Positions 1-64,000 of a DNA stretch of 64,000 nt are shown here, in pieces. Within the stretch, counting starts at the first letter, position 1. Each line of letters starts with the position of its first letter. The DNA lies in the IMG/VR virus record IMGVR_UViG_3300012984_000001, positions 1-64,000 of that record; one strand, 5' to 3'. Both the position numbers and the translations under genes were made by a program. A model generated the notes under the pieces. It was not told the origin of the DNA. It worked only from the letters and a program-made list of their open reading frames with translations, and did not search any database. The DNA is from a virus.

Positions 1-2
1 CA

Positions 3-272
3 GACATTGTTACTGAGCACGTATTGGCATTTGCCGAAGAAAATCCAGAAAAATATATTGCTTACACAGAAGACCCTGGAATCAAAATGAAAGGAGTTAT
101 CAAAAGCGCGCTTGCTTCTGGAGATTTGATTTACAGCAATTATCGTTGGTTGAACGCAAATCGAGAAGTTATACTCGAAGTTTCTAAAAATCAAGATGAA
201 ATGGATGAAATGGTCAGATATTTTGAAGGAGGAATCGGAAGAACTTACTATGAGTTCCTTGTAAATAAATAA
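3..272 (+). CDS. C-terminal part of an unknown protein (5' end outside window)
   Basis: The frame is open from the window edge to the TAA at 270-272, so the start lies upstream and only about 89 residues are visible. The visible part is charged, mostly helical in appearance and ends GRTYYEFLVNK. I do not recognise a family. It is co-directional with the virion genes that resume at 2714, so a late virion role is possible but not shown. A promoter starts 15 bases after its stop. Confidence 0.75.
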   Translation, partial: DIVTEHVLAFAEENPEKYIAYTEDPGIKMKGVIKSALASGDLIYSNYRWLNANREVILEVSKNQDEMDEMVRYFEGGIGRTYYEFLVNK

Positions 273-286
273 TTTTTAAAAAACAC

Positions 287-318
287 TTGTTTCTTAAAAT
301 AAAAAATACCTATATTTG
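287..318 (+). promoter_or_regulatory. Bacteroidota-type promoter of the first tRNA transcription unit
   Basis: TTG at 287-289 and TATATTTG at 311-318 are 21 bases apart and fit the -33/-7 consensus (TTG, about 20 bases, TAnnTTTG). Transcription should begin around 324-328, giving a 5' leader of roughly 15-20 bases before the ATG at 342. It should drive leader peptide 1, attenuator 1, array 1 and, by read-through, array 2. Confidence 0.8.
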
Positions 319-341
319 TAACTGAAAATAAACATTAAAAA

Positions 342-416
342 ATGCTAAGTATAAACACGATAAATATGATTGCTAGAGTTGGGGATAACTTCCCAAGCAA
401 GAGGTTTATGGTGTAA
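342..416 (+). CDS. Leader peptide 1 (24 aa), codon sensor for tRNA array 1
   Basis: ATG at 342, TAA at 414-416, just after the promoter. Codons 4-16 (351-389) are ATA AAC ACG ATA AAT ATG ATT GCT AGA GTT GGG GAT AAC, i.e. INTINMIARVGDN. Every codon is read by a tRNA of the ten-gene array downstream: Asn, Thr, Met, Ile, Ala, Arg(TCT), Val, Gly, Asp, and AUA by an Ile2-type CAT tRNA. All ten tRNAs are represented. After the run, codons AAG AGG TTT (399-407) can pair over 9 bp with the 5' arm of the terminator (441-449). A ribosome stalled in the run would leave 399-407 free. A ribosome at the stop would cover it. Role inferred: sensor in ribosome-mediated attenuation. Translation itself is not proven. 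Confidence 0.85.
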   Translation: MLSINTINMIARVGDNFPSKRFMV

Positions 417-438
417 ATTAAACAAATTACAAATATAT

Positions 439-472
439 AAAAGCCTCTTAATAAATTTAAGAGGCTTTTTGT
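439..472 (+). terminator. Attenuator 1: intrinsic terminator upstream of tRNA array 1
   Basis: The arm at 439-450 (AAAAGCCTCTTA) and the arm at 458-469 (TAAGAGGCTTTT) form a perfect 12-bp stem with a 7-base loop, followed by a T-rich run. The hairpin ends only a few bases before tRNA-Ala. A terminator here makes sense only if it is conditional. The competing pairing is 399-407 with 441-449. Confidence 0.85.
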
Positions 473-475
473 TTT

Positions 476-547
476 GGGAGATTCGTATAGTGGTTATTAC
501 AATAGTTTTGCAAACTATAAACACGGTTTCGATTACCGTATCCTCCA
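476..547 (+). tRNA. tRNA-Ala(TGC), array 1
   Basis: Cloverleaf with a 5-bp anticodon stem ATAGT/ACTAT, loop TTTGCAA and T-loop TTCGATT. The acceptor has G3:T70, the alanine identity pair, which fixes the identity over Cys. One A:C mismatch is present in the acceptor. No CCA is encoded. Confidence 0.88.
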
Positions 548-560
548 CAGAAATAAATAT

Positions 561-633
561 TCGTGTGTATTTCAGTTGGTAGAAAGCAATCCTGATAAGA
601 TTGTATGCGAAGGTTCAAGTCCTTCCGCACGAA
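561..633 (+). tRNA. tRNA-Ile(GAT), array 1
   Basis: Acceptor TCGTGTG/CGCACGA, anticodon loop CTGATAA on stem CAATC/GATTG, T-arm GAAGG/CCTTC. Reads ATT/ATC; ATT is in leader peptide 1. CCA not encoded. Confidence 0.9.
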
Positions 634-639
634 CAAATT

Positions 640-711
640 GCGAGTATGGTGTAAAGGCTAACATAGGAGACTTCCAATCTTTTGATAACAGTTCGAGTCT
701 GTTTATTCGCT
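640..711 (+). tRNA. tRNA-Gly(TCC), array 1
   Basis: Acceptor GCGAGTA/TATTCGC with one G:U, anticodon loop CTTCCAA, T-loop TTCGAGT. The anticodon stem has two G:U pairs. Reads GGA/GGG; GGG is in leader peptide 1. Confidence 0.88.
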
Positions 712-715
712 CAAT

Positions 716-787
716 GGTCTATTTGTGTAATGGTAGCAGTACTGGCTTGTCACGCCAGAGGCGAGAGTTCGATTCTCTCATAGACCG
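716..787 (+). tRNA. tRNA-Asp(GTC), array 1
   Basis: Perfect acceptor GGTCTAT/ATAGACC with G73, anticodon stem CTGGC/GCCAG, loop TTGTCAC. G73 is the usual Asp discriminator. GAT is in leader peptide 1. Confidence 0.92.
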
Positions 788-791
788 CAAT

Positions 792-862
792 GGCTTAGGT
801 AGTTTAATGGTAAAACACTTCTCTTGTAAAGAAGATACGGGGTTCGAATCCCACGTAAGCCT
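792..862 (+). tRNA. tRNA-Thr(TGT), array 1
   Basis: Anticodon stem CTTCT/AGAAG with loop CTTGTAA. The acceptor GGCTTA/TAAGCC is sound for six pairs, and the T-stem is imperfect. Reads ACA/ACG; ACG is in leader peptide 1. Confidence 0.85.
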
Positions 863-866
863 CAAT

Positions 867-937
867 ACCTTGTTTGCATAATGGAAGTGCCGATGTTTTA
901 CATGCATCTGGCGGTAGTTCGATTCTACCACAAGGTA
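867..937 (+). tRNA. tRNA-Val(TAC), array 1
   Basis: Perfect acceptor ACCTTGT/ACAAGGT, A73, anticodon loop TTTACAT on stem GATGT/GCATC, T-loop TTCGATT. GTT is in leader peptide 1. Confidence 0.9.
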
Positions 938-943
938 CAAATT

Positions 944-1016
944 GTCGGTATAGCATAAATGGAAATGCAGAACACTTCTAATGTTCCGATTGGCAGTTCG
1001 AATCTGTCTATCGACT
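944..1016 (+). tRNA. tRNA-Arg(TCT), array 1
   Basis: Acceptor GTCGGTA/TATCGAC with one G:U, anticodon stem GAACA/TGTTC, loop CTTCTAA, T-loop TTCGAAT. Reads AGA/AGG; AGA is in leader peptide 1. Confidence 0.9.
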
Positions 1017-1025
1017 CAATTAAAT

Positions 1026-1098
1026 CGCCTCGTAGCTCAATCGGTGGAGCAGCGCACTCATAATGCGAAGGTCAAGAGTTCGAAACTCTTCGAGGCAA
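1026..1098 (+). tRNA. tRNA with CAT anticodon and C1:A72 mismatch (initiator-like, elongator Met or Ile2), array 1
   Basis: With T8-A9 fixed by the D-stem GCTC/GAGC, the acceptor is CGCCTCG/CGAGGCA. That leaves C1 opposite A72, the hallmark of bacterial initiator tRNA. The anticodon loop is CTCATAA. The anticodon stem lacks the three G:C pairs usual for initiators, so elongator Met or lysidine-modified Ile2 remain open. The two AUA codons in leader peptide 1 suggest that one CAT tRNA of this array is Ile2. Confidence 0.85.
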
Positions 1099-1103
1099 CA
1101 AAA

Positions 1104-1176
1104 GATTTCATAGCTTTAATGGTAGAGCGTCCGACTGTTAATCGGGTGGTTGAAGGTTCGAATCCTTCTGAAATCG
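1104..1176 (+). tRNA. tRNA-Asn(GTT), array 1
   Basis: Perfect acceptor GATTTCA/TGAAATC with G73, anticodon loop CTGTTAA on CCGA/TCGG, T-arm GAAGG/CCTTC. AAC and AAT occur three times in leader peptide 1. Confidence 0.92.
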
Positions 1177-1219
1177 CAAAATAAATTTGGTAATCCAAAA
1201 TTTTATTTTAAATTTGCAT

Positions 1220-1292
1220 TGTGAGATAGAGCAGTTGGTAGCTCGTGTGGCTCATAACCATAAGGTCACGGGTTCGAATCCCGTTCTCGCAA
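1220..1292 (+). tRNA. tRNA with CAT anticodon (Met or Ile2), array 1
   Basis: Seven-pair acceptor TGTGAGA/TCTCGCA with a weak T1:A72 pair. D-arm GAGC/GCTC and loop AGTTGGTA resemble Bacteroidota initiator tRNA. Anticodon stem TGTGG/CCATA, loop CTCATAA, T-arm ACGGG/CCCGT. Second CAT tRNA of the array; which of the two reads AUA cannot be told from sequence alone. Confidence 0.9.
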
Positions 1293-1306
1293 CTAAAAAA
1301 TACATT

Positions 1307-1378
1307 ATGAAAAATTTAAGTTTTTGTTTATCTTATTGGTTGTCGTTTAAATACGATACGGGATTTGATATGCAATAA
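1307..1378 (+). CDS. Leader peptide 2 (23 aa), codon sensor for tRNA array 2
   Basis: ATG at 1307, 14 bases after the last array 1 tRNA; TAA at 1376-1378. Codons 4-14 (1316-1348) are TTA AGT TTT TGT TTA TCT TAT TGG TTG TCG TTT, i.e. LSFCLSYWLSF. Each is read by a tRNA of the seven-gene array downstream, and both serine boxes are represented (AGT for GCT; TCT/TCG for TGA). Nine bases after the run, 1358-1365 (ACGGGATT) can pair over 8 bp with the terminator arm 1407-1414. I see no separate promoter, so it is probably transcribed by read-through from array 1, placing array 2 behind two attenuators. Trp plus Cys in so short a peptide would be very unusual by chance. Confidence 0.85.
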   Translation: MKNLSFCLSYWLSFKYDTGFDMQ

Positions 1379-1406
1379 TTAAAAAAAATAATTGTATTTA
1401 AAATTT

Positions 1407-1437
1407 AATCCCGTTCGAAAGTTCGGGATTTTTTTTT
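1407..1437 (+). terminator. Attenuator 2: intrinsic terminator upstream of tRNA array 2
   Basis: AATCCCG (1407-1413) pairs with CGGGATT (1424-1430) across a 10-base loop and is followed by nine T. tRNA-Tyr begins four bases later. The competing antiterminator pairs 1407-1414 with 1358-1365 inside leader peptide 2. Confidence 0.85.
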
Positions 1438-1440
1438 ATT

Positions 1441-1509
1441 GGGAGTAATTCTTCGGAGAAGCCAGCTCTGTAAAAGCTCAAATAGTAGGTTCGATTCCTT
1501 CTACTCCCA
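1441..1509 (+). tRNA. tRNA-Tyr(GTA) without a long variable arm, array 2
   Basis: Perfect acceptor GGGAGTA/TACTCCC, loop CTGTAAA. Only about six bases lie between anticodon and T stems, and the D-arm is compact (TTCT/AGAA). Bacterial tRNA-Tyr normally has a long variable arm, so this is a shortened form. Confidence 0.85.
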
Positions 1510-1512
1510 CTT

Positions 1513-1585
1513 AGGCGTATGGTGAAATGGTAAGCACAACAGTTTTAAGAGCTGTCAATTGCGAGTTCGAGTCTCGCTACGCCCA
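1513..1585 (+). tRNA. tRNA-Leu(TAA) without a long variable arm, array 2
   Basis: Anticodon loop TTTAAGA on ACAGT/GCTGT, T-arm GCGAG/CTCGC, acceptor with an A1:C72 mismatch. The variable region is five bases, unlike normal long-armed tRNA-Leu. Reads TTA/TTG, three times in leader peptide 2. Confidence 0.85.
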
Positions 1586-1591
1586 CAAAAA

Positions 1592-1678
1592 GGAAGGACA
1601 AGCCAATTGGTGGTGGCCGCAGTCTTGAAAACTGTTAGGAGTTAATGACTCGTGTGGGTTCGACTCCCACTTCTTCCG
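1592..1678 (+). tRNA. tRNA-Ser(TGA), array 2
   Basis: Acceptor GGAAGGA/TTCTTCC, G73 as usual for Ser, anticodon loop CTTGAAA, and a long variable arm (87 nt in total). Reads TCN codons; TCT and TCG are in leader peptide 2. Confidence 0.92.
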
Positions 1679-1683
1679 CAAAT

Positions 1684-1766
1684 AGAAAGTGAAACACATA
1701 GGATGTGTGCCTCCCTGCTAAGGAGTGCGAGGGTAAAACCTTTAGTTTCGAATACTACTCTTTCTG
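1684..1766 (+). tRNA. tRNA-Ser(GCT), array 2
   Basis: Anticodon stem CTCC/GGAG with loop CTGCTAA, long variable arm, G73. Acceptor AGAAAG/CTTTCT. Reads AGT/AGC; AGT is in leader peptide 2. Confidence 0.88.
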
Positions 1767-1770
1767 CAAT

Positions 1771-1841
1771 GCTTCTCAACGTAGGTTGTGTCAATCGGTC
1801 TCCAAAACCGTATTGTAAAGGTTCGAATCCTTTGAGTTGCG
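1771..1841 (+). tRNA. tRNA-Trp(CCA), degenerate acceptor and D-arm, array 2
   Basis: Anticodon arm CGGT/ACCG with loop CTCCAAA and T-arm AAAGG/CCTTT are clear. The acceptor GCTTCTC/GAGTTGC has two T:T oppositions, and the D-arm is poor. G73 fits Trp. TGG is in leader peptide 2. Confidence 0.75.
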
Positions 1842-1846
1842 CTATT

Positions 1847-1919
1847 GGGAATATGGCAGATAAGGTTATTGCGGAGGACTGAAAATCCTTAGGAGTTGGG
1901 TCGGTACCAACTGTTCCCA
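1847..1919 (+). tRNA. tRNA-Phe(GAA), array 2
   Basis: Acceptor GGGAATA/TGTTCCC, A73, anticodon loop CTGAAAA on AGGA/TCCT. The T-loop is the unusual GTCGGTA instead of TTCGANN. TTT is in leader peptide 2 twice within the run. Confidence 0.87.
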
Positions 1920-1925
1920 CAAATA

Positions 1926-1994
1926 TCAGGAATGCTGATGGTGAAGCGAATGGATTGCAAACTCATTTTTATCGGTTCGATTCCGATTCCTGAT
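1926..1994 (+). tRNA. tRNA-Cys(GCA), array 2
   Basis: Perfect acceptor TCAGGAA/TTCCTGA with T73, the Cys discriminator. Anticodon loop TTGCAAA with one mismatch at the loop-closing pair. TGT is in leader peptide 2. It is the last gene of array 2, 10 bases from the convergent array 3. Confidence 0.88.
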
Positions 1995-2004
1995 TCTAAA
2001 ATAG

Positions 2005-2076
2005 TGACTCATAAGCGATTCGAACGCCTATCCTCGGATTCGTAGTCCGAAATTCTATCCATTGAAATAATGAGCC
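2005..2076 (-). tRNA. tRNA-Arg(ACG), array 3
   Basis: Minus strand. Acceptor GGCTCAT/ATGAGTC with one G:U, anticodon loop CTACGAA on TCGGA/TCCGA, T-loop TTCGAAT. Reads CGN after A34-to-I editing; CGC is in leader peptide 3. Confidence 0.9.
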
Positions 2077-2079
2077 TTA

Positions 2080-2164
2080 TGGTGCGAAGTGTGGGAGTCG
2101 AACCCACAAAGCTACAATATTCTAAGTATTGCCACTATTCCTTTCGTTGTTAAGCCAACTTCGC
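2080..2164 (-). tRNA. tRNA-Leu(TAG) with encoded CCA and enlarged D region, array 3
   Basis: Acceptor GCGAAGT/ACTTCGC, A73 and an encoded CCA; apart from this gene I see no encoded CCA among the tRNAs here. Anticodon stem CAATA/TATTG, loop CTTAGAA. The D region is longer than normal and the variable region is only about seven bases, not the long arm expected for Leu. CTT is in leader peptide 3. Confidence 0.87.
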
Positions 2165-2169
2165 TTTAG

Positions 2170-2242
2170 GGTGTAATGTGAGAATCGAACTCACGTTTTT
2201 TGCTTCACAGGCAAACGACTTAACCGTTAGTCCAAAAACACC
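2170..2242 (-). tRNA. tRNA-His(GTG), array 3
   Basis: Anticodon stem TTTGC/GCAAA with loop CTGTGAA, D-stem GACT/AGTC, T-arm GTGAG/CTCAC. An extra 5' G pairs with C73, the G-1:C73 identity pair of bacterial tRNA-His. Two U:U oppositions in the acceptor. CAT is in leader peptide 3. Confidence 0.88.
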
Positions 2243-2247
2243 ATTTG

Positions 2248-2319
2248 TAGGAGTATCAAGAATCGAACTTGAATAACTAGAGTCAAAGTCTAGTATAATA
2301 ACCATTATATCATACTCCA
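2248..2319 (-). tRNA. tRNA-Gln(TTG), array 3
   Basis: Acceptor TGGAGTA/TACTCCT with an unpaired first position (U1:U72), anticodon stem CTAGA/TCTAG, loop CTTTGAC, T-arm TCAAG/CTTGA. A weak first pair is normal for Gln. CAA is in leader peptide 3. Confidence 0.9.
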
Positions 2320-2324
2320 ATTTG

Positions 2325-2396
2325 CATTCCGTATGGGAATCGAACCCATGTCTCCTGATAGAAAGTCAGACGTGTTAACCACTTCACTAACGGAAC
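2325..2396 (-). tRNA. tRNA-Glu(TTC), array 3
   Basis: Acceptor GTTCCGT/ACGGAAT (G1:U72), G73, anticodon loop CTTTCTA on CTGA/TCAG, T-arm ATGGG/CCCAT. GAA opens the cognate run of leader peptide 3. Confidence 0.9.
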
Positions 2397-2402
2397 TTTT
2401 TG

Positions 2403-2473
2403 TCTAATAGTCAGGATTTGAACCTGAGTACTCCTCCTTCCAAGGGAGGCATGAAACCGTGCTTCGCTACTAG
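2403..2473 (-). tRNA. tRNA-Pro(TGG), first gene of array 3
   Basis: Acceptor CTAGTAG/CTATTAG, A73, strong anticodon stem CCTCC/GGAGG with loop CTTGGAA, T-arm TCAGG/CCTGA. D-arm short and irregular, C at position 8. CCG is in leader peptide 3. Its 5' end is 7 bases from the terminator hairpin. Confidence 0.88.
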
Positions 2474-2480
2474 AAATAAA

Positions 2481-2509
2481 AAAAACCACTCTGATTAAGA
2501 GTGGTTTTT
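2481..2509 (-). terminator. Attenuator 3: intrinsic terminator upstream of tRNA array 3
   Basis: On the minus strand AAAAACCACTCT (from 2498-2509) pairs with AGAGTGGTTTTT (from 2481-2492), a 12-bp stem with a 5-base loop, followed by more T and then tRNA-Pro. As in the other two arrays, the terminator precedes the genes it would silence. The hairpin is symmetrical, so on the plus strand it could also serve as a stop before 2714. Confidence 0.82.
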
Positions 2510-2532
2510 AAGTTTTTATATTGATAACAACA

Positions 2533-2604
2533 CTATACAGAAATTCCACCCATAAGTAAATTATGTTGCGGAAGGCGTTCAATATTATTTTTAATAGTTT
2601 TCAT
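2533..2604 (-). CDS. Leader peptide 3 (23 aa), codon sensor for tRNA array 3
   Basis: Minus-strand ATG at 2604-2602, TAG at 2535-2533. Codons 9-14 (2580-2563) are GAA CGC CTT CCG CAA CAT, i.e. ERLPQH, one codon for each of the six tRNAs of array 3 and no other. A further CTT follows. Eleven bases after the run, GGGTGG (2551-2546) can pair with CCACTC of the terminator arm (2504-2499), 6 bp including one G:U, so the antiterminator is weaker than in leaders 1 and 2. The ATG lies only five bases after the -7 box, so the mRNA may be leaderless. Confidence 0.83.
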   Translation of the reverse strand: MKTIKNNIERLPQHNLLMGGISV

Positions 2605-2608
2605 GTTG

Positions 2609-2616
2609 CAAACATA
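2609..2616 (-). promoter_or_regulatory. -7 promoter element for leader 3 and tRNA array 3
   Basis: TATGTTTG on the minus strand matches TAnnTTTG. No good TTG lies at the expected distance upstream. Initiation would fall at or just before the ATG of leader peptide 3. Confidence 0.55.
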
Positions 2617-2670
2617 TAAAATATTTTTTATATATACACTATGATTTAAATATTATATTACATTAAACTT

Positions 2671-2696
2671 TTGTTGTTCTTTATTTTTTATCTTTG
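2671..2696 (+). promoter_or_regulatory. Promoter of the virion gene block
   Basis: TTGTTG at 2671-2676 and TATCTTTG at 2689-2696, 18 bases before the ATG of the first connector gene. Spacing is short for the host consensus. The string TATCTTTGTTTT and the TTGTTGTT element recur at the tail-spike promoter (52813-52840), suggesting a shared late promoter class. Confidence 0.75.
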
Positions 2697-2713
2697 TTTT
2701 AAAATAATTAAAG

Positions 2714-3451
2714 ATGATTTCTATCAACAAATTCCGAAATACAATACTGTTCTTGCTTGAAAAGAATAATCGTGGTTTTTTGGGGCCACAAGTTCTTGAT
2801 TCATTTGTTGACTTGGCTCAAATTGAAATTTTTGAGAATCTATTTTTTCAATACAACAAATGGCTAAACAATCAATCAAGACATTTAGCAAATACAGAGT
2901 TTGCGGATATTCCAAAAAACATTAAAGAACAGATTGATTATTTTTCTGAATACTCAACGACAGGGAATTTCACGTATGATGCTCCAAATGATGTATGGAA
3001 ATACAACGGAACTGATATTTTATACAGAACAGAAGGATTGTCGTTGGTAAATTCTTCTGGAAAAAAAGTAGATATTGAGGAAGTTTCTAAAGGTTCCGCA
3101 TGGAATAACATGATAAACTCAAAAATAAATCCACCATCTGTGACATTTCCTATTTACACAAAAATAAAAGATGGGTACCGTGTTGCTCCAAAAGCAACTA
3201 CAGGATATAGCGTTGAATTATTTTTCATAAGAAGACCAAAGGCTCCAAAATGGACTTATATCGAAGATGCAAACGGAAATCCATTGTTTAATGCTGGAGC
3301 GTCCGATAGACAAGATATAGAATTGGATGAAAGTTTGTTTTATCCGCTTGTAATGAAAGTAATGTCGTTTTGTGGACTTTCAATACAAGAATCAGAAATA
3401 TTAACCGCTGCAGCAAATGCAGAAATAGCAATCGATCAGAAGCAATCATAA
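2714..3451 (+). CDS. Putative head-tail connector/ring protein
   Basis: 245 residues, first gene after the late promoter and followed closely by two further virion genes. The N-terminal half is helical (RNTILFLLEKNNRGFLGPQV, then a DLAQIEIFENL helix), the C-terminal half is mixed beta. Size, position before a roughly 300-residue protein and a roughly 1,340-residue muzzle-like protein, and an all-co-directional block match the ring/adaptor proteins of crAss-like podoviruses. Assignment rests on gene order and overall look; no diagnostic motif is visible. Confidence 0.6.
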   Translation: MISINKFRNTILFLLEKNNRGFLGPQVLDSFVDLAQIEIFENLFFQYNKWLNNQSRHLANTEFADIPKNIKEQIDYFSEYSTTGNFTYDAPNDVWKYNGTDILYRTEGLSLVNSSGKKVDIEEVSKGSAWNNMINSKINPPSVTFPIYTKIKDGYRVAPKATTGYSVELFFIRRPKAPKWTYIEDANGNPLFNAGASDRQDIELDESLFYPLVMKVMSFCGLSIQESEILTAAANAEIAIDQKQS

Positions 3452-3454
3452 GTT

Positions 3455-4378
3455 ATGAGTTCAATGAATCCTGCCGAATATTATGAAAATGAAGACAACC
3501 ATGGTAGTTATCAATACGTAAACCTAGAGGAGTTGGTTATAAATTTCTTGACTGACTGGACTGGTGACGGAAAAATTTTAAATAAAGTGTCTCGTGCAAA
3601 AGTTATAGCCAAATTCAAGCAAGGGATAAAAAAGTTTAACATGAACGCATTGCGCGCGAAAAAAACTGTAGAACTAGAACTTGGAGACACTTTAGATATT
3701 ATTATGCCCCCGGATTATCTCAATTGGGTGAGAATTTCTTATGTGAACCCAGAAACAGGTGAATTGATGGGTTTATCCAGAAATGACAAAATCCCTATGG
3801 GAAGTGCGTACTTACAAGATGATAAAGCTGATATTCTTTTCGATGATGAAGGATTTATTTTAGAAGGAACTACGTATTATGATGAATTAAATGACACAAT
3901 AAACTTAAACAAAAGAACTTTTTTAGGTTATATGGATTGTGGATGCATCGGAAATTATGTCGGATATTGGGGTGGTTACGGGTATGATTATTCGTATATG
4001 CCGACTCCTCCTCCTACAAATTTTCTTCTTGACCCGTCTCAAAATGCAAACGGTTATTTCAACATAGACCAAGAACAAGGCAGAATTCATTTTAGTTCAG
4101 ATAATGCGAGTAGAGTTATAATGCTTGACTATATCTCAGATGGTTTGCAACACGCAAAAGATACTGATGTAAAAGTGATAAAACTTGCAGAAGAGGCTCT
4201 TTATAATTTCGTTAACTACGAATTAATGAAGACTCTGAATAATGTTCATATGTATGAGAAACGAGATGCTAGAAGAGCATGGGAAGCGGAATACAAAAAT
4301 GCTAAAATAGCAATGATGGATATTAAAATTGACGACGTTATGTTGTTTTTAAACGCTAAGAATCGATGGGTACATTAA
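3455..4378 (+). CDS. Putative tail/ring (adaptor-like) structural protein
   Basis: 307 residues. The N-terminal part (VNLEELVINFLTDWTGDGK, then SRAKVIAKFKQGIKKFNM) is a helical segment typical of connector proteins, followed by LGDTLDIIMPPDYLNWVRIS, a beta-rich module. A Gly/Tyr-rich stretch sits around residues 170-185. The C-terminus is helical and ends RWVH. It overlaps the next gene by 13 bases, suggesting translational coupling. Likely part of the portal-tail ring stack, judged by gene order. Confidence 0.6.
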   Translation: MSSMNPAEYYENEDNHGSYQYVNLEELVINFLTDWTGDGKILNKVSRAKVIAKFKQGIKKFNMNALRAKKTVELELGDTLDIIMPPDYLNWVRISYVNPETGELMGLSRNDKIPMGSAYLQDDKADILFDDEGFILEGTTYYDELNDTINLNKRTFLGYMDCGCIGNYVGYWGGYGYDYSYMPTPPPTNFLLDPSQNANGYFNIDQEQGRIHFSSDNASRVIMLDYISDGLQHAKDTDVKVIKLAEEALYNFVNYELMKTLNNVHMYEKRDARRAWEAEYKNAKIAMMDIKIDDVMLFLNAKNRWVH

Positions 4379-7300
4379 AATTTCAAAACTTTTTCTCTAA
4401 GGGTACCGTAAATAAAGATTCTGACGAACGTTTCGTTAGTCCTGATGAATTGATAGATGCGGAAAACTTTTTCGTTACTACGGTCGACTCTTCTGATATG
4501 GGAGTTGGAAAAAATGCATTAGGAAATGCAAAAAAATCCAATTACAACATTGTTGGGGGTAAAAACTATGGAACCGGAGTTGACAGCACCAATAATTTTA
4601 TCTACAACATCGTAAAAGGTACACTGTACGATTACATCATTGAATACAACACTGAAACTGGATTATCTGAAATTGTGTTGCAAAGCACAACCGGAACTCG
4701 ATTAAACCTAAAAGAAGGAGAACGCGTTATTAATGTTGATGTTATTTTCAGTGACAAGCCATATAATCCGGTTACTAAAGAAGGTGGAAATTTACTAAGA
4801 TTCGATGGAGATAGCAATCCTCCAAGAATCATAAATATAAATCGATCAAAAACATTTGGTATCGATGGATTTACCGCAGATGAAATAATGCTTATCAAAG
4901 CACCCCCATTATATCCTCCTACGGTTGTACAAAAAAATACATTAACGGCATACCAAAACTTTATGACGGATAAATTCATCTCATTTGCTTATAGATATAA
5001 GTACAAAGATGGATATTATTCAGCTATTTCCAGTGGACAAGAATATACGTTTACTCCTGGAAGATTTGAATTAGATTTTGCTTCTTTTGAAAATAAGGGA
5101 ATGCTGAATATATTCAATGCATGTGATATTTCGTTCAATACCGGACCACGAGAAGTTGTTGCTATAGACCTTTTATTTAGAGAAAGCAACAACACAGTTT
5201 TTTATTTAATTGACCAATATTTCAAAACGGAGGAATCTTGGGCCGACAATACTGTTCAAAGCATTCAGTTCGATAATAGCAAAGTTTATACTCCGCTTCC
5301 AGAAGACCAATTCTACAGAGTATGCGATTATATTCCTGATAATTGTGTAGCTTCTACAGTGGCTTCAAATAGAGCTTTTATTGCCAATTTTAGACAAGGA
5401 CATGATTTGATTGACAAGAATGGAGATAATGTGGTCATGGATTATACTGTTGATTTGATTTCGAATGACTTCAATTCTACAGATGCCGTTGTAACCCAAA
5501 TAAATTCAACTTCTCCTTTTGACGGCAGTACAATTGTAAAAGGACGTGTGAGATTTAATTTTACGGATGCTATTTTAACCAAAGGTTCCGTAATATTTTT
5601 GACTTTTAACATCAATTCTTCGTTTATAGCAGACGGAACTCCATATACTGATGTATTTCAAAATACGTATAATTTTATTTTAGAGGAAGATTACAGCAAT
5701 ATTGAAGATTTGATTTTAGATACTGCGAATGGATTTAAGACAAATTTGGAAGGATATTTCAGTGAATACTTAAAGACTACATCATTGCAAATTCCTGCTG
5801 ATACAATTATTCCGTTTACTTTTAATGGCTTTTTGCTTTCGGTTGTAAATGCAAATACTTTTGATGTTACATTGCCTACAGTCAGATATGAAATAGACAA
5901 ATCTCCAGACCCTAATGTATTCGCAAATGAATATTTCAAAGATGTTTCAACTGTAGGTTCGTCAAATACTATTGCAAGCAAAAAATCAATGAAATCTTAT
6001 AGAAGTTATGAGGTTTGCATGGTTTACTTGGATGATAAGAATAGGCCGACTACCGCTTTGACAAGTGCTACAAATACAGTTTTTGTGCCAATTCAAAATA
6101 GTATAAAGCAAAACATCATAAACGTACATATTCCGACAACTCAAAAACCGCCTGTAGGATTCAATACATATCGTTTTGGAATTAAGGAGAACCGAACGCC
6201 TTATGAAGAGATTTATGCAAGTGTTTTTTATAAAGACGGTATTTATAGATGGGTAAGACTAGACGGAGGCAATAAAAATAAAGCATCTGAGGGAGATATG
6301 CTTTTGGTAAAAAAAGATATATCAACTAGCATGTCAACTGTTGTTCAGACAAAAGTTTTGGAATTACGATTTCAAGAGGAAGATTTCTTGACCAACAACA
6401 AAGATGAAAATGGAAACCTTATTGTAGAGTCTGCAGGAACTTATATGAAAATAAAACCTGAGAATTTCACAATTGATTATTCTGACGGGGAGTTTATTTA
6501 TTTGGAAGATAATAGTGCTGTAAAAAATGATAGGCCAATTTCTGTTTTGGGAGGAGATGCTTTTTCTAAGCCAACAGCTACTTCTGGAGTTTTTACGGAT
6601 GTTCCTATATTGCAAGGGTCTGAATTGGTAATCAATCTTCATAGTGATTACCACAGGGAAAGCCAGCAGAATGATTATAATAAAAGCTTTATAGTTAATG
6701 ATAATTATGACAATTTTGAAGACTATTACAATGCGGAACTCGCAGGGATAGCTTTTATAGGAACTTCTGGGCAAGAATTCAATAAGTCAATAATTAGAGA
6801 CCCAGCAGGAACAGGGCAAATATTTTTAAGAATTGAAGGAACCGCTGCCGGAAATGGGACAACTAGACGAGGATTTTTAGATGCGAATTTGACTTTGCGT
6901 TCTGTGAGTGGATTTTTCGTATTTGAAACTCTCGGAAAAGAGGTAAACAACAACTTATTTTATCTGACTCCTGATGTATTTACTATAGTAGATGGAGAGC
7001 ATCAATTTGTTGACCATGTTTTGGCGAAAACTTTTAATTGCTATGCACAAGGAAATGGAGTCGAAAGCCACCAAATAAGAGATGCATTCAATGAAAAGTA
7101 TGTGAGTATCGATTTTACCCCTACAGCAGTAAATAAAGATGGATACAGGCTTGAAAATAGATATGCGGATATTACGTATTCCGGCATATTTAATTCTTCT
7201 ACAAACATAAATAGGTTGAATGAATTCAATTTATACACAGCTAATTTTAAAGACGACATTGACAAGTCTTATGGTCCTATTTATAAAATAAAAGGCATTG

Positions 7301-8385
7301 AAACTAATCTGCAAGTTTTTCAAGAAGACAAAGATTCTTTCGTGTTTTACGAAAAAGATATGCTTTACAATGCCGATGGAACATCAAATCTGTCTAAAAT
7401 AGACAAAGTTTTAGGTTCTCAAGACCTGTATTTGGGAGAATATGGTATAAGTTATCATCCCGAAAGTTTTGATATATATTCTGGAACCATATATCATACC
7501 GATACAAAAAGAGGTGTTGTTTTGAAGAAAACAAATAATGGATTATTCGAAATATCTAGCCAAAAAATGAATAATTATTGGAAGAAAATGTTCCGAAACA
7601 ATACTATCAATCAGATATTGGGTAAATACGACCAATACCACGATGTATATGTTTTGAATGTAAAATATAATTCCGATCAATACGTTACATGGATTTATTC
7701 AGATTCTGATGATGGGTGGCTTGGAAGGATTACTTTCAACCCAGAAGATATGTGTCGTGTAAATAACAAATTTTTCTCTTTCCATGAGGGGGAAATTTAT
7801 GAGCATAACCAATCTACAAATAGAAATACTTTTTACGGCATAGAATATCCTAGCAAATTCACTATAAATTTTTCTCAAAATCCTAGCGAGAGAAAAATAT
7901 ATAAAAACATTGAATTTGAAGGAACTGATGCTTGGGAAGTAGAATTATTGACTGATTTGGAAACTGGATTTATAAAACAAGATGATTTTGTGAAACAAGA
8001 AGGTGTTTTTAGGGGATATACTCGAACATCAAATACGGTAATTGATAATTCAAGTTTGTCCGTTCAAGGTATAGGAAACTGTACAATAACAGGCCTTGTT
8101 CTTAATTTTTCATTCAAACTAGAAGGAGAAATTTCTATTGGAGACAAAATAGTCAACTTGAACAATCAACTTGTTGGAACAATTCAAAACAAAACAGAAA
8201 ATTCCTTAACTTTGAACTCAATAGCAAATATTGTTTCTGGTGATTATGTGATGTGTGCTAAATCGAAAAGTTCCGAAGGAAATGGATTACTAGGTTATCA
8301 CATGCAAGTTTCTGGAACATTGACAAAAAACACCAAAACTGAATTGTACGCAGTAAACACAGAAGTAATTAAAAGTTACGTATAA
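4366..8385 (+). CDS. Tail stabilisation (muzzle-like) protein
   Basis: 1,339 residues, largely beta-strand in character, opening with LKFQNFFSKGTVNKDSDERF and DELIDAENFFV. Proteins of this length, opening and position (directly after ring proteins) are annotated as stabilisation or muzzle proteins in crAss-like phages; they cap the tail and gate DNA. It overlaps the preceding gene by 13 bases and ends in ATG overlap with the cupin-like gene. No enzymatic motif seen. Family assignment is by architecture. Confidence 0.6.
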   Translation: MGTLKFQNFFSKGTVNKDSDERFVSPDELIDAENFFVTTVDSSDMGVGKNALGNAKKSNYNIVGGKNYGTGVDSTNNFIYNIVKGTLYDYIIEYNTETGLSEIVLQSTTGTRLNLKEGERVINVDVIFSDKPYNPVTKEGGNLLRFDGDSNPPRIININRSKTFGIDGFTADEIMLIKAPPLYPPTVVQKNTLTAYQNFMTDKFISFAYRYKYKDGYYSAISSGQEYTFTPGRFELDFASFENKGMLNIFNACDISFNTGPREVVAIDLLFRESNNTVFYLIDQYFKTEESWADNTVQSIQFDNSKVYTPLPEDQFYRVCDYIPDNCVASTVASNRAFIANFRQGHDLIDKNGDNVVMDYTVDLISNDFNSTDAVVTQINSTSPFDGSTIVKGRVRFNFTDAILTKGSVIFLTFNINSSFIADGTPYTDVFQNTYNFILEEDYSNIEDLILDTANGFKTNLEGYFSEYLKTTSLQIPADTIIPFTFNGFLLSVVNANTFDVTLPTVRYEIDKSPDPNVFANEYFKDVSTVGSSNTIASKKSMKSYRSYEVCMVYLDDKNRPTTALTSATNTVFVPIQNSIKQNIINVHIPTTQKPPVGFNTYRFGIKENRTPYEEIYASVFYKDGIYRWVRLDGGNKNKASEGDMLLVKKDISTSMSTVVQTKVLELRFQEEDFLTNNKDENGNLIVESAGTYMKIKPENFTIDYSDGEFIYLEDNSAVKNDRPISVLGGDAFSKPTATSGVFTDVPILQGSELVINLHSDYHRESQQNDYNKSFIVNDNYDNFEDYYNAELAGIAFIGTSGQEFNKSIIRDPAGTGQIFLRIEGTAAGNGTTRRGFLDANLTLRSVSGFFVFETLGKEVNNNLFYLTPDVFTIVDGEHQFVDHVLAKTFNCYAQGNGVESHQIRDAFNEKYVSIDFTPTAVNKDGYRLENRYADITYSGIFNSSTNINRLNEFNLYTANFKDDIDKSYGPIYKIKGIETNLQVFQEDKDSFVFYEKDMLYNADGTSNLSKIDKVLGSQDLYLGEYGISYHPESFDIYSGTIYHTDTKRGVVLKKTNNGLFEISSQKMNNYWKKMFRNNTINQILGKYDQYHDVYVLNVKYNSDQYVTWIYSDSDDGWLGRITFNPEDMCRVNNKFFSFHEGEIYEHNQSTNRNTFYGIEYPSKFTINFSQNPSERKIYKNIEFEGTDAWEVELLTDLETGFIKQDDFVKQEGVFRGYTRTSNTVIDNSSLSVQGIGNCTITGLVLNFSFKLEGEISIGDKIVNLNNQLVGTIQNKTENSLTLNSIANIVSGDYVMCAKSKSSEGNGLLGYHMQVSGTLTKNTKTELYAVNTEVIKSYV

Positions 8386-8849
8386 TGAACAAAGAAATTT
8401 CAGATAAAGTTTTAGGAAATTCAATAGATGAACTGGAAGCGGTAATGCTGAACAACTTTCCTGTTATTGATTGTCCGGTGACTAACCGATTTACTGACGG
8501 AATGTATGTGAGAGAGATTTTTATGCCCGCTGGCGCATTAATCACTTCAAAAATTCATAAAACACAACACCAATACTTCATTCTTCAAGGAAAAGCAATA
8601 GTTTGGATAGATGGAGTAGAACAAGTTTTAGAAGCTCCGTACATTGGAGTTACAGAACCTGGAACCAGAAGAGTTCTTTATATCGTTTCTGATTGCATCT
8701 GGGCTACATCACACCCTAATCCAGACAACGAAACTTTAGAACAAATCGAAGAAAGAATTATTGAAAAGAATGATAACCCATATTTAACAGAAGATATGAA
8801 AAAGATGATTTATAAACTTCAAAATACTGATAATCAATGTCTTGGGTAG
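8385..8849 (+). CDS. Cupin-like virion-locus protein
   Basis: 154 residues. A small beta-barrel pattern is visible: HKTQHQYFILQGKAIVWIDG followed by VTEPGTRRVLYIVSDCIWAT, which is the look of an RmlC-like cupin with an H-x(3)-QH-x-Y-F first motif. Such proteins are common in structural blocks of Bacteroidota phages, and their role is not established. Start ATG overlaps the previous stop by one base; its end overlaps the next gene by 13 bases. Confidence 0.6.
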   Translation: MNKEISDKVLGNSIDELEAVMLNNFPVIDCPVTNRFTDGMYVREIFMPAGALITSKIHKTQHQYFILQGKAIVWIDGVEQVLEAPYIGVTEPGTRRVLYIVSDCIWATSHPNPDNETLEQIEERIIEKNDNPYLTEDMKKMIYKLQNTDNQCLG

Positions 8850-9433
8850 CTGTTGGGGTTGGAGCAGCCACAGCGATAGCTGGGGGTATTCAAGCAGGAA
8901 AAGCTAAAAAGGAGAAAAAGAGAATTGCCCAAGAAGCAGCGAACATGAAAGAGGTTCCTCTGGAAAATATCGCTAATCAATTGAAGGTTTCTACTTTGGG
9001 TGCTAAAAACAGACAGGAAGGACAATCTGTATTGGAAGCCACACAAGTTGCTGCGCTTCAAAATGCAGGAACAAGAGGTATTATTGGTGGTTTAGGAAAT
9101 GTTACAGCAGGAAGTCAAGCTGTAAACAGGGATATTGCTGCGGATTTAGACCAACAACAGAAAAATATAGAAATGTTGAAAGCGGAAGACGCTTCAAGAA
9201 TTCGACAAACCAAAGAAGAAAGGCAAAGAGCAAAACTAGCTGCGCTTTCTAGTCAATACAATGCCGCTGCAGATGCACAAGCACAAGGAACTGCTAATGT
9301 TATTAGCGGATTAGGAACTGCTGCGAGTTCTGGATTAGCGGCTAAAGGCACAAGCACAAGTAAAGTGCCTAAATTTACTGGAGCTGGTTCATCTGTTCCT
9401 AGCACAATAGGATGGAAATCTAAATATTATTAA
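8837..9433 (+). CDS. Putative internal virion (ejection) protein, Ala/Gly-rich
   Basis: 198 residues. N-terminal hydrophobic segment WVAVGVGAATAIAGGIQAG, then charged helices with many Gln, Lys and Ala. This composition matches T7 gp14-like internal core or crAss cargo proteins that are ejected with DNA. Followed after two bases by another helical protein and the 2,220-residue protein, forming a probable internal-core module. Confidence 0.5.
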   Translation: MSWVAVGVGAATAIAGGIQAGKAKKEKKRIAQEAANMKEVPLENIANQLKVSTLGAKNRQEGQSVLEATQVAALQNAGTRGIIGGLGNVTAGSQAVNRDIAADLDQQQKNIEMLKAEDASRIRQTKEERQRAKLAALSSQYNAAADAQAQGTANVISGLGTAASSGLAAKGTSTSKVPKFTGAGSSVPSTIGWKSKYY

Positions 9434-9435
9434 TT

Positions 9436-11052
9436 ATGGCAGGACCAATTGGAGGCTCGGCAGGGTATTTAACTTTAGACCCGACTAAAAATTATGTTGG
9501 ACAAGCACTTAGTGATGTAAATGATACAGTCACTAGATTTCGTGCGGAAAAACTTCAAAGGGAAAGACAAAAAATAGAAGACGATCGTTACGAGCAAGAA
9601 CAAAGAAGACGTGATTTTAACGATGCACAAGATTTCAACGAAAAATATAAATATATAAGTACCGGAACTGGATTGGATTCTTCAAATAGACAATCGGTAG
9701 AAAACGCCAAGAATGCGTATATTGAAGCTCAGGAACAATATCAAAGAACCGGAGATAAAAAATATTTGGCTATTGCGGGAAATGCCATGAATAGTATCGG
9801 TAATATCAATGAGATGCCCAAAGCTTTAAACTTACTTACTGATAGTTGGATTAAAAATGAAGATAGTTACAATCCTACAAGTTTAGCGTCAAAAAAGAAA
9901 ATATTAGAAAAAATGGTTAATGGAAACATCATGCAAAGTAATGATGCAAATGGAAATGCCAGATATACTCTTATTGATAAGGACGATGATGGAAACGTAA
10001 CTAAAGTTTTGTACAAAGACTTAAACCGAAAACAATTAATGGATTTATTAACTCCAGTTGATAAATTTAATGTTTCTGGTGAAAAAGGACTAATCGACCA
10101 ATACCAAAAAAGTGTTGGAAAAGAGCGAGAAGTTAAAAGCATTGTTGGAAATAAAGAAGTTACCACAAAATATACTCCAGGAGCAGATGAACTAGCAAAA
10201 TTAATGGCAAAAGAAAGATTGTCAGACAATTCAGCTATGTACTATGGTCTTGAACAATTAGGACTTGACCCAGAAAATCCATCTAATTATTCTGACCCTG
10301 CTATTCAGCAACAAGTGTCTGACTATCTTGAAGGAGTTATGAAAAGTACTACTCCATCTACAAAATCAGAAGAAGCAGACTACAAAAAAGCAAATTATGA
10401 ATTAGCTCTTCAAAAGGAAAGAAATGATGAAGCACAAAGAAGAATAGATAATGCCAGAAAAGCGCGCGAAGAGAAACGAAAAGAACTTGAAGAAAAAGCT
10501 AAACAAGCTAAAATAGGTAGTCCAAAAACTGTTTCTAGTGATGGATATACCGAAAATGGTGTAAAAGTATCAAAAGGAGACAAGCCTATTCCTGTTTCGG
10601 ACAAAGGAACTAAAGATGAAACTGGATTCAAAAACGCTTTAAAAGAAGTTGTTGTGCATAAAGATGGTTCATTGACTTATTCTTTCGAGCAAGACAATCC
10701 AGAAGACTGGGTATTGACTGCAGAAGGAAAGGCTAAAGTAGCCAAAGACCCTAATTATAAACCAACAACAAATGATTATATTCCTCAAAAACCACGCAAG
10801 GCTAATTACAAGACAAGTGGTAAAAATGCGAAAGCGAATGAAGTTGAAGCTGGAATACTTACGATAATCAATCCAGAAACAGGAACGTTTTTCGAAAGCA
10901 CAGTAGAATCGGATGATTTCTTTAGAAGAAAAGCTGGAGTTCAAAAAACTACGACAAATGCTGTTAAACCAATACAAAAATCAAGACCAAAACAAGTCGT
11001 TCAAAATGGTATAACATATACGTGGAACGAAAAAACTCAGTCATACGAATAA
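9436..11052 (+). CDS. Putative internal virion protein with coiled coil
   Basis: 538 residues; N-terminal GGSAGYLTLDPTKNYVGQAL then long charged helix RAEKLQRERQKIEDDRYEQE. A second coiled coil lies around residues 315-355 (ERNDEAQRRIDNARKAREEK). Low-complexity, Lys-rich C-terminus. Stop at 11050-11052 is followed two bases later by the ATG of the giant protein. Likely packaged with that protein; function unknown. Confidence 0.5.
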   Translation: MAGPIGGSAGYLTLDPTKNYVGQALSDVNDTVTRFRAEKLQRERQKIEDDRYEQEQRRRDFNDAQDFNEKYKYISTGTGLDSSNRQSVENAKNAYIEAQEQYQRTGDKKYLAIAGNAMNSIGNINEMPKALNLLTDSWIKNEDSYNPTSLASKKKILEKMVNGNIMQSNDANGNARYTLIDKDDDGNVTKVLYKDLNRKQLMDLLTPVDKFNVSGEKGLIDQYQKSVGKEREVKSIVGNKEVTTKYTPGADELAKLMAKERLSDNSAMYYGLEQLGLDPENPSNYSDPAIQQQVSDYLEGVMKSTTPSTKSEEADYKKANYELALQKERNDEAQRRIDNARKAREEKRKELEEKAKQAKIGSPKTVSSDGYTENGVKVSKGDKPIPVSDKGTKDETGFKNALKEVVVHKDGSLTYSFEQDNPEDWVLTAEGKAKVAKDPNYKPTTNDYIPQKPRKANYKTSGKNAKANEVEAGILTIINPETGTFFESTVESDDFFRRKAGVQKTTTNAVKPIQKSRPKQVVQNGITYTWNEKTQSYE

Positions 11053-11054
11053 TT

Positions 11055-14000
11055 ATGGAACAACCTAAAAAACCTAAATTCGACCCAAACAAAGCTTATG
11101 ATGTAGTGCCGGAAGAAAAACCAGCATTCAATCCTAATTTGCCTTACGATGAAGTAAAAAAAAAAGACTCTTCTACATATTCTTCTCAAAAGAAAGAGTC
11201 GGATTTGGTACAGAAAACTGGTTCTTTGGATGGACAAAATATTAGTGGTTTCCCAGAAATTAAAAGTTTTAATCCTTTAGATAAGTTTTTGCCGAAAATA
11301 ACTAATGATGGCAGAAATAAAAAAAGAAAAGAACAGCTTCAAAAGGAATTATCTATAATAAAAGTTACTCCCGAAAACATGGATATTGTCTCGTCTAAAA
11401 CAGACGAGCTTTCGGCATTACAAAAAGAAGAAGAAGCTGTTAAAAAAGCCGAAACAAATCGTAGAGTAAATACACTAGAAAATTCTTTCTATAAAGCCAC
11501 AAAAGACGATAATGATGAATTAGTTGCTGAACAAAGGCTTGATGATGCTGTGAATGTAAAAGGATTTTGGAACAACGTTAAGAATATATCTAAAAAAGCA
11601 TATAATTCAGCCTTACAGAGTGTTGCTGTTTCAAATCCAGGCGCACTCGGACTTATAAAATATTCAGCAGATACCGACCCGTTAGCTAGTGAAAAAAAGC
11701 AAGTTTTATCGGAAGCAAAACAATCAAATGAAAAATTAACTGATTCTGAAATAACAGATAGAGCTAAATCTTTATTCAAAGAAAAAGAAAAGTACAATTT
11801 GTTTGTTGATAGAGCCAATTCTTTTCTAGATAATTTAGACCCAAAAGATAAAGAAGTTTTAAGACAAGATAGGGCTTTAAAATCCGAACATCTACAGGAA
11901 GATAATTTAAAACGACTAAAAGTATCTTCTGCTATAAAATCAGTTGCGGAAAATAAAATTTCTCAATATAAAAATTTAAATTCTCAAATTGAGCAATTAA
12001 ATAGCCAAAACAAAGCTATTCCAGAAGGATTGATTCAAGAACATCAATCATTGAAAAATCAGATTATAGGATTGGGAAATGACCTTAAGAAAAATGAAGA
12101 CTATATCCAAAAGAATAGACAAGATTTAGGAACTGCCCAACAAGAACTTGATTTATTTAAACGTGAATATGGAGATGCTGAAAATATATTAGGAAATATT
12201 GGAGCAAGTGCAGGTGAATTAGGCTCAGGACTTCTTGGGTTTTTAGGATATACTGCGACTATGAGTGGAAATCCTATGAATATTGCACTTGGATTAGAAA
12301 CTTCTAAATTATCCTCGGATATTTCTAAAGGCATTGCTGAAAATAGAGAGTTTTTAAGAAAACCCGTTGAAAGTATTGAGAGTCCGGAAGGATTTGTCAA
12401 CTATGCTTCTGACTTGGTTGCTAATCAGTTGCCTATATTGGCAGTTACAGCGACTGGAGCAGGTGGATTAGCTACCATAGGCGCATCTTCTACTGGACAA
12501 AAATATACCGAAATGAATGATGAAGTGATGTCTGGAAAAGCCTCTTATTCTCCTTTTCAAATGGCTACTGCTCCGCTTTTATATGGTGGTGCGGAAGTCA
12601 TATCAGAATTACCTACCATGAATATTCTGAAAAAAGGTGGACGTGTATTTGAATCAATTGTAAAAGGAGAATCTGATTTAATAAAAAAGTCAGCATTTGA
12701 AAATGCAAAAGAGTGGGCTAAAGATTACGGTATAGATATGTCAAAAGAAATGGCGGGAGAACAATTTACAAATTTCGCTCAGAATTTCAATGACAAATAT
12801 ATTTTAGGCAAAGACGATGTAAATTTGCTTGACAACACAGGACAGGTATTCAAAGATACTTTTACTCTTACATCTATTTTAAAAGCTTCTCCTCACGTTT
12901 TTGGTGCAATTGTAAAGCCTTTTCAAACAAATACAAGTTTGAATACTTTAGATGAAAATTCTAAGAAAATAATGGAGTTTTCCGCACAATTAGAGAACGA
13001 AAATTTGACTGATACTGAGCGTCAAGTAATCCAAAAACAAATTGATAAAGCCACTATTCAAAATTCTAAAATAATGGCTAATACTATTTCGGATGTTGAC
13101 AGCATGAATCCAGAATTATACGATGAAGTAGTCAAATTAAATGGAGAAATCGGAAAAATAAAATTCCAAGCAAAAGATATTAAAGACGGGAATTTAGAAA
13201 ACAAGCAAGAACTTCTTAATGAATTAAAAGGGGAATATTCTGCATTACAGAATAAGCGTACTGACATTATTGAAGGAAAAACTACGGTTGTTGACATATT
13301 GCCATTGCCGGAGCAAGAAAAATTAAAAAGACAAGCCTTAAATGAACTTACAAAAGAATTAAACCCTACAGGAGAAAAAGACTTGACTATCGATAACGAG
13401 CAAATAACTGAGCGTGCAAATGAAATTTACAATAAATCAAAATCTGAAAAAATAAATGAAGTTGCTCCTGAGGTTACTACAGAAGAAGTCGAGTCAAAAA
13501 CCGAAATACAAAAACCAACAAATGAAACACAAGAGGTCAAAGAGGTAGTTATTCCAAATCAAAAAACTCCAAAAGGCGTATTAGAAAATAATAAATATAC
13601 ATTGAATAATGGGGAACAATATAATATAAAAATATATGATGGAATAAATGGGGAAGTAAAATCGTTTGATGATCGAAAAGATAAAGACAGACTGTCTCTT
13701 GTTGTTGCAAATGAAAAAGGTGAAAACATTGCTCACATAGCATTCTGGAAAGATATAGATGGAAAATTTTATTCTAACAACACTAATGTAAATGAAGGTT
13801 ATAGAAGAAAAGGAATTGCTACTGCAGTTTATAATTATGCGGAATCTTTAGGCATAGATATTAAGCCGTCTCAGACCCAAACAAAAATGGGGGAATCATT
13901 TTATAAAACTAGAGAAAAGAGAAAAGAAGATGCAGACTATAGTCCAGAGGATATAATAAAAGAGGAAACTTTTGATTATAAAACAGGAGAATCTGCGGTT

Positions 14001-17000
14001 ACGCTTGAAAAAAATCAAAAAAAAGTTATAGATGAAATAGACAAAGTTGTTGATTTATCTAAGCAAGAGCAGAATAAAACCATAGAAAAAATAGATGAAT
14101 CAGCACAGGAAGAAGATATTAAGGATAATGGAGGAGTTTCAGCTGGAGTTAAGCCAGTGGATGAAGTACGAGTTACCGAGCAAGAAGATACTTCAAAAGA
14201 AAGTGTTCCAAAACCCGTTGAACCTAAACCAAGTGAAGCAAAAGTTGAAGTAGAAGAAAAAACTCTTGAGAAAAAGAAAACTTTCGTAAGAGAACCCAGA
14301 AAAAGAACTCTTCTTGCTAGGATTAAAGAAGGTGGAAATGAGAAAGATATTACAGAAAGTTTAAATAGTCTAAATGATAGATACAATGTAAGAAATCAAG
14401 AAAAATCCGCACAACAAGCAGTATCTTTTGTAGATGAAGTCGGAACTGTAGAAGCCATTAATGCTTTGAGAACTCCTGATGCTATAAAAGAGACAGATAC
14501 TAGAATGCTTGTGTATAATGAAGTTTTGGATAAATTGACTAGAGATATTGATGAAGCTTCTGAAAAAAATCCAGAAGATAGAAATGAATTGATTTCAATG
14601 TTTCAAGAATTATCTAATGAATTTGATAATGAAATCAGGAGGTCAGCACAAGGACTTTCAGTGATGAATTACATTTACAATAAAAATCAATCGTTAAAAT
14701 ATAATCTATCTAAATTAATTCGTGATTACAAAGCAAATGATGCCAATGGAGAAATTCCTGCAGAAGTAAAAGCAGAATTTGAAAGATTGACAAAAGAACT
14801 TAAAGAAGTTGAATCAAAAATAAAGGATGCTGAAAAAAGAGCTATAAAAGCCGAAGAGGAATTGGCTATAAAAAATATCCAAGAAGACATTAATCGTAAA
14901 AAAGAACTAGCTTCAAGAAATAAATCAGGTCTTACAGAAACTGAACAGAAACGTAAAAAGGAACTTAAAAATAAATTCTTCGGCAGGCTTAACGATGTAA
15001 CAAGTATTGCTACAATGTTAGCCGACGGTGAATTCAGAGAATATTTAGGATTGACTTTTAAAGCGGCTAAAGGCGATTTAGCTAATTTCTCCAAACAAAT
15101 TTTAAAAGAAATTGGTGATGGAGCAAAGAAACACATGCCTAAATTATTTAGTGAGGCAGAATCTATTTACAATGATGTTTTACAAAAGTCTGAGGCTAAA
15201 AAATCTGGAGAAGTTTCTATTGGTTCCGATGGGAAAATAAAAATCCCTGCTCAATTATTTAGAAATTATGTTGAAGCCGGAGAAACTGATATTGATGTTA
15301 TTTCAAAAAAAATAAAAGAAGATATTTCGGAAGATTATCCAGATGTTGATGTTCGCGAAATTCGTGATGCATTGACAGGTTATGGCAAGCAAGTAAATCC
15401 AAATAAAGATGAAATTACAGGCAAAATGAATCGTCTAAAGGAATACGGAAGATTATTGTCTGCTTATCAAGATGTTTTAAGTAGAGAAATGCCTAAAAAA
15501 TCTGGAATAATTCGTCAAAAAACTGAACAAAAGTCAAGAGAACTTCGAAGAGAAGTAAATAGGCTTGCAAAAGAATTAGGCCTTGAAACCATAAATCTAG
15601 AAGAACAATGGGCTACAGCAATAGATAAAATAAAATCTAATTTAAAAAATCAAATTGAGGACTTAGACAAACAAATTGAAAAAGGTGAAAAAAGAAAGGT
15701 TGAACGCACTCAAACCAAGCTTGATGCCGAAGCAGAAGCCTTAAAATCAGTTCGTGATGAAAAGAAAAAAATATTAGATGATTTAGTTGGGAAACCTGAA
15801 CTGACAGAGGAACAAAAAATAGCTAGAGCAGAAAATGCATTAGAGAAATCAATCGCAAAACTACAAGAAGAAATAGATACTCAAAATATTGCATATCAAG
15901 AAAAACCAACTGCATTAAATTCAGCTAAACTTGAAAATTTAAGAGCGCAGAAAAAAGGACTTCTTGCTACAAAACAATTATTAAGAGAAGAAGCAGGATT
16001 GATTGAAGAAAAACGTCTTAAAACAGCTAAAACTAGGGTAAAAAAGCAAATTTCAGACCTAGAAGAAAGAATAACAAACAAGGATTTTGCTAAAAAAGAA
16101 GTAAAGCCAATTTTAGCCGATAGTGAATTGAATGAATTAAGAGCAGAACGCGAGGAACTTTACGAGCACTTTGAAAAACTTAAATACATTCAAGAACTAA
16201 AAGAAAGAAGTAAGGCGCGAAAGTTTTTAGATGCGTCTTTAGAGGCTTTAGGATTGCTTCGTGCATTAAAAGCATCTTTGGATTTAGGATTGATAGGTAT
16301 TCAGTTAAGAGGATTTACTTACTCTGAATTGTTTAGAAGCCGTAAAGAATTGGCTAAAAAGTTTTGGAAGCTTTTTGGTGCTATTGGTTCCCAAGCGAAA
16401 GCCGATAAAGCAATGAAGCAATTGGTAGGACATCCACTATTTCCATTAGCAAAAAAACTAGATATTGGGATTACCCAGCCGGACCTTAGACAAGAGGTTA
16501 GGGAAGAAATGGCTTCTGGAAATTTATTAAGAACAATATGGAATAGTCCTTTTATTTTGGCTAAAAAAGCCGGATTAGGAAATTTTGGAGATGCTAAAAA
16601 GAAATCTTTAGGAGATACCATAATTGATGAATACAAAAAACAATATAACAAGTTTGCTAAAAATAAATTTGATATTTCTGAAAAAGAAAAGTTTTCGAGA
16701 GCAGAACAATTTAAAAATGCAAATGTTTTTGAAGCTATAGAAAGAGGATTATCTGCTTATGGAAATCAATTAAGGTTTGAAGAATTTGTCCGAGGAGTTG
16801 AGAGGCTAAAAGCCGAAGGAAAAGATGAATTAAATCATCCAGAAGACTACAAAGCACTTGCAAGTTATATCAGAACTTTTTCTGGTCGTGCCAAACCAGC
16901 AGGATTTGAAATGAATCAGAAATTGCTGAACGTGTTTTTCTTCTCATTCAAGAATGCTGTTTCTGTATTTCAACAATTGAATCCAGTGTATTATGCTATG

Positions 17001-17717
17001 CAACACATGAGTTCTTCTGATTTTAAATCTGGTAAATATTTCAAACCATCCGTAGCTAATAAAATGGCTATGGCAACAATGCTTAAATCTCTAACATCTT
17101 CTTTAGCAACTATGATGTTTATTTTAGCCGCATATAATGCATTAAAAGACGATGATGATGAAGAAATGACTGTGGAAACTGACCCAACAAGTTCAGATTT
17201 CGGAAAAATCAGAAAAGGTGATATGAGATATGACCCGTGGGGAGGATACGTGCCATTGATTACTTTATATGCCAGATTATGGGAAGAAGAAGTAAAAAAA
17301 GCCGATGGAAGCAAGTATAAATTTGGAGAACAACCTTTTGGCATCCAAAGTAGAGGAGATGCAGCAACTAAATTTTTGGTAAACAAAGAATCTCCAGGAT
17401 TTCAAGCATTCCATCATTATATGACTTCTGTAGAAAAACCTAATCCAGAAACAGGCGAAATGGAAAGAGTGAACAAATTTGGAGAAAAATTATCCGAAGA
17501 CGAAGCATTCTCATTATATCCTATTTTCTTAGGTTCCGTTAGAGATGCTATAAAAGAAGACCCAGATGCCGTTAAATCAATATTAACTGCTTGGTCTGTA
17601 TTAGGATTAGGAAACGTTCAAAATTATAAATCCAGTGGTGGTTCTAAAAAAGAATCAGGAGGAAAAGGTTCTGGCCCGAAATTGCCTTCTCCACCAAAAC
17701 CTCCTACTCCAAACTAA
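11055..17717 (+). CDS. Giant virion-associated protein with GNAT-like segment (2,220 aa)
   Basis: I take ATG 11055, just after the previous stop, over an upstream GTG at 11022. Mostly charged coiled coil. A GNAT-like patch lies about 42% along: VNEGYRRKGIATAVYNYAES has the R-x-x-G-x-A acyl-CoA loop, preceded by a matching strand (GENIAHIAFWKD). Hydrophobic helices occur in the first third (GELGSGLLGFLGYTATMSG region) and near the C-terminus (LATMMFILAAYNAL). A conserved-looking C-terminal part contains GDMRYDPWGGYVPLITLYAR and a Pro-rich end. Proteins like this are usually packaged in the capsid and ejected. It ends at a strong bidirectional terminator. The GNAT call is a motif judgement. Confidence 0.6.
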   Translation: MEQPKKPKFDPNKAYDVVPEEKPAFNPNLPYDEVKKKDSSTYSSQKKESDLVQKTGSLDGQNISGFPEIKSFNPLDKFLPKITNDGRNKKRKEQLQKELSIIKVTPENMDIVSSKTDELSALQKEEEAVKKAETNRRVNTLENSFYKATKDDNDELVAEQRLDDAVNVKGFWNNVKNISKKAYNSALQSVAVSNPGALGLIKYSADTDPLASEKKQVLSEAKQSNEKLTDSEITDRAKSLFKEKEKYNLFVDRANSFLDNLDPKDKEVLRQDRALKSEHLQEDNLKRLKVSSAIKSVAENKISQYKNLNSQIEQLNSQNKAIPEGLIQEHQSLKNQIIGLGNDLKKNEDYIQKNRQDLGTAQQELDLFKREYGDAENILGNIGASAGELGSGLLGFLGYTATMSGNPMNIALGLETSKLSSDISKGIAENREFLRKPVESIESPEGFVNYASDLVANQLPILAVTATGAGGLATIGASSTGQKYTEMNDEVMSGKASYSPFQMATAPLLYGGAEVISELPTMNILKKGGRVFESIVKGESDLIKKSAFENAKEWAKDYGIDMSKEMAGEQFTNFAQNFNDKYILGKDDVNLLDNTGQVFKDTFTLTSILKASPHVFGAIVKPFQTNTSLNTLDENSKKIMEFSAQLENENLTDTERQVIQKQIDKATIQNSKIMANTISDVDSMNPELYDEVVKLNGEIGKIKFQAKDIKDGNLENKQELLNELKGEYSALQNKRTDIIEGKTTVVDILPLPEQEKLKRQALNELTKELNPTGEKDLTIDNEQITERANEIYNKSKSEKINEVAPEVTTEEVESKTEIQKPTNETQEVKEVVIPNQKTPKGVLENNKYTLNNGEQYNIKIYDGINGEVKSFDDRKDKDRLSLVVANEKGENIAHIAFWKDIDGKFYSNNTNVNEGYRRKGIATAVYNYAESLGIDIKPSQTQTKMGESFYKTREKRKEDADYSPEDIIKEETFDYKTGESAVTLEKNQKKVIDEIDKVVDLSKQEQNKTIEKIDESAQEEDIKDNGGVSAGVKPVDEVRVTEQEDTSKESVPKPVEPKPSEAKVEVEEKTLEKKKTFVREPRKRTLLARIKEGGNEKDITESLNSLNDRYNVRNQEKSAQQAVSFVDEVGTVEAINALRTPDAIKETDTRMLVYNEVLDKLTRDIDEASEKNPEDRNELISMFQELSNEFDNEIRRSAQGLSVMNYIYNKNQSLKYNLSKLIRDYKANDANGEIPAEVKAEFERLTKELKEVESKIKDAEKRAIKAEEELAIKNIQEDINRKKELASRNKSGLTETEQKRKKELKNKFFGRLNDVTSIATMLADGEFREYLGLTFKAAKGDLANFSKQILKEIGDGAKKHMPKLFSEAESIYNDVLQKSEAKKSGEVSIGSDGKIKIPAQLFRNYVEAGETDIDVISKKIKEDISEDYPDVDVREIRDALTGYGKQVNPNKDEITGKMNRLKEYGRLLSAYQDVLSREMPKKSGIIRQKTEQKSRELRREVNRLAKELGLETINLEEQWATAIDKIKSNLKNQIEDLDKQIEKGEKRKVERTQTKLDAEAEALKSVRDEKKKILDDLVGKPELTEEQKIARAENALEKSIAKLQEEIDTQNIAYQEKPTALNSAKLENLRAQKKGLLATKQLLREEAGLIEEKRLKTAKTRVKKQISDLEERITNKDFAKKEVKPILADSELNELRAEREELYEHFEKLKYIQELKERSKARKFLDASLEALGLLRALKASLDLGLIGIQLRGFTYSELFRSRKELAKKFWKLFGAIGSQAKADKAMKQLVGHPLFPLAKKLDIGITQPDLRQEVREEMASGNLLRTIWNSPFILAKKAGLGNFGDAKKKSLGDTIIDEYKKQYNKFAKNKFDISEKEKFSRAEQFKNANVFEAIERGLSAYGNQLRFEEFVRGVERLKAEGKDELNHPEDYKALASYIRTFSGRAKPAGFEMNQKLLNVFFFSFKNAVSVFQQLNPVYYAMQHMSSSDFKSGKYFKPSVANKMAMATMLKSLTSSLATMMFILAAYNALKDDDDEEMTVETDPTSSDFGKIRKGDMRYDPWGGYVPLITLYARLWEEEVKKADGSKYKFGEQPFGIQSRGDAATKFLVNKESPGFQAFHHYMTSVEKPNPETGEMERVNKFGEKLSEDEAFSLYPIFLGSVRDAIKEDPDAVKSILTAWSVLGLGNVQNYKSSGGSKKESGGKGSGPKLPSPPKPPTPN

Positions 17718-17720
17718 ATT

Positions 17721-17753
17721 ATAATAACACCCTAGTAAAATACTAGGGTGTTA
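17721..17753. terminator. Bidirectional terminator between convergent blocks
   Basis: AATAACACCCTAGTA (17721-17735) and its exact complement (17739-17753) form a 15-bp hairpin with a 3-base loop, between the plus-strand virion block and the minus-strand early block. T-rich on the plus side and A/T-rich on the other, so it can stop both. It includes the stop codon of the minus gene. Confidence 0.9.
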
Positions 17754-18444
17754 TTGATTTAAGATATTCTTCAAAATCTCTAAACAAGGTCAATCCCATT
17801 ATGTCTTGTCTGGAAGCCTCAAAAGCAATTTTCAAATCTTCTTGGGAATATATTTTTCTTTTTTCGACAGGAATTTCGTTGAGTACTTTTGCATTGAAGT
17901 ATTTTGACATTTCTTTCACTTCTTCCAAAAACCTTTCCTGTTCGTCTTCTCGACTTCTTCCAAGATATTCTACAACATATTTTAGTACAGGATTTGCTTT
18001 AGGTTGAGTAATACTTTTCAAGTCTTCTTTCGTCAATCCTGTAGATTTATCATTATATGCTTTCTCTATTGACTCAATTACTTCTGGAGTAACTTTTATT
18101 TTAGGAAAATCGAGATTTGCTATGCGTCTATTTATAGGTGTATTTTTAACTTTACACACTCCATCTTTAAAAATTAAATATTCAGAATCTATTGAATCGA
18201 CTCCTGTTCCTAAATTTGAAGGGTTAGATTCTTTACATAAATTAGGGAATAATGTAAAAAACTCTATCGCTTTAGGGTCTGAGGTTTTAAAAGTTCCATC
18301 GTTAAAAGCGATAGTATTATTTTCTTCGAAAAAATCCACTTCCAATTGATTCAAGAAGCAATCCATTAAGAAATTCTTTTTTGCTTCTGTGTCTTCTAGC
18401 GAGTTTAGATAAGCGATTTGCTCTTTGTTTATTTTTATTTTCAT
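17743..18444 (-). CDS. Hypothetical protein, last gene of the leftward block
   Basis: 233 residues, acidic N-terminal half and helical C-terminal half (NPVLKYVVEYLGRSREDEQE). No recognised domain. Its stop lies inside the shared terminator hairpin. Separated from the upstream gene by five bases, so probably co-transcribed. Confidence 0.7.
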   Translation of the reverse strand: MKIKINKEQIAYLNSLEDTEAKKNFLMDCFLNQLEVDFFEENNTIAFNDGTFKTSDPKAIEFFTLFPNLCKESNPSNLGTGVDSIDSEYLIFKDGVCKVKNTPINRRIANLDFPKIKVTPEVIESIEKAYNDKSTGLTKEDLKSITQPKANPVLKYVVEYLGRSREDEQERFLEEVKEMSKYFNAKVLNEIPVEKRKIYSQEDLKIAFEASRQDIMGLTLFRDFEEYLKSITP

Positions 18445-18449
18445 AAATT

Positions 18450-18773
18450 TTATTTTTTAGGATTTTTTATAGGTAGCCAAGATGAAAAAATATAAAATGA
18501 GTGTTCACTTTTAATTTCACGATAGCCGGATATGTACTCTTCTCCTCCATCTCTTGACCAAATTGGCTCGGACTTTGAAGTTGGAGGAATTTCTTCTATT
18601 TTAAAATTAACTCCTTGGTTTTTCAACATAGTTTCAATTCTGCTAGGATATTCCTTAGAGACTAAACCAACAGTTTGTTGATTGTTTATTTTCTCCGCAA
18701 TTTCCAAAACCATAGCAAGAGTCATTCCTTTTCTTCTAGGTTGTATTTCCGTTATTTGTGTTTTTTGCTTCAT
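18450..18773 (-). CDS. Hypothetical protein
   Basis: 107 residues; overlaps the start of its own upstream neighbour by 38 bases. Contains a positively charged N-terminus (QPRRKGMTLAMVLEIAEK) and a region that could be a short alpha/beta fold. Not recognised. Confidence 0.6.
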   Translation of the reverse strand: MKQKTQITEIQPRRKGMTLAMVLEIAEKINNQQTVGLVSKEYPSRIETMLKNQGVNFKIEEIPPTSKSEPIWSRDGGEEYISGYREIKSEHSFYIFSSWLPIKNPKK

Positions 18774-18963
18774 GTTGATAACATATTCTTAAAAATTCGT
18801 TTTCCACTTCTTCGGGAATGGTTCCGATATTGATGCTAAAACCTAGCGGACGGAGTTCCCTCCATTCTATTGAAGAATTGTTTCGGAGGAAGTTTCTCAT
18901 GTCTTTTTGACGCTGTAGTAGTTCTGGAGTTACCGGAACCTTATCCATTGCTTTACGAGGCAC
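18736..18963 (-). CDS. Hypothetical small protein
   Basis: 75 residues, MPRKAMDKVPVTPELLQRQ opening, single likely helical bundle. Both ends overlap neighbours in other frames, typical of tightly packed early phage genes. No family recognised. Confidence 0.55.
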   Translation of the reverse strand: MPRKAMDKVPVTPELLQRQKDMRNFLRNNSSIEWRELRPLGFSINIGTIPEEVENEFLRICYQHEAKNTNNGNTT

Positions 18964-19225
18964 TTATTTTATATTTTTCCATAACTACAATCCACGTAGA
19001 ATAATATTCACCATCATTAGTTCCAGATACTTGTTTTAATATCCAACCCTCTTTCATTTTACCCATAATAAATTTTGATACATTTCCTGCATCTGATTCA
19101 GAATAAAAATATTTCACAATAAACGTTTTTGGAGTAGATGGCTTAACAGTCATTATGCTAACAGTTGTGGCAGAAACTAAGGTTATTAAGATAATTCCTA
19201 ATGTAAAATAAAATAAGTTTTTCAT
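18953..19225 (-). CDS. Small membrane-anchored protein
   Basis: 90 residues with one N-terminal hydrophobic helix (LFYFTLGIILITLVSATTV) after MKN, then a soluble beta-like domain of about 60 residues. Topology suggests an inner-membrane protein with periplasmic domain. Unknown function. Confidence 0.6.
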   Translation of the reverse strand: MKNLFYFTLGIILITLVSATTVSIMTVKPSTPKTFIVKYFYSESDAGNVSKFIMGKMKEGWILKQVSGTNDGEYYSTWIVVMEKYKISAS

Positions 19226-19244
19226 AATTTATATAGTTTAGTTT

Positions 19245-19460
19245 TTAAAATAAATCAATTTGAACATTTGTTTGTTTTTTACTCTCGATAACTTCTATTC
19301 TTTCAGGATAAACTCGAATGTAATTATTGATGTTTATAACGAGTTGGCCTGTGAAGTTTTCACCATCAAGGCCAATATCCAGAAACTTTAGAATTTGGTT
19401 TCCGTCTTCATTGTAAAGAATGTTTTTCTTTCGATGATAGGTTTGTTCTGGATTTAACAT
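19245..19460 (-). CDS. Hypothetical small protein
   Basis: 71 residues directly downstream of the sliding clamp gene, two bases apart. Ends IDLF, and a C-terminal hydrophobic QxxL/F-like tail next to a clamp gene could be a clamp-binding peptide, but that is speculation. No domain recognised. Confidence 0.55.
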   Translation of the reverse strand: MLNPEQTYHRKKNILYNEDGNQILKFLDIGLDGENFTGQLVININNYIRVYPERIEVIESKKQTNVQIDLF

Positions 19461-19462
19461 CT

Positions 19463-20548
19463 CTAAGAAACTATCATTGGAGAAAGCAAAACTCTAGTAT
19501 GAGTTTCTTCTAATAAAGCAGGAGTTTTTGAGGTGTTGAAATACATTACAATATCCTCTTCCAAAGTAGCTGAAATATTTCTCAATTGATTAATATTCAA
19601 TCCAATTCTAATTTCGTTTCCTTCGTACTCAAAATCTGTTACATTCTCTTTTGCTGTGTGTTTCAGAAAATCATTTTCATAGGATAAAATCATTTTTTCT
19701 TTAGAAATTTCCATAATCAAAGACTTGCTGTCCTTATCAGAAATAGCTGAAAATCGCTTAATACAAGCAAAAAACAATTCTTTGTTTATTTTAAGGCAAG
19801 ACTCTTTTTTGATGGAGTTCAGCAATTTTCCATAGTCTGGGGAGTTTACTGATAACTGCAAAGTTTCTATCGAAATATTATCAAAATAAACACAAAAGAA
19901 ATTGCTATTGTATTTCAGTGTTACGTCTGAATCGACATTGATAGTTTGGCTGATAAATTTTGCCGATTCCGTTGTAAGCAAAATCTCTACATCATCTCCA
20001 TTGTAGTCGAATTTCTTTTCATAGATAGCGTTTTTACTTATTCCAGCAATATTTAGTTTTCCTTCTTTTGATTTTACTACAACACGATTAAGATTATCTG
20101 TCAAAGCATCTACATACGGAATTGCTTTTCTGATTCCATCAACAAAAAGTTCTGAATCTACTTTGAATGATTCCAAGTTTCCTAAATTTGGACTTTCTGG
20201 AAAAATTATCGCTTCTTCTGTAGGCAGTTTGTAATCTCCAAGTTTTGATGAAATTTCAAGTGTATTCTTTTCAAAACTAAGCGACAAATCAATATTAGGC
20301 AAACTAGACAAAATGTTTTGCAAAAGCGATTTTGATACGCAAAAAGCGAAAGATTCAGTGCTGTCCACCTTCATGGTTATGCTTGTCCTAGTTTCTTGAT
20401 TGTAGGCTGTTATTTTAAGCTCAGTTTCCTTCACTTCAATAAGTAGGTTGGTCAAAATAGGTAGTGTGGTCCTTTCTTTTACAACCGGAGAAACTACATT
20501 CATAGATTTTAAAAACTCTATGCTGTTTACTGTTATCGTTTTTTTCAT
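19463..20548 (-). CDS. dnaN: DNA polymerase III beta-like sliding clamp
   Basis: 361 residues, the length of bacterial beta clamps. The three-domain pattern is visible: LPILTNLLIEVKETELKITA in domain 1, the VSKSLLQNILSSL segment, and a C-terminal LLSPM tail. Clamps tether polymerase to DNA. No polymerase gene is seen in this window, so it may load host polymerase onto phage DNA. Stop and start overlap neighbours closely (ATGA with the upstream gene). Confidence 0.85.
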   Translation of the reverse strand: MKKTITVNSIEFLKSMNVVSPVVKERTTLPILTNLLIEVKETELKITAYNQETRTSITMKVDSTESFAFCVSKSLLQNILSSLPNIDLSLSFEKNTLEISSKLGDYKLPTEEAIIFPESPNLGNLESFKVDSELFVDGIRKAIPYVDALTDNLNRVVVKSKEGKLNIAGISKNAIYEKKFDYNGDDVEILLTTESAKFISQTINVDSDVTLKYNSNFFCVYFDNISIETLQLSVNSPDYGKLLNSIKKESCLKINKELFFACIKRFSAISDKDSKSLIMEISKEKMILSYENDFLKHTAKENVTDFEYEGNEIRIGLNINQLRNISATLEEDIVMYFNTSKTPALLEETHTRVLLSPMIVS

Positions 20549-20862
20549 TATGATATTTGTTTGTCGATGAATTTTTCTAGTTTGTCTAATCCAATTAAAG
20601 ATAAATTATCAAATAGTTTCTCTAAAACTAGGTCACTAACGATGCTTCTATTGTAGCCAGCAGGATATTCAAAACGAACTTCTGATTCTGTTTCTTGTAT
20701 TGTTTCGATCAAAGCTAATTTTTCTTCTTTTAAATCGTCAATTTTACTTTCAAGCATTGCTATAGAATCTGATTGCTCTTCGACGAACTCTATAATTGAT
20801 TCTGTGTCAACATCAAATTCATCATGAATATAATTTAATTGCTCTAATACTTGGTCTTTCAT
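20548..20862 (-). CDS. Acidic coiled-coil protein
   Basis: 104 residues, strongly acidic, with a heptad-like segment around residues 30-60 (IAMLESKIDDLKEEKLALIE). Overlaps the clamp gene start by one base, so the two are likely translationally coupled. Function unknown. Confidence 0.6.
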   Translation of the reverse strand: MKDQVLEQLNYIHDEFDVDTESIIEFVEEQSDSIAMLESKIDDLKEEKLALIETIQETESEVRFEYPAGYNRSIVSDLVLEKLFDNLSLIGLDKLEKFIDKQIS

Positions 20863-20867
20863 TTTAT

Positions 20868-21158
20868 TTAGTTTTTTATGTTAGTTAATTTTGAGTATAA
20901 GTCAATCGCTTTTTGTTTCTCTTCTTCTGGAAGTTTATGAAGAGTATAGGTGTAGGTATTTCCGAATTTATTTTGCTCAGTCTTAAATTCTTTTTCAAGA
21001 CCTATTCCATGTGTTAAAACTAATTCAGAAACTCTTGTCCGATACCCTGCTAAATATGGAAATGTAAAAAGTGATATTTCGCCATATAAAATAAGTTGAA
21101 GAAGTACTTCTTGAGTATTTGTTTTCGGTGCGGTATAACCTTGTATTTGTGGTTTCAT
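20868..21158 (-). CDS. Helix-turn-helix-like small protein
   Basis: 96 residues. LLQLILYGEISLFTFPYL then GYRTRVSELVLTHGIGLEKE resembles the short winged-helix proteins frequent in phage replication regions (a helix-turn-helix followed by a wing TYTYTLHKL). Possible DNA-binding role next to the RusA-like gene. Confidence 0.5.
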   Translation of the reverse strand: MKPQIQGYTAPKTNTQEVLLQLILYGEISLFTFPYLAGYRTRVSELVLTHGIGLEKEFKTEQNKFGNTYTYTLHKLPEEEKQKAIDLYSKLTNIKN

Positions 21159-21161
21159 AAT

Positions 21162-21653
21162 TTAGTAAGTTATAGTTAATTCTATTCTAGCATCAAATAA
21201 TTCTTTTATTTCTACAAATCGACAAGTTTTTTCTTTTATGAATTGAACAGTATCTTGTTTAATCACATTATCTAAAACTAAAGTGTCATTTCCTATTTTG
21301 GTCCATAAATCGGCTAGGTTATCTAAATCCCAAGATGGAGAATAATCTTTTTTTGGTGGGTTCCAAGATATTCCATTTTTAGTTCTCCTCACGTCTCCAT
21401 GATTAAGAACTGTATGAAATTCATAAAGAAGTTTTATGTTTCTGGAATCAATATTCAAACCTTTAAATTTAGGCTCAATATTATCCGAGAAATGTTCATG
21501 CAAATATTCAACAACTATTGCCCTAGAAAAATGATTCAAATTTCCATTGTAAATGGCTTGATTGTTTATTTTCATGTATTTGTCAGACTTTATTTTGTTT
21601 TTAGTCTTTCGCACATGAGTCAATAACGGAATTATTAGTTTTATTTCATTCAT
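21162..21653 (-). CDS. RusA-like Holliday-junction resolvase
   Basis: 163 residues. The C-terminal half carries a RusA pattern: SWDLDNLADLWTKI and later LDNVIKQDTVQF, with acidic residues spaced as in the D-N/D-D catalytic set. RusA resolves branched recombination and replication intermediates. The neighbours (HNH zinc protein and methyltransferase) form a DNA-processing cluster. The lysine after the first motif is present (LWTK). Confidence 0.6.
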   Translation of the reverse strand: MNEIKLIIPLLTHVRKTKNKIKSDKYMKINNQAIYNGNLNHFSRAIVVEYLHEHFSDNIEPKFKGLNIDSRNIKLLYEFHTVLNHGDVRRTKNGISWNPPKKDYSPSWDLDNLADLWTKIGNDTLVLDNVIKQDTVQFIKEKTCRFVEIKELFDARIELTITY

Positions 21654-22053
21654 TTGATAGTCTGTTTAGTGAATAACCATTTTCTTTTGCCCACTCAGGA
21701 TGCTCTTCGACATATTTATGCCCTTCACGAGACAAAGCAACCCAATACCGTTCATCTAAGAATAAAGAACCAATGCGGCCCTTTTTATGATGTATGTCAG
21801 TTGTTGGCTTTTTTGTTATAGGGCAAATTTTGTTTTCTGGCTTTCCAAGAAAAATAATTCTCTGTGATTGGTATTTTAAATTTTCTAAAGTCCGTTTATC
21901 TGAAACCTTTTTAATAGGAGTTGGCTTAAAAACCCTCTTTTTAGATTCAAGGCTTAGATATACTTTTTCAGCTTGTTTACACTCTGTTTCATTGCAATAT
22001 TTCTGCAGAAAAAAGCTTGGAGTGAATTTTTGTTTACAATTCAAGCAACGCAT
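21646..22053 (-). CDS. Zinc-ribbon/HNH-like protein (NinG-like)
   Basis: 135 residues. N-terminal CLNCKQKF...CNETECKQ looks like a treble-clef or ribbon; the C-terminal CPITKKPTTDIHHKKGR with a later H-K-Y-V-EEHPEWA helix is the HNH-like layout found in NinG/Rap-type recombination accessory proteins. Overlaps the RusA-like gene by 8 bases, in keeping with a shared function in junction processing. Confidence 0.55.
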   Translation of the reverse strand: MRCLNCKQKFTPSFFLQKYCNETECKQAEKVYLSLESKKRVFKPTPIKKVSDKRTLENLKYQSQRIIFLGKPENKICPITKKPTTDIHHKKGRIGSLFLDERYWVALSREGHKYVEEHPEWAKENGYSLNRLSNE

Positions 22054-22594
22054 ATTGGTCTTCGATTTTAGTTTTTGGAAAGAAAAATTGAGTATTGAAA
22101 ATAGTTTCTCGTGTGTAACCTTTTTGCATTTGCAGAACTACGGTTTGTATTCTTGCATAGTCAAAAGTTTTTCTCGGAAGCGGAGTTACTGATATCAGAC
22201 CAAACTGTTTCAATTTACGCATACGAGCATCGGAATCTGAAATTGTAAACCACGGCATCAGCATAATTAAATTATCCGACATTTCCATACACTCATTCAA
22301 AATGTGATAACCAACTGCCATTCCTTTTCTTGGAATAGTTTGCGGAGCATTAGTTAAATCCGCTGATTTTGCACTAAACGGTGGATTTCCTACAATAGCA
22401 TCATAACGATTATTTTTGTCATGTAAAAAATAGTCATTTGGTTCATAAACAGTATATCCTTTATCAACAAGGATGCTTGATATTTGCCGAAGACCTGGAG
22501 TTGGTTCCAGAACACTACTTACCCAATCTGGGAGTAATGATACCATGTATTCTCCAACAAAACTAGGAGTTTGAAAATTAGAGTCTATTATCAT
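22034..22594 (-). CDS. DNA N6-adenine methyltransferase-like protein
   Basis: 186 residues. Motif I-like VLEPTPGLRQI at 28-38 and the catalytic NPPF at residues 70-73 are clear. The target-recognition part is short, so it may act alone on short sites or be reduced. It opens QTPSFVGEYMVSLL, common to phage adenine methylases. Likely role: protection from host restriction or marking of phage DNA. Confidence 0.75.
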   Translation of the reverse strand: MIIDSNFQTPSFVGEYMVSLLPDWVSSVLEPTPGLRQISSILVDKGYTVYEPNDYFLHDKNNRYDAIVGNPPFSAKSADLTNAPQTIPRKGMAVGYHILNECMEMSDNLIMLMPWFTISDSDARMRKLKQFGLISVTPLPRKTFDYARIQTVVLQMQKGYTRETIFNTQFFFPKTKIEDQYALLEL

Positions 22595-22595
22595 A

Positions 22596-22862
22596 TTAAA
22601 CGGTTATTAATTCTTCTTCTAAAACTTCTTTTGAAATCCACGATAATAGATTATCCGCAAATTTAGTATCTAGCTTTCTAAATTTTGTAGAGATAAAAAC
22701 TTGGTCATTTCCATCATCTTCAAATAAATACTCTTCTAACCCCAAAAACAGTACTCCTTCATCAAACTCAAAATAATTAATAGTGACTATTTCATTTAAT
22801 TTTGGTATGTTTGTTCCTTCAAAAACACCTATGCAAACTACTTTTTCTCCTACTTCAAACAT
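22596..22862 (-). CDS. Hypothetical small beta-rich protein
   Basis: 88 residues with MFEVGEKVVCIGVFEG and later TINYFEFDEGVLFLGLEEY: the small SH3-like 'VGdkVvCi' type often found in phage early regions. No function known. It ends one base before the methyltransferase start and overlaps its upstream neighbour by 13 bases. Confidence 0.6.
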   Translation of the reverse strand: MFEVGEKVVCIGVFEGTNIPKLNEIVTINYFEFDEGVLFLGLEEYLFEDDGNDQVFISTKFRKLDTKFADNLLSWISKEVLEEELITV

Positions 22863-23035
22863 GGCTCTACATTTATACCATTAATACTAATTAATTTTAT
22901 TCCGAAAACCCACTTTCTTATTTCTTTGACTTGAAGAAATGCGCCGGATTCTGTTTTGTCTTTTATTTTTACTTTGGCGAATTCTTTTTCAAATTCTCCA
23001 TGCCTGTACCAATATTCAAATTCGTATTCGTTCAT
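22850..23035 (-). CDS. Hypothetical small protein
   Basis: 61 residues, basic, opening MNEYEFEYWYRHGEFEKEFA. No recognised domain. Packed between two early genes. Confidence 0.55.
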   Translation of the reverse strand: MNEYEFEYWYRHGEFEKEFAKVKIKDKTESGAFLQVKEIRKWVFGIKLISINGINVEPCLK

Positions 23036-23037
23036 AA

Positions 23038-23406
23038 TTAACTATAATTTTCTTCACTATATCCAACAAATAACTCATACTCCAAATTAATGGTAAAACG
23101 CCACCCATATCCCCAATAATCATCTCCATTTTCTGTAGCGTTATTCCCTCCGATACTCCATTCTACAACTACAGTATCTTTTCCAATGTCAACATAATCT
23201 AAAAAACACCCCATATCAGAGTTTGGAACTTCTGCTTCATCAGGAATATTGTCAAATCTAGCGTACATTTCTAAAACATAATCAAAAGGTTCTTCATTTG
23301 ATTTAAGATATTCTATGTAGTCTTCCGCTGTAGGGTAATATTTTAAATGCTCTTTTTTAATTGCTTCGTAAATACCCGAAAAATCAATGTAGTTTATTAA
23401 ATCCAT
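23038..23406 (-). CDS. Hypothetical acidic protein
   Basis: 122 residues if the ATG at 23406 is used (MDLINYIDFSG), which avoids overlap with the upstream gene; a start at 23436 is also possible. Rich in Asp, Glu and Tyr with a WGYGWRFTINLEYEL strand pattern. Not recognised. Confidence 0.6.
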   Translation of the reverse strand: MDLINYIDFSGIYEAIKKEHLKYYPTAEDYIEYLKSNEEPFDYVLEMYARFDNIPDEAEVPNSDMGCFLDYVDIGKDTVVVEWSIGGNNATENGDDYWGYGWRFTINLEYELFVGYSEENYS

Positions 23407-23410
23407 TTTT

Positions 23411-23593
23411 TTATTTTTTACTTGATAAGTAGTCATTAATAATTTTATTCGCTTTGTATTCGCTTATTTCAAATTCTTTGGCTATCAGCGAAACTCGATT
23501 GTCTTTACTGAATTTCCATCTATCAATTATTTCTTGAATAGTCTTTTCAGTTAAAAAATAAGACTTTGAACCGATTATTGGTCTTTTAGCCAT
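23411..23593 (-). CDS. Small helix-turn-helix protein
   Basis: 60 residues: EKTIQEIIDRWKFSKDNRVS then LIAKEFEISEYKANKIINDY is a homeodomain-like helix-turn-helix (A-x-x-F-x-I-S...A-x-x-I). Probable DNA-binding regulator or terminase-like recogniser. Overlaps the next upstream gene by 19 bases. Confidence 0.6.
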   Translation of the reverse strand: MAKRPIIGSKSYFLTEKTIQEIIDRWKFSKDNRVSLIAKEFEISEYKANKIINDYLSSKK

Positions 23594-23829
23594 TTTGATT
23601 TTATTTTGTATTTACGAAACTCAACATAAGCATGCTGTTTTTCTCTGCTCATTCTGTTTATCTGCATTATTCGCAACTTCAAAAACTGAATTTCATCCAA
23701 TAACTTAAAAGTCATAACTTGAACTTCAAAATTAGAAAGATACGGGTCATTTTTTATTGTTGGCAGATAATCAATATAACTGTCCATTTGCTTCTGCAAC
23801 TCTGAACCATAATTTAGCCAATTCATCAC
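23575..23829 (-). CDS. Hypothetical helical protein
   Basis: 84 residues, basic and helical (LLDEIQFLKLRIMQINRMSR). Lies between the helicase loader and the small regulator. No domain recognised. Confidence 0.55.
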   Translation of the reverse strand: MMNWLNYGSELQKQMDSYIDYLPTIKNDPYLSNFEVQVMTFKLLDEIQFLKLRIMQINRMSREKQHAYVEFRKYKIKSKWLKDQ

Positions 23830-23841
23830 ATAATGTTTTAT

Positions 23842-24690
23842 TTACTTTCTGAATGAATTCCCCTTGAATTCGATTATGTTAAACATATCGAACATTCTGT
23901 CGTAAACTCGATTGCCATACTTTTCGCCAAATTCTTCAATTGCTATATCAACATCTCCTTCAAATCCTTCTTTGAAATTACAAGTAGCATGAGTAATCAA
24001 TTTTCGGCTGTAGCGTTCTTCAAATATTTCTTTGAATAAATTAACTTTTCCGTAGTTACTAGCAATCTTTTCCGTCTTAACATCATCGAAAAATCGTTTT
24101 CCACGCCACATTCTAGCCTCAAATTCATCTCGATCAATATCGGAGTTGCATTTCTCAAACATATTCACAACTTCATTAGCCGAATAACCTTTGAAAGTAG
24201 TTGATTCTATCTCTTTGAATATATGCTCAAAAACTCGCATGGTCGAAGTTTTTCCGTTTCCGTATGTTCCAACAAGCAAAATACCTTTATCGAAGCTAGG
24301 AACGCTTATTTTTGATAAATTTTCGCATCCAAAGAATCTTTCATCTTTAGAAAAATAATAAATCAAAGGTTCTAAGTTTTTAATAGTAACATTTTCAACT
24401 TTGATAAATGGCCTTTTGTTGATGGTATGAAAATTAAGTTTAAATAAATCATACAGATGTTTTGCAGATATTTTAAACTCAACATCTTCTTTAGGCTGTT
24501 GAATCTTATCAAAATAGTCAAAATTAGCTTTAATCTGTTCTGGAGTAGCCTGAGTAGATTTAGCTTCATAAGATTCAATCTGTTGCTTTTGTTCATCACT
24601 TAAACTTTCTGGCTTCAAACTTTTCAAATGATTATATTTATTTACCCCTATGATTGACGAATTTTGTGGTTGTATTGCTTCCTGTGCCAT
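23842..24690 (-). CDS. AAA+ ATPase, DnaC-like helicase loader
   Basis: 282 residues. Walker A GTYGNGKT at residues 141-148, Walker B-like RFFDDV about 45 residues later and a sensor-like THATCN. The size and the partner DUF1376 gene immediately upstream (53-base overlap) match a phage primosome loader that places the replicative helicase on origin DNA. No helicase gene is seen here, so it may recruit host DnaB. Confidence 0.75.
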   Translation of the reverse strand: MAQEAIQPQNSSIIGVNKYNHLKSLKPESLSDEQKQQIESYEAKSTQATPEQIKANFDYFDKIQQPKEDVEFKISAKHLYDLFKLNFHTINKRPFIKVENVTIKNLEPLIYYFSKDERFFGCENLSKISVPSFDKGILLVGTYGNGKTSTMRVFEHIFKEIESTTFKGYSANEVVNMFEKCNSDIDRDEFEARMWRGKRFFDDVKTEKIASNYGKVNLFKEIFEERYSRKLITHATCNFKEGFEGDVDIAIEEFGEKYGNRVYDRMFDMFNIIEFKGNSFRK

Positions 24691-25435
24691 TTGATTTTGC
24701 TTTATTAATATTATCTACCCATTCTAATTTGAATCCTACCCAATTCTTGTCAAGAGAAATTTTGAGTGCTTCTTCAATAGAGAACTTTCTTTTACCGCAT
24801 TCTTCTACTAACGAATCAAAAGCAGTTTTTCCTAAAGATGCATTTTTTGATATTCGGTGGTTAACAAAATCATTCACCAAAACTTTGTTTGAAACTAATT
24901 TCAGTAATTCACTTTTATAATCAAATTCATTATCATCTTTAATTTCAATTACATCTTCATTTGCATTTTCAATTGCTAAATGCTTAAGCAAGGCTTTAAG
25001 CGAATCTTTAGCACAAACAAGATTTTTAGTTAATTCATAAACTTCTAATACAGTTTTAGATTTTAAAGAATTTCTTAAACTTATATAATCTGAATCATCA
25101 AGAATTGCTTTTGATTTTTTCCAAAACTGCCCTACAGTGCCGTTTACAGATTGTTTTTTAGCATATTCAAGCCTTTCCAGACTAATAGTTTTTAATTTAT
25201 CATTAATCCACCCATTCTCTACTTGCTTAAATTTCGCTTCAAGGGTAGTTTTAAGGGTAGCTTCTGAAATTCCGTTACAATAAAGCAATACTCTTCTTAA
25301 ATCCAAAGGAATTATATCGTTTTGATGCTGATAAATTAAAAGGTCAATGTAACAAGCTCTTTCCTCAGGCAACATAGTTCTCGTGCCTTCATAAAAATCT
25401 TTAGAATAAAATAAAAAAGCGGGGTCTTTACTCAT
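24638..25435 (-). CDS. DUF1376 (YdaU-like) replication protein
   Basis: 265 residues. The N-terminal part KDPAFLFYSKDFYEGTRTML followed by ERACYIDLLIYQHQNDIIPL is the DUF1376 signature of phage replication initiator or primosome proteins with a winged helix. Overlap with the AAA+ loader suggests a coupled pair. Confidence 0.7.
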   Translation of the reverse strand: MSKDPAFLFYSKDFYEGTRTMLPEERACYIDLLIYQHQNDIIPLDLRRVLLYCNGISEATLKTTLEAKFKQVENGWINDKLKTISLERLEYAKKQSVNGTVGQFWKKSKAILDDSDYISLRNSLKSKTVLEVYELTKNLVCAKDSLKALLKHLAIENANEDVIEIKDDNEFDYKSELLKLVSNKVLVNDFVNHRISKNASLGKTAFDSLVEECGKRKFSIEEALKISLDKNWVGFKLEWVDNINKAKSNGTGSNTTTKFVNHRGK

Positions 25436-25482
25436 TATTCACCATCCTTTCTGTGATTAGTTTTTTTTGCATAGTTTTTATT

Positions 25483-25995
25483 TTAAACTGTTAACTTTTT
25501 TCCACATGTTGCGTTTGGCTTGTCGGTTTTTGTTAAGTTTAGCCTGTTGTTGAGAGCTAATTTCACTTTTTCGCTTATTGGCAATGTTCCAGATAATTCA
25601 TTGCATTTTCGATGCATTAAAACCATATTGTCCAAAGAATTTTTTCCACCAGAAGCCAAAGCTATTAGATGCTCAATAGTTATATCTTCAAACAATTTTA
25701 ATCCACATAAGAAACAAATGTCTCCGTCTCGTTCTAGTAGTTTTCTTTTTTCTTTTCTATATGTAGTTTGTCTTAATTCTTTAATTGGTGCGCCATCCCA
25801 TTTTTCAGAAGGATTTGAAAAACAAAAAAATGCATGTCTTGTATATTGATTAGAAGTTTTTCCCGACGAATAAACTACTCCGGTCTCTTTTCCTTTAAAT
25901 CTGAGTAATTCATACTCGTTTGTGACAGGAAATATTTCGCACCCTCTAGCTTCGAGCCATTTTTTAAAAGATTGTATTTTTGAAGTTGCAATCAT
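25483..25995 (-). CDS. HNH endonuclease
   Basis: 170 residues. CFLCG, then ITIEHLIALASGGKNSLDN and MVLMHRKCNELSG form the zinc-binding HNH fold with catalytic His in EHL. An unusual N-terminal 75-residue domain precedes it. First gene of a transcript from the promoter at 26113-26141, behind a structured 5' leader. Could be a free-standing homing or packaging-related nuclease. Confidence 0.75.
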   Translation of the reverse strand: MIATSKIQSFKKWLEARGCEIFPVTNEYELLRFKGKETGVVYSSGKTSNQYTRHAFFCFSNPSEKWDGAPIKELRQTTYRKEKRKLLERDGDICFLCGLKLFEDITIEHLIALASGGKNSLDNMVLMHRKCNELSGTLPISEKVKLALNNRLNLTKTDKPNATCGKKLTV

Positions 25996-26012
25996 AGTTT
26001 AATATTTTAAAT

Positions 26013-26105
26013 GAATAAACCCTTAAAAGTTTCGAGGTGGTGGCTCTACTCCTTTTAAGGGTTTGAAAAGAATGTCGTTAAATGTAACAAATCCACCACA
26101 GATAT
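26013..26105 (-). promoter_or_regulatory. Structured 5' leader with loop-leader complementarity, upstream of the HNH gene
   Basis: On the minus strand a 13-bp stem (complements of 26052-26064 and 26017-26029) ends in a small GAG/CTC stem whose 7-base loop is CCACCAC (from 26037-26043). The same leader carries GTGGTGG (from 26093-26099), exactly complementary to the loop. A hairpin plus pseudoknot is therefore possible between the promoter and the HNH start. It may control translation or termination; it could also be the terminator of the gene upstream. Confidence 0.6.
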
Positions 26106-26112
26106 TACGTAA

Positions 26113-26141
26113 CAAATATACATCTAAATTATGTAATACAA
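26113..26141 (-). promoter_or_regulatory. Promoter upstream of the HNH gene
   Basis: Minus strand: TTG from 26139-26141, 18 bases, TATATTTG from 26113-26120. Immediately downstream is the ACGTAATAT motif (26101-26113 region) that also precedes two other structured RNA regions. Confidence 0.75.
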
Positions 26142-26158
26142 AAACATAATTGTGTAAA

Positions 26159-26572
26159 TCATATTAATCTTCTTAATTCGCTTAAAATTTTGTCCTTATT
26201 TTTTTGATATAACGCATAGTTTCTTTTAGAAGGATGTATTAAAAAAGTAATGGGTTTTTCAATTTTCATAAGAGACAAATACTCCTTAGCGACATTACCT
26301 AAAACGATAATTGATTTACAATTTTCTACTTTTTCTTTTAAAGAAAGAGTCCAATACTCTACAAACATTTCCCAACTAGGTTTTTTATGTCCTCCGTTTT
26401 TATCGAATCCTGGAAATTGGTCTGTTACAGCATCAAAAGTAAATAGTTCCTGTGCTTTTTCTTTTGAAATTCCTATTTCTGAAAACCATTCATAAAGCAT
26501 TGTTGTATCGTATGGTAATTTTTGCTGTACTGCAGGAGGGGCTTGTCCTATAATTAAAATTTTAGTGTTCAT
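26159..26572 (-). CDS. Uracil-DNA glycosylase superfamily-like protein
   Basis: 137 residues. GQAPP at residues 8-12 and the later LIHPSKRN match motifs I and II of the uracil-DNA glycosylase fold (GQxP and HPS). It is shorter than family 4/5 enzymes and shows no Fe-S cysteines. Possible roles are uracil removal, or a modified-base nuclease as in some phages. Confidence 0.65.
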   Translation of the reverse strand: MNTKILIIGQAPPAVQQKLPYDTTMLYEWFSEIGISKEKAQELFTFDAVTDQFPGFDKNGGHKKPSWEMFVEYWTLSLKEKVENCKSIIVLGNVAKEYLSLMKIEKPITFLIHPSKRNYALYQKNKDKILSELRRLI

Positions 26573-26798
26573 TTATCAAGTCTTTTTTATATTTAGATTC
26601 TCCGATTTTAACCGAATGCGTTCTCCAAGTTTTTACATTATGCTCTTTAACTGGTAAAACTAATATTTTTATCTTGTTACTAGTTTTCATTTCTTTTATT
26701 AGTTCGGTTAAATCATTCAGCGTTAATTCAATCCCTACTCTTCCAGATGGTAAATCTAATAGATTTCCATATCCAATATATCGTTCTGTGTTATCCAT
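26562..26798 (-). CDS. Hypothetical small protein
   Basis: 78 residues from ATG 26798 (MDNTERYIGYGN); a start at 26819 would add seven residues. Alternating hydrophobic strands, LTLNDLTELIKEM helix. Overlaps both neighbours slightly. Not recognised. Confidence 0.55.
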   Translation of the reverse strand: MDNTERYIGYGNLLDLPSGRVGIELTLNDLTELIKEMKTSNKIKILVLPVKEHNVKTWRTHSVKIGESKYKKDLINEH

Positions 26799-27330
26799 TT
26801 TTAAATGTAGTTTTTGCACCTTCTAAAACAGTTGGCTCGTAGCCTAATCTTTTTTTAGTGGATTTGAAACAAGCAACCCAAATATTATCTAAAAAATCTT
26901 CTTTTATAAATTCTACAGAAGCATGTGCTAAATGTAAAACTCCTTTAAAACCCACTTTTATATATTGTTTTTTAGGTAGTTTTACACAAAACAATAATTC
27001 TGAATTCGGAGCCTGTCTAGTTTTAACATGACTTTCTGGTCCAAAATATTGAACCCAACTCACTCCGTTTTCACCTTTGTATCTTAATCCAGTTGACTCT
27101 TTAGAAGTAATATCTAAATACATTCCGTTTTCTAATGCCCAATTTAAAACTTCTTCTTTTGATTTATTTTCAAAAACATAAGAAACTATAAAAGCATTTT
27201 CTGGAATAATTAGTTTTTCTGGATTAAAAACCCTCCTCCATCCAACTCTGTCAGGATTTTTCGCCATTATAGAAGCAAAAACACACCCAGTTTTTCCAGA
27301 CTTTATGAATTTTAAATTTTTATCTTCCAT
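26791..27330 (-). CDS. Hypothetical protein
   Basis: 179 residues, mixed alpha/beta, with an internal VGFKGVLHLAHASVEFIKED segment. No recognised domain. Start overlaps the stop of the upstream gene (ATGA type). Confidence 0.6.
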   Translation of the reverse strand: MEDKNLKFIKSGKTGCVFASIMAKNPDRVGWRRVFNPEKLIIPENAFIVSYVFENKSKEEVLNWALENGMYLDITSKESTGLRYKGENGVSWVQYFGPESHVKTRQAPNSELLFCVKLPKKQYIKVGFKGVLHLAHASVEFIKEDFLDNIWVACFKSTKKRLGYEPTVLEGAKTTFKNG

Positions 27331-27512
27331 TATTGAGTTAATTTAGTTAGTTCTAGTTTCAAATCTAGCGCACCACGTTTTATCGCGCCAGTTTCTTTAC
27401 AGCCTCTGAGTATCCAATCACCATCGACTTCTATTCTTTGCTTTAAAAGTTTCAGTCGTTTTTCGAATCTTTTTATTTCGAATTCTACGTCAAGTATGTC
27501 TTCTAGTGTCAT
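27330..27512 (-). CDS. Small coiled-coil protein
   Basis: 60 residues, helical (VEFEIKRFEKRLKLLKQRIE), a typical short phage coiled-coil. Function unknown. Confidence 0.55.
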   Translation of the reverse strand: MTLEDILDVEFEIKRFEKRLKLLKQRIEVDGDWILRGCKETGAIKRGALDLKLELTKLTQ

Positions 27513-27517
27513 AATTC

Positions 27518-27865
27518 CTAGTTTTCAGAGTGAATATTACCTATTACTTCAATATCATTTCCTAATTCATCTAGGAATAATTCTTCGCCATCTTCTGGAT
27601 GTTTATAAATTGACATAAAAGCACCTTCTTTAAACTCAATATAAGAACAGTATCCAGGAGCACTTCTAATCCAATCTCCTTCGTAAATTTCAGTTCCGTT
27701 TTTATCTTTTAAGCCTATGAATTGTCCAATAGTTTCTGGAATTGCAAAATAAGTGTCTTGACCGTCCTCAGTAGTTATATAATAAGTACCCGAAAAGTCT
27801 TTTGATAAATATCCTTTATTCCATTGTCCGGTTTTATCTTTTGCTCTAAATTTAATTTCTCTCAT
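27518..27865 (-). CDS. YopX-family protein
   Basis: 115 residues from ATG 27865, opening MREIKFRAKDKTGQWNKGYL, with IGQFIGLKDKNGTEIYEGD and a C-terminal DIEVIGNIHSEN. This matches the YopX phage family (MREIKFRAWD... LKDKNGKEIYEGDI... VIGNI). Role unknown, common in phages of Firmicutes and Bacteroidota. An upstream extension of the frame is only the shadow of the neighbouring gene. Confidence 0.85.
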   Translation of the reverse strand: MREIKFRAKDKTGQWNKGYLSKDFSGTYYITTEDGQDTYFAIPETIGQFIGLKDKNGTEIYEGDWIRSAPGYCSYIEFKEGAFMSIYKHPEDGEELFLDELGNDIEVIGNIHSEN

Positions 27866-27875
27866 ATTTTTAGTT

Positions 27876-28301
27876 TTAATCGTTACTTGAATAATCACTA
27901 CTGCTTCCAGAATCATAGCTTGATGAATCTGAACTCCCCCAATCTCCACCGGAACCGCCTCCAGAATAACCTCCACCGCCAAAACCTCCATCAAATCCAT
28001 TTGAATGAGAGTGACTGTCTGAATCGTATGAATCAATTCCAGAAATATGCGACTGCGAAGGAGAATCATCAAAAATCGTACTTGCAATACCAGCGGTTAT
28101 TATATCGTCGATAATTGTAGAATCTATTCGTCTTACTCTTTCTACTTCATCGTGAGGAGATTCGTAAGGAGGTAGTTTTCTAATAATTCTGCCTTTACTT
28201 TTTTCCAATGCTTTTTGATAACTTGGATGTAATACATCAGACGTAATTTGTGTTGTTTCTTTTTTAGATTTAAAGAATGGAAACCATTTAAATATATTCA
28301 T
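27876..28301 (-). CDS. Protein with Gly/Ser/Asp-rich tail
   Basis: 141 residues. The N-terminal third is basic and ordered (FKWFPFFKSKKETTQ), then the last 60 residues are His/Asp/Ser- then Gly/Ser-rich low complexity. Such tails occur in membrane-associated or surface proteins. No domain recognised. Confidence 0.6.
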   Translation of the reverse strand: MNIFKWFPFFKSKKETTQITSDVLHPSYQKALEKSKGRIIRKLPPYESPHDEVERVRRIDSTIIDDIITAGIASTIFDDSPSQSHISGIDSYDSDSHSHSNGFDGGFGGGGYSGGGSGGDWGSSDSSSYDSGSSSDYSSND

Positions 28302-28312
28302 AGCTTCAAGTT

Positions 28313-29194
28313 TTAGTTATTACCATTTAAAGTGATTGTTTTGTAATATTCTCTAGCGAGTTTTACTGCCTCTTTCATTTCCTTCATTTTTTCAGCATCA
28401 CGATAGAAAATAAAAGTTTTGACTCTTTCTTCTTTAGTGAATCTATTTCCTTCTGAATAAACCAAATTTAGGTCTATTTGATTATATATGGGTTGCATCA
28501 TTGTTTCCAGATTTGCTTGTTCTTCTTCATTCATGGTATCTGAAAAATATTTTCGCCATGCAAACTCTTTTTCTTTGGCGACTAAATGAGGAGGACAATC
28601 AACTAAACAATATCTTAGATGAAACTCGTCAGCATCCCAAAGTTCCATATAGATTCTCCCTTGCCATTCGTAATTTGCATTTGATGTGGCACACATGAAA
28701 GTTTCGGCATCCCAACTACATTTTACATCGTGAACAATTTTTTTATGCCCTAAATCCTTGAAAATATCACATTCTCCTTCATGGTCTTCATTTCTTCTGC
28801 GTTCTTCGTTTTTAGAATAGTGCAATCCGTCCACGTCAGAAATCAAAGCAATTGCATCTTCTTCATTGAAAACTCCCTTATCAAGAAATTTGGACTTTAT
28901 TTCTTTTACGATTTGCTTTTCATTTTTAAGCCAAACTTTACGAACAAATGCCTTGGCAGTTTCAGAAAGTTCTGGTGGAGCATCACGTTTAGCAATTAAT
29001 TCAGCTAATTCGTCAGGTTTTTTAGTACCTACCCATTTAACCTTATTGCCATTAATATTAACTCCAAAATCTCTTTCGTTTTCTAACTCAGTTATTCTTT
29101 CTAGTTGATTTTCAGTAATTCCTGCTCCTTGTTTCTTTACAACTAGAGCCCCGCTTCCGGAGGCTCTAAATAATACTTCTTCAATAGGTGTCAT
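28313..29194 (-). CDS. PD-(D/E)xK exonuclease (YqaJ/lambda Exo-like)
   Basis: 293 residues. E141-x-D143 then HDVK around 155-158 forms the PD-(D/E)xK core, followed by a Q-containing helix (NYEWQGRIYMELW), as in lambda-type recombination exonucleases. It lies two genes from a single-strand annealing protein, the usual pairing for phage homologous recombination. Confidence 0.7.
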   Translation of the reverse strand: MTPIEEVLFRASGSGALVVKKQGAGITENQLERITELENERDFGVNINGNKVKWVGTKKPDELAELIAKRDAPPELSETAKAFVRKVWLKNEKQIVKEIKSKFLDKGVFNEEDAIALISDVDGLHYSKNEERRRNEDHEGECDIFKDLGHKKIVHDVKCSWDAETFMCATSNANYEWQGRIYMELWDADEFHLRYCLVDCPPHLVAKEKEFAWRKYFSDTMNEEEQANLETMMQPIYNQIDLNLVYSEGNRFTKEERVKTFIFYRDAEKMKEMKEAVKLAREYYKTITLNGNN

Positions 29195-29197
29195 AAG

Positions 29198-30382
29198 CTA
29201 TAGTTTTTCTATTTCTGATTTAGCCCATTTTTTGAATGCTTCGAACTTCTCAGTAATTAAAGTGGAAGTTTCGTTTCCTGTGATTGGATTATCAGAGATA
29301 CTAAAACTATCAACCCAAACAGTTAATTGTTTTTTAATAGGTGCTTTAGCTAGTTTTTCAGCTTCCAATTTCGCTTGTCTTTCCTTTTCTAAGCGTTCTG
29401 CTTTCGTCTTTTCTTCGGCTTCTTGTTTTGCTTTTAATTCTGACTCAAGTTTTGCCTTTGCTTCTTGTTCAGTTTTTAAAATAGCGTCTTGTTTTTCTTT
29501 TTCTTCGCGCGCTTTTTTATCTGCTTCTTCTTGAATGGCTTTTTGCTTTTCTTCCGCTTCGGCACGTTCTTTTTGCAATTGAGATTCTTTTGCTTCGGCT
29601 TCTTGTTTTAGCCTTTCATTTTCCAAACGTTGTGCTTCAATTTCTTTTTCAGATTCTTCTTTTGCTTTGTTTAGTTGGTTTAATATTTCTTGAAACTCCT
29701 CTTCTGAAAACTTAGAGTATCTAAAATCACCATTAACATCAATTATATTTGCAGAATAAGCAGACAAAGCAGATATTTCTTTCCATCTTTTGAAATGAAG
29801 GTCATTTTCCTTTTCTTTTTCGATACGTTCGTTCTCTACTCTTTCTGCTTCGATTCTGTCCGCTTCGATTTTATCTTCAAAAGCTTTCTTTTTTGACTCA
29901 AAATAAGGAATCCAAACATCTTCCGGCATATTAGAGAAATCTAGGTTTCCTAAGTCTTCGATGTAAGGTTTGATTGCTGTTTTTCGGTCTTCATTTAGTT
30001 TGACTAGACGCTCTTTCTCCTGGTTCTCGAAAAACTTCTCGGCTTCAAGCAGTTTTTCTTCCATTTGTTCGTTGACTAAACTTTCTTTACGTTTAATTGC
30101 ATCAACAAATTGACCTCCTTTCAAATAAAAATCTTTATTGACTTTGTGCCATTGGTCGATTCCTTTTGTTCGATTATCACGAATTTTAAGACGTAATTCT
30201 TTGAATTTTGGAATATTTTCTGGAGTTACTTCAAGTGCTAAAACTTGCTTGTATGACTTTTCTAGTTCTTCTCTTTCGGAAAGAATAGTTGTAAGCCCAG
30301 AAGTGATTTCTTTTGCCTTTTTTGGCTCAATTCCAAATTCAGCGGAATCAATAATTTGTAATTCTGTTGTTTCTTTTTTCAT
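29198..30382 (-). CDS. Coiled-coil protein of the recombination operon
   Basis: 394 residues. The middle (about 180-345) is an extended Glu/Lys/Ala coiled coil. The N-terminus is helical and the C-terminus is an ordered 45-residue domain (QLTVWVDSFSISD). Proteins of this design (DUF1351-like) often sit between annealing protein and exonuclease in phages. Probably structural or scaffolding in recombination. Confidence 0.6.
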   Translation of the reverse strand: MKKETTELQIIDSAEFGIEPKKAKEITSGLTTILSEREELEKSYKQVLALEVTPENIPKFKELRLKIRDNRTKGIDQWHKVNKDFYLKGGQFVDAIKRKESLVNEQMEEKLLEAEKFFENQEKERLVKLNEDRKTAIKPYIEDLGNLDFSNMPEDVWIPYFESKKKAFEDKIEADRIEAERVENERIEKEKENDLHFKRWKEISALSAYSANIIDVNGDFRYSKFSEEEFQEILNQLNKAKEESEKEIEAQRLENERLKQEAEAKESQLQKERAEAEEKQKAIQEEADKKAREEKEKQDAILKTEQEAKAKLESELKAKQEAEEKTKAERLEKERQAKLEAEKLAKAPIKKQLTVWVDSFSISDNPITGNETSTLITEKFEAFKKWAKSEIEKL

Positions 30383-30385
30383 AAA

Positions 30386-31129
30386 TTAAAGTTTTTGTAA
30401 ATAATCTAAAGTTCTTTGATAAGCCTTTTTCTGTTTCTTTTCGATTACATTTTTAATGCTGTCGAAATCATCTGCAGGAATTACATCCTTCTTTTCTTCG
30501 TACAAATCGAATAGTTTTTTTTCAAAATCTTCGGTTTTTGCCATTACGTCTTTGTTGAACACAACAACGCTATCCATTTCTTCATCCCTATTGAGATTTG
30601 CTCCGAACATCTTGCCAAGTTTTTTCGCTGCATTTTTTATGGAACGGCTATAAGCAATACCTACTCCAAGTTCTAGTGCGTTGGCTTTCATGGTTGCGTT
30701 GAAATTAAGTATTGTTGACCCAGCATCTTGTTGCAATGCTTTTGCTCCGATTCCATCGATTTTTCGGTATTCCTGAGAAATAGGACATTTGTACTTCAAA
30801 CGAGAAACCACAATAAAGCTGTTTAAGTCGCGATAAGATTGCTTTATGATGAAATCTATCTGTCTAAAAAATACTTGACGCAAAGCTTCTTCAATTACCC
30901 CTACAGGAATGTATTCGTAGTCTTGTGCTTTGCTTGCGTTAATGCCTTTCTTTTTCATTTCCTCCATCATGTTTTTTATAACTAATGGTTCTTGTCTAAG
31001 AGCATAGTTAAGAATGGAAACTTTTTTCGATAAAGATTCAGCGTCTTCGATTTTGGATAAAAATGCTAGTCCATCAAATACCGGAAACTCAATATTTGAT
31101 TCGTCGTTTATTATTGCTATTTCTGACAT
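30386..31129 (-). CDS. Single-strand annealing protein (Rad52/ERF-like)
   Basis: 247 residues. YEYIPVGVIEEALRQVF and the C-terminal VGIAYSRSIKNAAKKLGKMF resemble the central and terminal motifs of Rad52/Sak/ERF-type annealers (loading helix and KxLGRAF-like tail). Pairs with the exonuclease at 28313. Anneals complementary strands during recombination-dependent replication. Confidence 0.6.
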   Translation of the reverse strand: MSEIAIINDESNIEFPVFDGLAFLSKIEDAESLSKKVSILNYALRQEPLVIKNMMEEMKKKGINASKAQDYEYIPVGVIEEALRQVFFRQIDFIIKQSYRDLNSFIVVSRLKYKCPISQEYRKIDGIGAKALQQDAGSTILNFNATMKANALELGVGIAYSRSIKNAAKKLGKMFGANLNRDEEMDSVVVFNKDVMAKTEDFEKKLFDLYEEKKDVIPADDFDSIKNVIEKKQKKAYQRTLDYLQKL

Positions 31130-31133
31130 ATTA

Positions 31134-31355
31134 TTAAGATAAACGGGTTATAAATCCTTTAATTGATCTGAAAGTTTTGTCAGGAAAATTCTTTTTAGAA
31201 TGAGTAAATATCACATCAAATGACCTACAGATGTAGTAATCATAGTCCTCCCAATTCTCTAAAATAAATTCCTTTTTACTGAAACTGTCTCCAATTTCCA
31301 TTGAAGACAACTTATCAGAGACAATGCCCTGATAAGTTACTTTGTGTTTTCCCAT
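31134..31355 (-). CDS. Hypothetical small protein
   Basis: 73 residues, mixed strands and helices with a basic C-terminus (FRSIKGFITRLS). Four bases from the annealing protein gene. Not recognised. Confidence 0.55.
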   Translation of the reverse strand: MGKHKVTYQGIVSDKLSSMEIGDSFSKKEFILENWEDYDYYICRSFDVIFTHSKKNFPDKTFRSIKGFITRLS

Positions 31356-31360
31356 AACTG

Positions 31361-32416
31361 TTATTTTTCTTCTTTATTAAAGTAACATAAGTAATAATAC
31401 ATCTGCTTTTGGTCGTCCCAACCCTTCTCGAAGAACTTTTCAGCACTTTCCGGATTAACAAAGTCAAGTTTTATTGTCATGCCGGTATCAAGAGAAATAG
31501 TTCCTTTCCATTTACGTCTAGCATCGGTTACTGCAGAGTTTGAAATAGGGAAACTTGAAATATCTTCGATGGAGTATTTTTCACCTTTATCTACTTTATA
31601 GTTTTTGAATTCTGAAATTAAATCAGGATTGTCAAGCACTTCATTTAAGTAGCTAGTTTCTTCAAATTCGTCATTTTTAGCAAAGTAGTTCATGGAACGA
31701 TTCATGAACATGACCTCTTCTTTTTTATCCTCGGCAGGAGCAACTACTTCTTTAGCAAAATCCTGAGCAAATTTTAGATATTTTTTAGTCAAGAAATTTT
31801 CGTCATGGAAAGCATCAACACCAAGAAAATGTTCCAACCAGTATCTGGCATCATATCGGTTACTGTCGATAGAAAGCACCTTATATCCTTCTTCTTTTTT
31901 GTAATTGAAAATCAAAACTCCTTTGTCAAGTTTGTCTAAGGAAATTCCTTGTTTGAAATTCATTTTCAAGTTATTGTCGTTTTCGTCAATCTCCAAGAAA
32001 TCAGCTTGAATCTCACTTTTGAATACACCAATCGCGTCAACCACGTTATTATCAATACTTAAGTTTGTTAAGTAAGTCACATAAACTTCACCCGATTTGA
32101 TATGCGGATGATTTGAAACCTCATACAAATGCTTTGTAATTTGTTTTGATGCATCCACAATGCAATTTGGATTATCAAAAATCTGTGAAGCATATTTGTA
32201 CATTTCGTTGTAGTCCAAATCTACTTCATGTGCAAACTGATAATAATTTTCTTCTTTTTCTCTGAATGGTTTAAAAAAGAACTCTTTAATTAATGGCTGA
32301 ACTTCATCTTCTAAACGATAAGTTTCGTTTGATAGAAAAATAGGTTCGTTTCGGCTTTTGTTCCCAATCTTGTGGAGAACTAAATCATTGATTTGTAAAT
32401 TAAATAGATTTATCAT
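31361..32416 (-). CDS. Nucleoid-associated protein (NdpA/YejK family)
   Basis: 351 residues. The opening NDLVLHKIGNKSRNEPIFLS then LIKEFFFKPFREKEENYYQF matches the NdpA (DUF37) pattern HxVGNK ... LxxYFLxPF. The family binds DNA and is common in Bacteroidota. In a phage it may compact DNA or antagonise the host protein. Confidence 0.7.
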   Translation of the reverse strand: MINLFNLQINDLVLHKIGNKSRNEPIFLSNETYRLEDEVQPLIKEFFFKPFREKEENYYQFAHEVDLDYNEMYKYASQIFDNPNCIVDASKQITKHLYEVSNHPHIKSGEVYVTYLTNLSIDNNVVDAIGVFKSEIQADFLEIDENDNNLKMNFKQGISLDKLDKGVLIFNYKKEEGYKVLSIDSNRYDARYWLEHFLGVDAFHDENFLTKKYLKFAQDFAKEVVAPAEDKKEEVMFMNRSMNYFAKNDEFEETSYLNEVLDNPDLISEFKNYKVDKGEKYSIEDISSFPISNSAVTDARRKWKGTISLDTGMTIKLDFVNPESAEKFFEKGWDDQKQMYYYLCYFNKEEK

Positions 32417-32432
32417 TTGTTAAATTTAAAGA

Positions 32433-33344
32433 TTAAACAGGTTCTTGATTTTCGGGTTCTTCATATTCATTAAAAACACGGTCTATGATTGTGTTTAAAT
32501 GGTGGCTATTTAGTTTTTCTGGTTTAATGCCTCTAAGAATATCTATTAATACCGCAAAATAAGCAACATCAACTCCAATTAATTGTTCTTCTAAAACTTC
32601 TGGATTTCTTAAATCCAAGTCGCTTACTTGAAACATCATCTTAAGCATTTCCCCGGCATTGATTGTCCAACCTCGATGAATGAATTTTTTAAGACGGATA
32701 ATTGATGTAAGAGGATAAAGACTGCCTTGATATTTTAGAGTTTTTGTCAAAATCGATTCCAGGGCCAATTTATTTGTCACAAGTCCTTCATCAAAAGTAA
32801 AATAGTTTGTAGCATGGATGAAATCGAATGTTTTGTGAATTTGTTCAGAATCACCGTGAAATCTTAAAACAATCTGAATATCGTCAGTAAGAGAAATAGC
32901 GTTTTGAGAAAGAAATGATACTTGATATTTTAAAGGCTTTCCCTCTGAATCATTTTTCAAGTCTTTTCTCTCTCCAATAGATTGGATATTTAGTTTTACT
33001 TGGTCTTCTTTCAAAGTCTTAAGACGTACTCCCATTTCGGAATTATCATCTTCTATATTGTAGGCAGAATTTTCACTGTGATTTTCAATATATTTATCAC
33101 GTTTTCTACCATCCAATATTTCTTCATCACGAACATAATATTTTGCTAGTCTAATCAAAACATTCATGTCTTTTATGTAAATATCATAATCGTTCACAGG
33201 AATGTTTAACAGCATAGAAGTTATAGAACCTCCCGATACAAGAAGATTGTTTTTAACGTCTTTACGTAAATCAGAATCAGTAATTGACTCTAGCCAATCT
33301 TCTAGTTTTGTAACTAGAATTTTTTTAATAGTTTTTAATTGCAT
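32433..33344 (-). CDS. Nucleotidyltransferase-fold protein; candidate CCA-adding enzyme
   Basis: 303 residues. LLVSGGSITSMLLNIPVNDY then DIYIKD contains the GGS (38-40) and D52-x-D54 of the Pol-beta nucleotidyltransferase fold. The C-terminal half carries a conserved-looking GLVTNKLALESILTKTLKYQ and SIIRLKKFIHRGWTINAGEM, which could be an RNA-binding body. CCA-adding enzymes share this fold. Nearly all the phage tRNAs lack encoded CCA, so a tRNA-maturation role is an attractive inference, not shown. Confidence 0.6.
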   Translation of the reverse strand: MQLKTIKKILVTKLEDWLESITDSDLRKDVKNNLLVSGGSITSMLLNIPVNDYDIYIKDMNVLIRLAKYYVRDEEILDGRKRDKYIENHSENSAYNIEDDNSEMGVRLKTLKEDQVKLNIQSIGERKDLKNDSEGKPLKYQVSFLSQNAISLTDDIQIVLRFHGDSEQIHKTFDFIHATNYFTFDEGLVTNKLALESILTKTLKYQGSLYPLTSIIRLKKFIHRGWTINAGEMLKMMFQVSDLDLRNPEVLEEQLIGVDVAYFAVLIDILRGIKPEKLNSHHLNTIIDRVFNEYEEPENQEPV

Positions 33345-33359
33345 TTGTGTTTGATTAAG

Positions 33360-34607
33360 TTAAATTGAATTCCATTTTTTATGCAGAGTTTCTGCGTGTT
33401 CTTGTTTGCTAACCTTATTGTAGTGGAGTAACATTTTACTGTCTTTGCTCCATCCCATAATTGTGGAAAGCACAGAGTCTTCTACTTTTCCGTAATTTAA
33501 AGTTGCGAATGATTTTCTTCCGACATGAGAACTGATTAATAAGTATTTCTTGTAGTATCCAAACTTTTTGCGCTTAAGTTTATTATCAAACAGTTTCCCA
33601 TACATCATATTATCTATTCCGGCTAATTGGCAGACTATTTTTATATTGATGTTAAATTCAGTTTTGCTGATTTTTGGTGGCAAGTTCCCGAAATTAGAAT
33701 CAAGTATGTTTTGAATTACAGAATGAACGGGTATGACTACTTTTGCTCCGGTTTTCTGTGTTTTAATTTTGATAAAACCATCTGAAATGTTCGAAGTATC
33801 TAGTTTTAGAAAATCTGACGCGCGCAATCCAGTGTATGCTGATATCAGAAAGTTTTGCTTAGTAATATCCAATTCATAGTGTTCCGAAAAGTCGTAATCG
33901 ATAATTTTTTGAATTTCGGCTTCCGATAAATAAACTCCTTCTAAATCATCATCTTTATCAAAATAGATTCTTTGTGTAAACGATTTATCTACTTCGATAT
34001 TGTGTTCAAGCGCGCGATTAAGGAAAAAGCGGAACCGGCCAATGTGTCTTTCGATTGTAGATACTTGGTAAAACTCAGTTTCCAGATAGTCGGCAAACGA
34101 CTTTAAATCATTAATACGGATATTTCTTAGCTGTAGTTTTTCTCCGATTACTGCTTCATACTCCGAAACTATCTGCATAAACTTTTTGTACTGATTTTGA
34201 AGCGGAATACCCATTTTCTTTTTAGCGGAAACATTCCAATTATCAGCCTCGTTTTCGAGCCACCACAATGCAAAATCACATAGATAAATAGTGTGATTTG
34301 GATTGAATAGATTTGCTTCTTCTTTTGGGCGATTAAAGCTGTTTTTGATAACTTTTTCAAGCCACGCTTTGTCGGTCAAAATGCCTTTGCAAAAATCAGT
34401 ATTGTATGCTTTAAGAATATCAGTTTTAAGTTGCTGAATAGAAATATTCACTTCTGGATTATCTATTACACTTTGATTTTCCGCATCCCATTCCGAATCA
34501 TGTAACATAATATTTGTGCTACATGAAATGTCCAAACGAGAAAAACGTATTCTTACAAGGAGTTTCTTCACCTCCTTTCTGCCTTGTAAACTATATGTTA
34601 TGTTCAT
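33360..34607 (-). CDS. Tyrosine recombinase / integrase
   Basis: 415 residues, phage SAM-like N-terminal domain (DFALWWLENEADNWN; FADYLETEFYQVSTIERHI) and catalytic domain with R262 (TGLRASDF), H361-x-x-R364 (SSHVGRKSFATL) and Y396 (LHYNKVS). The Bacteroidota integrase type. No attachment site or tRNA-adjacent att is apparent, so it may serve in integration, circularisation or dimer resolution. Confidence 0.88.
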   Translation of the reverse strand: MNITYSLQGRKEVKKLLVRIRFSRLDISCSTNIMLHDSEWDAENQSVIDNPEVNISIQQLKTDILKAYNTDFCKGILTDKAWLEKVIKNSFNRPKEEANLFNPNHTIYLCDFALWWLENEADNWNVSAKKKMGIPLQNQYKKFMQIVSEYEAVIGEKLQLRNIRINDLKSFADYLETEFYQVSTIERHIGRFRFFLNRALEHNIEVDKSFTQRIYFDKDDDLEGVYLSEAEIQKIIDYDFSEHYELDITKQNFLISAYTGLRASDFLKLDTSNISDGFIKIKTQKTGAKVVIPVHSVIQNILDSNFGNLPPKISKTEFNINIKIVCQLAGIDNMMYGKLFDNKLKRKKFGYYKKYLLISSHVGRKSFATLNYGKVEDSVLSTIMGWSKDSKMLLHYNKVSKQEHAETLHKKWNSI

Positions 34608-34620
34608 GGTGACTAGTTTT

Positions 34621-35055
34621 TTAGTTTGTACTTAAATCTGTTACAGAATAATCTTGAATTAATTCCTTAGTTTTAAGATAATGTAAAAGTTGTTTTTCAG
34701 AAGAAAAATAAGCTGATTCCAAGAAACCAGAATCCCAACCTAAAGTTTCGAGATAATCTTTTCTTTCTTTTTCGGTTAATGGGTTATTATTAACTAATTC
34801 TGAAAGAAAATCATGTAACAAAACAGTCGTATATTCTTCTGTATTATCCCAATTTCGAACATTTCTAAAAATAGCTTCTTCCAAGAAGAATCTATCTGCT
34901 AATTGTTGTTTTTTAATTTCAGAAATCACATCATTATAAATTTCAACATCGTTTTCAATGAAAAATCTTGTGGTTTTTCCAATCGCATTATCCTGTGCTA
35001 TTTCGTCAAGAACTAAATCCCTTTTGTTTTCTATGATTTTCAATAAATTACTCAT
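34621..35055 (-). CDS. Hypothetical protein
   Basis: 144 residues, acidic and helical, immediately upstream of the recombinase (13 bases). Contains YLETLGWDSGFLESAYFSSE. No family recognised. Confidence 0.6.
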   Translation of the reverse strand: MSNLLKIIENKRDLVLDEIAQDNAIGKTTRFFIENDVEIYNDVISEIKKQQLADRFFLEEAIFRNVRNWDNTEEYTTVLLHDFLSELVNNNPLTEKERKDYLETLGWDSGFLESAYFSSEKQLLHYLKTKELIQDYSVTDLSTN

Positions 35056-35062
35056 TTTTCTA

Positions 35063-35275
35063 CTATTTAGGCTCGTTACTAATTAATTCCTTCAAAACTT
35101 TTAAATTATTTCCGGCAATAGAGCCAGGAATAACACCAGATTTTCTCCACGAAATAAGTCCGTGGGTCATTATCTTTTTATTTGCTAGTTTCAAGCAAAG
35201 TTTCTGAAACATTGGAGCTAGTTTTTTGTATGCTTCCGTTGCCTCGATATTGGCATTCGTTACAATAGTTTCCAT
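35063..35275 (-). CDS. Small basic protein
   Basis: 70 residues, MFQKLCLKLANKKIMTHGL followed by a short loop-helix; could bind nucleic acid. Co-directional with regulator and recombinase. Unknown. Confidence 0.55.
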   Translation of the reverse strand: METIVTNANIEATEAYKKLAPMFQKLCLKLANKKIMTHGLISWRKSGVIPGSIAGNNLKVLKELISNEPK

Positions 35276-35279
35276 AAGT

Positions 35280-35525
35280 TTATTTGTTTTTTGAGTGAGA
35301 AGAAATGAGTTTCAATAAATCAATGTCCATAGCGGAAAGAATGGCGCAAACTTTGCTAAATCTAACTTCTTTATGAAACCCATTTTCTATTTTTGAAATC
35401 AATCCACTTAAATTAGTATTACCTGACATTTCTATAGATAAATCTTTTTGTGTCAGCTTTTTGTTTTTTCGTATTTCTTTTAGAATTGCGCCAATCTGTG
35501 ATGCAGTATTTTTTTCTTTAATCAT
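35280..35525 (-). CDS. XRE-family helix-turn-helix regulator
   Basis: 81 residues from ATG 35525. IGAILKEIRKNKKLTQKDLS then GLISKIENGFHKEVRFSKVC is the lambda-repressor-like fold (L-x-x-x-R-x-x-K-x-x-T-Q-x-x-L...I-x-x-x-E-N-G). Upstream of the recombinase, suggesting a lysogeny or early-gene regulator. Confidence 0.8.
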   Translation of the reverse strand: MIKEKNTASQIGAILKEIRKNKKLTQKDLSIEMSGNTNLSGLISKIENGFHKEVRFSKVCAILSAMDIDLLKLISSHSKNK

Positions 35526-35529
35526 ATTT

Positions 35530-36309
35530 TTATTGATTAATATTAAAGAATTTTGCAAATTCTGAACTACCGTAATTGCCTTTAGTGAGCGTGCAAATTT
35601 CGATAACAGAAAGTTGTTTTCTTTTTATCTCTTTGCTCTCAATGAAATTACGCGTGCCAGTTGCGCAAGCCCCTGTAATAACACGGTACATTTCAATACA
35701 TTTTTCAAAAGAATGTTTTTGATTCACGTCAATTCCTTCAAACTCGGATTTGTCTCTATTTGAGATTTTGTAAATCAAATCTTCTTTGGCTTCTTTTATT
35801 GTTTCGCCATGTGCAAACTTCCCATTGCCATCACTAACCAGATAATAAGAGTTGTTTTTATTTACATCTTTAAGTTTATAGATATTCCCTTTTACAATTA
35901 CTACTTCTGAAAATCTACTATCGCAAAAGATATATTCCTTACCATTTTTTTTCCACTTCAATAATTTTAAAGATGGAGTATTTTGATATTCAAAACTTGA
36001 TTTGTTGAATCCATCAGGAATTGAAGTCAGGCTTCCGAGGTCAAGATAATATCCGACAGTCGGGTTGAATCCATCAGGAATTGAAGTCAGACTTCCGAGG
36101 TAAAGAGAACCTCCGACAGTCAGGTTGAATCCATCAGGAATTGAAGTCAGGCTTCCGAGGTCAAGATAATCTCCGACAGTCGGGTTGAATCCATCAGGAA
36201 TTGAAGTCAGGCTTCCGAGGTCAAGAGAACCGCCCACGGGTTCAATACCATAAAATTGCTGTTCTGTAATGTTTGCGTATTTCAAAAAATCTAATATTTC
36301 TTTTTTCAT
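35530..36309 (-). CDS. Protein with four 20-residue leucine-rich-like repeats
   Basis: 259 residues. After a short N-terminus, four tandem repeats of the type LDLGSLTSIPDGFNPTVG occupy residues about 25-100, then an unrelated C-terminal domain. Repeats of this pattern occur in many Bacteroidota phage proteins. The C-terminal region CIEMYRVITGACATGTRNFI may be an effector or binding part. Function unknown. Confidence 0.7.
   Translation of the reverse strand: MKKEILDFLKYANITEQQFYGIEPVGGSLDLGSLTSIPDGFNPTVGDYLDLGSLTSIPDGFNLTVGGSLYLGSLTSIPDGFNPTVGYYLDLGSLTSIPDGFNKSSFEYQNTPSLKLLKWKKNGKEYIFCDSRFSEVVIVKGNIYKLKDVNKNNSYYLVSDGNGKFAHGETIKEAKEDLIYKISNRDKSEFEGIDVNQKHSFEKCIEMYRVITGACATGTRNFIESKEIKRKQLSVIEICTLTKGNYGSSEFAKFFNINQ
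36004..36236 (-). repeat. Four 60-bp tandem repeats inside the leucine-rich-like gene
   Basis: The unit GTTGAATCCATCAGGAATTG recurs with exact 60-base spacing at about 36004, 36064, 36124 and 36184. The units are nearly identical (differences at a few positions only), implying recent duplication or gene conversion. Copy number is likely to vary between relatives. Confidence 0.9.
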
Positions 36310-36326
36310 GATTTATATTTTTAAGT

Positions 36327-36443
36327 TTAAAATTTAGGCATAAATGATTTACCATTGCTCAAAGTTTCTGTAATAGTATCAGAGAGCAAATAAAGTGTTC
36401 CAAAGAACAAAAATAGTCCGATAATAGTGAGTGTTGTTATCAT
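36327..36443 (-). CDS. Small membrane peptide (38 aa)
   Basis: ATG 36443, stop at 36327. The peptide opens MITTLTIIGLFLFFGTLYLL, a single transmembrane helix, then a short polar tail. Fits exactly between neighbours. Likely real as phage inner-membrane peptide; function unknown. Confidence 0.5.
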   Translation of the reverse strand: MITTLTIIGLFLFFGTLYLLSDTITETLSNGKSFMPKF

Positions 36444-36449
36444 GGCTTT

Positions 36450-36725
36450 TTAGTTTGTTGATTCTAATTGATGAATAATTTTTACAGGTTTTTCAGTTGG
36501 ATAAACTTCTTCTATTTTAAAACAAATAGCAGAATATTCCGTTCTAGTTTTTCGCATTACATCACCTAATTGCCTATTTAATGCCTCGCTAACTTCTAAT
36601 GTGTGTTTAACATCTGATTTGAAAAGCATATATTTTAAAATGGCTTCGGCTTCTTGTTCTGCAGTTAGTTTTTCATTTGTGAAATGATTAACCAATTTCA
36701 CAAAGTATAGCAATAATTTTTTCAT
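36450..36725 (-). CDS. Hypothetical small protein
   Basis: 91 residues, amphipathic N-terminal helix (KKLLLYFVKLVNHF) and a helical body. Overlaps the 3' end of the upstream membrane peptide gene by 38 bases. Confidence 0.55.
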   Translation of the reverse strand: MKKLLLYFVKLVNHFTNEKLTAEQEAEAILKYMLFKSDVKHTLEVSEALNRQLGDVMRKTRTEYSAICFKIEEVYPTEKPVKIIHQLESTN

Positions 36726-36825
36726 AATTAAAGTAAATTACAAGTACAAAAAGTACGATTAGTAAAACAATGAAGTTGTATTTGTGTTCTGCTTCATTTT
36801 CGTAGTCTGGTCTTTCGAATTTCAT
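36688..36825 (-). CDS. Small membrane peptide (45 aa)
   Basis: ATG 36825, stop 36688. Acidic N-terminus MKFERPDYENEAEHKYN then one strong transmembrane helix (FIVLLIVLFVLVIYF). Overlaps the next gene. Function unknown. Confidence 0.5.
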   Translation of the reverse strand: MKFERPDYENEAEHKYNFIVLLIVLFVLVIYFNYEKIIAILCEIG

Positions 36826-36833
36826 AAGATAGG

Positions 36834-37016
36834 TTAGTTTGCTAGTTCTACAAAATTGGCAAAAACTTTACTCGAAATAGTGCCTAATCTTTTGCGTGTT
36901 TTAGGCGAATAAACATGATGCATTTCGCGAATCTGTTCAGCGTAAATTTCATCTGTTTCAATAATTAAAACTCTCTCTAATAAAGAGAATGACTGAGATA
37001 CTTTATATTTTTTCAT
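36834..37016 (-). CDS. Hypothetical small protein
   Basis: 60 residues, MKKYKVSQSFSLLERVLIIE opening, basic C-terminal half. Nine bases upstream of the membrane peptide gene. Not recognised. Confidence 0.5.
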   Translation of the reverse strand: MKKYKVSQSFSLLERVLIIETDEIYAEQIREMHHVYSPKTRKRLGTISSKVFANFVELAN

Positions 37017-37027
37017 GGTATTTGATT

Positions 37028-37186
37028 TTAAGTGTTAGTTAATTGTTTATATGTAATATATTGCCAATAATAAGGTGATTCTTTCGAATAGAAAAATTGT
37101 TCATCGGGAATGCTTTTAGCATACTCTTTTAGCTGATTTTTTATTTTTAAAATCGCTTTACGTGTTTTCTTAGATTGCTTAGACAT
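37028..37186 (-). CDS. Small basic protein (52 aa)
   Basis: ATG 37186, stop 37028. Lys-rich N-terminus (SKQSKKTRKAILKIKNQ) and Tyr-rich C-terminus. Fills the gap between neighbours with the usual tight spacing; no family recognised. Confidence 0.45.
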   Translation of the reverse strand: MSKQSKKTRKAILKIKNQLKEYAKSIPDEQFFYSKESPYYWQYITYKQLTNT

Positions 37187-37193
37187 AACTAAT

Positions 37194-37319
37194 CTAGTTT
37201 TGTTGAATTAATAAATTTACTCCTGTTAGAAAAACTATTAAATCATAATGACTCAAAAAATGTCTTTCATAACTTCCAAAATCTAGGGTGTAAAACCCGT
37301 CTTTAAATATTGGTTTCAT
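37194..37319 (-). CDS. Small protein (41 aa)
   Basis: ATG 37319, stop 37194. Ordered N-terminus (MKPIFKDGFYTLDFGSYE) and hydrophobic C-terminus (DLIVFLTGVNLLIQ). Starts three bases from the preceding gene's stop, in keeping with a packed early operon. Confidence 0.45.
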   Translation of the reverse strand: MKPIFKDGFYTLDFGSYERHFLSHYDLIVFLTGVNLLIQQN

Positions 37320-37321
37320 AA

Positions 37322-37513
37322 CTATTTACGTTTTTTAGATTTCTTTAAATGAGTGTTTTTCTTTCTAGTTTTGCCCGTATTAGGCAAATTTTCTAAAACA
37401 TGTCGTTGTAGTGGGTTTGCCGTTACTATTTTTTTATCTTCGATTTTGGAAGAATAAGAATCGCCATCGTACCAATAACCATAATAGCACTTTGAATTAC
37501 TTTTGATTTGCAT
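37322..37513 (-). CDS. Small basic protein
   Basis: 63 residues; ends in a Lys/Arg-rich tail (RKKNTHLKKSKKRK) that may bind nucleic acid. Tyr-rich N-terminal part (CYYGYWYDGDSY). Not recognised. Confidence 0.5.
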   Translation of the reverse strand: MQIKSNSKCYYGYWYDGDSYSSKIEDKKIVTANPLQRHVLENLPNTGKTRKKNTHLKKSKKRK

Positions 37514-37522
37514 AATTTTAGT

Positions 37523-37705
37523 TTAAAGTTGTGTTTCCCCGAATATAATAATCTCAATGTCCTGAACTTCGAAAGTGGTTTTATCCTGCTTTAAAACCTC
37601 CTTTGCTCTCTCTAAATAGAGCATTTGACAATACGCATAACCGCCCACAAAACCGAGGGCGATTACAAAAATATAAACCGATAATGCTATTATTAATTTT
37701 TTCAT
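37523..37705 (-). CDS. Small membrane protein
   Basis: 60 residues with an N-terminal transmembrane helix (LIIALSVYIFVIALGFVGGY) and a soluble tail. Start overlaps the upstream stop (ATGA). Unknown. Confidence 0.55.
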   Translation of the reverse strand: MKKLIIALSVYIFVIALGFVGGYAYCQMLYLERAKEVLKQDKTTFEVQDIEIIIFGETQL

Positions 37706-38034
37706 GACTTGTTATTTTTTAGTTTTCTTCTTCTTAGTAAATCTTTCCCGTGACGTGAAAGCATATATTTGCCATCGGTATTTATAGAAAATTTTCCATA
37801 CATACCACCAACTCTAGTAATGGTAAATGAATTGTAAAGATTTTTCAAATTCATACCGTTCCACTTGCTATTTCGTACAACAAAGAAGTGTTTATACTTA
37901 CCTTTGAAGTTATTTGGTAATTTTATTGAAGTAGGCAGTTTTATTTTTACCTCGTCGGGTTTGTTTATTTGCCTACTTACTTGTTTTTCAAATCCTTTGT
38001 GTAATTTGGATTTGTGTTTTATATCCATTTTCAT
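37702..38034 (-). CDS. Basic protein, unknown
   Basis: 110 residues, strongly basic at both ends. HFFVVRNSKWNGMNLKNLYN and a GGMYGKFSINTDGKYMLS stretch suggest a small beta domain. Possibly nucleic-acid-binding. Not recognised. Confidence 0.55.
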   Translation of the reverse strand: MKMDIKHKSKLHKGFEKQVSRQINKPDEVKIKLPTSIKLPNNFKGKYKHFFVVRNSKWNGMNLKNLYNSFTITRVGGMYGKFSINTDGKYMLSRHGKDLLRRRKLKNNKS

Positions 38035-38053
38035 AATATTGGATTTTTTAGTT

Positions 38054-38458
38054 CTAATCTTCTATTTCTTCACTCTCAATTTCTTCTAACAATTCAGTGA
38101 AGAAATCATTTATTTCGTTTTCTAAATCTGCAAATTCTGAACTTGCATTTTGTGAAGCAAGCAAACTTGCTAATATTTCGCTACTTAAAGATTTAGGAGT
38201 ATATCCCATTTCCTCGGCAATCTCTAAAGATTCTTTTAACGACGGGTCGTTTTCCTGCAAATATTTAATTGCAGTAGAATAGTAAATGATTTCAATATCA
38301 AAGCCGTTGTTATCTTGTAACATTTCAAAAATGGAATCGTATGCGTTATCAAAATCAATATTGTCTAAATCTACATGATCCATAATTGATACCTCAGTAG
38401 GTAACCCGTTTAAGAATTCAGTAATTTTTTCGATTGTCGTATTTGTTAAATTGTTCAT
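38054..38458 (-). CDS. Highly acidic protein, antirestriction/DNA-mimic candidate
   Basis: 134 residues with many Asp/Glu spread along the chain. IIYYSTAIKYLQENDPSLKE and LSSEILASLLASQNASSEFA resemble a protein type often carried by Bacteroidota mobile elements. The charge pattern suggests a DNA mimic of the antirestriction kind; no experiment supports this. Confidence 0.5.
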   Translation of the reverse strand: MNNLTNTTIEKITEFLNGLPTEVSIMDHVDLDNIDFDNAYDSIFEMLQDNNGFDIEIIYYSTAIKYLQENDPSLKESLEIAEEMGYTPKSLSSEILASLLASQNASSEFADLENEINDFFTELLEEIESEEIED

Positions 38459-38499
38459 GATAATAAGTATTAATGATTAATGTTATTTGATTGGCTAGT

Positions 38500-38718
38500 T
38501 TAGTTGATAAAACTAGCCGTAAAAAGTTTCTTTTGAATAATAGTTTTAGGCAGAAAGTTCCACCACATCAAATCAAACTCGTAAACTTGTTTTACTGCTG
38601 ATTCTGGAGCGCAATAAAGAGCGCAAAAGTTCTTAATTGCAACATCAAAACTACTTGCATTCGTTTTTAAAAAATGCTTGCCGTTATCGCTTTGGGTTTC
38701 TAGTAAAAAGTATTTCAT
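38500..38718 (-). CDS. Hypothetical small protein
   Basis: 72 residues, opening MKYFLLETQSDNGKHFLKTN. A similar 'MKYFLL' opening occurs in small phage DUF-type proteins. No function inferred. Confidence 0.5.
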   Translation of the reverse strand: MKYFLLETQSDNGKHFLKTNASSFDVAIKNFCALYCAPESAVKQVYEFDLMWWNFLPKTIIQKKLFTASFIN

Positions 38719-38748
38719 GATATTGAGTATTAGAATTAATGTTTATTT

Positions 38749-38949
38749 TTAATATGATTCATCTGCTTTTATGCCGTCTATTCTGTTATATTCTTCCATA
38801 ATGCTTTTAAGATAGTCACAAACTTGTTTTTTAGTACGAAATTCTTTTTCCGTACCTTCTGCATAATTATGCACAGTTAATTCCTCACAACCGTATATCT
38901 CTACTCTGTGAAATGATAACTTTGACAATAACTTTTGTATTTTTTTCAT
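38749..38949 (-). CDS. Hypothetical small protein
   Basis: 66 residues, basic N-terminus (MKKIQKLLSKLSFHRVEIYG) and acidic C-terminus. Ten bases from the upstream gene. Not recognised. Confidence 0.5.
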   Translation of the reverse strand: MKKIQKLLSKLSFHRVEIYGCEELTVHNYAEGTEKEFRTKKQVCDYLKSIMEEYNRIDGIKADESY

Positions 38950-38959
38950 AATGTTAGAT

Positions 38960-39196
38960 TTAAAGATAAACTCGATTGGATTCTCTATAATAACCTTTAT
39001 TTTTTAAAGTATCTGAAATAAGCATTTTAGCCGATGGAACAGATTTATTACAATATCCGCTATCAACTACATAATTAATTAAGTCAATTGTAGGAGTTGA
39101 GTAATTAAGGATTATATACTTCTTTAAGTCCTCAGTACTTTTGTGGATATTATTAAGTTTTTTTTCGTGCATAATCGCATCAAATAAATTTTTCAT
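38960..39196 (-). CDS. Hypothetical small protein downstream of an RNA with terminator
   Basis: 78 residues, helical. It begins 21 bases after the terminator hairpin of the structured RNA at 39217-39446, so its expression may depend on read-through. No domain recognised. Confidence 0.5.
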   Translation of the reverse strand: MKNLFDAIMHEKKLNNIHKSTEDLKKYIILNYSTPTIDLINYVVDSGYCNKSVPSAKMLISDTLKNKGYYRESNRVYL

Positions 39197-39216
39197 AATA
39201 AGTATATTTAAAGATT

Positions 39217-39446
39217 AATAAAAAATGCTCGTCTTTCCGAGCCGTCAGTCTTATTGTAATTTGCAAGCTGTTCATCTTTATGCACCTGTCAAAGCTTGCT
39301 TTGAATCAATCATTACAACTAGCAACCTTACCGACAAGTAAAGAGAGTATGAAATTTGACAGGCTGGAAACGAAGGTCGCACCTCGTATCTTTTAAATTA
39401 GTTCCTCGATTCCGTTTCAAACGTAGCCTTATAGACAAATCGAGGT
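39217..39446 (-). ncRNA. Structured noncoding RNA with pseudoknot and intrinsic terminator
   Basis: Gene-free 255-base gap. On the minus strand, long-range stems are CCTCGATT/AATCGAGG (39438-39445 with 39404-39411), TTGTAAT/ATTACAA (39312-39318 with 39254-39260), GCAAGCT/AGCTTGC (39293-39299 with 39263-39269), and a 9-bp CCTGTCAAA/TTTGACAGG (39355-39363 with 39285-39293) that ends inside another stem's loop, i.e. a pseudoknot or alternative fold. It ends in GCTCG/CGAGC (39227-39242) followed by T6. No match to a known family that I can name. Could be a free RNA or an attenuating leader for the downstream operon. Confidence 0.65.
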
Positions 39447-39451
39447 TTGTA

Positions 39452-39697
39452 TTATATTAGTTTTCTTAATTGTTGCCCTAATAATGGGTAAGGGCGAAAT
39501 CCTTTAGTTAGTACACGCCCACTTGAATCTATAGGAAATTCATTATTTTCATATACAATAGAATATCCTGATAGTTTTTGTTCTTTTATTTGAATACAAA
39601 CATCGTTAAATTCTAAAAGTCCGTGTATTTCTCCTATTGTTTCATTATTTAAAACTATCAGCGAAATAGGTTCTGTTATTCTGTTTATTTTTATCAT
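39452..39697 (-). CDS. Hypothetical small protein
   Basis: 81 residues, beta-rich (PISLIVLNNETIGEIHGLLE). Ends just before the structured RNA. Overlaps the upstream gene by 4 bases (ATGA). Unknown. Confidence 0.55.
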   Translation of the reverse strand: MIKINRITEPISLIVLNNETIGEIHGLLEFNDVCIQIKEQKLSGYSIVYENNEFPIDSSGRVLTKGFRPYPLLGQQLRKLI

Positions 39698-40050
39698 TTT
39701 AGTTTTTCTTTTAGTCGTTTAAAAAAAGGTAGTTCATAAATATTCAAAACACCACTTAAGCATTCATAATCATAATATAAATCATTTATTTTTAAAAACA
39801 TATGATAATATGAACTGTAATTAAATTTAGGTATATCTTGTTGAATTTCTTCAAAATATTCTGTACTATCGCAAATAATACAGTCTTTTATAGTTTCAGC
39901 GTAATGGTATGCAAAAGCAGTACAACAACCGTTGTTAAATTCTACAGGATTTGCAATAGCCTTTTTGAACTCTTCAATTGTGTAATTCTCTTCATTATTA
40001 GCAATAATAAAAATAGAGTCAATATCATTATTGGTTATTTGAATAGTCAT
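39694..40050 (-). CDS. Hypothetical protein, first of the leftward block
   Basis: 118 residues. NNGCCTAFAYHYAETIKDCI then YYHMFLKINDLYYDYECLSG shows a Cys...His...Asp order that could be a papain/transglutaminase-like fold, at low confidence. First gene after the noncoding region, preceded by a structured leader. Confidence 0.5.
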   Translation of the reverse strand: MTIQITNNDIDSIFIIANNEENYTIEEFKKAIANPVEFNNGCCTAFAYHYAETIKDCIICDSTEYFEEIQQDIPKFNYSSYYHMFLKINDLYYDYECLSGVLNIYELPFFKRLKEKLK

Positions 40051-40059
40051 AAGTGTGAT

Positions 40060-40402
40060 ATTTATAATTAGTGCCGTTCCTAGTCTCGCTTTAGGATGCT
40101 AGTCATTAACTATCAAACGGCTTGTTTTAGTTTCCCGCATTTCACCGACAGAAACTAATATTATAATTGTATCTCTAATAAATAGAGTAAATGTAATCTC
40201 GATAAATTAAGCGTGTAGCCTTTCGCGCACCCTGTACTGCTTGTCTAAATTAATAGTAAGTTTCTAAGATACTCCTAACACCGCTTTTCAATATTTCAAA
40301 GAGTTCGCTAAGCTCATTTAGTTATCATTTGTGTACTTTCACTAAATCCTTTTGCTATAATTTGTATTAGTTGTTGTTCTAACACATGGCAATATTACGT
40401 CA
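40060..40402 (-). ncRNA. Structured leader or noncoding RNA upstream of the leftward block
   Basis: About 340 gene-free bases. On the minus strand: GCCGTT/AACGGC, TAGTTTC/GAAACTA, CCTA/TAGG, CTCTA/TAGAG and TTTAGT/ACTAAA hairpins. The region begins with the ACGTAATATTG motif (complement of 40390-40402), shared with two other RNA regions. CTAACAC occurs twice on the plus strand (about 40275 and 40380). Possibly the 5' leader of the early operon or a separate RNA. Confidence 0.5.
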
Positions 40403-40409
40403 ATAATTT

Positions 40410-41511
40410 GTGACTTGCAACAATTTTTGTAATTATTTTTAATATTTATTCGATATTAAACGTTTGTTGTCGGATACGGAAACCAAAACCCAGCAAAACC
40501 ATGCATTCACGAAAACACGCATAAATGAATAAAAATCACTAAATAGAGAATCAAACATTATACATTGGTCCAAAATCAGTTTATAACGCGGACCAAACAA
40601 CCAAACTCTATACATATAAAGATGCTCATATATAGAAATAACCAGATAGATATACATATGATTGCAACAATTCCAGGAATCACCAATCAGAAACAACCAA
40701 AACACATCGAATTGAATAGATCACATATAAGACATTAAAACATAACCCGACAATAAAAACACCGCAACCAAAATAATCATTAACCCTGCGCCAAACAATC
40801 GCCCAAACTAAACAAGTAAGAAAGCTCAATTATATACTAAGAAACACAGAGGGAATTATGACCAATTTTCACACAACTATAAACCTATCGCATAACTAGG
40901 GTAATAGGTCAGTCTCTACTCGATACCAACGTAGTGTTGACACGGGATTACGTGAAATGAGAATCGTAATTTAGTGTTGATTCTGGAAATTAGTTTATAA
41001 ACTCGGAGTAATTAAGAGTATGAAATACGTAATTGATTGTAAATCAGTCATGTAATATTAGTTTATGCTAATCATGCTAAGATTAACTTTGAGTTGAATA
41101 GAGTTAGTTTTAGCCACAATTCTAGTTTAGTTTATGTATTGAACCCAATCAGAGCAAGGGAAGCCGATTTCAAACGATTCGGAAAAGCAAAACCAAAAAG
41201 AAGACCCGCCCCCTCGAGAAAAAGTGTTTTCGGTGGCGCGCCAGGCCCCGCCAGTCGAAGGGGAGTCTCCACGCCCTACTTGCCTAACTACTTTCTGGAG
41301 TACCTGTAAATGCTGAGGTACGTCGGAGTTTGGGTGGAATGTTCTGGGTTAGTTTTGGCGGGATTCAGTGGTTATTAATCCTCTGGAGGGCATTCTGTGT
41401 AGGTGTGGTAGTTTTTGTTGATTACAAGGCTTTATTTGACTTCGAACGGTTTTTGGCGTTTATATATTAGTAGTTTTTATAAGTGTTATATGAAATAATA
41501 TTATAAATATG
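40410..41511. other. Noncoding divergent region, candidate replication origin
   Basis: About 1.1 kb without a supported gene between the leftward and rightward blocks. Plus-strand composition switches from A/C-rich and G-poor (40440-40860) to G/T-rich (41280-41480), with a GC-rich patch at 41200-41280. Features: inverted repeat TTGGTCC/GGACCAA (40565-40596), direct repeat TAGTGTTGA at 40932 and 40972, ATTACG/CGTAAT inverted repeat (about 40947-40970), palindrome AGTTTATAAACT (40992-41003). Such a skew flip at a divergent start is typical of replication origins. Function inferred. Confidence 0.55.
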
Positions 41512-41542
41512 TTGTGAGATAATATTTAATGTATTACATTTG
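41512..41542 (+). promoter_or_regulatory. Promoter of the rightward early block
   Basis: TTG at 41512-41514 and TACATTTG at 41535-41542, 20 bases apart, fit the host consensus. The ATG of the first gene is 16 bases after the -7 box. Confidence 0.8.
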
Positions 41543-41557
41543 TTTAAAATTAATCAC

Positions 41558-41950
41558 ATGAAAGATAGTAAAAGGAGTAGATTATATATCTACGGGGAGA
41601 AAACGGAGGTTCTGACCATTCAGGTTCCGGGTTCTAAGAAAGAAGAAATCAGGGGCAAGTTTTATGAATTGTTGAAAGGGTATGAAAATCCAGCAAAGTT
41701 GTCATTAAACAATGAACCTTCGGATAAAAAAGTCATATCTGATATTGTCGAAGAGCAAAAAGATAATTCAGAGCAGTGTTTTGGGGTTGCTATTTCGGCT
41801 CTTCCTAAAGACAAGAAGCAGATTTCGGTCGGATTGTACTCTTCGGGAGGCAAATTTTACACCAATAAGATTGTTTCTAATCAATTGGTTATTTTAGAAT
41901 GGGGCGACTTGGACTCGGCTAAATTGTACTTAGACAACTTGAAAAAGTAG
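41558..41950 (+). CDS. Hypothetical protein, first rightward gene
   Basis: 130 residues from ATG 41558 (MKDSKRSRLYIYGEKTEVLT). Alternating strands and helices, C-terminal VILEWGDLDSAKLYLDNLKK. Directly behind an early promoter and a candidate origin, so an early regulatory role is plausible. No family recognised. Confidence 0.65.
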   Translation: MKDSKRSRLYIYGEKTEVLTIQVPGSKKEEIRGKFYELLKGYENPAKLSLNNEPSDKKVISDIVEEQKDNSEQCFGVAISALPKDKKQISVGLYSSGGKFYTNKIVSNQLVILEWGDLDSAKLYLDNLKK

Positions 41951-41952
41951 CC

Positions 41953-42576
41953 ATGGTCGGAATTTATAAAATAACAAATCCGATCGGTCAGATTTATATT
42001 GGCCAGAGCAAGGATATTGAAGCGAGGTTTATGCAACATAAAACCGGAGTCGCTTCAAAAAAGGATGATTTGCTTAAAAAATCATTTGTTACGTACGGAG
42101 TCGAAAGTCACATATTTGAAGCGATTAACTACTGTTATGAGGAAAATCTTTTGGAATACGAAAGGTATTGGCAGGAAAGATACGATGCTATCGGGCCGAA
42201 TGGGCTAAATATGGAACTCACAAAAACTGATGATAAGCCTAGAGTGCTTAGGAATAAACATGTCATGGAGGGCAAAATGTGGACTTCCGGTTCGAAAATC
42301 ACGCCTTTGCAGGTTTTGGCTATTCGAAGACTCAACAGAATGAATCCAAATTTTAAGAAAAGCAAAGTTGCAAAGAAGTTAGGAGTTGCACATTCGGCTA
42401 TATCATTTATTGTGAACAACAAAACTTGGATAGATTTACAGCTTAATAAACCAATTGATATTGAAAAATACGGAAATATATGGGCTAAAAAACCAAAAAC
42501 GTGCGACCATGACTATTCGTACACTGGTTTTTCTTTTAAATGTAAAAAATGTAATGACTATTTTTATTCTTATTAA
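41953..42576 (+). CDS. GIY-YIG homing endonuclease
   Basis: 207 residues. GIYKITNPIGQIYIGQS is the GIY-YIG motif (residues 3-19), followed by the conserved Arg (IEARFMQH) and Glu (LLEYERYW). The middle part has a helix-turn-helix-like repeat (SKVAKKLGVAHSAISFIVNN) and a C-terminal zinc-binding tail CDHDYSYTGFSFKCKKCND. A free-standing homing nuclease. Confidence 0.85.
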   Translation: MVGIYKITNPIGQIYIGQSKDIEARFMQHKTGVASKKDDLLKKSFVTYGVESHIFEAINYCYEENLLEYERYWQERYDAIGPNGLNMELTKTDDKPRVLRNKHVMEGKMWTSGSKITPLQVLAIRRLNRMNPNFKKSKVAKKLGVAHSAISFIVNNKTWIDLQLNKPIDIEKYGNIWAKKPKTCDHDYSYTGFSFKCKKCNDYFYSY

Positions 42577-42632
42577 CCCCTAAAAACTAAAAAAAATGAC
42601 AAAACAAAATAGTAACAATAAAAAATTAGGTT

Positions 42633-42770
42633 ATGGAATGTAATCATATATTAAAAACACTTTATCAATATAGAAATCCGGAAGGTAAATTGTGCCAAAC
42701 TACGAAATGTATTGTTTGCGGATTAATAAGAACTGAAAGGTATATTCTAACACCAAGACTGCATGTATAA
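42633..42770 (+). CDS. Small zinc-finger-like protein (45 aa)
   Basis: ATG 42633, TAA at 42768-42770. CNH near the N-terminus and CQTTKCIVCG give a possible CxH...C-x4-C-x2-C zinc site. Small Cys-rich phage peptide; function unknown. Confidence 0.5.
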   Translation: MECNHILKTLYQYRNPEGKLCQTTKCIVCGLIRTERYILTPRLHV

Positions 42771-42826
42771 CCAAAAACCACGAGATTATCGCAATATCTC
42801 ACATTATTAACTAAAAACTAAAAGGG

Positions 42827-43054
42827 ATGAAAACGTATAAAAAAGGAGATAAAATTGTAATGAACTTTCATTGTGCAGGAGTTGTAAGTCAAGAAACTTT
42901 AAAAGTTATAAAGTTTGAAAATGATGTGATTTATACTAATGAAACTTTTGATAATGAAACAGGAGAAGAAAATCGTAAATTTTGTTCTAAAACTGGGAAA
43001 TGCTTAAACGATAGCAATTATTTTGGGGCATGGAGAACTATAGACATAAACTAA
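42827..43054 (+). CDS. Hypothetical small protein
   Basis: 75 residues, SH3-like opening MKTYKKGDKIVMNFHCAGVV, then TLKVIKFENDVIYTNETFDN. Not recognised. Confidence 0.6.
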   Translation: MKTYKKGDKIVMNFHCAGVVSQETLKVIKFENDVIYTNETFDNETGEENRKFCSKTGKCLNDSNYFGAWRTIDIN

Positions 43055-43071
43055 CCCTTAAACCACATAAC

Positions 43072-43464
43072 ATGACTAAACAAGAAAAAATAAAAGAGGC
43101 TTATGGTGAATATTACGAACACTTCAAACCGTATTTACAAGAAAATGGCGAATTAGCATTAAGTAATATTGATTCTGAATTATGGGAAATTGTCGACGAA
43201 TTAGATTTTGTAAGTTTTAGAAATGGATACAGTACTTTGAAATCCTTACAAGGCATAGAAGACAACAACGGTTGGATTAAAATTGAAAGTGAAGAGGATT
43301 TGCCTAAAAATGTCATAGATTGCTGGTTTAAAACTGATTCAGATTATATACTTTTAGGCTATTTTTCTACACGTAATTTTTTTGTAAATGATGGTAATGA
43401 TGTAGAATTAAGATTTGTAACCCACTACCAACCAATAGAAAAACCACAACCGCCGATTTACTAA
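43072..43464 (+). CDS. DUF551-like protein
   Basis: 130 residues from ATG 43072. The C-terminal half GWIKIESEEDLPKN ... CWFKTDSDYILLGYF ... FVTHYQPIEKPQPPIY matches the DUF551 pattern (W-I...LP ... THWxPLPxPP). Common accessory phage protein of unknown role. N-terminal helical part MTKQEKIKEAYGEYYEHF. Confidence 0.65.
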   Translation: MTKQEKIKEAYGEYYEHFKPYLQENGELALSNIDSELWEIVDELDFVSFRNGYSTLKSLQGIEDNNGWIKIESEEDLPKNVIDCWFKTDSDYILLGYFSTRNFFVNDGNDVELRFVTHYQPIEKPQPPIY

Positions 43465-43554
43465 CCAACTTGTAAGGAATACTTGCAAGTTAAAAAAAAT
43501 GAAAAAATAAAGGATAACCTGCACTGTATGGTGTTTATTAAATAACTGAAAATT

Positions 43555-43710
43555 ATGAGTAAAGAAATCGGGAATTTCTGGGAATGCAATAAGGAAATAG
43601 AAGTAAATATATGCTGTAATCAATATGATTGTGGCTGTCAAGGATTGCCAACAGAGCCACCATTTTGCAGTAACGAATGTTATGAAAAGTGGATGAGCGA
43701 AAGAGTTTAA
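43555..43710 (+). CDS. Small cysteine-rich protein (51 aa)
   Basis: ATG 43555, TAA at 43708-43710. Seven cysteines including CCNQYDCGCQ and CSNEC, suggesting bound zinc. No known family. Confidence 0.45.
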   Translation: MSKEIGNFWECNKEIEVNICCNQYDCGCQGLPTEPPFCSNECYEKWMSERV

Positions 43711-43740
43711 AATAACATATTAATATAATTAAAACAAAAT

Positions 43741-43821
43741 ATGAAAACACTATTCAAACTAATTCAAAACTTCTTTTACGGAACCAAAAGCAATATTGCT
43801 CCTAAAGAAACTAAATGGTAG
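43741..43821 (+). CDS. Very small protein (26 aa)
   Basis: ATG 43741, TAG at 43819-43821, opening MKTLFKLIQNFFYGTKSN. Fits the tight gene spacing and the next ATG follows after two bases. Support is only from spacing and start context. Confidence 0.35.
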   Translation: MKTLFKLIQNFFYGTKSNIAPKETKW

Positions 43822-43823
43822 AA

Positions 43824-43952
43824 ATGACTGTTATTCTCCGTTTTTGGCGCGACATGCCGAAAGAGGAAAAGCAAGAAATGAAAACAAAGTACGAAATCCG
43901 AACCATAACGTATTCGGATATACAGTTAATTTATAAATCAGAGAAAAAATGA
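43824..43952 (+). CDS. Small basic protein (42 aa)
   Basis: ATG 43824, TGA at 43950-43952, overlapping the next ATG (ATGA). Opening MTVILRFWRDMPKEEKQEMK. Unknown function. Confidence 0.45.
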   Translation: MTVILRFWRDMPKEEKQEMKTKYEIRTITYSDIQLIYKSEKK

Positions 43953-44068
43953 GAGATTTTTTAAATGCAATGCACGACTATCCAGACGAAAGTGCGACTA
44001 TTCTAGCCACATTTGTAGTTGTAGTTTGGCTGATTATAATGTATAAATTATATAACGACAAACTATGA
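43949..44068 (+). CDS. Small membrane peptide (39 aa)
   Basis: ATG 43949 overlapping the previous stop, TGA at 44066-44068 overlapping the next ATG. Single transmembrane helix ATILATFVVVVWLIIMY. The chain of ATGA overlaps supports it as a real gene. Confidence 0.5.
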   Translation: MRDFLNAMHDYPDESATILATFVVVVWLIIMYKLYNDKL

Positions 44069-44277
44069 AATCAAAGCAATCACCATTAGCCAGAATAAAC
44101 AGAGTTATGACTTTCTACAAAAATCGTGGAATAAACTCGGAACGCGTAAATAAGGTTTACAGAAACATACTTTCAACCAAAACAATAGTTGATACTCCAA
44201 AGGGAAAATGCTGGTTTGACGTAAAATCATGGCAGAACGAAAAAAAATTTATGGATGAAAAAATGAATGGAAAATAA
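44065..44277 (+). CDS. Hypothetical small basic protein
   Basis: 70 residues, basic and helical (RINRVMTFYKNRGINSERVN). Starts in ATGA overlap. Three bases before the methyltransferase gene, so probably co-expressed with it. Confidence 0.55.
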   Translation: MKSKQSPLARINRVMTFYKNRGINSERVNKVYRNILSTKTIVDTPKGKCWFDVKSWQNEKKFMDEKMNGK

Positions 44278-44280
44278 ATT

Positions 44281-45849
44281 ATGAAATTAAAAGTAGGAAC
44301 AGATTTTTCAGGAGTCGGAAGCTTTGACCAAGCTCTTCAAAGGATAGGGGTTGATTATGAAACAGTTTTCGCGTGCGACATGGACAAATACGCAAGACAT
44401 ACATATCTCCTAAACTTTGGAACTGATGCCGACATGGAACTTCTGAAAACCAAAGAAGTAAAAAAGATTGATGATATTTACTACCGCGGACTCGTGAACA
44501 CAAAACTAAAACCTCCGACAGAAGAAGAATGGCAGTTTGTGAAGGATAATGAGGAGAGAGTGGCACGCTTATTCAGTTTTTACTATCCGTGGAATGTGTA
44601 CAGCAGAGTTATTCCGGAGGAAAGTTTGGATGTTTCTGTACACACATGCCCATGCCAGGCGTTTTCGCTGGCCGGCAAAAGAAAAGGAGAAGAAGACAGA
44701 AGAGGAATCCTATTTTACAATTCACACGAGTTCATAGCCAAAAACTTGCCAAAATCCTTCATATTCGAGAATGTAAAAGGACTTTTGAGTGATGATAAAG
44801 GAAAAACTTTCGGAAGATGGATTGATTTGCTTGGTGGAAAATCAGTGAATGGACAGCCAGTTTTGATGCCTCACGTAGAATCTGTTCCGTATCATATTTA
44901 TTACAAAGTATTGAATGCAAAGGAACACGGTGTTCCTCAAAATCGTGAAAGAATTTTTATTATTGGAATCCGTGATGATGAAGATGATATTTTTAGTTTC
45001 CCAAATCCTATTCCACTAGAAAAACGTTTAAAAGATGTTTTGGAAAAACCGGAAGATTTTGAAAGTTTTGAGGTCTATAGCGAATACATGGAAAAGTATT
45101 TTTTAAGTGAAAATATGATAGAATGTTTGTTAGCAACAAACATAAAACACGAAGCAAAAGGAAACGGGTTTAAATTTGAATGTAAAAGTTTTAATGATAT
45201 TGCAAATTCAGTAACAACGAAAGCAGGGCAAAGAGGAACAGACAATTTTATTTCAGAAGAAATAATACAACTAAATGACCCTATTCATTCAAACGATAGA
45301 GTTTATTCAGAAGAAGGAATTTCGCCAACGCTAAACACAATGCAGGGAGGCAATCGACAGCCTTTTGTTCAAGTTTCAGATGAATACAAAATACTTGGAT
45401 ATACCCGAGATTCAAAAGGAAAAGTTGTTTCAAGACATGAAAAAGAGTTTGCAGGAACTATAACTACATCTTCTGGGGGTGGAGGAAGTACGGACCAATT
45501 CATAGTAATAAATTCAAACACTAAAAAAGGTTTTGAAACTGCAGAAGAAGAAGAAGAAGATTCTATAAACTTTTCAGTTCCGACCTCAAAAACAAGACGT
45601 GGCCGAGTAGGAAAACAAGTTTCGCAGACTTTAGATACTCAATGCAATCAAGGCATTTATACGAGAAAAAGAATCCGTCGATTAACAGAAAGAGAGTGCT
45701 TCAATCTTATGGACTTCAACAAAGATATTCCAGGTGTTCCAGATTTCAAATGGGAAGTTTCTTCAACTCAGGCTTACAAACAAGCTGGTAATTCTGTAGT
45801 AGTGAAGCATTTCGTCGATTTAATAGAAAATTTAGGTCTTAAAAAGTAA
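44281..45849 (+). CDS. DNA cytosine-C5 methyltransferase
   Basis: 522 residues. Motif I DFSGVGSFDQAL (8-19), motif IV CPCQAFSLAGKR with catalytic C125, motif VI ENV at 163-165, motif VIII-like AKEHGVPQNRERIFIIG, and motif X near the C-terminus (QAGNSVVVKHF). All key elements are present. The target-recognition region (about 235-460) is unusually long. Likely protects phage DNA from restriction. Confidence 0.92.
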   Translation: MKLKVGTDFSGVGSFDQALQRIGVDYETVFACDMDKYARHTYLLNFGTDADMELLKTKEVKKIDDIYYRGLVNTKLKPPTEEEWQFVKDNEERVARLFSFYYPWNVYSRVIPEESLDVSVHTCPCQAFSLAGKRKGEEDRRGILFYNSHEFIAKNLPKSFIFENVKGLLSDDKGKTFGRWIDLLGGKSVNGQPVLMPHVESVPYHIYYKVLNAKEHGVPQNRERIFIIGIRDDEDDIFSFPNPIPLEKRLKDVLEKPEDFESFEVYSEYMEKYFLSENMIECLLATNIKHEAKGNGFKFECKSFNDIANSVTTKAGQRGTDNFISEEIIQLNDPIHSNDRVYSEEGISPTLNTMQGGNRQPFVQVSDEYKILGYTRDSKGKVVSRHEKEFAGTITTSSGGGGSTDQFIVINSNTKKGFETAEEEEEDSINFSVPTSKTRRGRVGKQVSQTLDTQCNQGIYTRKRIRRLTERECFNLMDFNKDIPGVPDFKWEVSSTQAYKQAGNSVVVKHFVDLIENLGLKK

Positions 45850-45852
45850 AAT

Positions 45853-46119
45853 ATGAACAGAGATAAAGTAGCATTCCATGAATGGAGAGCGTTCAAAAAG
45901 CATTTCGGAATAAAAAATTCTGATATTGCCTTGGTTTTAGGCATTGACCGAAAGTCGGTCCAAAATGCAACAGCTCCATCATTTAAAGGTCATTTTCCTG
46001 CATGGGCTAAACTCGCTATTTGGGTTTGGAAGAAAACATCGGATAGTGAAACTCTGCTAAAAGCCGAAATAGTAAAATTAAAACAACAAATTAGTCAATA
46101 TGATAGTAAAAACAATTAA
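45853..46119 (+). CDS. Helix-turn-helix regulator-like protein
   Basis: 88 residues. FGIKNSDIALVLGIDRKSVQN is a helix-turn-helix; the C-terminus is a short coiled coil (LLKAEIVKLKQQISQYD). Directly behind the methyltransferase, like C-proteins of restriction-modification systems, and could regulate it. Confidence 0.6.
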   Translation: MNRDKVAFHEWRAFKKHFGIKNSDIALVLGIDRKSVQNATAPSFKGHFPAWAKLAIWVWKKTSDSETLLKAEIVKLKQQISQYDSKNN

Positions 46120-46426
46120 AATTCCGATTTATTGTGGAGAACTAACAATAATTCTCGATAAAGATTTAAAATATGTCGAGAAAAAATACAAAACTACTTC
46201 ATTGGAAAATTTTGGAGCAGTTACTTTAAAAGATAAGTCTAAATATAGACATTATGTTGTGGCTTTTTCAGACAGAAATCACTTAAGTAATATTGCACAC
46301 GAAATAGTACACATTAAAAATCATATTTTCTTGGATTGTGCAATGGAATTAGACAGATATAATGATGAACCAGAAGCTTATTTAACAGGATGGTTATTCG
46401 ATCAAATACATAATGTAATAAAATAA
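46100..46426 (+). CDS. Zincin-like metalloprotease
   Basis: 108 residues. HEIVHIKNH at residues 67-75 is an HExxH zinc motif with a downstream DEPEAYLTGWL supplying the third ligand. Resembles the small M78/ImmA-like zincins of phages and mobile elements. Substrate unknown. Confidence 0.7.
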   Translation: MIVKTIKIPIYCGELTIILDKDLKYVEKKYKTTSLENFGAVTLKDKSKYRHYVVAFSDRNHLSNIAHEIVHIKNHIFLDCAMELDRYNDEPEAYLTGWLFDQIHNVIK

Positions 46427-46456
46427 TTTACAATTTACTTGCATAATTAAATATTA

Positions 46457-46469
46457 TGACGTAATATTG
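46457..46469 (+). promoter_or_regulatory. ACGTAATATTG motif upstream of structured RNA region
   Basis: TGACGTAATATTG here is identical over 13 bases to the complement of 40390-40402 and shares ACGTAATAT with the complement of 26101-26113. At 26.1 kb it sits directly after a -7 box, so it may mark the transcription start of noncoding RNAs. Confidence 0.5.
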
Positions 46470-46489
46470 TCTTATTAATACTTGTCAAA

Positions 46490-46895
46490 ATAATAACAGC
46501 AACAAAGACGGTGAAATCCCGCATACAGTGATCGGCATAATGCTGTGCAAAAGTAAATTGTCGTGAGTAATTCCAAGATTACGATGTTTGTTTTTGAATC
46601 GGAGCGTAAAGAACATAGGAACCACTCCCGATTGCAACTTGGAAATGCAGAAGTATTGATGTTAGATTTGTGGCTGAGCGATTGAAAGCAGTTGCGGGAA
46701 ACGTGACGGGAAGTAGCTACCCCGAGGGTTCGAATCCCTCCAAATCTTCGAGGTTATGTTTAGATGTTGTTAACGAGCCTTACAATTCGTAGTCCAACAT
46801 AGTAGTTTAAAGCGGTCATCTACTTAAAATAATGACGAAAGTGTGAGTTAAGGCGTTCCTCATAGTGTAAAGTACTTATCAGCCAAATCTTTACA
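46490..46895 (+). ncRNA. Candidate structured noncoding RNA region
   Basis: Gene-free stretch with many short stems: AATCGG...CCGATT with a further AG/CT (46597-46634), GTAAT/ATTAC near 46570, GATGTTG..CAACAT with inner ACGA/TCGT near 46763-46800, GTAG/CTAC near 46803-46824, TGTGAG/CTCATA near 46843-46866. It encloses a tRNA-like element and is followed by a tRNA and a tmRNA. Such an RNA-rich neighbourhood recalls the large ornate RNAs of phages (GOLLD or ROOL type), but I cannot assign a family. Confidence 0.5.
46664..46748 (+). tRNA. tRNA-Ser-like element with abnormal anticodon loop, possibly a pseudo-tRNA
   Basis: Perfect 7-bp acceptor AGATTTG/CAAATCT, canonical D region TGGCTGAGCG, T-arm GAGGG/CCCTC with TTCGAAT, and a long variable arm (GGG...CCC), all class II. 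The best anticodon stem GTTGC/GTGAC gives loop GGGAAAC, lacking U33; sliding one base gives GGA (Ser) but breaks the stem. It may be a decoy, a decayed tRNA-Ser, or a domain of the surrounding RNA. Confidence 0.55.
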
Positions 46896-46899
46896 AAAC

Positions 46900-46972
46900 T
46901 TCCACATAGCTCAGTCGGTAGAGCAAATGACTCATAATCATTAGGTCACAGGTTCAATCCCTGTTGTGGAAA
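46900..46972 (+). tRNA. tRNA-Met(CAT), outside the arrays
   Basis: Perfect acceptor TTCCACA/TGTGGAA, A73, D-stem GCTC/GAGC with loop AGTCGGTA, anticodon stem ATGA/TCAT with loop CTCATAA, T-loop TTCAATC. Third CAT tRNA of the phage. It abuts the acceptor piece of the tmRNA, suggesting processing from one transcript. Confidence 0.92.
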
Positions 46973-46973
46973 C

Positions 46974-47275
46974 AATTAAGTTGTTAAGTTCTTTAATTTT
47001 TTGTTTGGACGGGAGTTCGACTCTCCCCGACTCCACGAATCGAGTCCGTGTAAAGTGTTCGATGGTTTGGCACACCGATATACAAAGTGCTATTTTTGGG
47101 GTCGCCTGGTTTTGACAGCAAAGCGAATTAGAAGAAATAGACTTAATTAAAAATAACTGCAAAAGTTATAAACCTTTTTGGAAACGAAGCAAAACTTGCT
47201 GCGTAATCAACGAAATTTGTGATAGCGAAAATATCACTAAACAGCCGGAGGAGATTACTTCAAATCCGGTTTAAT
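46974..47275 (+). ncRNA. ssrA: Circularly permuted (two-piece) tmRNA
   Basis: Acceptor piece first: T-arm GGGAG TTCGACT CTCCC (47011-47027), acceptor strand CGACTCC (47028-47034), A73 at 47035. After a 62-base intervening segment the coding piece starts at 47098: GGGGTCG pairs perfectly with CGACTCC, with G3:U70, the alanine identity pair, then CCTGGTTTTGACAG, the tmRNA D-loop signature. A hairpin at 47153-47169 precedes the tag frame GGA AAC GAA GCA AAA CTT GCT GCG TAA (47180-47206), tag GNEAKLAA. P2 pairing joins the pieces: ACTTAA, AAGAA, AATTA and CAAA of 47119-47146 match 46984-47007. Further stem 47219-47237 and CCGGA/TCCGG near 47245-47269. It rescues stalled ribosomes and tags the peptide for proteolysis. 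The outer ends are estimates. Confidence 0.88.
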
Positions 47276-47300
47276 TAAAAACAAAAAAACTACCAAAACT

Positions 47301-47501
47301 ATGAGTAAAACTTATTACAAATGTGAGGAATGCGGAAATAGTTTTCCGGAAGACAAATTAGTTATGACAGAAAAACTCGAACTAAACTGTTTGGAATGCA
47401 TTGAAGAAGCCAAAAAGGACAAACGAATTCGAAACATGACTCTTTTGATGTGTGCTATAATTGCGGGTGCTCTTTTTTGGTTAATCTATAAATTTGTTTG
47501 A
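47301..47501 (+). CDS. Small zinc-ribbon membrane protein
   Basis: 66 residues: CEECG near the N-terminus and CLEC form a CxxC...CxxC zinc ribbon; a C-terminal transmembrane helix follows (MTLLMCAIIAGALFWLIY). Begins 25 bases after the tmRNA. Function unknown. Confidence 0.6.
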   Translation: MSKTYYKCEECGNSFPEDKLVMTEKLELNCLECIEEAKKDKRIRNMTLLMCAIIAGALFWLIYKFV

Positions 47502-47505
47502 AATC

Positions 47506-47655
47506 ATGAAAAAACATAAAGAATATTTTTATGGAATCGGAATTTTCGCTCTCCATGTTTTATTTGGAATCGCTACAAAAGAAATTTGGATTTTCTCTAT
47601 AAGCGGATTTTCGTTGGCGGTTATCACTACTTATGTACTTTGTAAATTAAAATAA
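47506..47655 (+). CDS. Small membrane protein (49 aa)
   Basis: ATG 47506, TAA at 47653-47655 overlapping the next ATG (TAATG). Two hydrophobic segments (GIGIFALHVLFGIA and WIFSISGFSLAVITTYVL). Likely inner membrane. Confidence 0.55.
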   Translation: MKKHKEYFYGIGIFALHVLFGIATKEIWIFSISGFSLAVITTYVLCKLK

Positions 47656-47978
47656 TGGTAGAAAGACGAATAAGAAAAGACGGAACATTAGACTTTATTG
47701 TAAAAGCAAAAAATGGTCATATAGTTTTTTATGGTGAACACGCTTATACAGAAATAGCAAGAGAAAACGGAATAATGTCTATGAGAATTAGCTGTAAAAA
47801 GGATGAATCTTATGATATGAAAGAGTCAGATAATGGTAAACTATATTTCAATTTAAAAGCATATAATGGACATATTATAGGACACAGTCCAATGTATGAA
47901 AGCATTTCTGCAAGAGAAAATGGAGTTCAATCATTAAAAATAAATTCAGCTAATGATTTAAATTATTTTGAATATTAA
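47655..47978 (+). CDS. DUF1508/YegP-like tandem-repeat protein
   Basis: 107 residues made of two about 50-residue repeats: GTLDFIVKAKNGHIVFYGEH and GKLYFNLKAYNGHIIGHSPM, each ending in a REN-G segment. This is the YegP (DUF1508) pattern. Role unknown. Start overlaps the previous stop. Confidence 0.75.
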   Translation: MVERRIRKDGTLDFIVKAKNGHIVFYGEHAYTEIARENGIMSMRISCKKDESYDMKESDNGKLYFNLKAYNGHIIGHSPMYESISARENGVQSLKINSANDLNYFEY

Positions 47979-47994
47979 ATAAATATAAATATAT

Positions 47995-48300
47995 ATGATG
48001 CGTTTAGATATTATCGGACATTTGGGTGCCGATGCAGAAATAAAAGATTTTAGCAGTAATCAAGTAATAAACTTTACAGTTGCTGTTTCAGAAACTTTTA
48101 CTAGAAACAATGAAAAAGTAACCGAAACCACTTGGTTTGAATGCCAAAAATGGGGAAATAATACTCAGATTGCACAGCATTTGAAAAAAGGAGGCCAAGT
48201 TTACGTAACTGGAAAGCCAAATAATCGAAGTTATATTAATAATGAAGGAAATGCAGTTGTGGTAAATGGGATTAATGTAATGCAAATACAACTATTATAA
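47995..48300 (+). CDS. ssb: Single-stranded DNA-binding protein
   Basis: 101 residues. OB-fold pattern MRLDIIGHLGADAEIKDF ... VINFTVAVSE ... TTWFECQKWG ... LKKGGQVYVTGKP matches SSB. It lacks the acidic C-terminal tail of cellular SSBs, so interaction with host replication partners may differ. Start ATGATG at 47995. Confidence 0.85.
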   Translation: MMRLDIIGHLGADAEIKDFSSNQVINFTVAVSETFTRNNEKVTETTWFECQKWGNNTQIAQHLKKGGQVYVTGKPNNRSYINNEGNAVVVNGINVMQIQLL

Positions 48301-48310
48301 AATAATAAAA

Positions 48311-48505
48311 ATGGACCCAAAGAAACTCATAAGCTATAGGCATGTGTCGGAAGTTTTAACCGGAAACAAGCAAACTGTTCGAGCGGACCGCCCAAACGCA
48401 ACACATTCTGTTGCTATAGGCGAACTTCTTGACTTTGTTGAAAAATGGATAGAGAAAAACTCAATATCTAAAGAAGCAAAAATTACAATCAAAACCAAGT
48501 CTTAA
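48311..48505 (+). CDS. Hypothetical small protein
   Basis: 64 residues, opening MDPKKLISYRHVSEVLTGNK, resembling a short DNA-binding helix pair. Ten bases after ssb. Not recognised. Confidence 0.55.
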   Translation: MDPKKLISYRHVSEVLTGNKQTVRADRPNATHSVAIGELLDFVEKWIEKNSISKEAKITIKTKS

Positions 48506-48516
48506 TATTTTGACCT

Positions 48517-48729
48517 ATGGGTAAGAATAAGTCCAAAAAACAGTTGAGACAGGAAAAGCGAGACAAGAAAATAACTATTGTGTTCTGCGCTGAGAACTCA
48601 TTGAGACAGATAGTTTCAGTACTTCGTTTTTACAACAACAGTGTTCTTTGGACTAAAAGCAAGTATGATTGGACATTACCCGAATGGAATGAATATTTTG
48701 AACTTAAAAATAAAATAAATAATGCTTGA
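48517..48729 (+). CDS. Small basic protein
   Basis: 70 residues with a Lys/Arg-rich N-terminus (GKNKSKKQLRQEKRDKKIT). Overlaps the next gene by 8 bases. Unknown. Confidence 0.55.
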   Translation: MGKNKSKKQLRQEKRDKKITIVFCAENSLRQIVSVLRFYNNSVLWTKSKYDWTLPEWNEYFELKNKINNA

Positions 48730-49015
48730 CAAAACTACATTCTGTGAAGTAATAGAACTTTTGCGTCAGCAGATTTTGTTTGATAACGAATCTGCTGAAA
48801 ACATGAAAGATATGTTCGGTGTTGTTCAAAAATGCCGATATAAAAATGATTTAGTCATAAAATCTCTGATGAAACTTCTACATTTTCACTTTCCACAAGA
48901 AGAGGAAGGTTTCTGCAGAATAGAACATTATTGTTTCATTATCGAGTTTGGGAAAGATGAAAATGAGTTTATTACTCCAGAAGAACTTTATGATTCACTT
49001 ATAAATAAAAAATAA
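48722..49015 (+). CDS. Hypothetical protein
   Basis: 97 residues, helical, opening MLDKTTFCEVIELLRQQILF, with a Phe/Tyr-rich end. No family recognised. Confidence 0.55.
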   Translation: MLDKTTFCEVIELLRQQILFDNESAENMKDMFGVVQKCRYKNDLVIKSLMKLLHFHFPQEEEGFCRIEHYCFIIEFGKDENEFITPEELYDSLINKK

Positions 49016-49018
49016 TTC

Positions 49019-49807
49019 ATGCCAAGAGAAAAATCTACTCGTTTATCTGGGATGAAAAAAAATCCTTATGCCAAGCCAAAGAAAAAAGTAAAAGCAAAAA
49101 CTTATAAGGGTCGAATAATTCGTGGCGTAACTAAAAAACAGCGAGAGATTGTTTCAGAATTTTTCAAAGTTCGTGAAGGTGAAACTCAGGAGCAATGGAA
49201 GAAAAGAACAGATGTAAACCGACTTTCCGAGGTAAACAAAGAGGAGGAAAACCGAATTTACAAAAAAATGTACATCTATTACAAAACGAAAGACAAGAAA
49301 GAGTATGAGATGCATAACGCATATCTAAAAATACAACAAATACCTCGTGCTTTCGATTTTATGCGTTATTATGGTGTTGTCATAAACTTTTTCTCGATAA
49401 AATACAATGTTCGAGTTGAAGACTATCAAATGGGTTTTTATTTTTACACAAATATCCCATTTACAAAACAAAGATTTGAAAATGCATGTGTTTTGCACTT
49501 CGGAACCAAGCATAATAAATTCAATTATTTCATAAAATCAGGATATTTAGAAGAAGTTACTCACACTATCAGATTGTACGACCAAGACAATGTTGTTCAA
49601 AAAACAAATCTCTATAGGCTTACTAGGGGATTCCTTAGAAGACTGACTGAGATTTACAAAGTTATATCCAAAATGAATACTCTAAGAACCGAGCAATCTC
49701 ATTTAGAAAACATGAGTCCAGAAATAGAGCAAATAATATTTGATATGAATGACGAAATAATGGATATTCAAACTGGAAGAGTTCCGGTATCAGATTTAAA
49801 TACTTAA
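49019..49807 (+). CDS. Conserved-looking phage protein, unknown
   Basis: 262 residues, very basic N-terminal 50 residues (KKVKAKTYKGRIIRGVTKKQ) followed by an aromatic-rich domain (YQMGFYFYTNIPFTKQRFEN) and C-terminal helix. The basic tail suggests DNA or RNA binding. Late in the rightward block, followed by anti-defence candidates. Confidence 0.6.
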   Translation: MPREKSTRLSGMKKNPYAKPKKKVKAKTYKGRIIRGVTKKQREIVSEFFKVREGETQEQWKKRTDVNRLSEVNKEEENRIYKKMYIYYKTKDKKEYEMHNAYLKIQQIPRAFDFMRYYGVVINFFSIKYNVRVEDYQMGFYFYTNIPFTKQRFENACVLHFGTKHNKFNYFIKSGYLEEVTHTIRLYDQDNVVQKTNLYRLTRGFLRRLTEIYKVISKMNTLRTEQSHLENMSPEIEQIIFDMNDEIMDIQTGRVPVSDLNT

Positions 49808-49831
49808 TAACTAAAACAATAATTTAAAATT

Positions 49832-50548
49832 ATGAACAAAGAACAATTGATTGCAAAAAATGTTAAGCATGCGTTTAACGGAAAAGAAACTTTATTCTCG
49901 GTTGAGAGTTTAGAAAAACATTTCGATGGATTGGTGATTCACGAATCTGACATTCTTACAGATGAATTTGAAGACCAAGACGAAGGATATGTAAGAGCGG
50001 GTGATGTTAACTTTGATTCAGCAATTCCGAAAGAAGTTTTGGAACCAGAAGAAGATGTTGTGGAAGAATCAACAGGAATGAGTTTTGAAGAAGCGGACAA
50101 ATTAGCGAAAGAAGGATTTTTAATAGCATTGCCGGAGTGGGAAGGTTTTTGGTTCAGAAATGTAACTAAAGATAACGGATTATTAGTTTTTACTAAAGAC
50201 GGTGAAATTTTAGATACGCCTGACGAAAAATATAAAGAAAGGGAAGATTGGATTGAAGTTAAAGCAAGTGTAGAGCAATGGGCAAAACTTACTGAGTATT
50301 TTGACAATGAAACAGCAAAAGAAATTACAGTTAAGGGTTCTGTTGTCGAATCACCAGACCCTAAAGCCGTTAAAGAAGAATCTGGAAAAACTCTTATGGA
50401 TAAATTAGTAGAATTTCAAGACAAAACAAATATCGAGGAGTTAAAAGTACAACAAATATTGTTAGGTGAAAAACCAGAAGGAAAATCAATCAATATTGAA
50501 GATTTAAAAGAGGAACCAACAAAAGAATCTAAATCAATTAAAAAATAA
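49832..50548 (+). CDS. Protein with a DUF2829/Tad2-like domain
   Basis: 238 residues. The central part MSFEEADKLAKEGFLIALPE then WEGFWFRNVTKDNGLLVFTK and EDWIEV matches the DUF2829 pattern (F-x-A-L..G..V.R..W.G......DW). That family includes Tad2, which sequesters the Thoeris signal. Flanking regions are acidic and disordered, unusual for Tad2 and suggesting another role or fusion. Gene lies immediately before an Acb2-like gene. Confidence 0.5.
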   Translation: MNKEQLIAKNVKHAFNGKETLFSVESLEKHFDGLVIHESDILTDEFEDQDEGYVRAGDVNFDSAIPKEVLEPEEDVVEESTGMSFEEADKLAKEGFLIALPEWEGFWFRNVTKDNGLLVFTKDGEILDTPDEKYKEREDWIEVKASVEQWAKLTEYFDNETAKEITVKGSVVESPDPKAVKEESGKTLMDKLVEFQDKTNIEELKVQQILLGEKPEGKSINIEDLKEEPTKESKSIKK

Positions 50549-50553
50549 TTATT

Positions 50554-50796
50554 ATGTCAGAAACAGTTCAAGAATTAAGTTTAGGAGAAAAAAGAGTGCG
50601 TTCAGCGTTTAATCCATCTGGAGCAGGAAATGTGAATTTTATCAAAGAAAAAACTGCGGAACTTATAAATGTCCTGGAGGATTTCAAAAACGATGAAAGA
50701 AACAATTTAGACGAAGAAGCAAAAAGATTAGTTTCTTTGGCACAGACAACTTTTGAGGAAGCCGCAATGTGGGGAGTAAAAGCCGTAACTTCATAA
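50554..50796 (+). CDS. Acb2-like cyclic-nucleotide sponge (anti-CBASS) candidate
   Basis: 80 residues, all helical: LGEKRVRSAFNPSGAGNVNF then IKEKTAELINVLEDF and a C-terminal AQTTFEEAAMWGVKAVTS. The FNPS...V..IK...LI and the A.T..E.AAMW.VKA.T end recall the Acb2/Tad1-hairpin family that binds signalling nucleotides to block CBASS or Thoeris. Judged by motif memory; adjacency to a Tad2-like protein strengthens it. Confidence 0.55.
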   Translation: MSETVQELSLGEKRVRSAFNPSGAGNVNFIKEKTAELINVLEDFKNDERNNLDEEAKRLVSLAQTTFEEAAMWGVKAVTS

Positions 50797-50815
50797 AACC
50801 ATAAATCCATTAAAT

Positions 50816-50856
50816 CAAAAATCCCGATCTTCGTATTTAAACGAGTCGGGATTTTC
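50816..50856. terminator. Bidirectional terminator between convergent genes
   Basis: AAATCCCGA and TCGGGATTT flank an 18-base loop, with A-run on one side and T-run on the other, between the rightward anti-defence genes and the leftward GroES gene. Confidence 0.85.
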
Positions 50857-50878
50857 TCTATTAATTAACCAAATTAAA

Positions 50879-51211
50879 CTATTTTCCTGTCCAAATCAAA
50901 TCTCGGTAAAAAACCAAAAGATAAGGATTGCCATTTTGGGTCATTGCAGTAGCTTTAAATTTATCAAAAATAACCTCGCTTCCTACTTCTATAGTGTACC
51001 TGTTTTTTCCACCAAATATCCTTGAAAAAAAACTTTGAGGCTTTCTAGGGCACTCAGTTCCAATAGACCTAATTATTCCTCGTTTCTGCTTCTCGTTCGC
51101 ATCAACTATACCACTAATATCAATTCCTGATTTAGTTTTGTTCTCGTGGAAAATTTCTTCAACAACAACTATTTGATTAAGCGCTTGTCCTTTGAATTTA
51201 TTTGGTGTCAT
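50879..51211 (-). CDS. groES: GroES-like co-chaperonin
   Basis: 110 residues from ATG 51211, overlapping the end of groEL by 14 bases. IVVVEEIFHENKTKSGIDIS contains a mobile-loop-like segment, and the beta-barrel follows (GIIRSIGTECP ... YTIEVGSEVIF). Longer than usual GroES insertion between barrel strands (RKPQSFFSRIFGGKNR). Presumably the lid for the phage GroEL. A longer start at 51235 is less likely. Confidence 0.8.
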   Translation of the reverse strand: MTPNKFKGQALNQIVVVEEIFHENKTKSGIDISGIVDANEKQKRGIIRSIGTECPRKPQSFFSRIFGGKNRYTIEVGSEVIFDKFKATAMTQNGNPYLLVFYRDLIWTGK

Positions 51212-52745
51212 GAGCAAATCTTTTAAGTGTAACAACGTTGTTGGTTCTAAGTAAGTTATTTGAAGCGGATGCTGCGTTTACAAGAGCTGTTTTAACTCCT
51301 TTCGCAGTATCAAGTATTCCGGCTTCGAACATATCTACTTCTTTATAGCCTTTCACATCGTACCCCATAGGATATTTGCCTAATTCTGGCACAGAAACTC
51401 CTGCGTTTGAATGTATTTTTAAGATTGGCGCTTGTATAACTGTTTTTGTTACTTCATCTATATCTAAATCTATAGCTGATAGTAAAGCGATTCCTCCTCC
51501 GGCAACAACTCCTCCATCTTTGGAAGCGCGTACAGCGCAACAAGCATCATCCACTCTAGCTATTTTTTCTTCAACTTCACTTGGAGTTACACCTCCAACG
51601 AAAATAGTAGAAATGCCACCAGATAATTTAGAGATTCTTTCACGAAGATAGTTTTTCTCACCTTCATTTGTTTGAAGTGTAATTTGAGAGTTTAACTCAT
51701 TAATTTTAGCGGTGACTTTTGTTTTGTCGAATTCTGGATTAAGCGTGATAACCGTGTCTTTTTTACCGATTTCAATTCTGTCGCAAGTTCCAAGATAAAC
51801 TGCTTCTTTTCCTTCGTAATTTGTTCTTGAAATACCTTCCAAAAGTTCACAATCTAAAATCAATGACAAATCTCGCATTGTTTCACGATTCTTTTTTCCT
51901 TGATATGGTGGTTTTATAATTGCGAATGGATATTTGTGTTTAATGACATTTTCTAAAATCATACTAGAAATGTCGTGAGACATATCTGATATTATAACAA
52001 TAGGACGCCCGTTGTGTGCAGCATAATCCAAGAAAGGCGTGATTTCATTATGTGTTTGAAAATTAATCAGTGAACATAAAACTAATGGATTGTCGAAGAT
52101 TACGGATTGAGATTCCGGAACATTCACAAATCCTTCGTTTAAATATCCGGCATCAATTGGATTTCCGGCAATGTGTTTAATGAAAGTTTCGTCTGTAAAA
52201 CTACGTTTGTGAGATACTATTCCGAATTCTCCTGACTTGATAAACGCTTCTTGGACAATTTTAGCTATTTCAGAATCTCCATGAGCAGAAGTTTTAGCAA
52301 TATCGAACATTAATTTTTCATTTACAGGAACCGAAATGGAATCGATATATTCAGACACTTTTGATACAGATTCTTCAATTTTGTTTTTGATTTCAATTGA
52401 AGACGTTCCTTTTTTAAGTTCATCCAATGAATATTTGAAAAATGCCTGAGTCAAAACACATACTAGGGTAGTTCCATCCCCAACCACTTCAAATTGTTTT
52501 TTAGAGGCTTCTTTTACTATTTCGCAAGCAATATGTTCGATGCTATTTTCCCAATAAAGATTATGTAATACATCGTGACCGTCTGCAGTTATATTAGGTA
52601 ATCCTCCTGTAGTTTCGAAAAGGACATTTTGTCCACGATACCCCATTGTGCTCGAAACTATGTCACAACACTTGTTTATCCCGTCAAGTAATTGTGATTT
52701 TGCATCTTCTCCACTGACTAGATGCCTTAAAATTGTGTTACTCAT
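51198..52745 (-). CDS. groEL: GroEL chaperonin
   Basis: 515 residues from ATG 52745 (MSNTILRHLVSGEDAKSQLL). ATPase motif GDGTT at 89-93, SSTMGYRGQNVLFE near the N-terminus, SGGISTIFVGGVTPSEVEEK and GGVVAGGGIALLSA in the equatorial/intermediate domain are all GroEL. It lacks the Gly-Gly-Met-rich C-terminal tail, and is about 30 residues shorter than host GroEL. With its own GroES it may fold phage virion proteins. Drawn from a promoter at 52776-52802. Confidence 0.9.
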   Translation of the reverse strand: MSNTILRHLVSGEDAKSQLLDGINKCCDIVSSTMGYRGQNVLFETTGGLPNITADGHDVLHNLYWENSIEHIACEIVKEASKKQFEVVGDGTTLVCVLTQAFFKYSLDELKKGTSSIEIKNKIEESVSKVSEYIDSISVPVNEKLMFDIAKTSAHGDSEIAKIVQEAFIKSGEFGIVSHKRSFTDETFIKHIAGNPIDAGYLNEGFVNVPESQSVIFDNPLVLCSLINFQTHNEITPFLDYAAHNGRPIVIISDMSHDISSMILENVIKHKYPFAIIKPPYQGKKNRETMRDLSLILDCELLEGISRTNYEGKEAVYLGTCDRIEIGKKDTVITLNPEFDKTKVTAKINELNSQITLQTNEGEKNYLRERISKLSGGISTIFVGGVTPSEVEEKIARVDDACCAVRASKDGGVVAGGGIALLSAIDLDIDEVTKTVIQAPILKIHSNAGVSVPELGKYPMGYDVKGYKEVDMFEAGILDTAKGVKTALVNAASASNNLLRTNNVVTLKRFAHDTK

Positions 52746-52775
52746 ATAATTAAATTTAATTTGATTAATAGAAAA

Positions 52776-52802
52776 CAAAAGTACTAATTTTAAAAAAGAC
52801 AA
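52776..52802 (-). promoter_or_regulatory. Promoter of groEL-groES
   Basis: Minus strand: TTG (complement of 52800-52802), about 16 bases, TACTTTTG (complement of 52776-52783). Divergent from and adjacent to the tail-spike promoter. Confidence 0.65.
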
Positions 52803-52819
52803 CAAACATTTCTTGTTGT
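52799..52819. promoter_or_regulatory. Inverted repeat joining two divergent promoters
   Basis: ACAACAA (52799-52805) and TTGTTGT (52813-52819) form a 7-base inverted repeat with a 7-base spacer. Each arm lies at the -33 position of one of the two divergent promoters, so a single factor could control both. Confidence 0.6.
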
Positions 52820-52836
52820 TTTAATTTATATCTTTG
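52813..52836 (+). promoter_or_regulatory. Late promoter of the tail-spike block
   Basis: TTGTTGTT (52813-52820) and TATCTTTG (52829-52836). Closely similar to the promoter at 2671-2696. Transcript begins about 20 bases before the ATG at 52862. Confidence 0.75.
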
Positions 52837-52861
52837 TTTTCAATAAAAAGTATCTAATGTT

Positions 52862-55525
52862 ATGACTAAAATAAAAAGATATTCTACAGTAACCCCAACT
52901 GCATCCGACATTGTTATTGGTACAGATAAAGAAAATCAAGAATTAACCAAAAACTTTAAGATTGGAGATATACTAGATTTGCTGAACTCACTTAACGGAA
53001 ACGAAGTTATTGCATATACTTTTGTCGAAAGTCCAATCGGAGAGTTAGATGAAAATGGCTCAGGATATTTTATCTCAGAAAACAACCTGACAAATCCAGC
53101 TGACGTAACAAAACTGATATTCAGTAAAAAATTAAAATCAGGAAACGACTTATCAGACTTGTTCAATTTCATAGACGCACATAAAAGCAGTTTTAAATTA
53201 CAGATAAGAAACATATCAGACCCAAACAATATAGTTTATTTTGATATAAATGAAATAACGGAGGAAGACTTTCAGTTTTCAGTGTCTGTAAGCGTATATA
53301 ATACTGATTTTTATATCGGTGAACTTGAATATTCTAAAATATATAGCGTTTATTGGGATTATTCTGTAGGCTCAGGAGGAGGTGAATCCAATAAGTTAAC
53401 AGGAAATGCAATAGATTTAAGCAATCCTTTGGTGAATTATTATAATATGGATGATGCAGACAACCATTCGTATAGTAATTATACTATTTCGGACTTAGCA
53501 AATGGAGGAAAAGCAAGACTATTAGTGACAACATCATTATTGCCTACAATTACAGGAGCAACAAACATTAAAGGGGATGAATTTCAGCCTAATACCCCTA
53601 TTTATTTAGAAGTAGAAAACAGCGGTGGAAGAATAGAATATTGGGTAAAACAAATATATATAAATGCTTTTATAGATATTACAGCATTGCCTTTTGGTGG
53701 AAAATACTATGAGTCACCAACTCCTTTGACTGAATTTGCAGGAACCCCAAGTATATTAAAAACATCAACTGGGAGGTTATTGCTAGGAACTGATTATTGG
53801 CAATATGCCAACACCACCAGTAATACTACCGGAATTTATGAATATATAGGTAATACTTTTGTAAAGATAGCCGATATTGTAAACATGTTTTGGGCTCAAT
53901 TTTTTGAATATTCGGGTGTCATATATCTTATTGGTGTTGATAAATGGAAAACAGGAAACATAATGATTTCTAAAAGTACTGACTTTGGGAGTACTTGGAC
54001 TGATCCTGTTAAAATAGTAGATAAGTTGACTGGGCAAGGATGGCAAACTTCCGCTTGTTCATTGTTGATAAAAGACGGACATATAGTTAAACCTGTTTTG
54101 GACAGTGGAACTCCAGTTATCACAGGAGACACTTATAGAATAGCCTTTATAATAGCCAATTTATCTACCGACCTTACTGTTGCGGCAAATTGGACAACAT
54201 CTAATATAATGCCGTTCAACAAAACATTGATTCCAATAAAAATATCTACACAGGCTAACGGAATTGTCAATCCTTATAATCCAACGAATACGCATTCAAA
54301 GTTTGTTTTAGAACCAAATGCTATAGAAGTAGCAGGACAGGTAAGGTTGCTATGTAGATTAGAAGTTCAGCCAAACAGTAATTATGCAATGTATTATACT
54401 GTTGCATGGAACAGCGGAAGTCCAAAACTAAGTACAATAAACGCAACTCCTAACTATATAGAAATGTATGGTGGAAATGTTAAGTTTAAAGTACTATATG
54501 ATTCAGTTAGTGCTAAATATATTTCTATTGTAAATCCTTGCAAATACAAATATATGAACGACTTTAGAACCGAGTCACACCTAATTACATCGTCAGATTG
54601 CATTACTTGGACATTAAAAAACAGGGTTGCAGGATACGATGTAACAAATAACTGGGAGGCTATAATTGCCCAGTATGGAATTCAATACGCAGACTTTATA
54701 ATAGATGGGAACGATTTATTGGTTTCTTATAGGGTTGCTGATGCTAATGCTGCAACTTTTCACGATAGCAATATCACTTCTTTAATGAAAATACCTAATT
54801 TTAGGAGTATTCCCGATGAAACTTTTGCAAGTGGAAATATAAGTTTACTTATCAATGAAAACTCAGAAAGATTTGAAACTGCTGACGGTATTGGTGTTAT
54901 AAAAGACCAATCGAAATATTATAATAGTCCTTTTATGTTGAATGTCAACAACTCTATAAAACCTAATTGGGTTTCAGGAGGCATTCAATTCAATGAAGCG
55001 GAATACTTAAGGGTAGTTCATAACGAATATTTAAACATCAATAATGGTTTTTCTATTTTTGCTGTTGTAGAAAACCTACAAAATACCTTTAATAGAATTG
55101 TATCTAAAAGCAGTGGTTCTGGAGGTTCGGATTTGCAAGTAAATAATTATTCTTTTAGTTTCGTTGGTGGATTATCCGTAGAAAATGGATATGGACAATA
55201 TGCGGATTATTCAATAGGAAACAATTATATTTTATCTGCATCTTATGATAATGTGAATAATGATATTTACAATTATTTAAATGGTGCGAATAGAGGAACG
55301 CCATCAAGTCTTTCGAATGCAACATTCGTAACAAATAGAGTACATTTAACTACGGCATACACAACTGGAAACACTGCTGAAATGTGGATAGGAGCAAGAC
55401 AAGTTCCAACAACCGGAAAACTAAATGGAAAAATAAAGGCCCTCCATATTTTTCCAAGCTATATGAATCCAACCCAAATGCTAGCATACATAAATTCCTT
55501 AAATGCTATTTACAATATATATTAA
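52862..55525 (+). CDS. Tail spike with sialidase-like beta-propeller and LamG-like end
   Basis: 887 residues. N-terminal anchor SDIVIGTDKENQELTKNF with IGDILDLL, then a collagen-free stalk, a middle part with an Asp-box (STDFGSTWTDP) typical of sialidases/BNR propellers, and a C-terminal LamG-like beta sandwich (IFAVVENLQNTF ... LHIFPSYMNPTQ). Likely binds and perhaps cleaves host glycans. The N-terminal anchor is also seen in the fibre at 57644. Confidence 0.75.
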   Translation: MTKIKRYSTVTPTASDIVIGTDKENQELTKNFKIGDILDLLNSLNGNEVIAYTFVESPIGELDENGSGYFISENNLTNPADVTKLIFSKKLKSGNDLSDLFNFIDAHKSSFKLQIRNISDPNNIVYFDINEITEEDFQFSVSVSVYNTDFYIGELEYSKIYSVYWDYSVGSGGGESNKLTGNAIDLSNPLVNYYNMDDADNHSYSNYTISDLANGGKARLLVTTSLLPTITGATNIKGDEFQPNTPIYLEVENSGGRIEYWVKQIYINAFIDITALPFGGKYYESPTPLTEFAGTPSILKTSTGRLLLGTDYWQYANTTSNTTGIYEYIGNTFVKIADIVNMFWAQFFEYSGVIYLIGVDKWKTGNIMISKSTDFGSTWTDPVKIVDKLTGQGWQTSACSLLIKDGHIVKPVLDSGTPVITGDTYRIAFIIANLSTDLTVAANWTTSNIMPFNKTLIPIKISTQANGIVNPYNPTNTHSKFVLEPNAIEVAGQVRLLCRLEVQPNSNYAMYYTVAWNSGSPKLSTINATPNYIEMYGGNVKFKVLYDSVSAKYISIVNPCKYKYMNDFRTESHLITSSDCITWTLKNRVAGYDVTNNWEAIIAQYGIQYADFIIDGNDLLVSYRVADANAATFHDSNITSLMKIPNFRSIPDETFASGNISLLINENSERFETADGIGVIKDQSKYYNSPFMLNVNNSIKPNWVSGGIQFNEAEYLRVVHNEYLNINNGFSIFAVVENLQNTFNRIVSKSSGSGGSDLQVNNYSFSFVGGLSVENGYGQYADYSIGNNYILSASYDNVNNDIYNYLNGANRGTPSSLSNATFVTNRVHLTTAYTTGNTAEMWIGARQVPTTGKLNGKIKALHIFPSYMNPTQMLAYINSLNAIYNIY

Positions 55526-55549
55526 CAAACTAAACAGAAAATATAAAAC

Positions 55550-55798
55550 ATGAAAAACTGGAAAACAACATTAGTAGGAATTGCGTTATCGGCTTATCCT
55601 ATATTTGATGCAATAAATCAAGCTTATGCATCAGGATATTTTACAGGAAAAACTGGACTTCAATTATGGTTTGGTATTGCAGTAATTACTTTAGGAGTAT
55701 GGGCTAGAGATAAAAACCCTACTACTGCGCCTAAAAATCTTCAAGCCAATGATGAAGACGATGAAACAATAGTTGGAACACACCCAAAAGACAGATAA
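55550..55798 (+). CDS. Putative holin-like membrane protein
   Basis: 82 residues. One amphipathic N-terminal helix (WKTTLVGIALSAYPIFDAI) and one clear transmembrane helix (LQLWFGIAVITLGVW), with an acidic C-tail. Opening gene of a lysis cassette with endolysin downstream. Holin call from context and topology only. Confidence 0.5.
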   Translation: MKNWKTTLVGIALSAYPIFDAINQAYASGYFTGKTGLQLWFGIAVITLGVWARDKNPTTAPKNLQANDEDDETIVGTHPKDR

Positions 55799-56130
55799 TG
55801 AAAAAAATAACAAGCTACATATTTGCAATATTATCACGAAAAGAAATGCTATATGTAGCTTTGTTTTTGTCGATAATAACATATTCTTTTTGGACTTATT
55901 TTTCGAAAGGTTTTTTTTACAAAGGCAACGCTTTGTTTTTGTTGATTTTTGTTTCGTATCTTTATGCCAACGAAAGAACTTCATTCATAAAGTACTTGAT
56001 ATTTAACCTGTCATTAAATTATGTTTTTAAAGAGTTTTTTTTAGATGCAGGTAAGTTGTATTTTTATGAAGCAATAGCAGTAGTATTAATCCCATTAATG
56101 TGGTATATAAAACATGGTAAGTTTAATTGA
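55798..56130 (+). CDS. Polytopic membrane protein of the lysis cassette
   Basis: 110 residues, three or four hydrophobic helices (YVALFLSIITYSFWTYF, ALFLLIFVSYLYAN, a C-terminal one). ATG overlaps the previous stop by one base. Could be a holin or antiholin. Unknown function. Confidence 0.55.
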   Translation: MKKITSYIFAILSRKEMLYVALFLSIITYSFWTYFSKGFFYKGNALFLLIFVSYLYANERTSFIKYLIFNLSLNYVFKEFFLDAGKLYFYEAIAVVLIPLMWYIKHGKFN

Positions 56131-56464
56131 GTACTGGAGAGAATTAGGCTTAACTATAGGCGCAATAGTAACTTTTCTAGCAGGGCGAAAAAGTACTAAA
56201 TTACAAGAAAAAAAACAGACTGTAGATGCTATTGATGCAATGCAGAAGACTTATGATGTTTTTTTGAAACATTATGAAGACAATTACAACAAGCTCTTAG
56301 CAAGATTAGATAATCTTGAATTAAGGAATACAATTTTGACAGAATCGTCACAAGCTTGGGAAAAAAAATTCAAAGACTTGGCAAAAGAATACGAATCATT
56401 TAAAAAAGAACATGAGTCGTTGAAAAACGCATTTGAGTCGTACAAAAAAAATCATAACAAATAA
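56114..56464 (+). CDS. Membrane-anchored coiled-coil protein
   Basis: 116 residues, N-terminal hydrophobic segment (LGLTIGAIVTFLAG) then a long coiled coil. Overlaps the preceding gene by 17 bases. Resembles spanin-type or holin-accessory proteins of lysis cassettes. Confidence 0.5.
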   Translation: MVSLIEYWRELGLTIGAIVTFLAGRKSTKLQEKKQTVDAIDAMQKTYDVFLKHYEDNYNKLLARLDNLELRNTILTESSQAWEKKFKDLAKEYESFKKEHESLKNAFESYKKNHNK

Positions 56465-56475
56465 ATCTAATTAAA

Positions 56476-56916
56476 ATGAATGAAATAATAAGAATTGCAG
56501 AAAAAGAAATTGGACAAACTGAAAAACCAGCAAACTCAAATAAAACAAAGTACGGAAAATGGTTTGGCTTCGATGGTGTTGCGTGGTGCGGTATATTTGT
56601 TTCATGGTGTTATGCACAAGCAGGATTTCCATTGCCTAAGATTGGTTTTACAAAAGGATATGCTGGGTGTCAAACTGCAGTCGCATTTTTTAAAAAATCA
56701 AATCAAGTTACATCGAAACCTGTAGAAGGAGATATTGTATTTTTTGATTGGAATGCAGATGGAAGATACGATCACACTGGATTATTCGTGAAATGGGTTA
56801 ATGATAAAGAATTCGAGACTATTGAAGGGAATACTGCTGTTGGAAATGACAGCAATGGAGGAAATGTTATGAGACGTGTCAGAAAAAATAAAAATGTAAT
56901 ATTTGTGCATCCATGA
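56476..56916 (+). CDS. CHAP-domain endolysin
   Basis: 146 residues, single CHAP domain with C38 (VAWCGIFVSWCY), H100 (RYDHTGLF) and an acidic third residue in FETIEGNT. CHAP enzymes are amidases or endopeptidases that cut peptidoglycan. No signal peptide, so export relies on the holin. Confidence 0.85.
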   Translation: MNEIIRIAEKEIGQTEKPANSNKTKYGKWFGFDGVAWCGIFVSWCYAQAGFPLPKIGFTKGYAGCQTAVAFFKKSNQVTSKPVEGDIVFFDWNADGRYDHTGLFVKWVNDKEFETIEGNTAVGNDSNGGNVMRRVRKNKNVIFVHP

Positions 56917-57647
56917 TACAGATAGATTTAATAAAAACTTGGGAACGGATAAAAGTTTGGTTTCCTTATGTGTTATCGCTTGTGTTTGCGATATTGTTGT
57001 TTTTTAAATATAATTCAACTTCTGGGCTGGAATCTGAAAACAAGGGCTTAAAAAATGAAGTTTTAAGAAGTGAGATTTTATCTAAGGGTTACTTGAATTT
57101 AGTTTCGGAGAAAAATAAAATAATTGCTAGTCACGAAAAAAAAATAGATAGTTTAAAAAATGAAATAGTTGTCTCAAAAAGTAAAACTATTGAAATAAAA
57201 AAGGAATCAGAGAAAAAAATCAAAGAGGTCTATTTGTTAACCACTAAACAAATTGTTGATTCTTGGAAAAGTAGATATAGTCCTAAAGAAGATATTCAAT
57301 ATGTTGGAAAAGATGTGGCGGTTACAGATACTGTGGCGAAACAGATTGAATCAGATTTGGTGAAAAAAGATTATTTATCTTTGGAATTAAATCAAACTAA
57401 AAAAACTCTATCATTGACAGAATCTGCTTCTGCAGAAAAAGATACGGTAATTAGTGATTTAAAAGACCAAAAGAAGAATTTGTTCATGGTTGTTGAGGAA
57501 GATAAAAAAACAAAAGAATCACAAAAACAAATAATCAAGAACACTGAAAAAGAGCTATCTTCTGAAAAAAATAAAAAAACTTTTTGGAAAGCAACTGCTA
57601 TCGGAGTAGGAACTGTAATTATTGTGAAATCAATATTGAAAAAATGA
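56913..57647 (+). CDS. Spanin-like membrane coiled-coil protein
   Basis: 244 residues. N-terminal transmembrane helix ([16 protein letters not shown]), long coiled coil, and a second C-terminal hydrophobic helix ([19 protein letters not shown]). Starts in ATGA overlap with the endolysin and ends in overlap with the next gene. Fits Rz-like or unimolecular spanin topology that bridges the envelope. Confidence 0.6.
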
Positions 57648-58513
57648 CAAAAATAGCTACATATACAAGCGATACAGAAATAACCGATGTTGATTTAATC
57701 ATCGGAACAGATGGTGATACTACAAACAAAGAAACCAAAAACTTTTATCTTGGAGCCATAAAAGATTATGTTCTTGCTGGACTATCTCCAGAAACTGGCG
57801 GTATCTTAAAGATTACAGAAATAAAATATACTGGGGATGATTACACTACTCCAGAAGACTTTATAAACTCACTTGACCCCCCATATACTGTAGAAAGATA
57901 CCATTTTGTAATTGTGAATATGACGGATGGAAAATATATTTTTAAATTGCAAGACAGAGTTATTGGATTCAACCAAACTCCTGTAGTTTCAACAGATTTT
58001 ATAAATATACAAGGGTTGAAAGGAGATAAAGGCGATACAGGAGACACCGGACCACAAGGTATTCAAGGAATACAAGGTGTAAAAGGTGACACAGGAAATA
58101 CCGGAGCACAAGGTCCGCAAGGAATACAGGGACCACAAGGCATTCAAGGTCCGATTGGTCCACAAGGTCCTGCTGGAACAAACGGTATAAATGCATCCAA
58201 CAATCAGCAAAGAATACTTGTAATAGGAGATTTTACAGCTAACAATTATACTATACAGGAATCCGACAACAATTGCGAACTTATAATTCAAAATGGCGCA
58301 ACAGATGTGACAATAACAATTCCTACAGGGCTTTCTACAGCTCATTTTGTTGGATATGTTAGGGAAGGTAGTGGAGAAGTTTCTTTTGTGCCGTCTGGAA
58401 CAACTCTTAAAACGGCTGTTGGATTAAAAATAAATGCTGTTAACGACCCTGCTTGCTCGGTTCAAAATGGAACAACAAATACATTTCATATTCACGGAAA
58501 TTTAAAGGTATGA
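57644..58513 (+). CDS. Collagen-like tail fibre protein
   Basis: 289 residues from ATG 57644. N-terminal anchor [20 protein letters not shown] with LGAIKDYV shared with the tail spike at 52862, then a Gly-x-y repeat of about 20 triplets in two blocks ([24 protein letters not shown]) and a C-terminal trimerising beta domain. Overlaps both neighbours. Confidence 0.75.
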
Positions 58514-58824
58514 TAAGTTTTCAAAGAAATATTTTTAAGCTACGTCGCGCGGACATTATTCCTCCTGTCGGAGATTGCTTCGCAATGAACATTTATATAT
58601 CTCCTATAGATGCAGAAGATGCAGATGATGGAACCGTTATATTAACTTATACGGCATGCGGAGGAACCATAACAGAAATACCTTTTCCAGATGCAGGAAA
58701 TTACACAAATGTAGCATGTGCTGATGTGGGTTCTGGATTTGCTTTCCACTATATAAAAGGAGGTGCTTCATTTAATGCGGGAAATTCTGGTTTTACAGGA
58801 TTTGGAGACGCTTGCACAATTTAA
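58510..58824 (+). CDS. Small virion-locus protein
   Basis: 104 residues from ATG 58510 in ATGA overlap with the fibre gene. Ends in a Gly/Cys-rich stretch ([14 protein letters not shown]...GDACTI). Maybe a fibre accessory or tip. Not recognised. Confidence 0.55.
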
Positions 58825-58835
58825 AACCAATTATT

Positions 58836-59078
58836 ATGAATGATAAAAGAATAAGATTATTGTCGGTTGAAATATTCAACAGAGAACCCATGGTTTATGT
58901 GTGCGATAAACCGCGTCCATTCAACATAAATGGAAAAATTGAACAAAGGACTATTAAAGGTATTGTTTACATAAAAGAGAATGAGGTTTATGAAATATGG
59001 CTTGCTGATGGAGAAACCATAAGACATTGGAAAGATATTCCGAAAAACAATAGCGTAACCGTTGAATACTACATATAA
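58836..59078 (+). CDS. Small beta-rich protein
   Basis: 80 residues from ATG 58836, strand-rich (GIVYIKENEVYEIWLADG). Directly before the GroES-like gene. Unknown. Confidence 0.55.
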   Translation: MNDKRIRLLSVEIFNREPMVYVCDKPRPFNINGKIEQRTIKGIVYIKENEVYEIWLADGETIRHWKDIPKNNSVTVEYYI

Positions 59079-59079
59079 T

Positions 59080-59676
59080 ATGATTGCAATGCATGACAGA
59101 TTCATCATAACTCCTCTGAATGATGAAAAATTTATTACTGAAAAACAAATTGGTGATAGAAAAATGATAATAAACACTTCTATTGAACACGCTGAGGACG
59201 TGAATAGAATAGGAGTTATAGTTTCGTTACCACTAGATTATGATGGTGTAGCTATGGTTGGTGACCATGTAGTTGTACAGCATAATGTATTCAGAACTTA
59301 TTTTGATGGTCAAGGATTGACTCGTGAATCTGATTCACATATTTATGATAACTTATTTCAAGTTATGCCAGAACTTATTTATTTAATAATAAGAGGCGAA
59401 GAGATAATTTCTGTAGATGATTATTGTTTTGTAAAACCAATTGTAGAAATGAAAAAATGGATTGGAGAAGTTGAAGTACAGCATCAAGGGTTCATAAAAT
59501 ATTCTAATGATTATCTAAAATCTATAGGTATAGAATCTGGAAACAAAATTGCTTTTGAGACAGACTCGGAATATGAATTCAATATTCTAGGAGAGAAACT
59601 ATACAGAATGAGAAACGAATGCATACTAGCTAAATTAAATAACGATGATAATTTGTTATTAGTCAATAATTCATAA
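59080..59676 (+). CDS. Second GroES-like (cpn10-fold) protein in the virion block
   Basis: 198 residues. MHDRFIITPLNDEKFITEKQ then GVIVSLPLDYDGVAMVGDHV and VDDYCFVKPI match a GroES barrel with a mobile-loop position (RKMIINTSIEHAEDV). A second domain of about 80 residues follows. It sits among virion genes, away from groEL/groES, so it may be a specialised lid or a virion-associated co-chaperonin. ATG 59080 or 59089. Confidence 0.6.
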   Translation: MIAMHDRFIITPLNDEKFITEKQIGDRKMIINTSIEHAEDVNRIGVIVSLPLDYDGVAMVGDHVVVQHNVFRTYFDGQGLTRESDSHIYDNLFQVMPELIYLIIRGEEIISVDDYCFVKPIVEMKKWIGEVEVQHQGFIKYSNDYLKSIGIESGNKIAFETDSEYEFNILGEKLYRMRNECILAKLNNDDNLLLVNNS

Positions 59677-59705
59677 ATTTGAATAAATTTAAAACATAAA
59701 CAATT

Positions 59706-60239
59706 ATGCCAACTCCAAAATATATTTTTACCGCATCAAATGGACAATTAAATGTTGTTTTAGATAATACTGGGAATGTTTTTGCTCAAAATCAAAGTTT
59801 TGAATATCGTTCAGCCTCTGCGGATTTGTATGATACAAAAAAAATATTATTGAGGGATTACGGAAATATTGTCATGGAATATGGGTTTCAAAATATTGGA
59901 ACTATTGGGGGTGTAACGCCAACAGATATATCAAACGCATATGAATTAATTTTAGCGTTGATTCCCTCAGAGGGGGAAAATATTGTTCAGGATTTACAAA
60001 AAACAGGAACCACTAATATTGTTTTTAATGGAACAGATACAGTATTTAATATTCCTCATGGTTTGGGAGTTTTGCCCGGCTCTTTTAGTATTTCTTTTGG
60101 AGATGCAAGTAATCTGAATTTCGTACAATCTCATAGGAGTTTGACAAGTACAAACATTGTAATAGAATGCGACAGTCCTCCAGTAGCAGGAGAGCAGGAT
60201 GTGTTTTGGCAAGTATGGAAAAACAACGATTCAATTTAA
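59706..60239 (+). CDS. Tail fibre-associated protein
   Basis: 177 residues, beta-rich, opening with TPKYIFTASNGQLNVVLDNT. C-terminal GLGVLPGSFSISFGDASNLN recalls fibre or baseplate-tip domains. Positioned between fibre genes. Confidence 0.55.
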   Translation: MPTPKYIFTASNGQLNVVLDNTGNVFAQNQSFEYRSASADLYDTKKILLRDYGNIVMEYGFQNIGTIGGVTPTDISNAYELILALIPSEGENIVQDLQKTGTTNIVFNGTDTVFNIPHGLGVLPGSFSISFGDASNLNFVQSHRSLTSTNIVIECDSPPVAGEQDVFWQVWKNNDSI

Positions 60240-60247
60240 AAAAAGCC

Positions 60248-61471
60248 ATGAAAAAAATATTTTTACTTTTATTATTAGCCCAATCGATAGTTTATTCTCA
60301 GTACCGTGGAACGCGTCAAAATGGGTCTGCTGTAAGGACAGAAGATTATGTTACAAATAGTCCTGGAAATTCCATTTCTAACAGCAAATTGATTGCGTAT
60401 TATAAAGATAGTACTGCAATTGCATTTAATTATCCATCCGTTCAATTTTGGAATTTCAAAAATAATCGAAATGATGGAAATCCAACTAGCATATTATGGG
60501 TTGATAATGATGGATATATGAAAAGGTCTCCAATTCCTGCATTTATTACTACTGAAACTGACCCTGTTTGGAATTTAGAAAAGGTTAATTATTATGATAA
60601 AACCGCTTCTGATGCTAGGTATCTGCAATGTTTTATAGAGTCAGACCCTATATGGAGCTCAGTAGCTCCTTCATATAGAACTCATGCGCAAAATTTATTA
60701 TTATTTGAACCTATATTTATTAAGAATACAGCGTTTAATAAAAACTTTGGAACAGCATCTGGAGATGTGGCGCAAGGTAATGACAGCAGAATTAATAATG
60801 GACAAACTGCTTTTGGCTGGGGCAATCATGCGTTAGTTGGGTATTTATTGGCTAGTGTTGCTGCAAGCACTTATCAGCCTATTGGTAATTATGTGAATAC
60901 AAGTAGAACCATAACTATTAATGGAGTTACTTTTGATTTATCCGCAAATAGAACATTTTCTGTCGGAACAGTAACAAGCGTTACTGCAGGAACCGGATTG
61001 TCAGGAGGAACAATTACAAGTTCTGGAACTATTTCAATTCCAAATAGCGGTGTAACAGCAGGAACTTATGAATATATTACGGTAAATAGTTTAGGAATCG
61101 TTACAGCGGGATATAATTCTGTTATAAGTGATTTATCTGCAAGAACTAGCGGAACAGCATATCAAGCATCAAATACAAGTAGAATATATGATTTAGATTT
61201 TACCATTACAATAAATATAGGAGCTGGTTTGATTAGCGCGTCAGATGCACAGGTAGTTTTGGAAACATCAGCCAATGGAACTACAGGCTGGAGCGAGTAT
61301 GCTAGGTCAAGAAATGCAAATGCAGGAGTTTTGGCAGCTCAAAATATTCAAACAGCATATATTGAAGCTAAATCTATTCCGGCTGGATATTACTACAGAT
61401 TAGTTTATACAAATACATCAGGAACAACATCTTGGACTTACGTAAAAGGACATGAAATATTAAGAAGATAA
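60248..61471 (+). CDS. Fibre-like protein with a signal peptide
   Basis: 407 residues from ATG 60248. N-terminus MKKIFLLLLLAQSIVYSQ is a textbook secretion signal, not normal for a virion protein. The body has beta-helix-like fibre repeats (SVTAGTGLSGGTITSSGT and similar) and a C-terminal beta domain. May be a secreted host-binding or decoy protein, or the signal may be used for assembly outside the membrane. Confidence 0.65.
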   Translation: MKKIFLLLLLAQSIVYSQYRGTRQNGSAVRTEDYVTNSPGNSISNSKLIAYYKDSTAIAFNYPSVQFWNFKNNRNDGNPTSILWVDNDGYMKRSPIPAFITTETDPVWNLEKVNYYDKTASDARYLQCFIESDPIWSSVAPSYRTHAQNLLLFEPIFIKNTAFNKNFGTASGDVAQGNDSRINNGQTAFGWGNHALVGYLLASVAASTYQPIGNYVNTSRTITINGVTFDLSANRTFSVGTVTSVTAGTGLSGGTITSSGTISIPNSGVTAGTYEYITVNSLGIVTAGYNSVISDLSARTSGTAYQASNTSRIYDLDFTITINIGAGLISASDAQVVLETSANGTTGWSEYARSRNANAGVLAAQNIQTAYIEAKSIPAGYYYRLVYTNTSGTTSWTYVKGHEILRR

Positions 61472-61479
61472 TACAATAA

Positions 61480-64000
61480 ATGCGAGGACTTAGCGAAGAA
61501 ATAGAATCTGCCATTCAGAATGCACTGACAGGAATGACAAAGGGAGTTGACCTTTCTGAGTTCAGTGATGAAAAACTGTCTAGTTTGGTTAAATCCCGTA
61601 TTGATTCTTTTTCCGCGATTAAAGAACTTTTGGTTACATGGCAAAACTCGCCAAATTGTCCAAGTCATGAAAAATTCAAAGATTATGTTGTGAGATTAGT
61701 AGAGGCCGGAGAAAACTCCGTTTCAGTGCTCAGAAAAGCTTTGACTAAGAAAATTGATTTTGAAGAGCTTGACATTGACAAATATGGTGGAGCAATTCGT
61801 TCAAAACCAATAATTTTGAAAGCCATATCCGACATAACTACTGGAAACATTGAACTTAGAAATCAAATTGATGCTGACAAATTTGATTTACAAGAAAGAG
61901 AATTCAAAAGAGGTTATCCAGAAAAATTTGCAAACCAAGAGTTTTATCCATTAAAAAACTATCACAAAGAATGGTACGATAAAGAAACTGATAGTGTAAT
62001 GATTTGTCCTTTGGGTACAAAGGGGGAGGTTATTACTCTCGATGGATTAAATATCATGCTACCTAAAAAACCGAAAAGAAAAGATATTCTTTTTGAAAAA
62101 TACGCAAAAGAAGACCAATATTGGAGAAGAACAGAACTTCCAAAAGGACTTACTCCTGATACGCAAGATGCTTTTACAGCATTCATAATGCAGGAATTCA
62201 AACGCAGAAGAGAAGGCGTTTGGTTTATGAATAATGGAGAAGCTGTGTATTTGACGGGTTCACATTATTTTGCGTTAAATTGGTGCATTCTTAAAGATGA
62301 AAGGTTTGTTGGGTATATGGGTTACAGAGAGGCTCAAAAACTAATGTTTTATCACACGGAGGCTTGTGTGTTAGATCAAAGATGTATTGGTCAATTTTTT
62401 GTTAAGTCAAGAAGAACCGGATATACTTATGAAAAATTGTTCAGAATGCTTAATGAGTTTACTTCTACAAATAAAGCCAATTTTGGACTTACATCTAAAT
62501 CAGACGAAGATGCTAAAAAAGCATTTAAAAAACTATCTTACGCATTTCTTAACCTACCGTTCTTCTTTCGACCAATTGTAAAAGGAAAAGAAGATAGTGA
62601 TGTTAGGTTGGAATTTGCAAAACCTTCTAATAATTCTAATGCTTCTAAAAAAAATAGGGATACCAGCACCAAAGATTATCTTAACTCTACTTTTGATTAT
62701 GAGCCAACCAAAGAAGATGCTTATGACGGTCAAGCAATGTTTAGATATTTGGCTGACGAGGCTTCTAAATGGAAAAGAGGATTGAATTTCCTAAAACACT
62801 GGGGAGAGGTTGCGCCTACAATGGATGAGGGAGGAGATATTGTTGGAAAAGCATTTGTCGGCTCTACTGTTGCCGCAATGAAGGACGGTGGAGAAGCATT
62901 TCTAAGCCTGCATGCACAATCTCAAATAAAATTAAGAGATAAAATTACAGAAAGAACACCTAGTGGATTATATTCATATTTTCTTCCAGCACATAAAAAC
63001 ATGGCTGATTATACGGACAAATACGGAGTATGTCATGAAGTTTTAGAACCAGGAGAAAGTTTTGTAAACACAAAAGGAAAAGTTAAAACTATTGGTGCGG
63101 TTCAATTCTTGAATGCAAGAAGAGCTGCCAAAAAGAAGGAAAGTGATATTGAGTACAATAATGAACTTAGGGCATTTCCAATGACTCTAAAGGATGCATT
63201 TAGAGATGAAATAACTTCAACAATATTTAATATTGAAAAAATAAACGAACAATTAGATTACAATGAGTTATATGATGTTAGAAAAACTTTAGTTAGAGGA
63301 AATTTTTCATGGGAAAATAATATTCCTGATACTAGGGTAATATGGACTCCAACCGAAAAAGGTCGATTTTTAGTGGCTTGGATACCTCCAGCGGAAATGC
63401 AAAATAAATGGATTGAAAAAAGAAATGAATTTGGACTTGTTTGTAAGCACCCTCAAAATGACGATATAGGAGCTTTTGGAGTAGATACTTATGACCAAGA
63501 TTCTACGCAAGGAAGTAAATTAGAGAATACTGAAAACGGATCGGAATACAATGGTGGTTCTAAAGGAGCGATGCTAGGACTTACTGGCACTAGCTTAAAA
63601 GATGTTCCTAATAATTTTTTCTTTCTTGAATATATAACAAGGCCACAAACTGCGGAAATATTTTTTGAAGATTGCTTAATGGCTTGTGTTTTTTATGGAA
63701 TGCCAGCGCTTATTGAGAGTAATAAGATACGATTTCTTCTTCATTTTAGAAATAGAGGATATAGAGGTTATTCCATAAATCGTTTTGATAAGGCAATGAG
63801 TAAATTAACTCAGACTGAAAGAGATTTGGGAGGAATTCCAAGTGCTGGAGATGAAAATATTACTGCTCACTGGACAGGAATAGAAAGTTATATTGATAAA
63901 TACGTAGGATATTATCAACAAGGACAAAATACTTTTGCTATTAGAGAGGAAGGAGAAATGGGAAGTATGCCGTTTGACAGAACTTTGCGAGACTGGTCGC
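61480..64000 (+). CDS. terL: Large terminase subunit (3' end outside window)
   Basis: 840 residues visible of a longer protein. Non-classical Walker A FVKSRRTGYTYE around 308-319 and Walker B-like FRYLADEAS about 110 residues later. Large size and this ATPase type match TerL of crAss-like phages. The nuclease part (DTYDQDS) lies in the visible C-terminal third. It packages DNA into the prohead. Portal and capsid genes should follow beyond the window. Confidence 0.8.
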   Translation, partial: MRGLSEEIESAIQNALTGMTKGVDLSEFSDEKLSSLVKSRIDSFSAIKELLVTWQNSPNCPSHEKFKDYVVRLVEAGENSVSVLRKALTKKIDFEELDIDKYGGAIRSKPIILKAISDITTGNIELRNQIDADKFDLQEREFKRGYPEKFANQEFYPLKNYHKEWYDKETDSVMICPLGTKGEVITLDGLNIMLPKKPKRKDILFEKYAKEDQYWRRTELPKGLTPDTQDAFTAFIMQEFKRRREGVWFMNNGEAVYLTGSHYFALNWCILKDERFVGYMGYREAQKLMFYHTEACVLDQRCIGQFFVKSRRTGYTYEKLFRMLNEFTSTNKANFGLTSKSDEDAKKAFKKLSYAFLNLPFFFRPIVKGKEDSDVRLEFAKPSNNSNASKKNRDTSTKDYLNSTFDYEPTKEDAYDGQAMFRYLADEASKWKRGLNFLKHWGEVAPTMDEGGDIVGKAFVGSTVAAMKDGGEAFLSLHAQSQIKLRDKITERTPSGLYSYFLPAHKNMADYTDKYGVCHEVLEPGESFVNTKGKVKTIGAVQFLNARRAAKKKESDIEYNNELRAFPMTLKDAFRDEITSTIFNIEKINEQLDYNELYDVRKTLVRGNFSWENNIPDTRVIWTPTEKGRFLVAWIPPAEMQNKWIEKRNEFGLVCKHPQNDDIGAFGVDTYDQDSTQGSKLENTENGSEYNGGSKGAMLGLTGTSLKDVPNNFFFLEYITRPQTAEIFFEDCLMACVFYGMPALIESNKIRFLLHFRNRGYRGYSINRFDKAMSKLTQTERDLGGIPSAGDENITAHWTGIESYIDKYVGYYQQGQNTFAIREEGEMGSMPFDRTLRDWS

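Follow-up and report, generated by a model that had tools for sequence, protein, structure and literature searches.

We found that a 64,000-nt stretch of viral DNA (the window) carries nearly a full spare complement of tRNA genes, grouped into blocks of 10, 7, and 6 (arrays A, B, and C). Judging from the sequence, each array is very probably a transcription unit under ribosome-mediated attenuation, in which the controlled products would be the sensed tRNAs themselves. The order within each unit was a short leader frame (24, 23, and 23 codons), an intrinsic terminator, and then the tRNA genes, and the control run of each leader (13, 11, and 6 codons) named every tRNA of its own array and hardly any other. 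Leader frames, terminators, and arrays had been noticed in an earlier sequence-only reading, and direct inspection of the sequence together with tRNA calls bore this observation out.

Organization of the Three Units

The features of the window are listed by position and strand.

311..318 (+): promoter -7 box of array A, TATATTTG, fitting the Bacteroidetes TAnnTTTG
342..416 (+): leader A, 24 codons, MLSINTINMIARVGDNFPSKRFMV (sequence)
351..389 (+): control run A, 13 codons, INTINMIARVGDN, codons 4-16, with all array A tRNAs represented
398..408 (+): antiterminator 5' strand A, CAAGAGGTTTA; partner CCTCTT in terminator A
439..469 (+): intrinsic terminator A (sequence, folding)
476..1177 (+): array A, with Ala-TGC, Ile-GAT, Gly-TCC, Asp-GTC, Thr-TGT, Val-TAC, Arg-TCT, CAT, and Asn-GTT (ARAGORN, Rfam)
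1209..1216 (+): second promoter-like site, TAAATTTG, immediately upstream of the CAT tRNA at 1220 (sequence)
1220..1293 (+): tRNA with CAT anticodon, between the second promoter-like site and leader B (ARAGORN, Rfam)
1307..1378 (+): leader B, 23 codons, MKNLSFCLSYWLSFKYDTGFDMQ (sequence)
1316..1348 (+): control run B, 11 codons, LSFCLSYWLSF, codons 4-14 (codon-anticodon matching)
1358..1366 (+): antiterminator 5' strand B, ACGGGATTT; partner AATCCCGT
1407..1430 (+): intrinsic terminator B (sequence, folding)
1441..1995 (+): array B, with Tyr, Leu-TAA, Ser-TGA, Ser-GCT, Trp, Phe, and Cys (ARAGORN, Rfam)
2005..2476 (-): array C, with Pro-TGG, Glu-TTC, Gln-TTG, His-GTG, Leu-TAG, and Arg-ACG, 5' to 3' on the minus strand (ARAGORN, Rfam)
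2481..2509 (-): intrinsic terminator C (sequence, folding)
2533..2604 (-): leader C, 23 codons, MKTIKNNIERLPQHNLLMGGISV (sequence)
2545..2552 (-): antiterminator 5' strand C, TGGGTGGA; partner CCACTC
2563..2580 (-): control run C, 6 codons, ERLPQH, codons 9-14 (codon-anticodon matching)
2609..2616 (-): promoter -7 box of array C, TATGTTTG (sequence)

ARAGORN at default settings called 18 of the 23 array tRNAs, and the remainder were backed by relaxed ARAGORN and Rfam. These were Tyr at 1441, Ser-GCT at 1684, Trp at 1771 (26.4 bits, slightly below the Rfam cut-off), Cys at 1925, and Leu-TAG at 2083-2164 on the minus strand, for which the ARAGORN call was wrong. Run A reads ATA AAC ACG ATA AAT ATG ATT GCT AGA GTT GGG GAT AAC; its ATA codons must have a CAT tRNA as decoder, the CAT tRNA being either tRNA-Ile2 or Met. 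The second CAT tRNA (1220-1293) has its own promoter-like site and therefore may lie outside the control of attenuator A. In 24 of 35 leaders, TAnnTTTG, the flavobacterial sigma-A box (PMC9723704), was located at most 110 nt upstream of the control run.

Match of Leader Codons to the Downstream tRNAs

The longest run per leader was 13, 11, and 6 codons with its own array; with the remaining arrays it never exceeded 4. When the same 22 anticodons were partitioned at random, none of 200,000 partitions attained a summed run of 30 (the highest random value was 21), and none covered all 22 anticodons within runs (the highest was 17). The claim that each run covers all tRNAs of its own array, with the sets unmixed, thus held, no random partition having equalled it. 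A comparison of codon-anticodon matching against other arrays, proposed at the same time, also favored the own array: 27 of 47 arrays outscored all dissimilar arrays, while 1.3 were expected. Scores of 12 or more were obtained for 28 of the 47 arrays versus 0.4% of shuffled regions. Run scores of small arrays were weak by themselves, and that of leader C of the window, taken alone, was equalled by 14% of swapped arrays.

Occurrence in Other Phages

The sequence-only reading had called for a search of related phages for short frames upstream of their arrays, and such frames were found in several, including unrelated ones. The Cellulophaga phages phi38:1, phi4:1, phi19:1, and phi10:1 carry tRNA arrays with matching leaders that encode different peptides, and matching leaders likewise stand ahead of arrays in Tenacibaculum phage Gundel_1, Maribacter phage Panino, and about 12 environmental phages. 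The contrary case, the same arrays without such frames, was also looked for; the other phages with these arrays had the frames, with the weak array A of L231 as the exception. The peptides were wholly different among phages, yet the match to the tRNAs was retained. In a contingency table of array tRNAs and leaders, whose cells are not phylogenetically independent, the codon was present in 164/166 cells for the leader's own array and absent in 228/276 cells for other arrays of the same phage, and the concordance of presence and absence was 102 versus 81.8 +/- 4.0 (0/20,000 permutations).

When a tRNA was missing or located in a different array (Lys, Asn, Glu, Leu-TAA), the matching codon tended to be absent or relocated with it. 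The closest relative of the window arrays, L154, has tRNA-Lys as well as AAA in the homologous leader, and the window lacks both; L128 has neither tRNA-Lys nor Arg-TCT, nor codons for either. Looser fits were seen in array A of L231 (score 5.9) and in L217, and the second leader of Gundel_1 retains His and TTA codons, the corresponding tRNAs being absent from its array.

A search with a DNA pattern for tRNA-Gln was productive. Structural-protein bait from near the arrays retrieved no viral relatives, and the relatives retrieved with terminase and tail baits carry no tRNA arrays. The phages structurally nearest to the window phage lack the arrays, and the module is therefore dispensable or mobile. 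A 48-aa bait adjoining leader A matched only phi38:1 and Calle, and the baits taken from phi4:1 and phi19:1 each matched only itself. No leader was seen when the arrays of crAss001, cr60_1, PAU, and T4 were inspected.

Terminator, Antiterminator, and Stalling Position

The 3' part of each leader pairs with the 5' arm of its own terminator, and the computed pairing of leaders with their own terminators was -431.8 kcal/mol versus -280.4 +/- 14 kcal/mol after permutation (0/20,000 permutations). The leader stop codon was a median of 26 nt from the terminator. Control runs were contiguous and in frame over 6-23 codons across leaders, and they ended where stalling would cease to allow antitermination: the last permissive stall codon minus the last control codon had a median of 0 and was within 2 codons in 25 of 32 leaders. 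In the window, the last antiterminator-permitting stall codon was 16 in leader A, 14 in B, and 15 in C, and the runs ended at codons 16, 14, and 14.

Computed folds of stalled and unstalled window leaders gave an antiterminator that is exclusive with the terminator and is freed by a stalled ribosome. In folded untranslated RNA, an upstream hairpin, a candidate for the protector that causes termination in trp-type attenuators when translation is absent, conceals the antiterminator strand in leaders A and C of the window; in leader B, the corresponding hairpin varied with the fragment folded. Untranslated RNA was predicted to favor the antiterminator in 19 of 32 leaders and not in the other 13, and the no-translation state may therefore vary among phages. 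Elements of a trp-type attenuator were found, namely a short frame rich in control codons, an intrinsic terminator, and, by computation, an exclusive antiterminator. Attenuation of the trp type, as suggested at the outset, was further upheld by the tracking of codons, the pairing with the own terminator, and the end of the run at the permissive limit.

Proposed Mechanism and Alternatives

With all cognate charged tRNAs ample, the ribosome would reach the stop codon and mask the antiterminator strand; the terminator would then fold, and the array tRNAs would not be produced. If any single cognate tRNA were short, the ribosome would stall within the control run, the antiterminator strand would bind the terminator arm, and the polymerase would pass and transcribe the entire tRNA set. 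Production would last till stalling ends, which amounts to an OR-gated negative feedback. We infer that this translation and antitermination take place in infected cells. The purpose is likely the emergency replacement of host tRNAs that decay in the host or fall to an anticodon nuclease defence, and one of these losses, rather than a general homeostatic loop, would be the natural trigger. We consider it reasonably probable that the arrangement is a widespread phage module for counter-defence or self-sufficiency, with silent, near-complete, isoacceptor-resolved tRNA sets deployed as a group on the loss of any member; the action of an anticodon nuclease may be one such trigger.

The same attenuator could possibly have a role in ordinary infection, in homeostasis or in the sensing of amino acid supply, with tRNA matched to demand. 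The sensor reads charged tRNA, hence amino acid starvation would stall the ribosome too, and no pointer to a specific nuclease was found within the window. However, extra tRNA gives no relief from amino acid shortage, and the arrays cover 19 amino acids in the window and all 20 in L154, including tRNAs present in every host, which fits fine codon compensation less well than it fits the replacing of tRNAs that have been lost.

It is improbable that the leader ties expression of the array to translation as such, to set its timing or to detect a shut-off of ribosomes, with the codon match of minor importance. The 19 leaders whose untranslated RNA favors the antiterminator would suit such coupling, but it leaves unexplained that the codons follow each array's tRNA content, and the untranslated leaders A and C of the window hide the strand concerned. 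Direct binding of uncharged tRNAs by the leader RNA without translation is very unlikely: tRNA-specific control of terminator and antiterminator is how a T-box behaves, but a scan of positions 280-2620 with the T-box covariance model gave no hit at E up to 1, and the start and stop codons, the in-frame runs of 6-23 codons, and the run ends at the ribosome-footprint boundary indicate a ribosome. The lack of a covariance match and the open frame with its footprint-limited run led us to reject it. We also rejected, as having almost no likelihood, the idea that the frames encode small functional peptides, or are ORFs arisen by chance, and match through codon usage or composition: short ORFs are common and small-array scores are weak alone (leader C included), but the swapped-array, shuffled-region, and partition controls (0/200,000 for the last) go against it, as do the full divergence of the peptides with the tRNA match kept, the isoacceptor-level tracking, and the specificity of antiterminator pairing.

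Novelty and Significance

The arrangement appears to be previously undescribed. The sequence-only reading had known of no system of this kind, and none was found described in literature searches covering open-licence papers. Two phage-tRNA papers (PMC13015707 and PMC11025619) do not use the terms leader, attenuation, or terminator, and leader peptide, attenuation, and terminator are likewise absent from PMC10264068. If the self-sensing attenuation proposed here is true, these would be the first known attenuators controlling tRNA genes, and they would read up to 10 tRNAs simultaneously. Why phages have tRNA genes is a question decades old. For at least some phages, a regulated set that senses its own members offers a direct, testable answer, namely that tRNAs are kept for when tRNAs go missing. 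It predicts that specific tRNA loss is common in infected Bacteroidetes cells. The leaders would also be ready-made genetic sensors for the depletion of individual tRNAs, and the cultured carriers (phi38:1, phi4:1, phi19:1, phi10:1, Gundel_1, and Panino) make the system testable now.

Comparison with Known Systems

T-boxes bind uncharged tRNA directly, mostly one tRNA each, and the genes under their control are those for synthetases or amino acids. The phage leaders resemble them in having a terminator/antiterminator switch that would answer to the state of particular tRNAs, but differ in that a ribosome translating an open frame would do the reading. Phage tRNAs are countermeasures in the pairs T4 and PrrC and T5 and PARIS. 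Like the phage tRNA clusters directed against defences that target tRNAs (PMC10264068, PMC11555353), the arrays encode tRNAs that might substitute for damaged host tRNAs; unlike them, they have a putative tRNA-sensing leader, which we found described for none of those clusters and which the T4 and crAss001 arrays do not show.

The nearest comparison is with amino acid operons under ribosome-mediated transcription attenuation (trp, his, thr, leu, ilv, and pheST leaders), modelled in PMC1183508; signs of leader-peptide attenuation at such operons are also reported for Flavobacteria (PMC9723704). Rfam amino acid leader families (among the Trp, His, Thr, Leu, and Phe leaders) scored below the gathering threshold at leader C (Phe_leader, 31.2/55 bits; Thr_leader, 21.1/55) and had no match at leaders A or B. 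Both kinds of attenuator have a leader peptide with control codons and a mutually exclusive antiterminator and terminator, and in both the control region stops where stalling ceases to permit the antiterminator. In contrast to the amino acid operons, the genes controlled in the phage arrays would be the tRNAs for the control codons rather than biosynthetic enzymes or a synthetase, each control run covers some 5 to 10 different tRNAs with isoacceptor resolution, and several phage-borne units share out the genetic code among them.

Leaders and tRNA Arrays of the Window Phage

The window spans the opening 64 kb of a virus record that totals 75.7 kb. The phage's proteins showed 37-59% identity to those of podophages of Flavobacterium, and protein comparison placed Cellulophaga phages as more distant kin. 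We found 23 tRNAs at 476-2476 of the window in three arrays, covering 19 amino acids, with Lys the sole one missing. All three arrays had a short frame (the leader) and an intrinsic terminator upstream.

Leaders of the three arrays and their uninterrupted control runs
Array A, plus strand, within 476-2476: preceded by leader A, MLSINTINMIARVGDNFPSKRFMV; control run INTINMIARVGDN
Array B, plus strand, within 476-2476: preceded by leader B, MKNLSFCLSYWLSFKYDTGFDMQ; control run LSFCLSYWLSF
Array C, minus strand, within 476-2476: preceded by leader C, MKTIKNNIERLPQHNLLMGGISV; control run ERLPQH

Each control run was decoded by its own array alone and used every tRNA of that array. Even isoacceptors were divided: AGA occurred in leader A with Arg-TCT and CGC in leader C with Arg-ACG, TTA in leader B with Leu-TAA and CTT in leader C with Leu-TAG, while AGT and TCT in leader B matched both Ser tRNAs of array B. 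The claim of the sequence-only reading that each run spells all tRNAs of its own array without mixing was borne out; when these anticodons were partitioned at random, the match never approached that observed.

The tRNAs of the window, phi38:1, phi4:1, and Panino were split roughly by the base that opens the codon (A or G in array A, T in B, C in C). Exceptions were Ser-GCT in B (Asn too in some phages) and Glu in C; the arrays of L188 and L159, two environmental loci, departed from this division. Leader RNA composition is perhaps its cause. In addition, a tRNA (CAT) and then a permuted tmRNA (Rfam RF04321, 63.7 bits, above cut-off; ARAGORN tag AKVINLFGNEAKLAA) lay at 46900-47297 on the plus strand. 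In phi38:1 and Panino, too, tmRNAs were called, that of Panino inside array A. Having ribosome rescue next to spare tRNAs would make sense in infections where ribosomes stall.

Other genes in the window
31361-32416, minus strand: NA37 nucleoid protein
33360-34607, minus strand: integrase
44281-45849, plus strand: DNA methyltransferase
51198-52805, minus strand: GroEL

Distribution and Co-evolution of Leaders and Arrays

Cultured phages from several families showed the order TAnnTTTG box, leader, terminator, and tRNAs again, with other peptides: Cellulophaga phi38:1, Calle_1, phi4:1, phi17:2, phi19:1, and phi10:1, Tenacibaculum Gundel_1, and Maribacter Panino. A DNA pattern for phage-type tRNA-Gln yielded about 120 environmental loci, among which an automatic score turned up further leaders, some with arrays of other composition. 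In L188, MMTTKTYQTKQYQPQGGTPKGTTGYVMKSNMIK precedes Pro Ala Lys Lys Pro Gly Gln Tyr Thr; in L159 (a 129-kb contig), MRTSSTLSLTSLQHLTRSENSTEV precedes His Ser Ser Arg Gln Gln Thr Thr Leu Ile Leu Leu, and ...CPRPEACENGMQVFE precedes Pro Pro Arg Cys. Frames with long own-array runs also stood ahead of large mixed arrays in L211, L171, and L205/L232, which were left out of the counts for having no adjoining terminator or arrays decoding most codons. phi38:1, Calle_1, and Panino share a conserved small protein of 48-49 aa directly 5' of leader A, with a hydrophobic start and an EEKTGKDI end (L084 35062-35208; L094 6269-6418).

The comparison covered 47 non-redundant, informative arrays that had a terminator immediately before them. 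Of these, 27 fitted their own leader region better than any dissimilar array did (1.3 expected), and 28 scored at a level reached by 0.4% of shuffled regions. The codon-to-anticodon check proposed by the sequence-only reading therefore came out in its favor. The refuting case it named, related phages with the same arrays but no such frames, was not borne out apart from one weak instance, array A of L231: leaders were found across cultured and environmental phages. Array A of L231 fitted poorly, and so did L217. The second leader of Gundel_1 retained His and TTA codons, for which its array has no tRNAs. Several tRNAs of the usual set were missing from this second array, and a frame resembling by eye an HNH-type endonuclease gene (L096 3250-3790) lay between terminator and first tRNA. 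No comparable leader was seen at the tRNA arrays examined in T4, crAss001, cr60_1, and PAU. The window phage's closest structural relatives had at most one tRNA; therefore, the module comes and goes.

In phages with at least two curated leaders, excluding the last eight codons of each, 164 of 166 array tRNAs had a cognate codon in their own leader, and of 276 cells for tRNAs from that phage's remaining arrays, 228 had none (p = 7e-74, only nominal because cells share ancestry). Within homologous array types (28 leaders), agreement between tRNA and codon presence exceeded all of 20,000 permutations. Lys codons occurred in 5/5 A leaders with tRNA-Lys and 0/2 without, Glu codons in 9/9 C leaders with tRNA-Glu and 1/4 without, and Leu-TTR codons in 5/5 C leaders with Leu-TAA and 3/8 without; where tRNA-Asn was located in B, the B leaders had several Asn codons. 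The sharpest pair was the window and L154, its closest relative in these arrays. Their homologous leaders A both end ARVGDNFPSKRFMV, but in L154 a tRNA-Lys separates Ala from Ile and the run includes a Lys codon; the window lacks both.

Predicted Antiterminator Pairing and Stall Geometry

By computation, the 3' part of each frame can pair with its own terminator, at the 5' arm. The summed duplex energy of 36 leaders was -431.8 kcal/mol, versus -280.4 +/- 14.0 for permuted terminators (0/20,000 permutations reached the former). We then folded the RNA left free with each codon in the ribosomal A site and 11 nt downstream covered. In these folds, the antiterminator formed for stalls within the control run and not for stalls past it, and a ribosome at the stop codon covered the antiterminator strand. 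Subtracting the position of the final control codon from that of the final permissive codon gave a median of 0 over 32 leaders, with 25 of them within 2 codons (permissive and control codon in the window: A, 16 and 16; B, 14 and 14; C, 15 and 14), in agreement with the textbook control region (PMC1183508). Own-terminator pairing and the end of the control run thus support the trp-type attenuation geometry read earlier from the sequence. In folded untranslated RNA, an upstream hairpin hid the antiterminator strand in window leaders A and C, while in B this varied with the fragment folded; the strand was exposed in 19/32 leaders, and therefore the untranslated state may vary.

Function and Comparison with Known Systems

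These sequence comparisons established the anatomy of the leaders, the codon-tRNA matching and its evolution, and the specificity of pairing. The leader frame would be translated, ribosome stalling would cause antitermination, and this would allow read-through into the tRNA genes. The most plausible use is the replacement of host tRNAs lost in infection, a putative trigger, because the arrays are near-complete sets; the main alternative is an identical circuit with a homeostatic role.

Rfam leader families gave nothing above cut-off at the window leaders, and T-box no match whatever. The sequence-only reading knew of no described system of this kind, and in the open-licence literature we likewise found no description of leader-peptide attenuation of tRNA genes. 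As predicted from sequence, the phage tRNA leaders fit the structural definitions of a trp-type attenuator and would work like one. They differ from amino acid operon leaders, and are not such leaders, because they would control the very tRNAs that they sense; the target and logic of this attenuator seem unprecedented.
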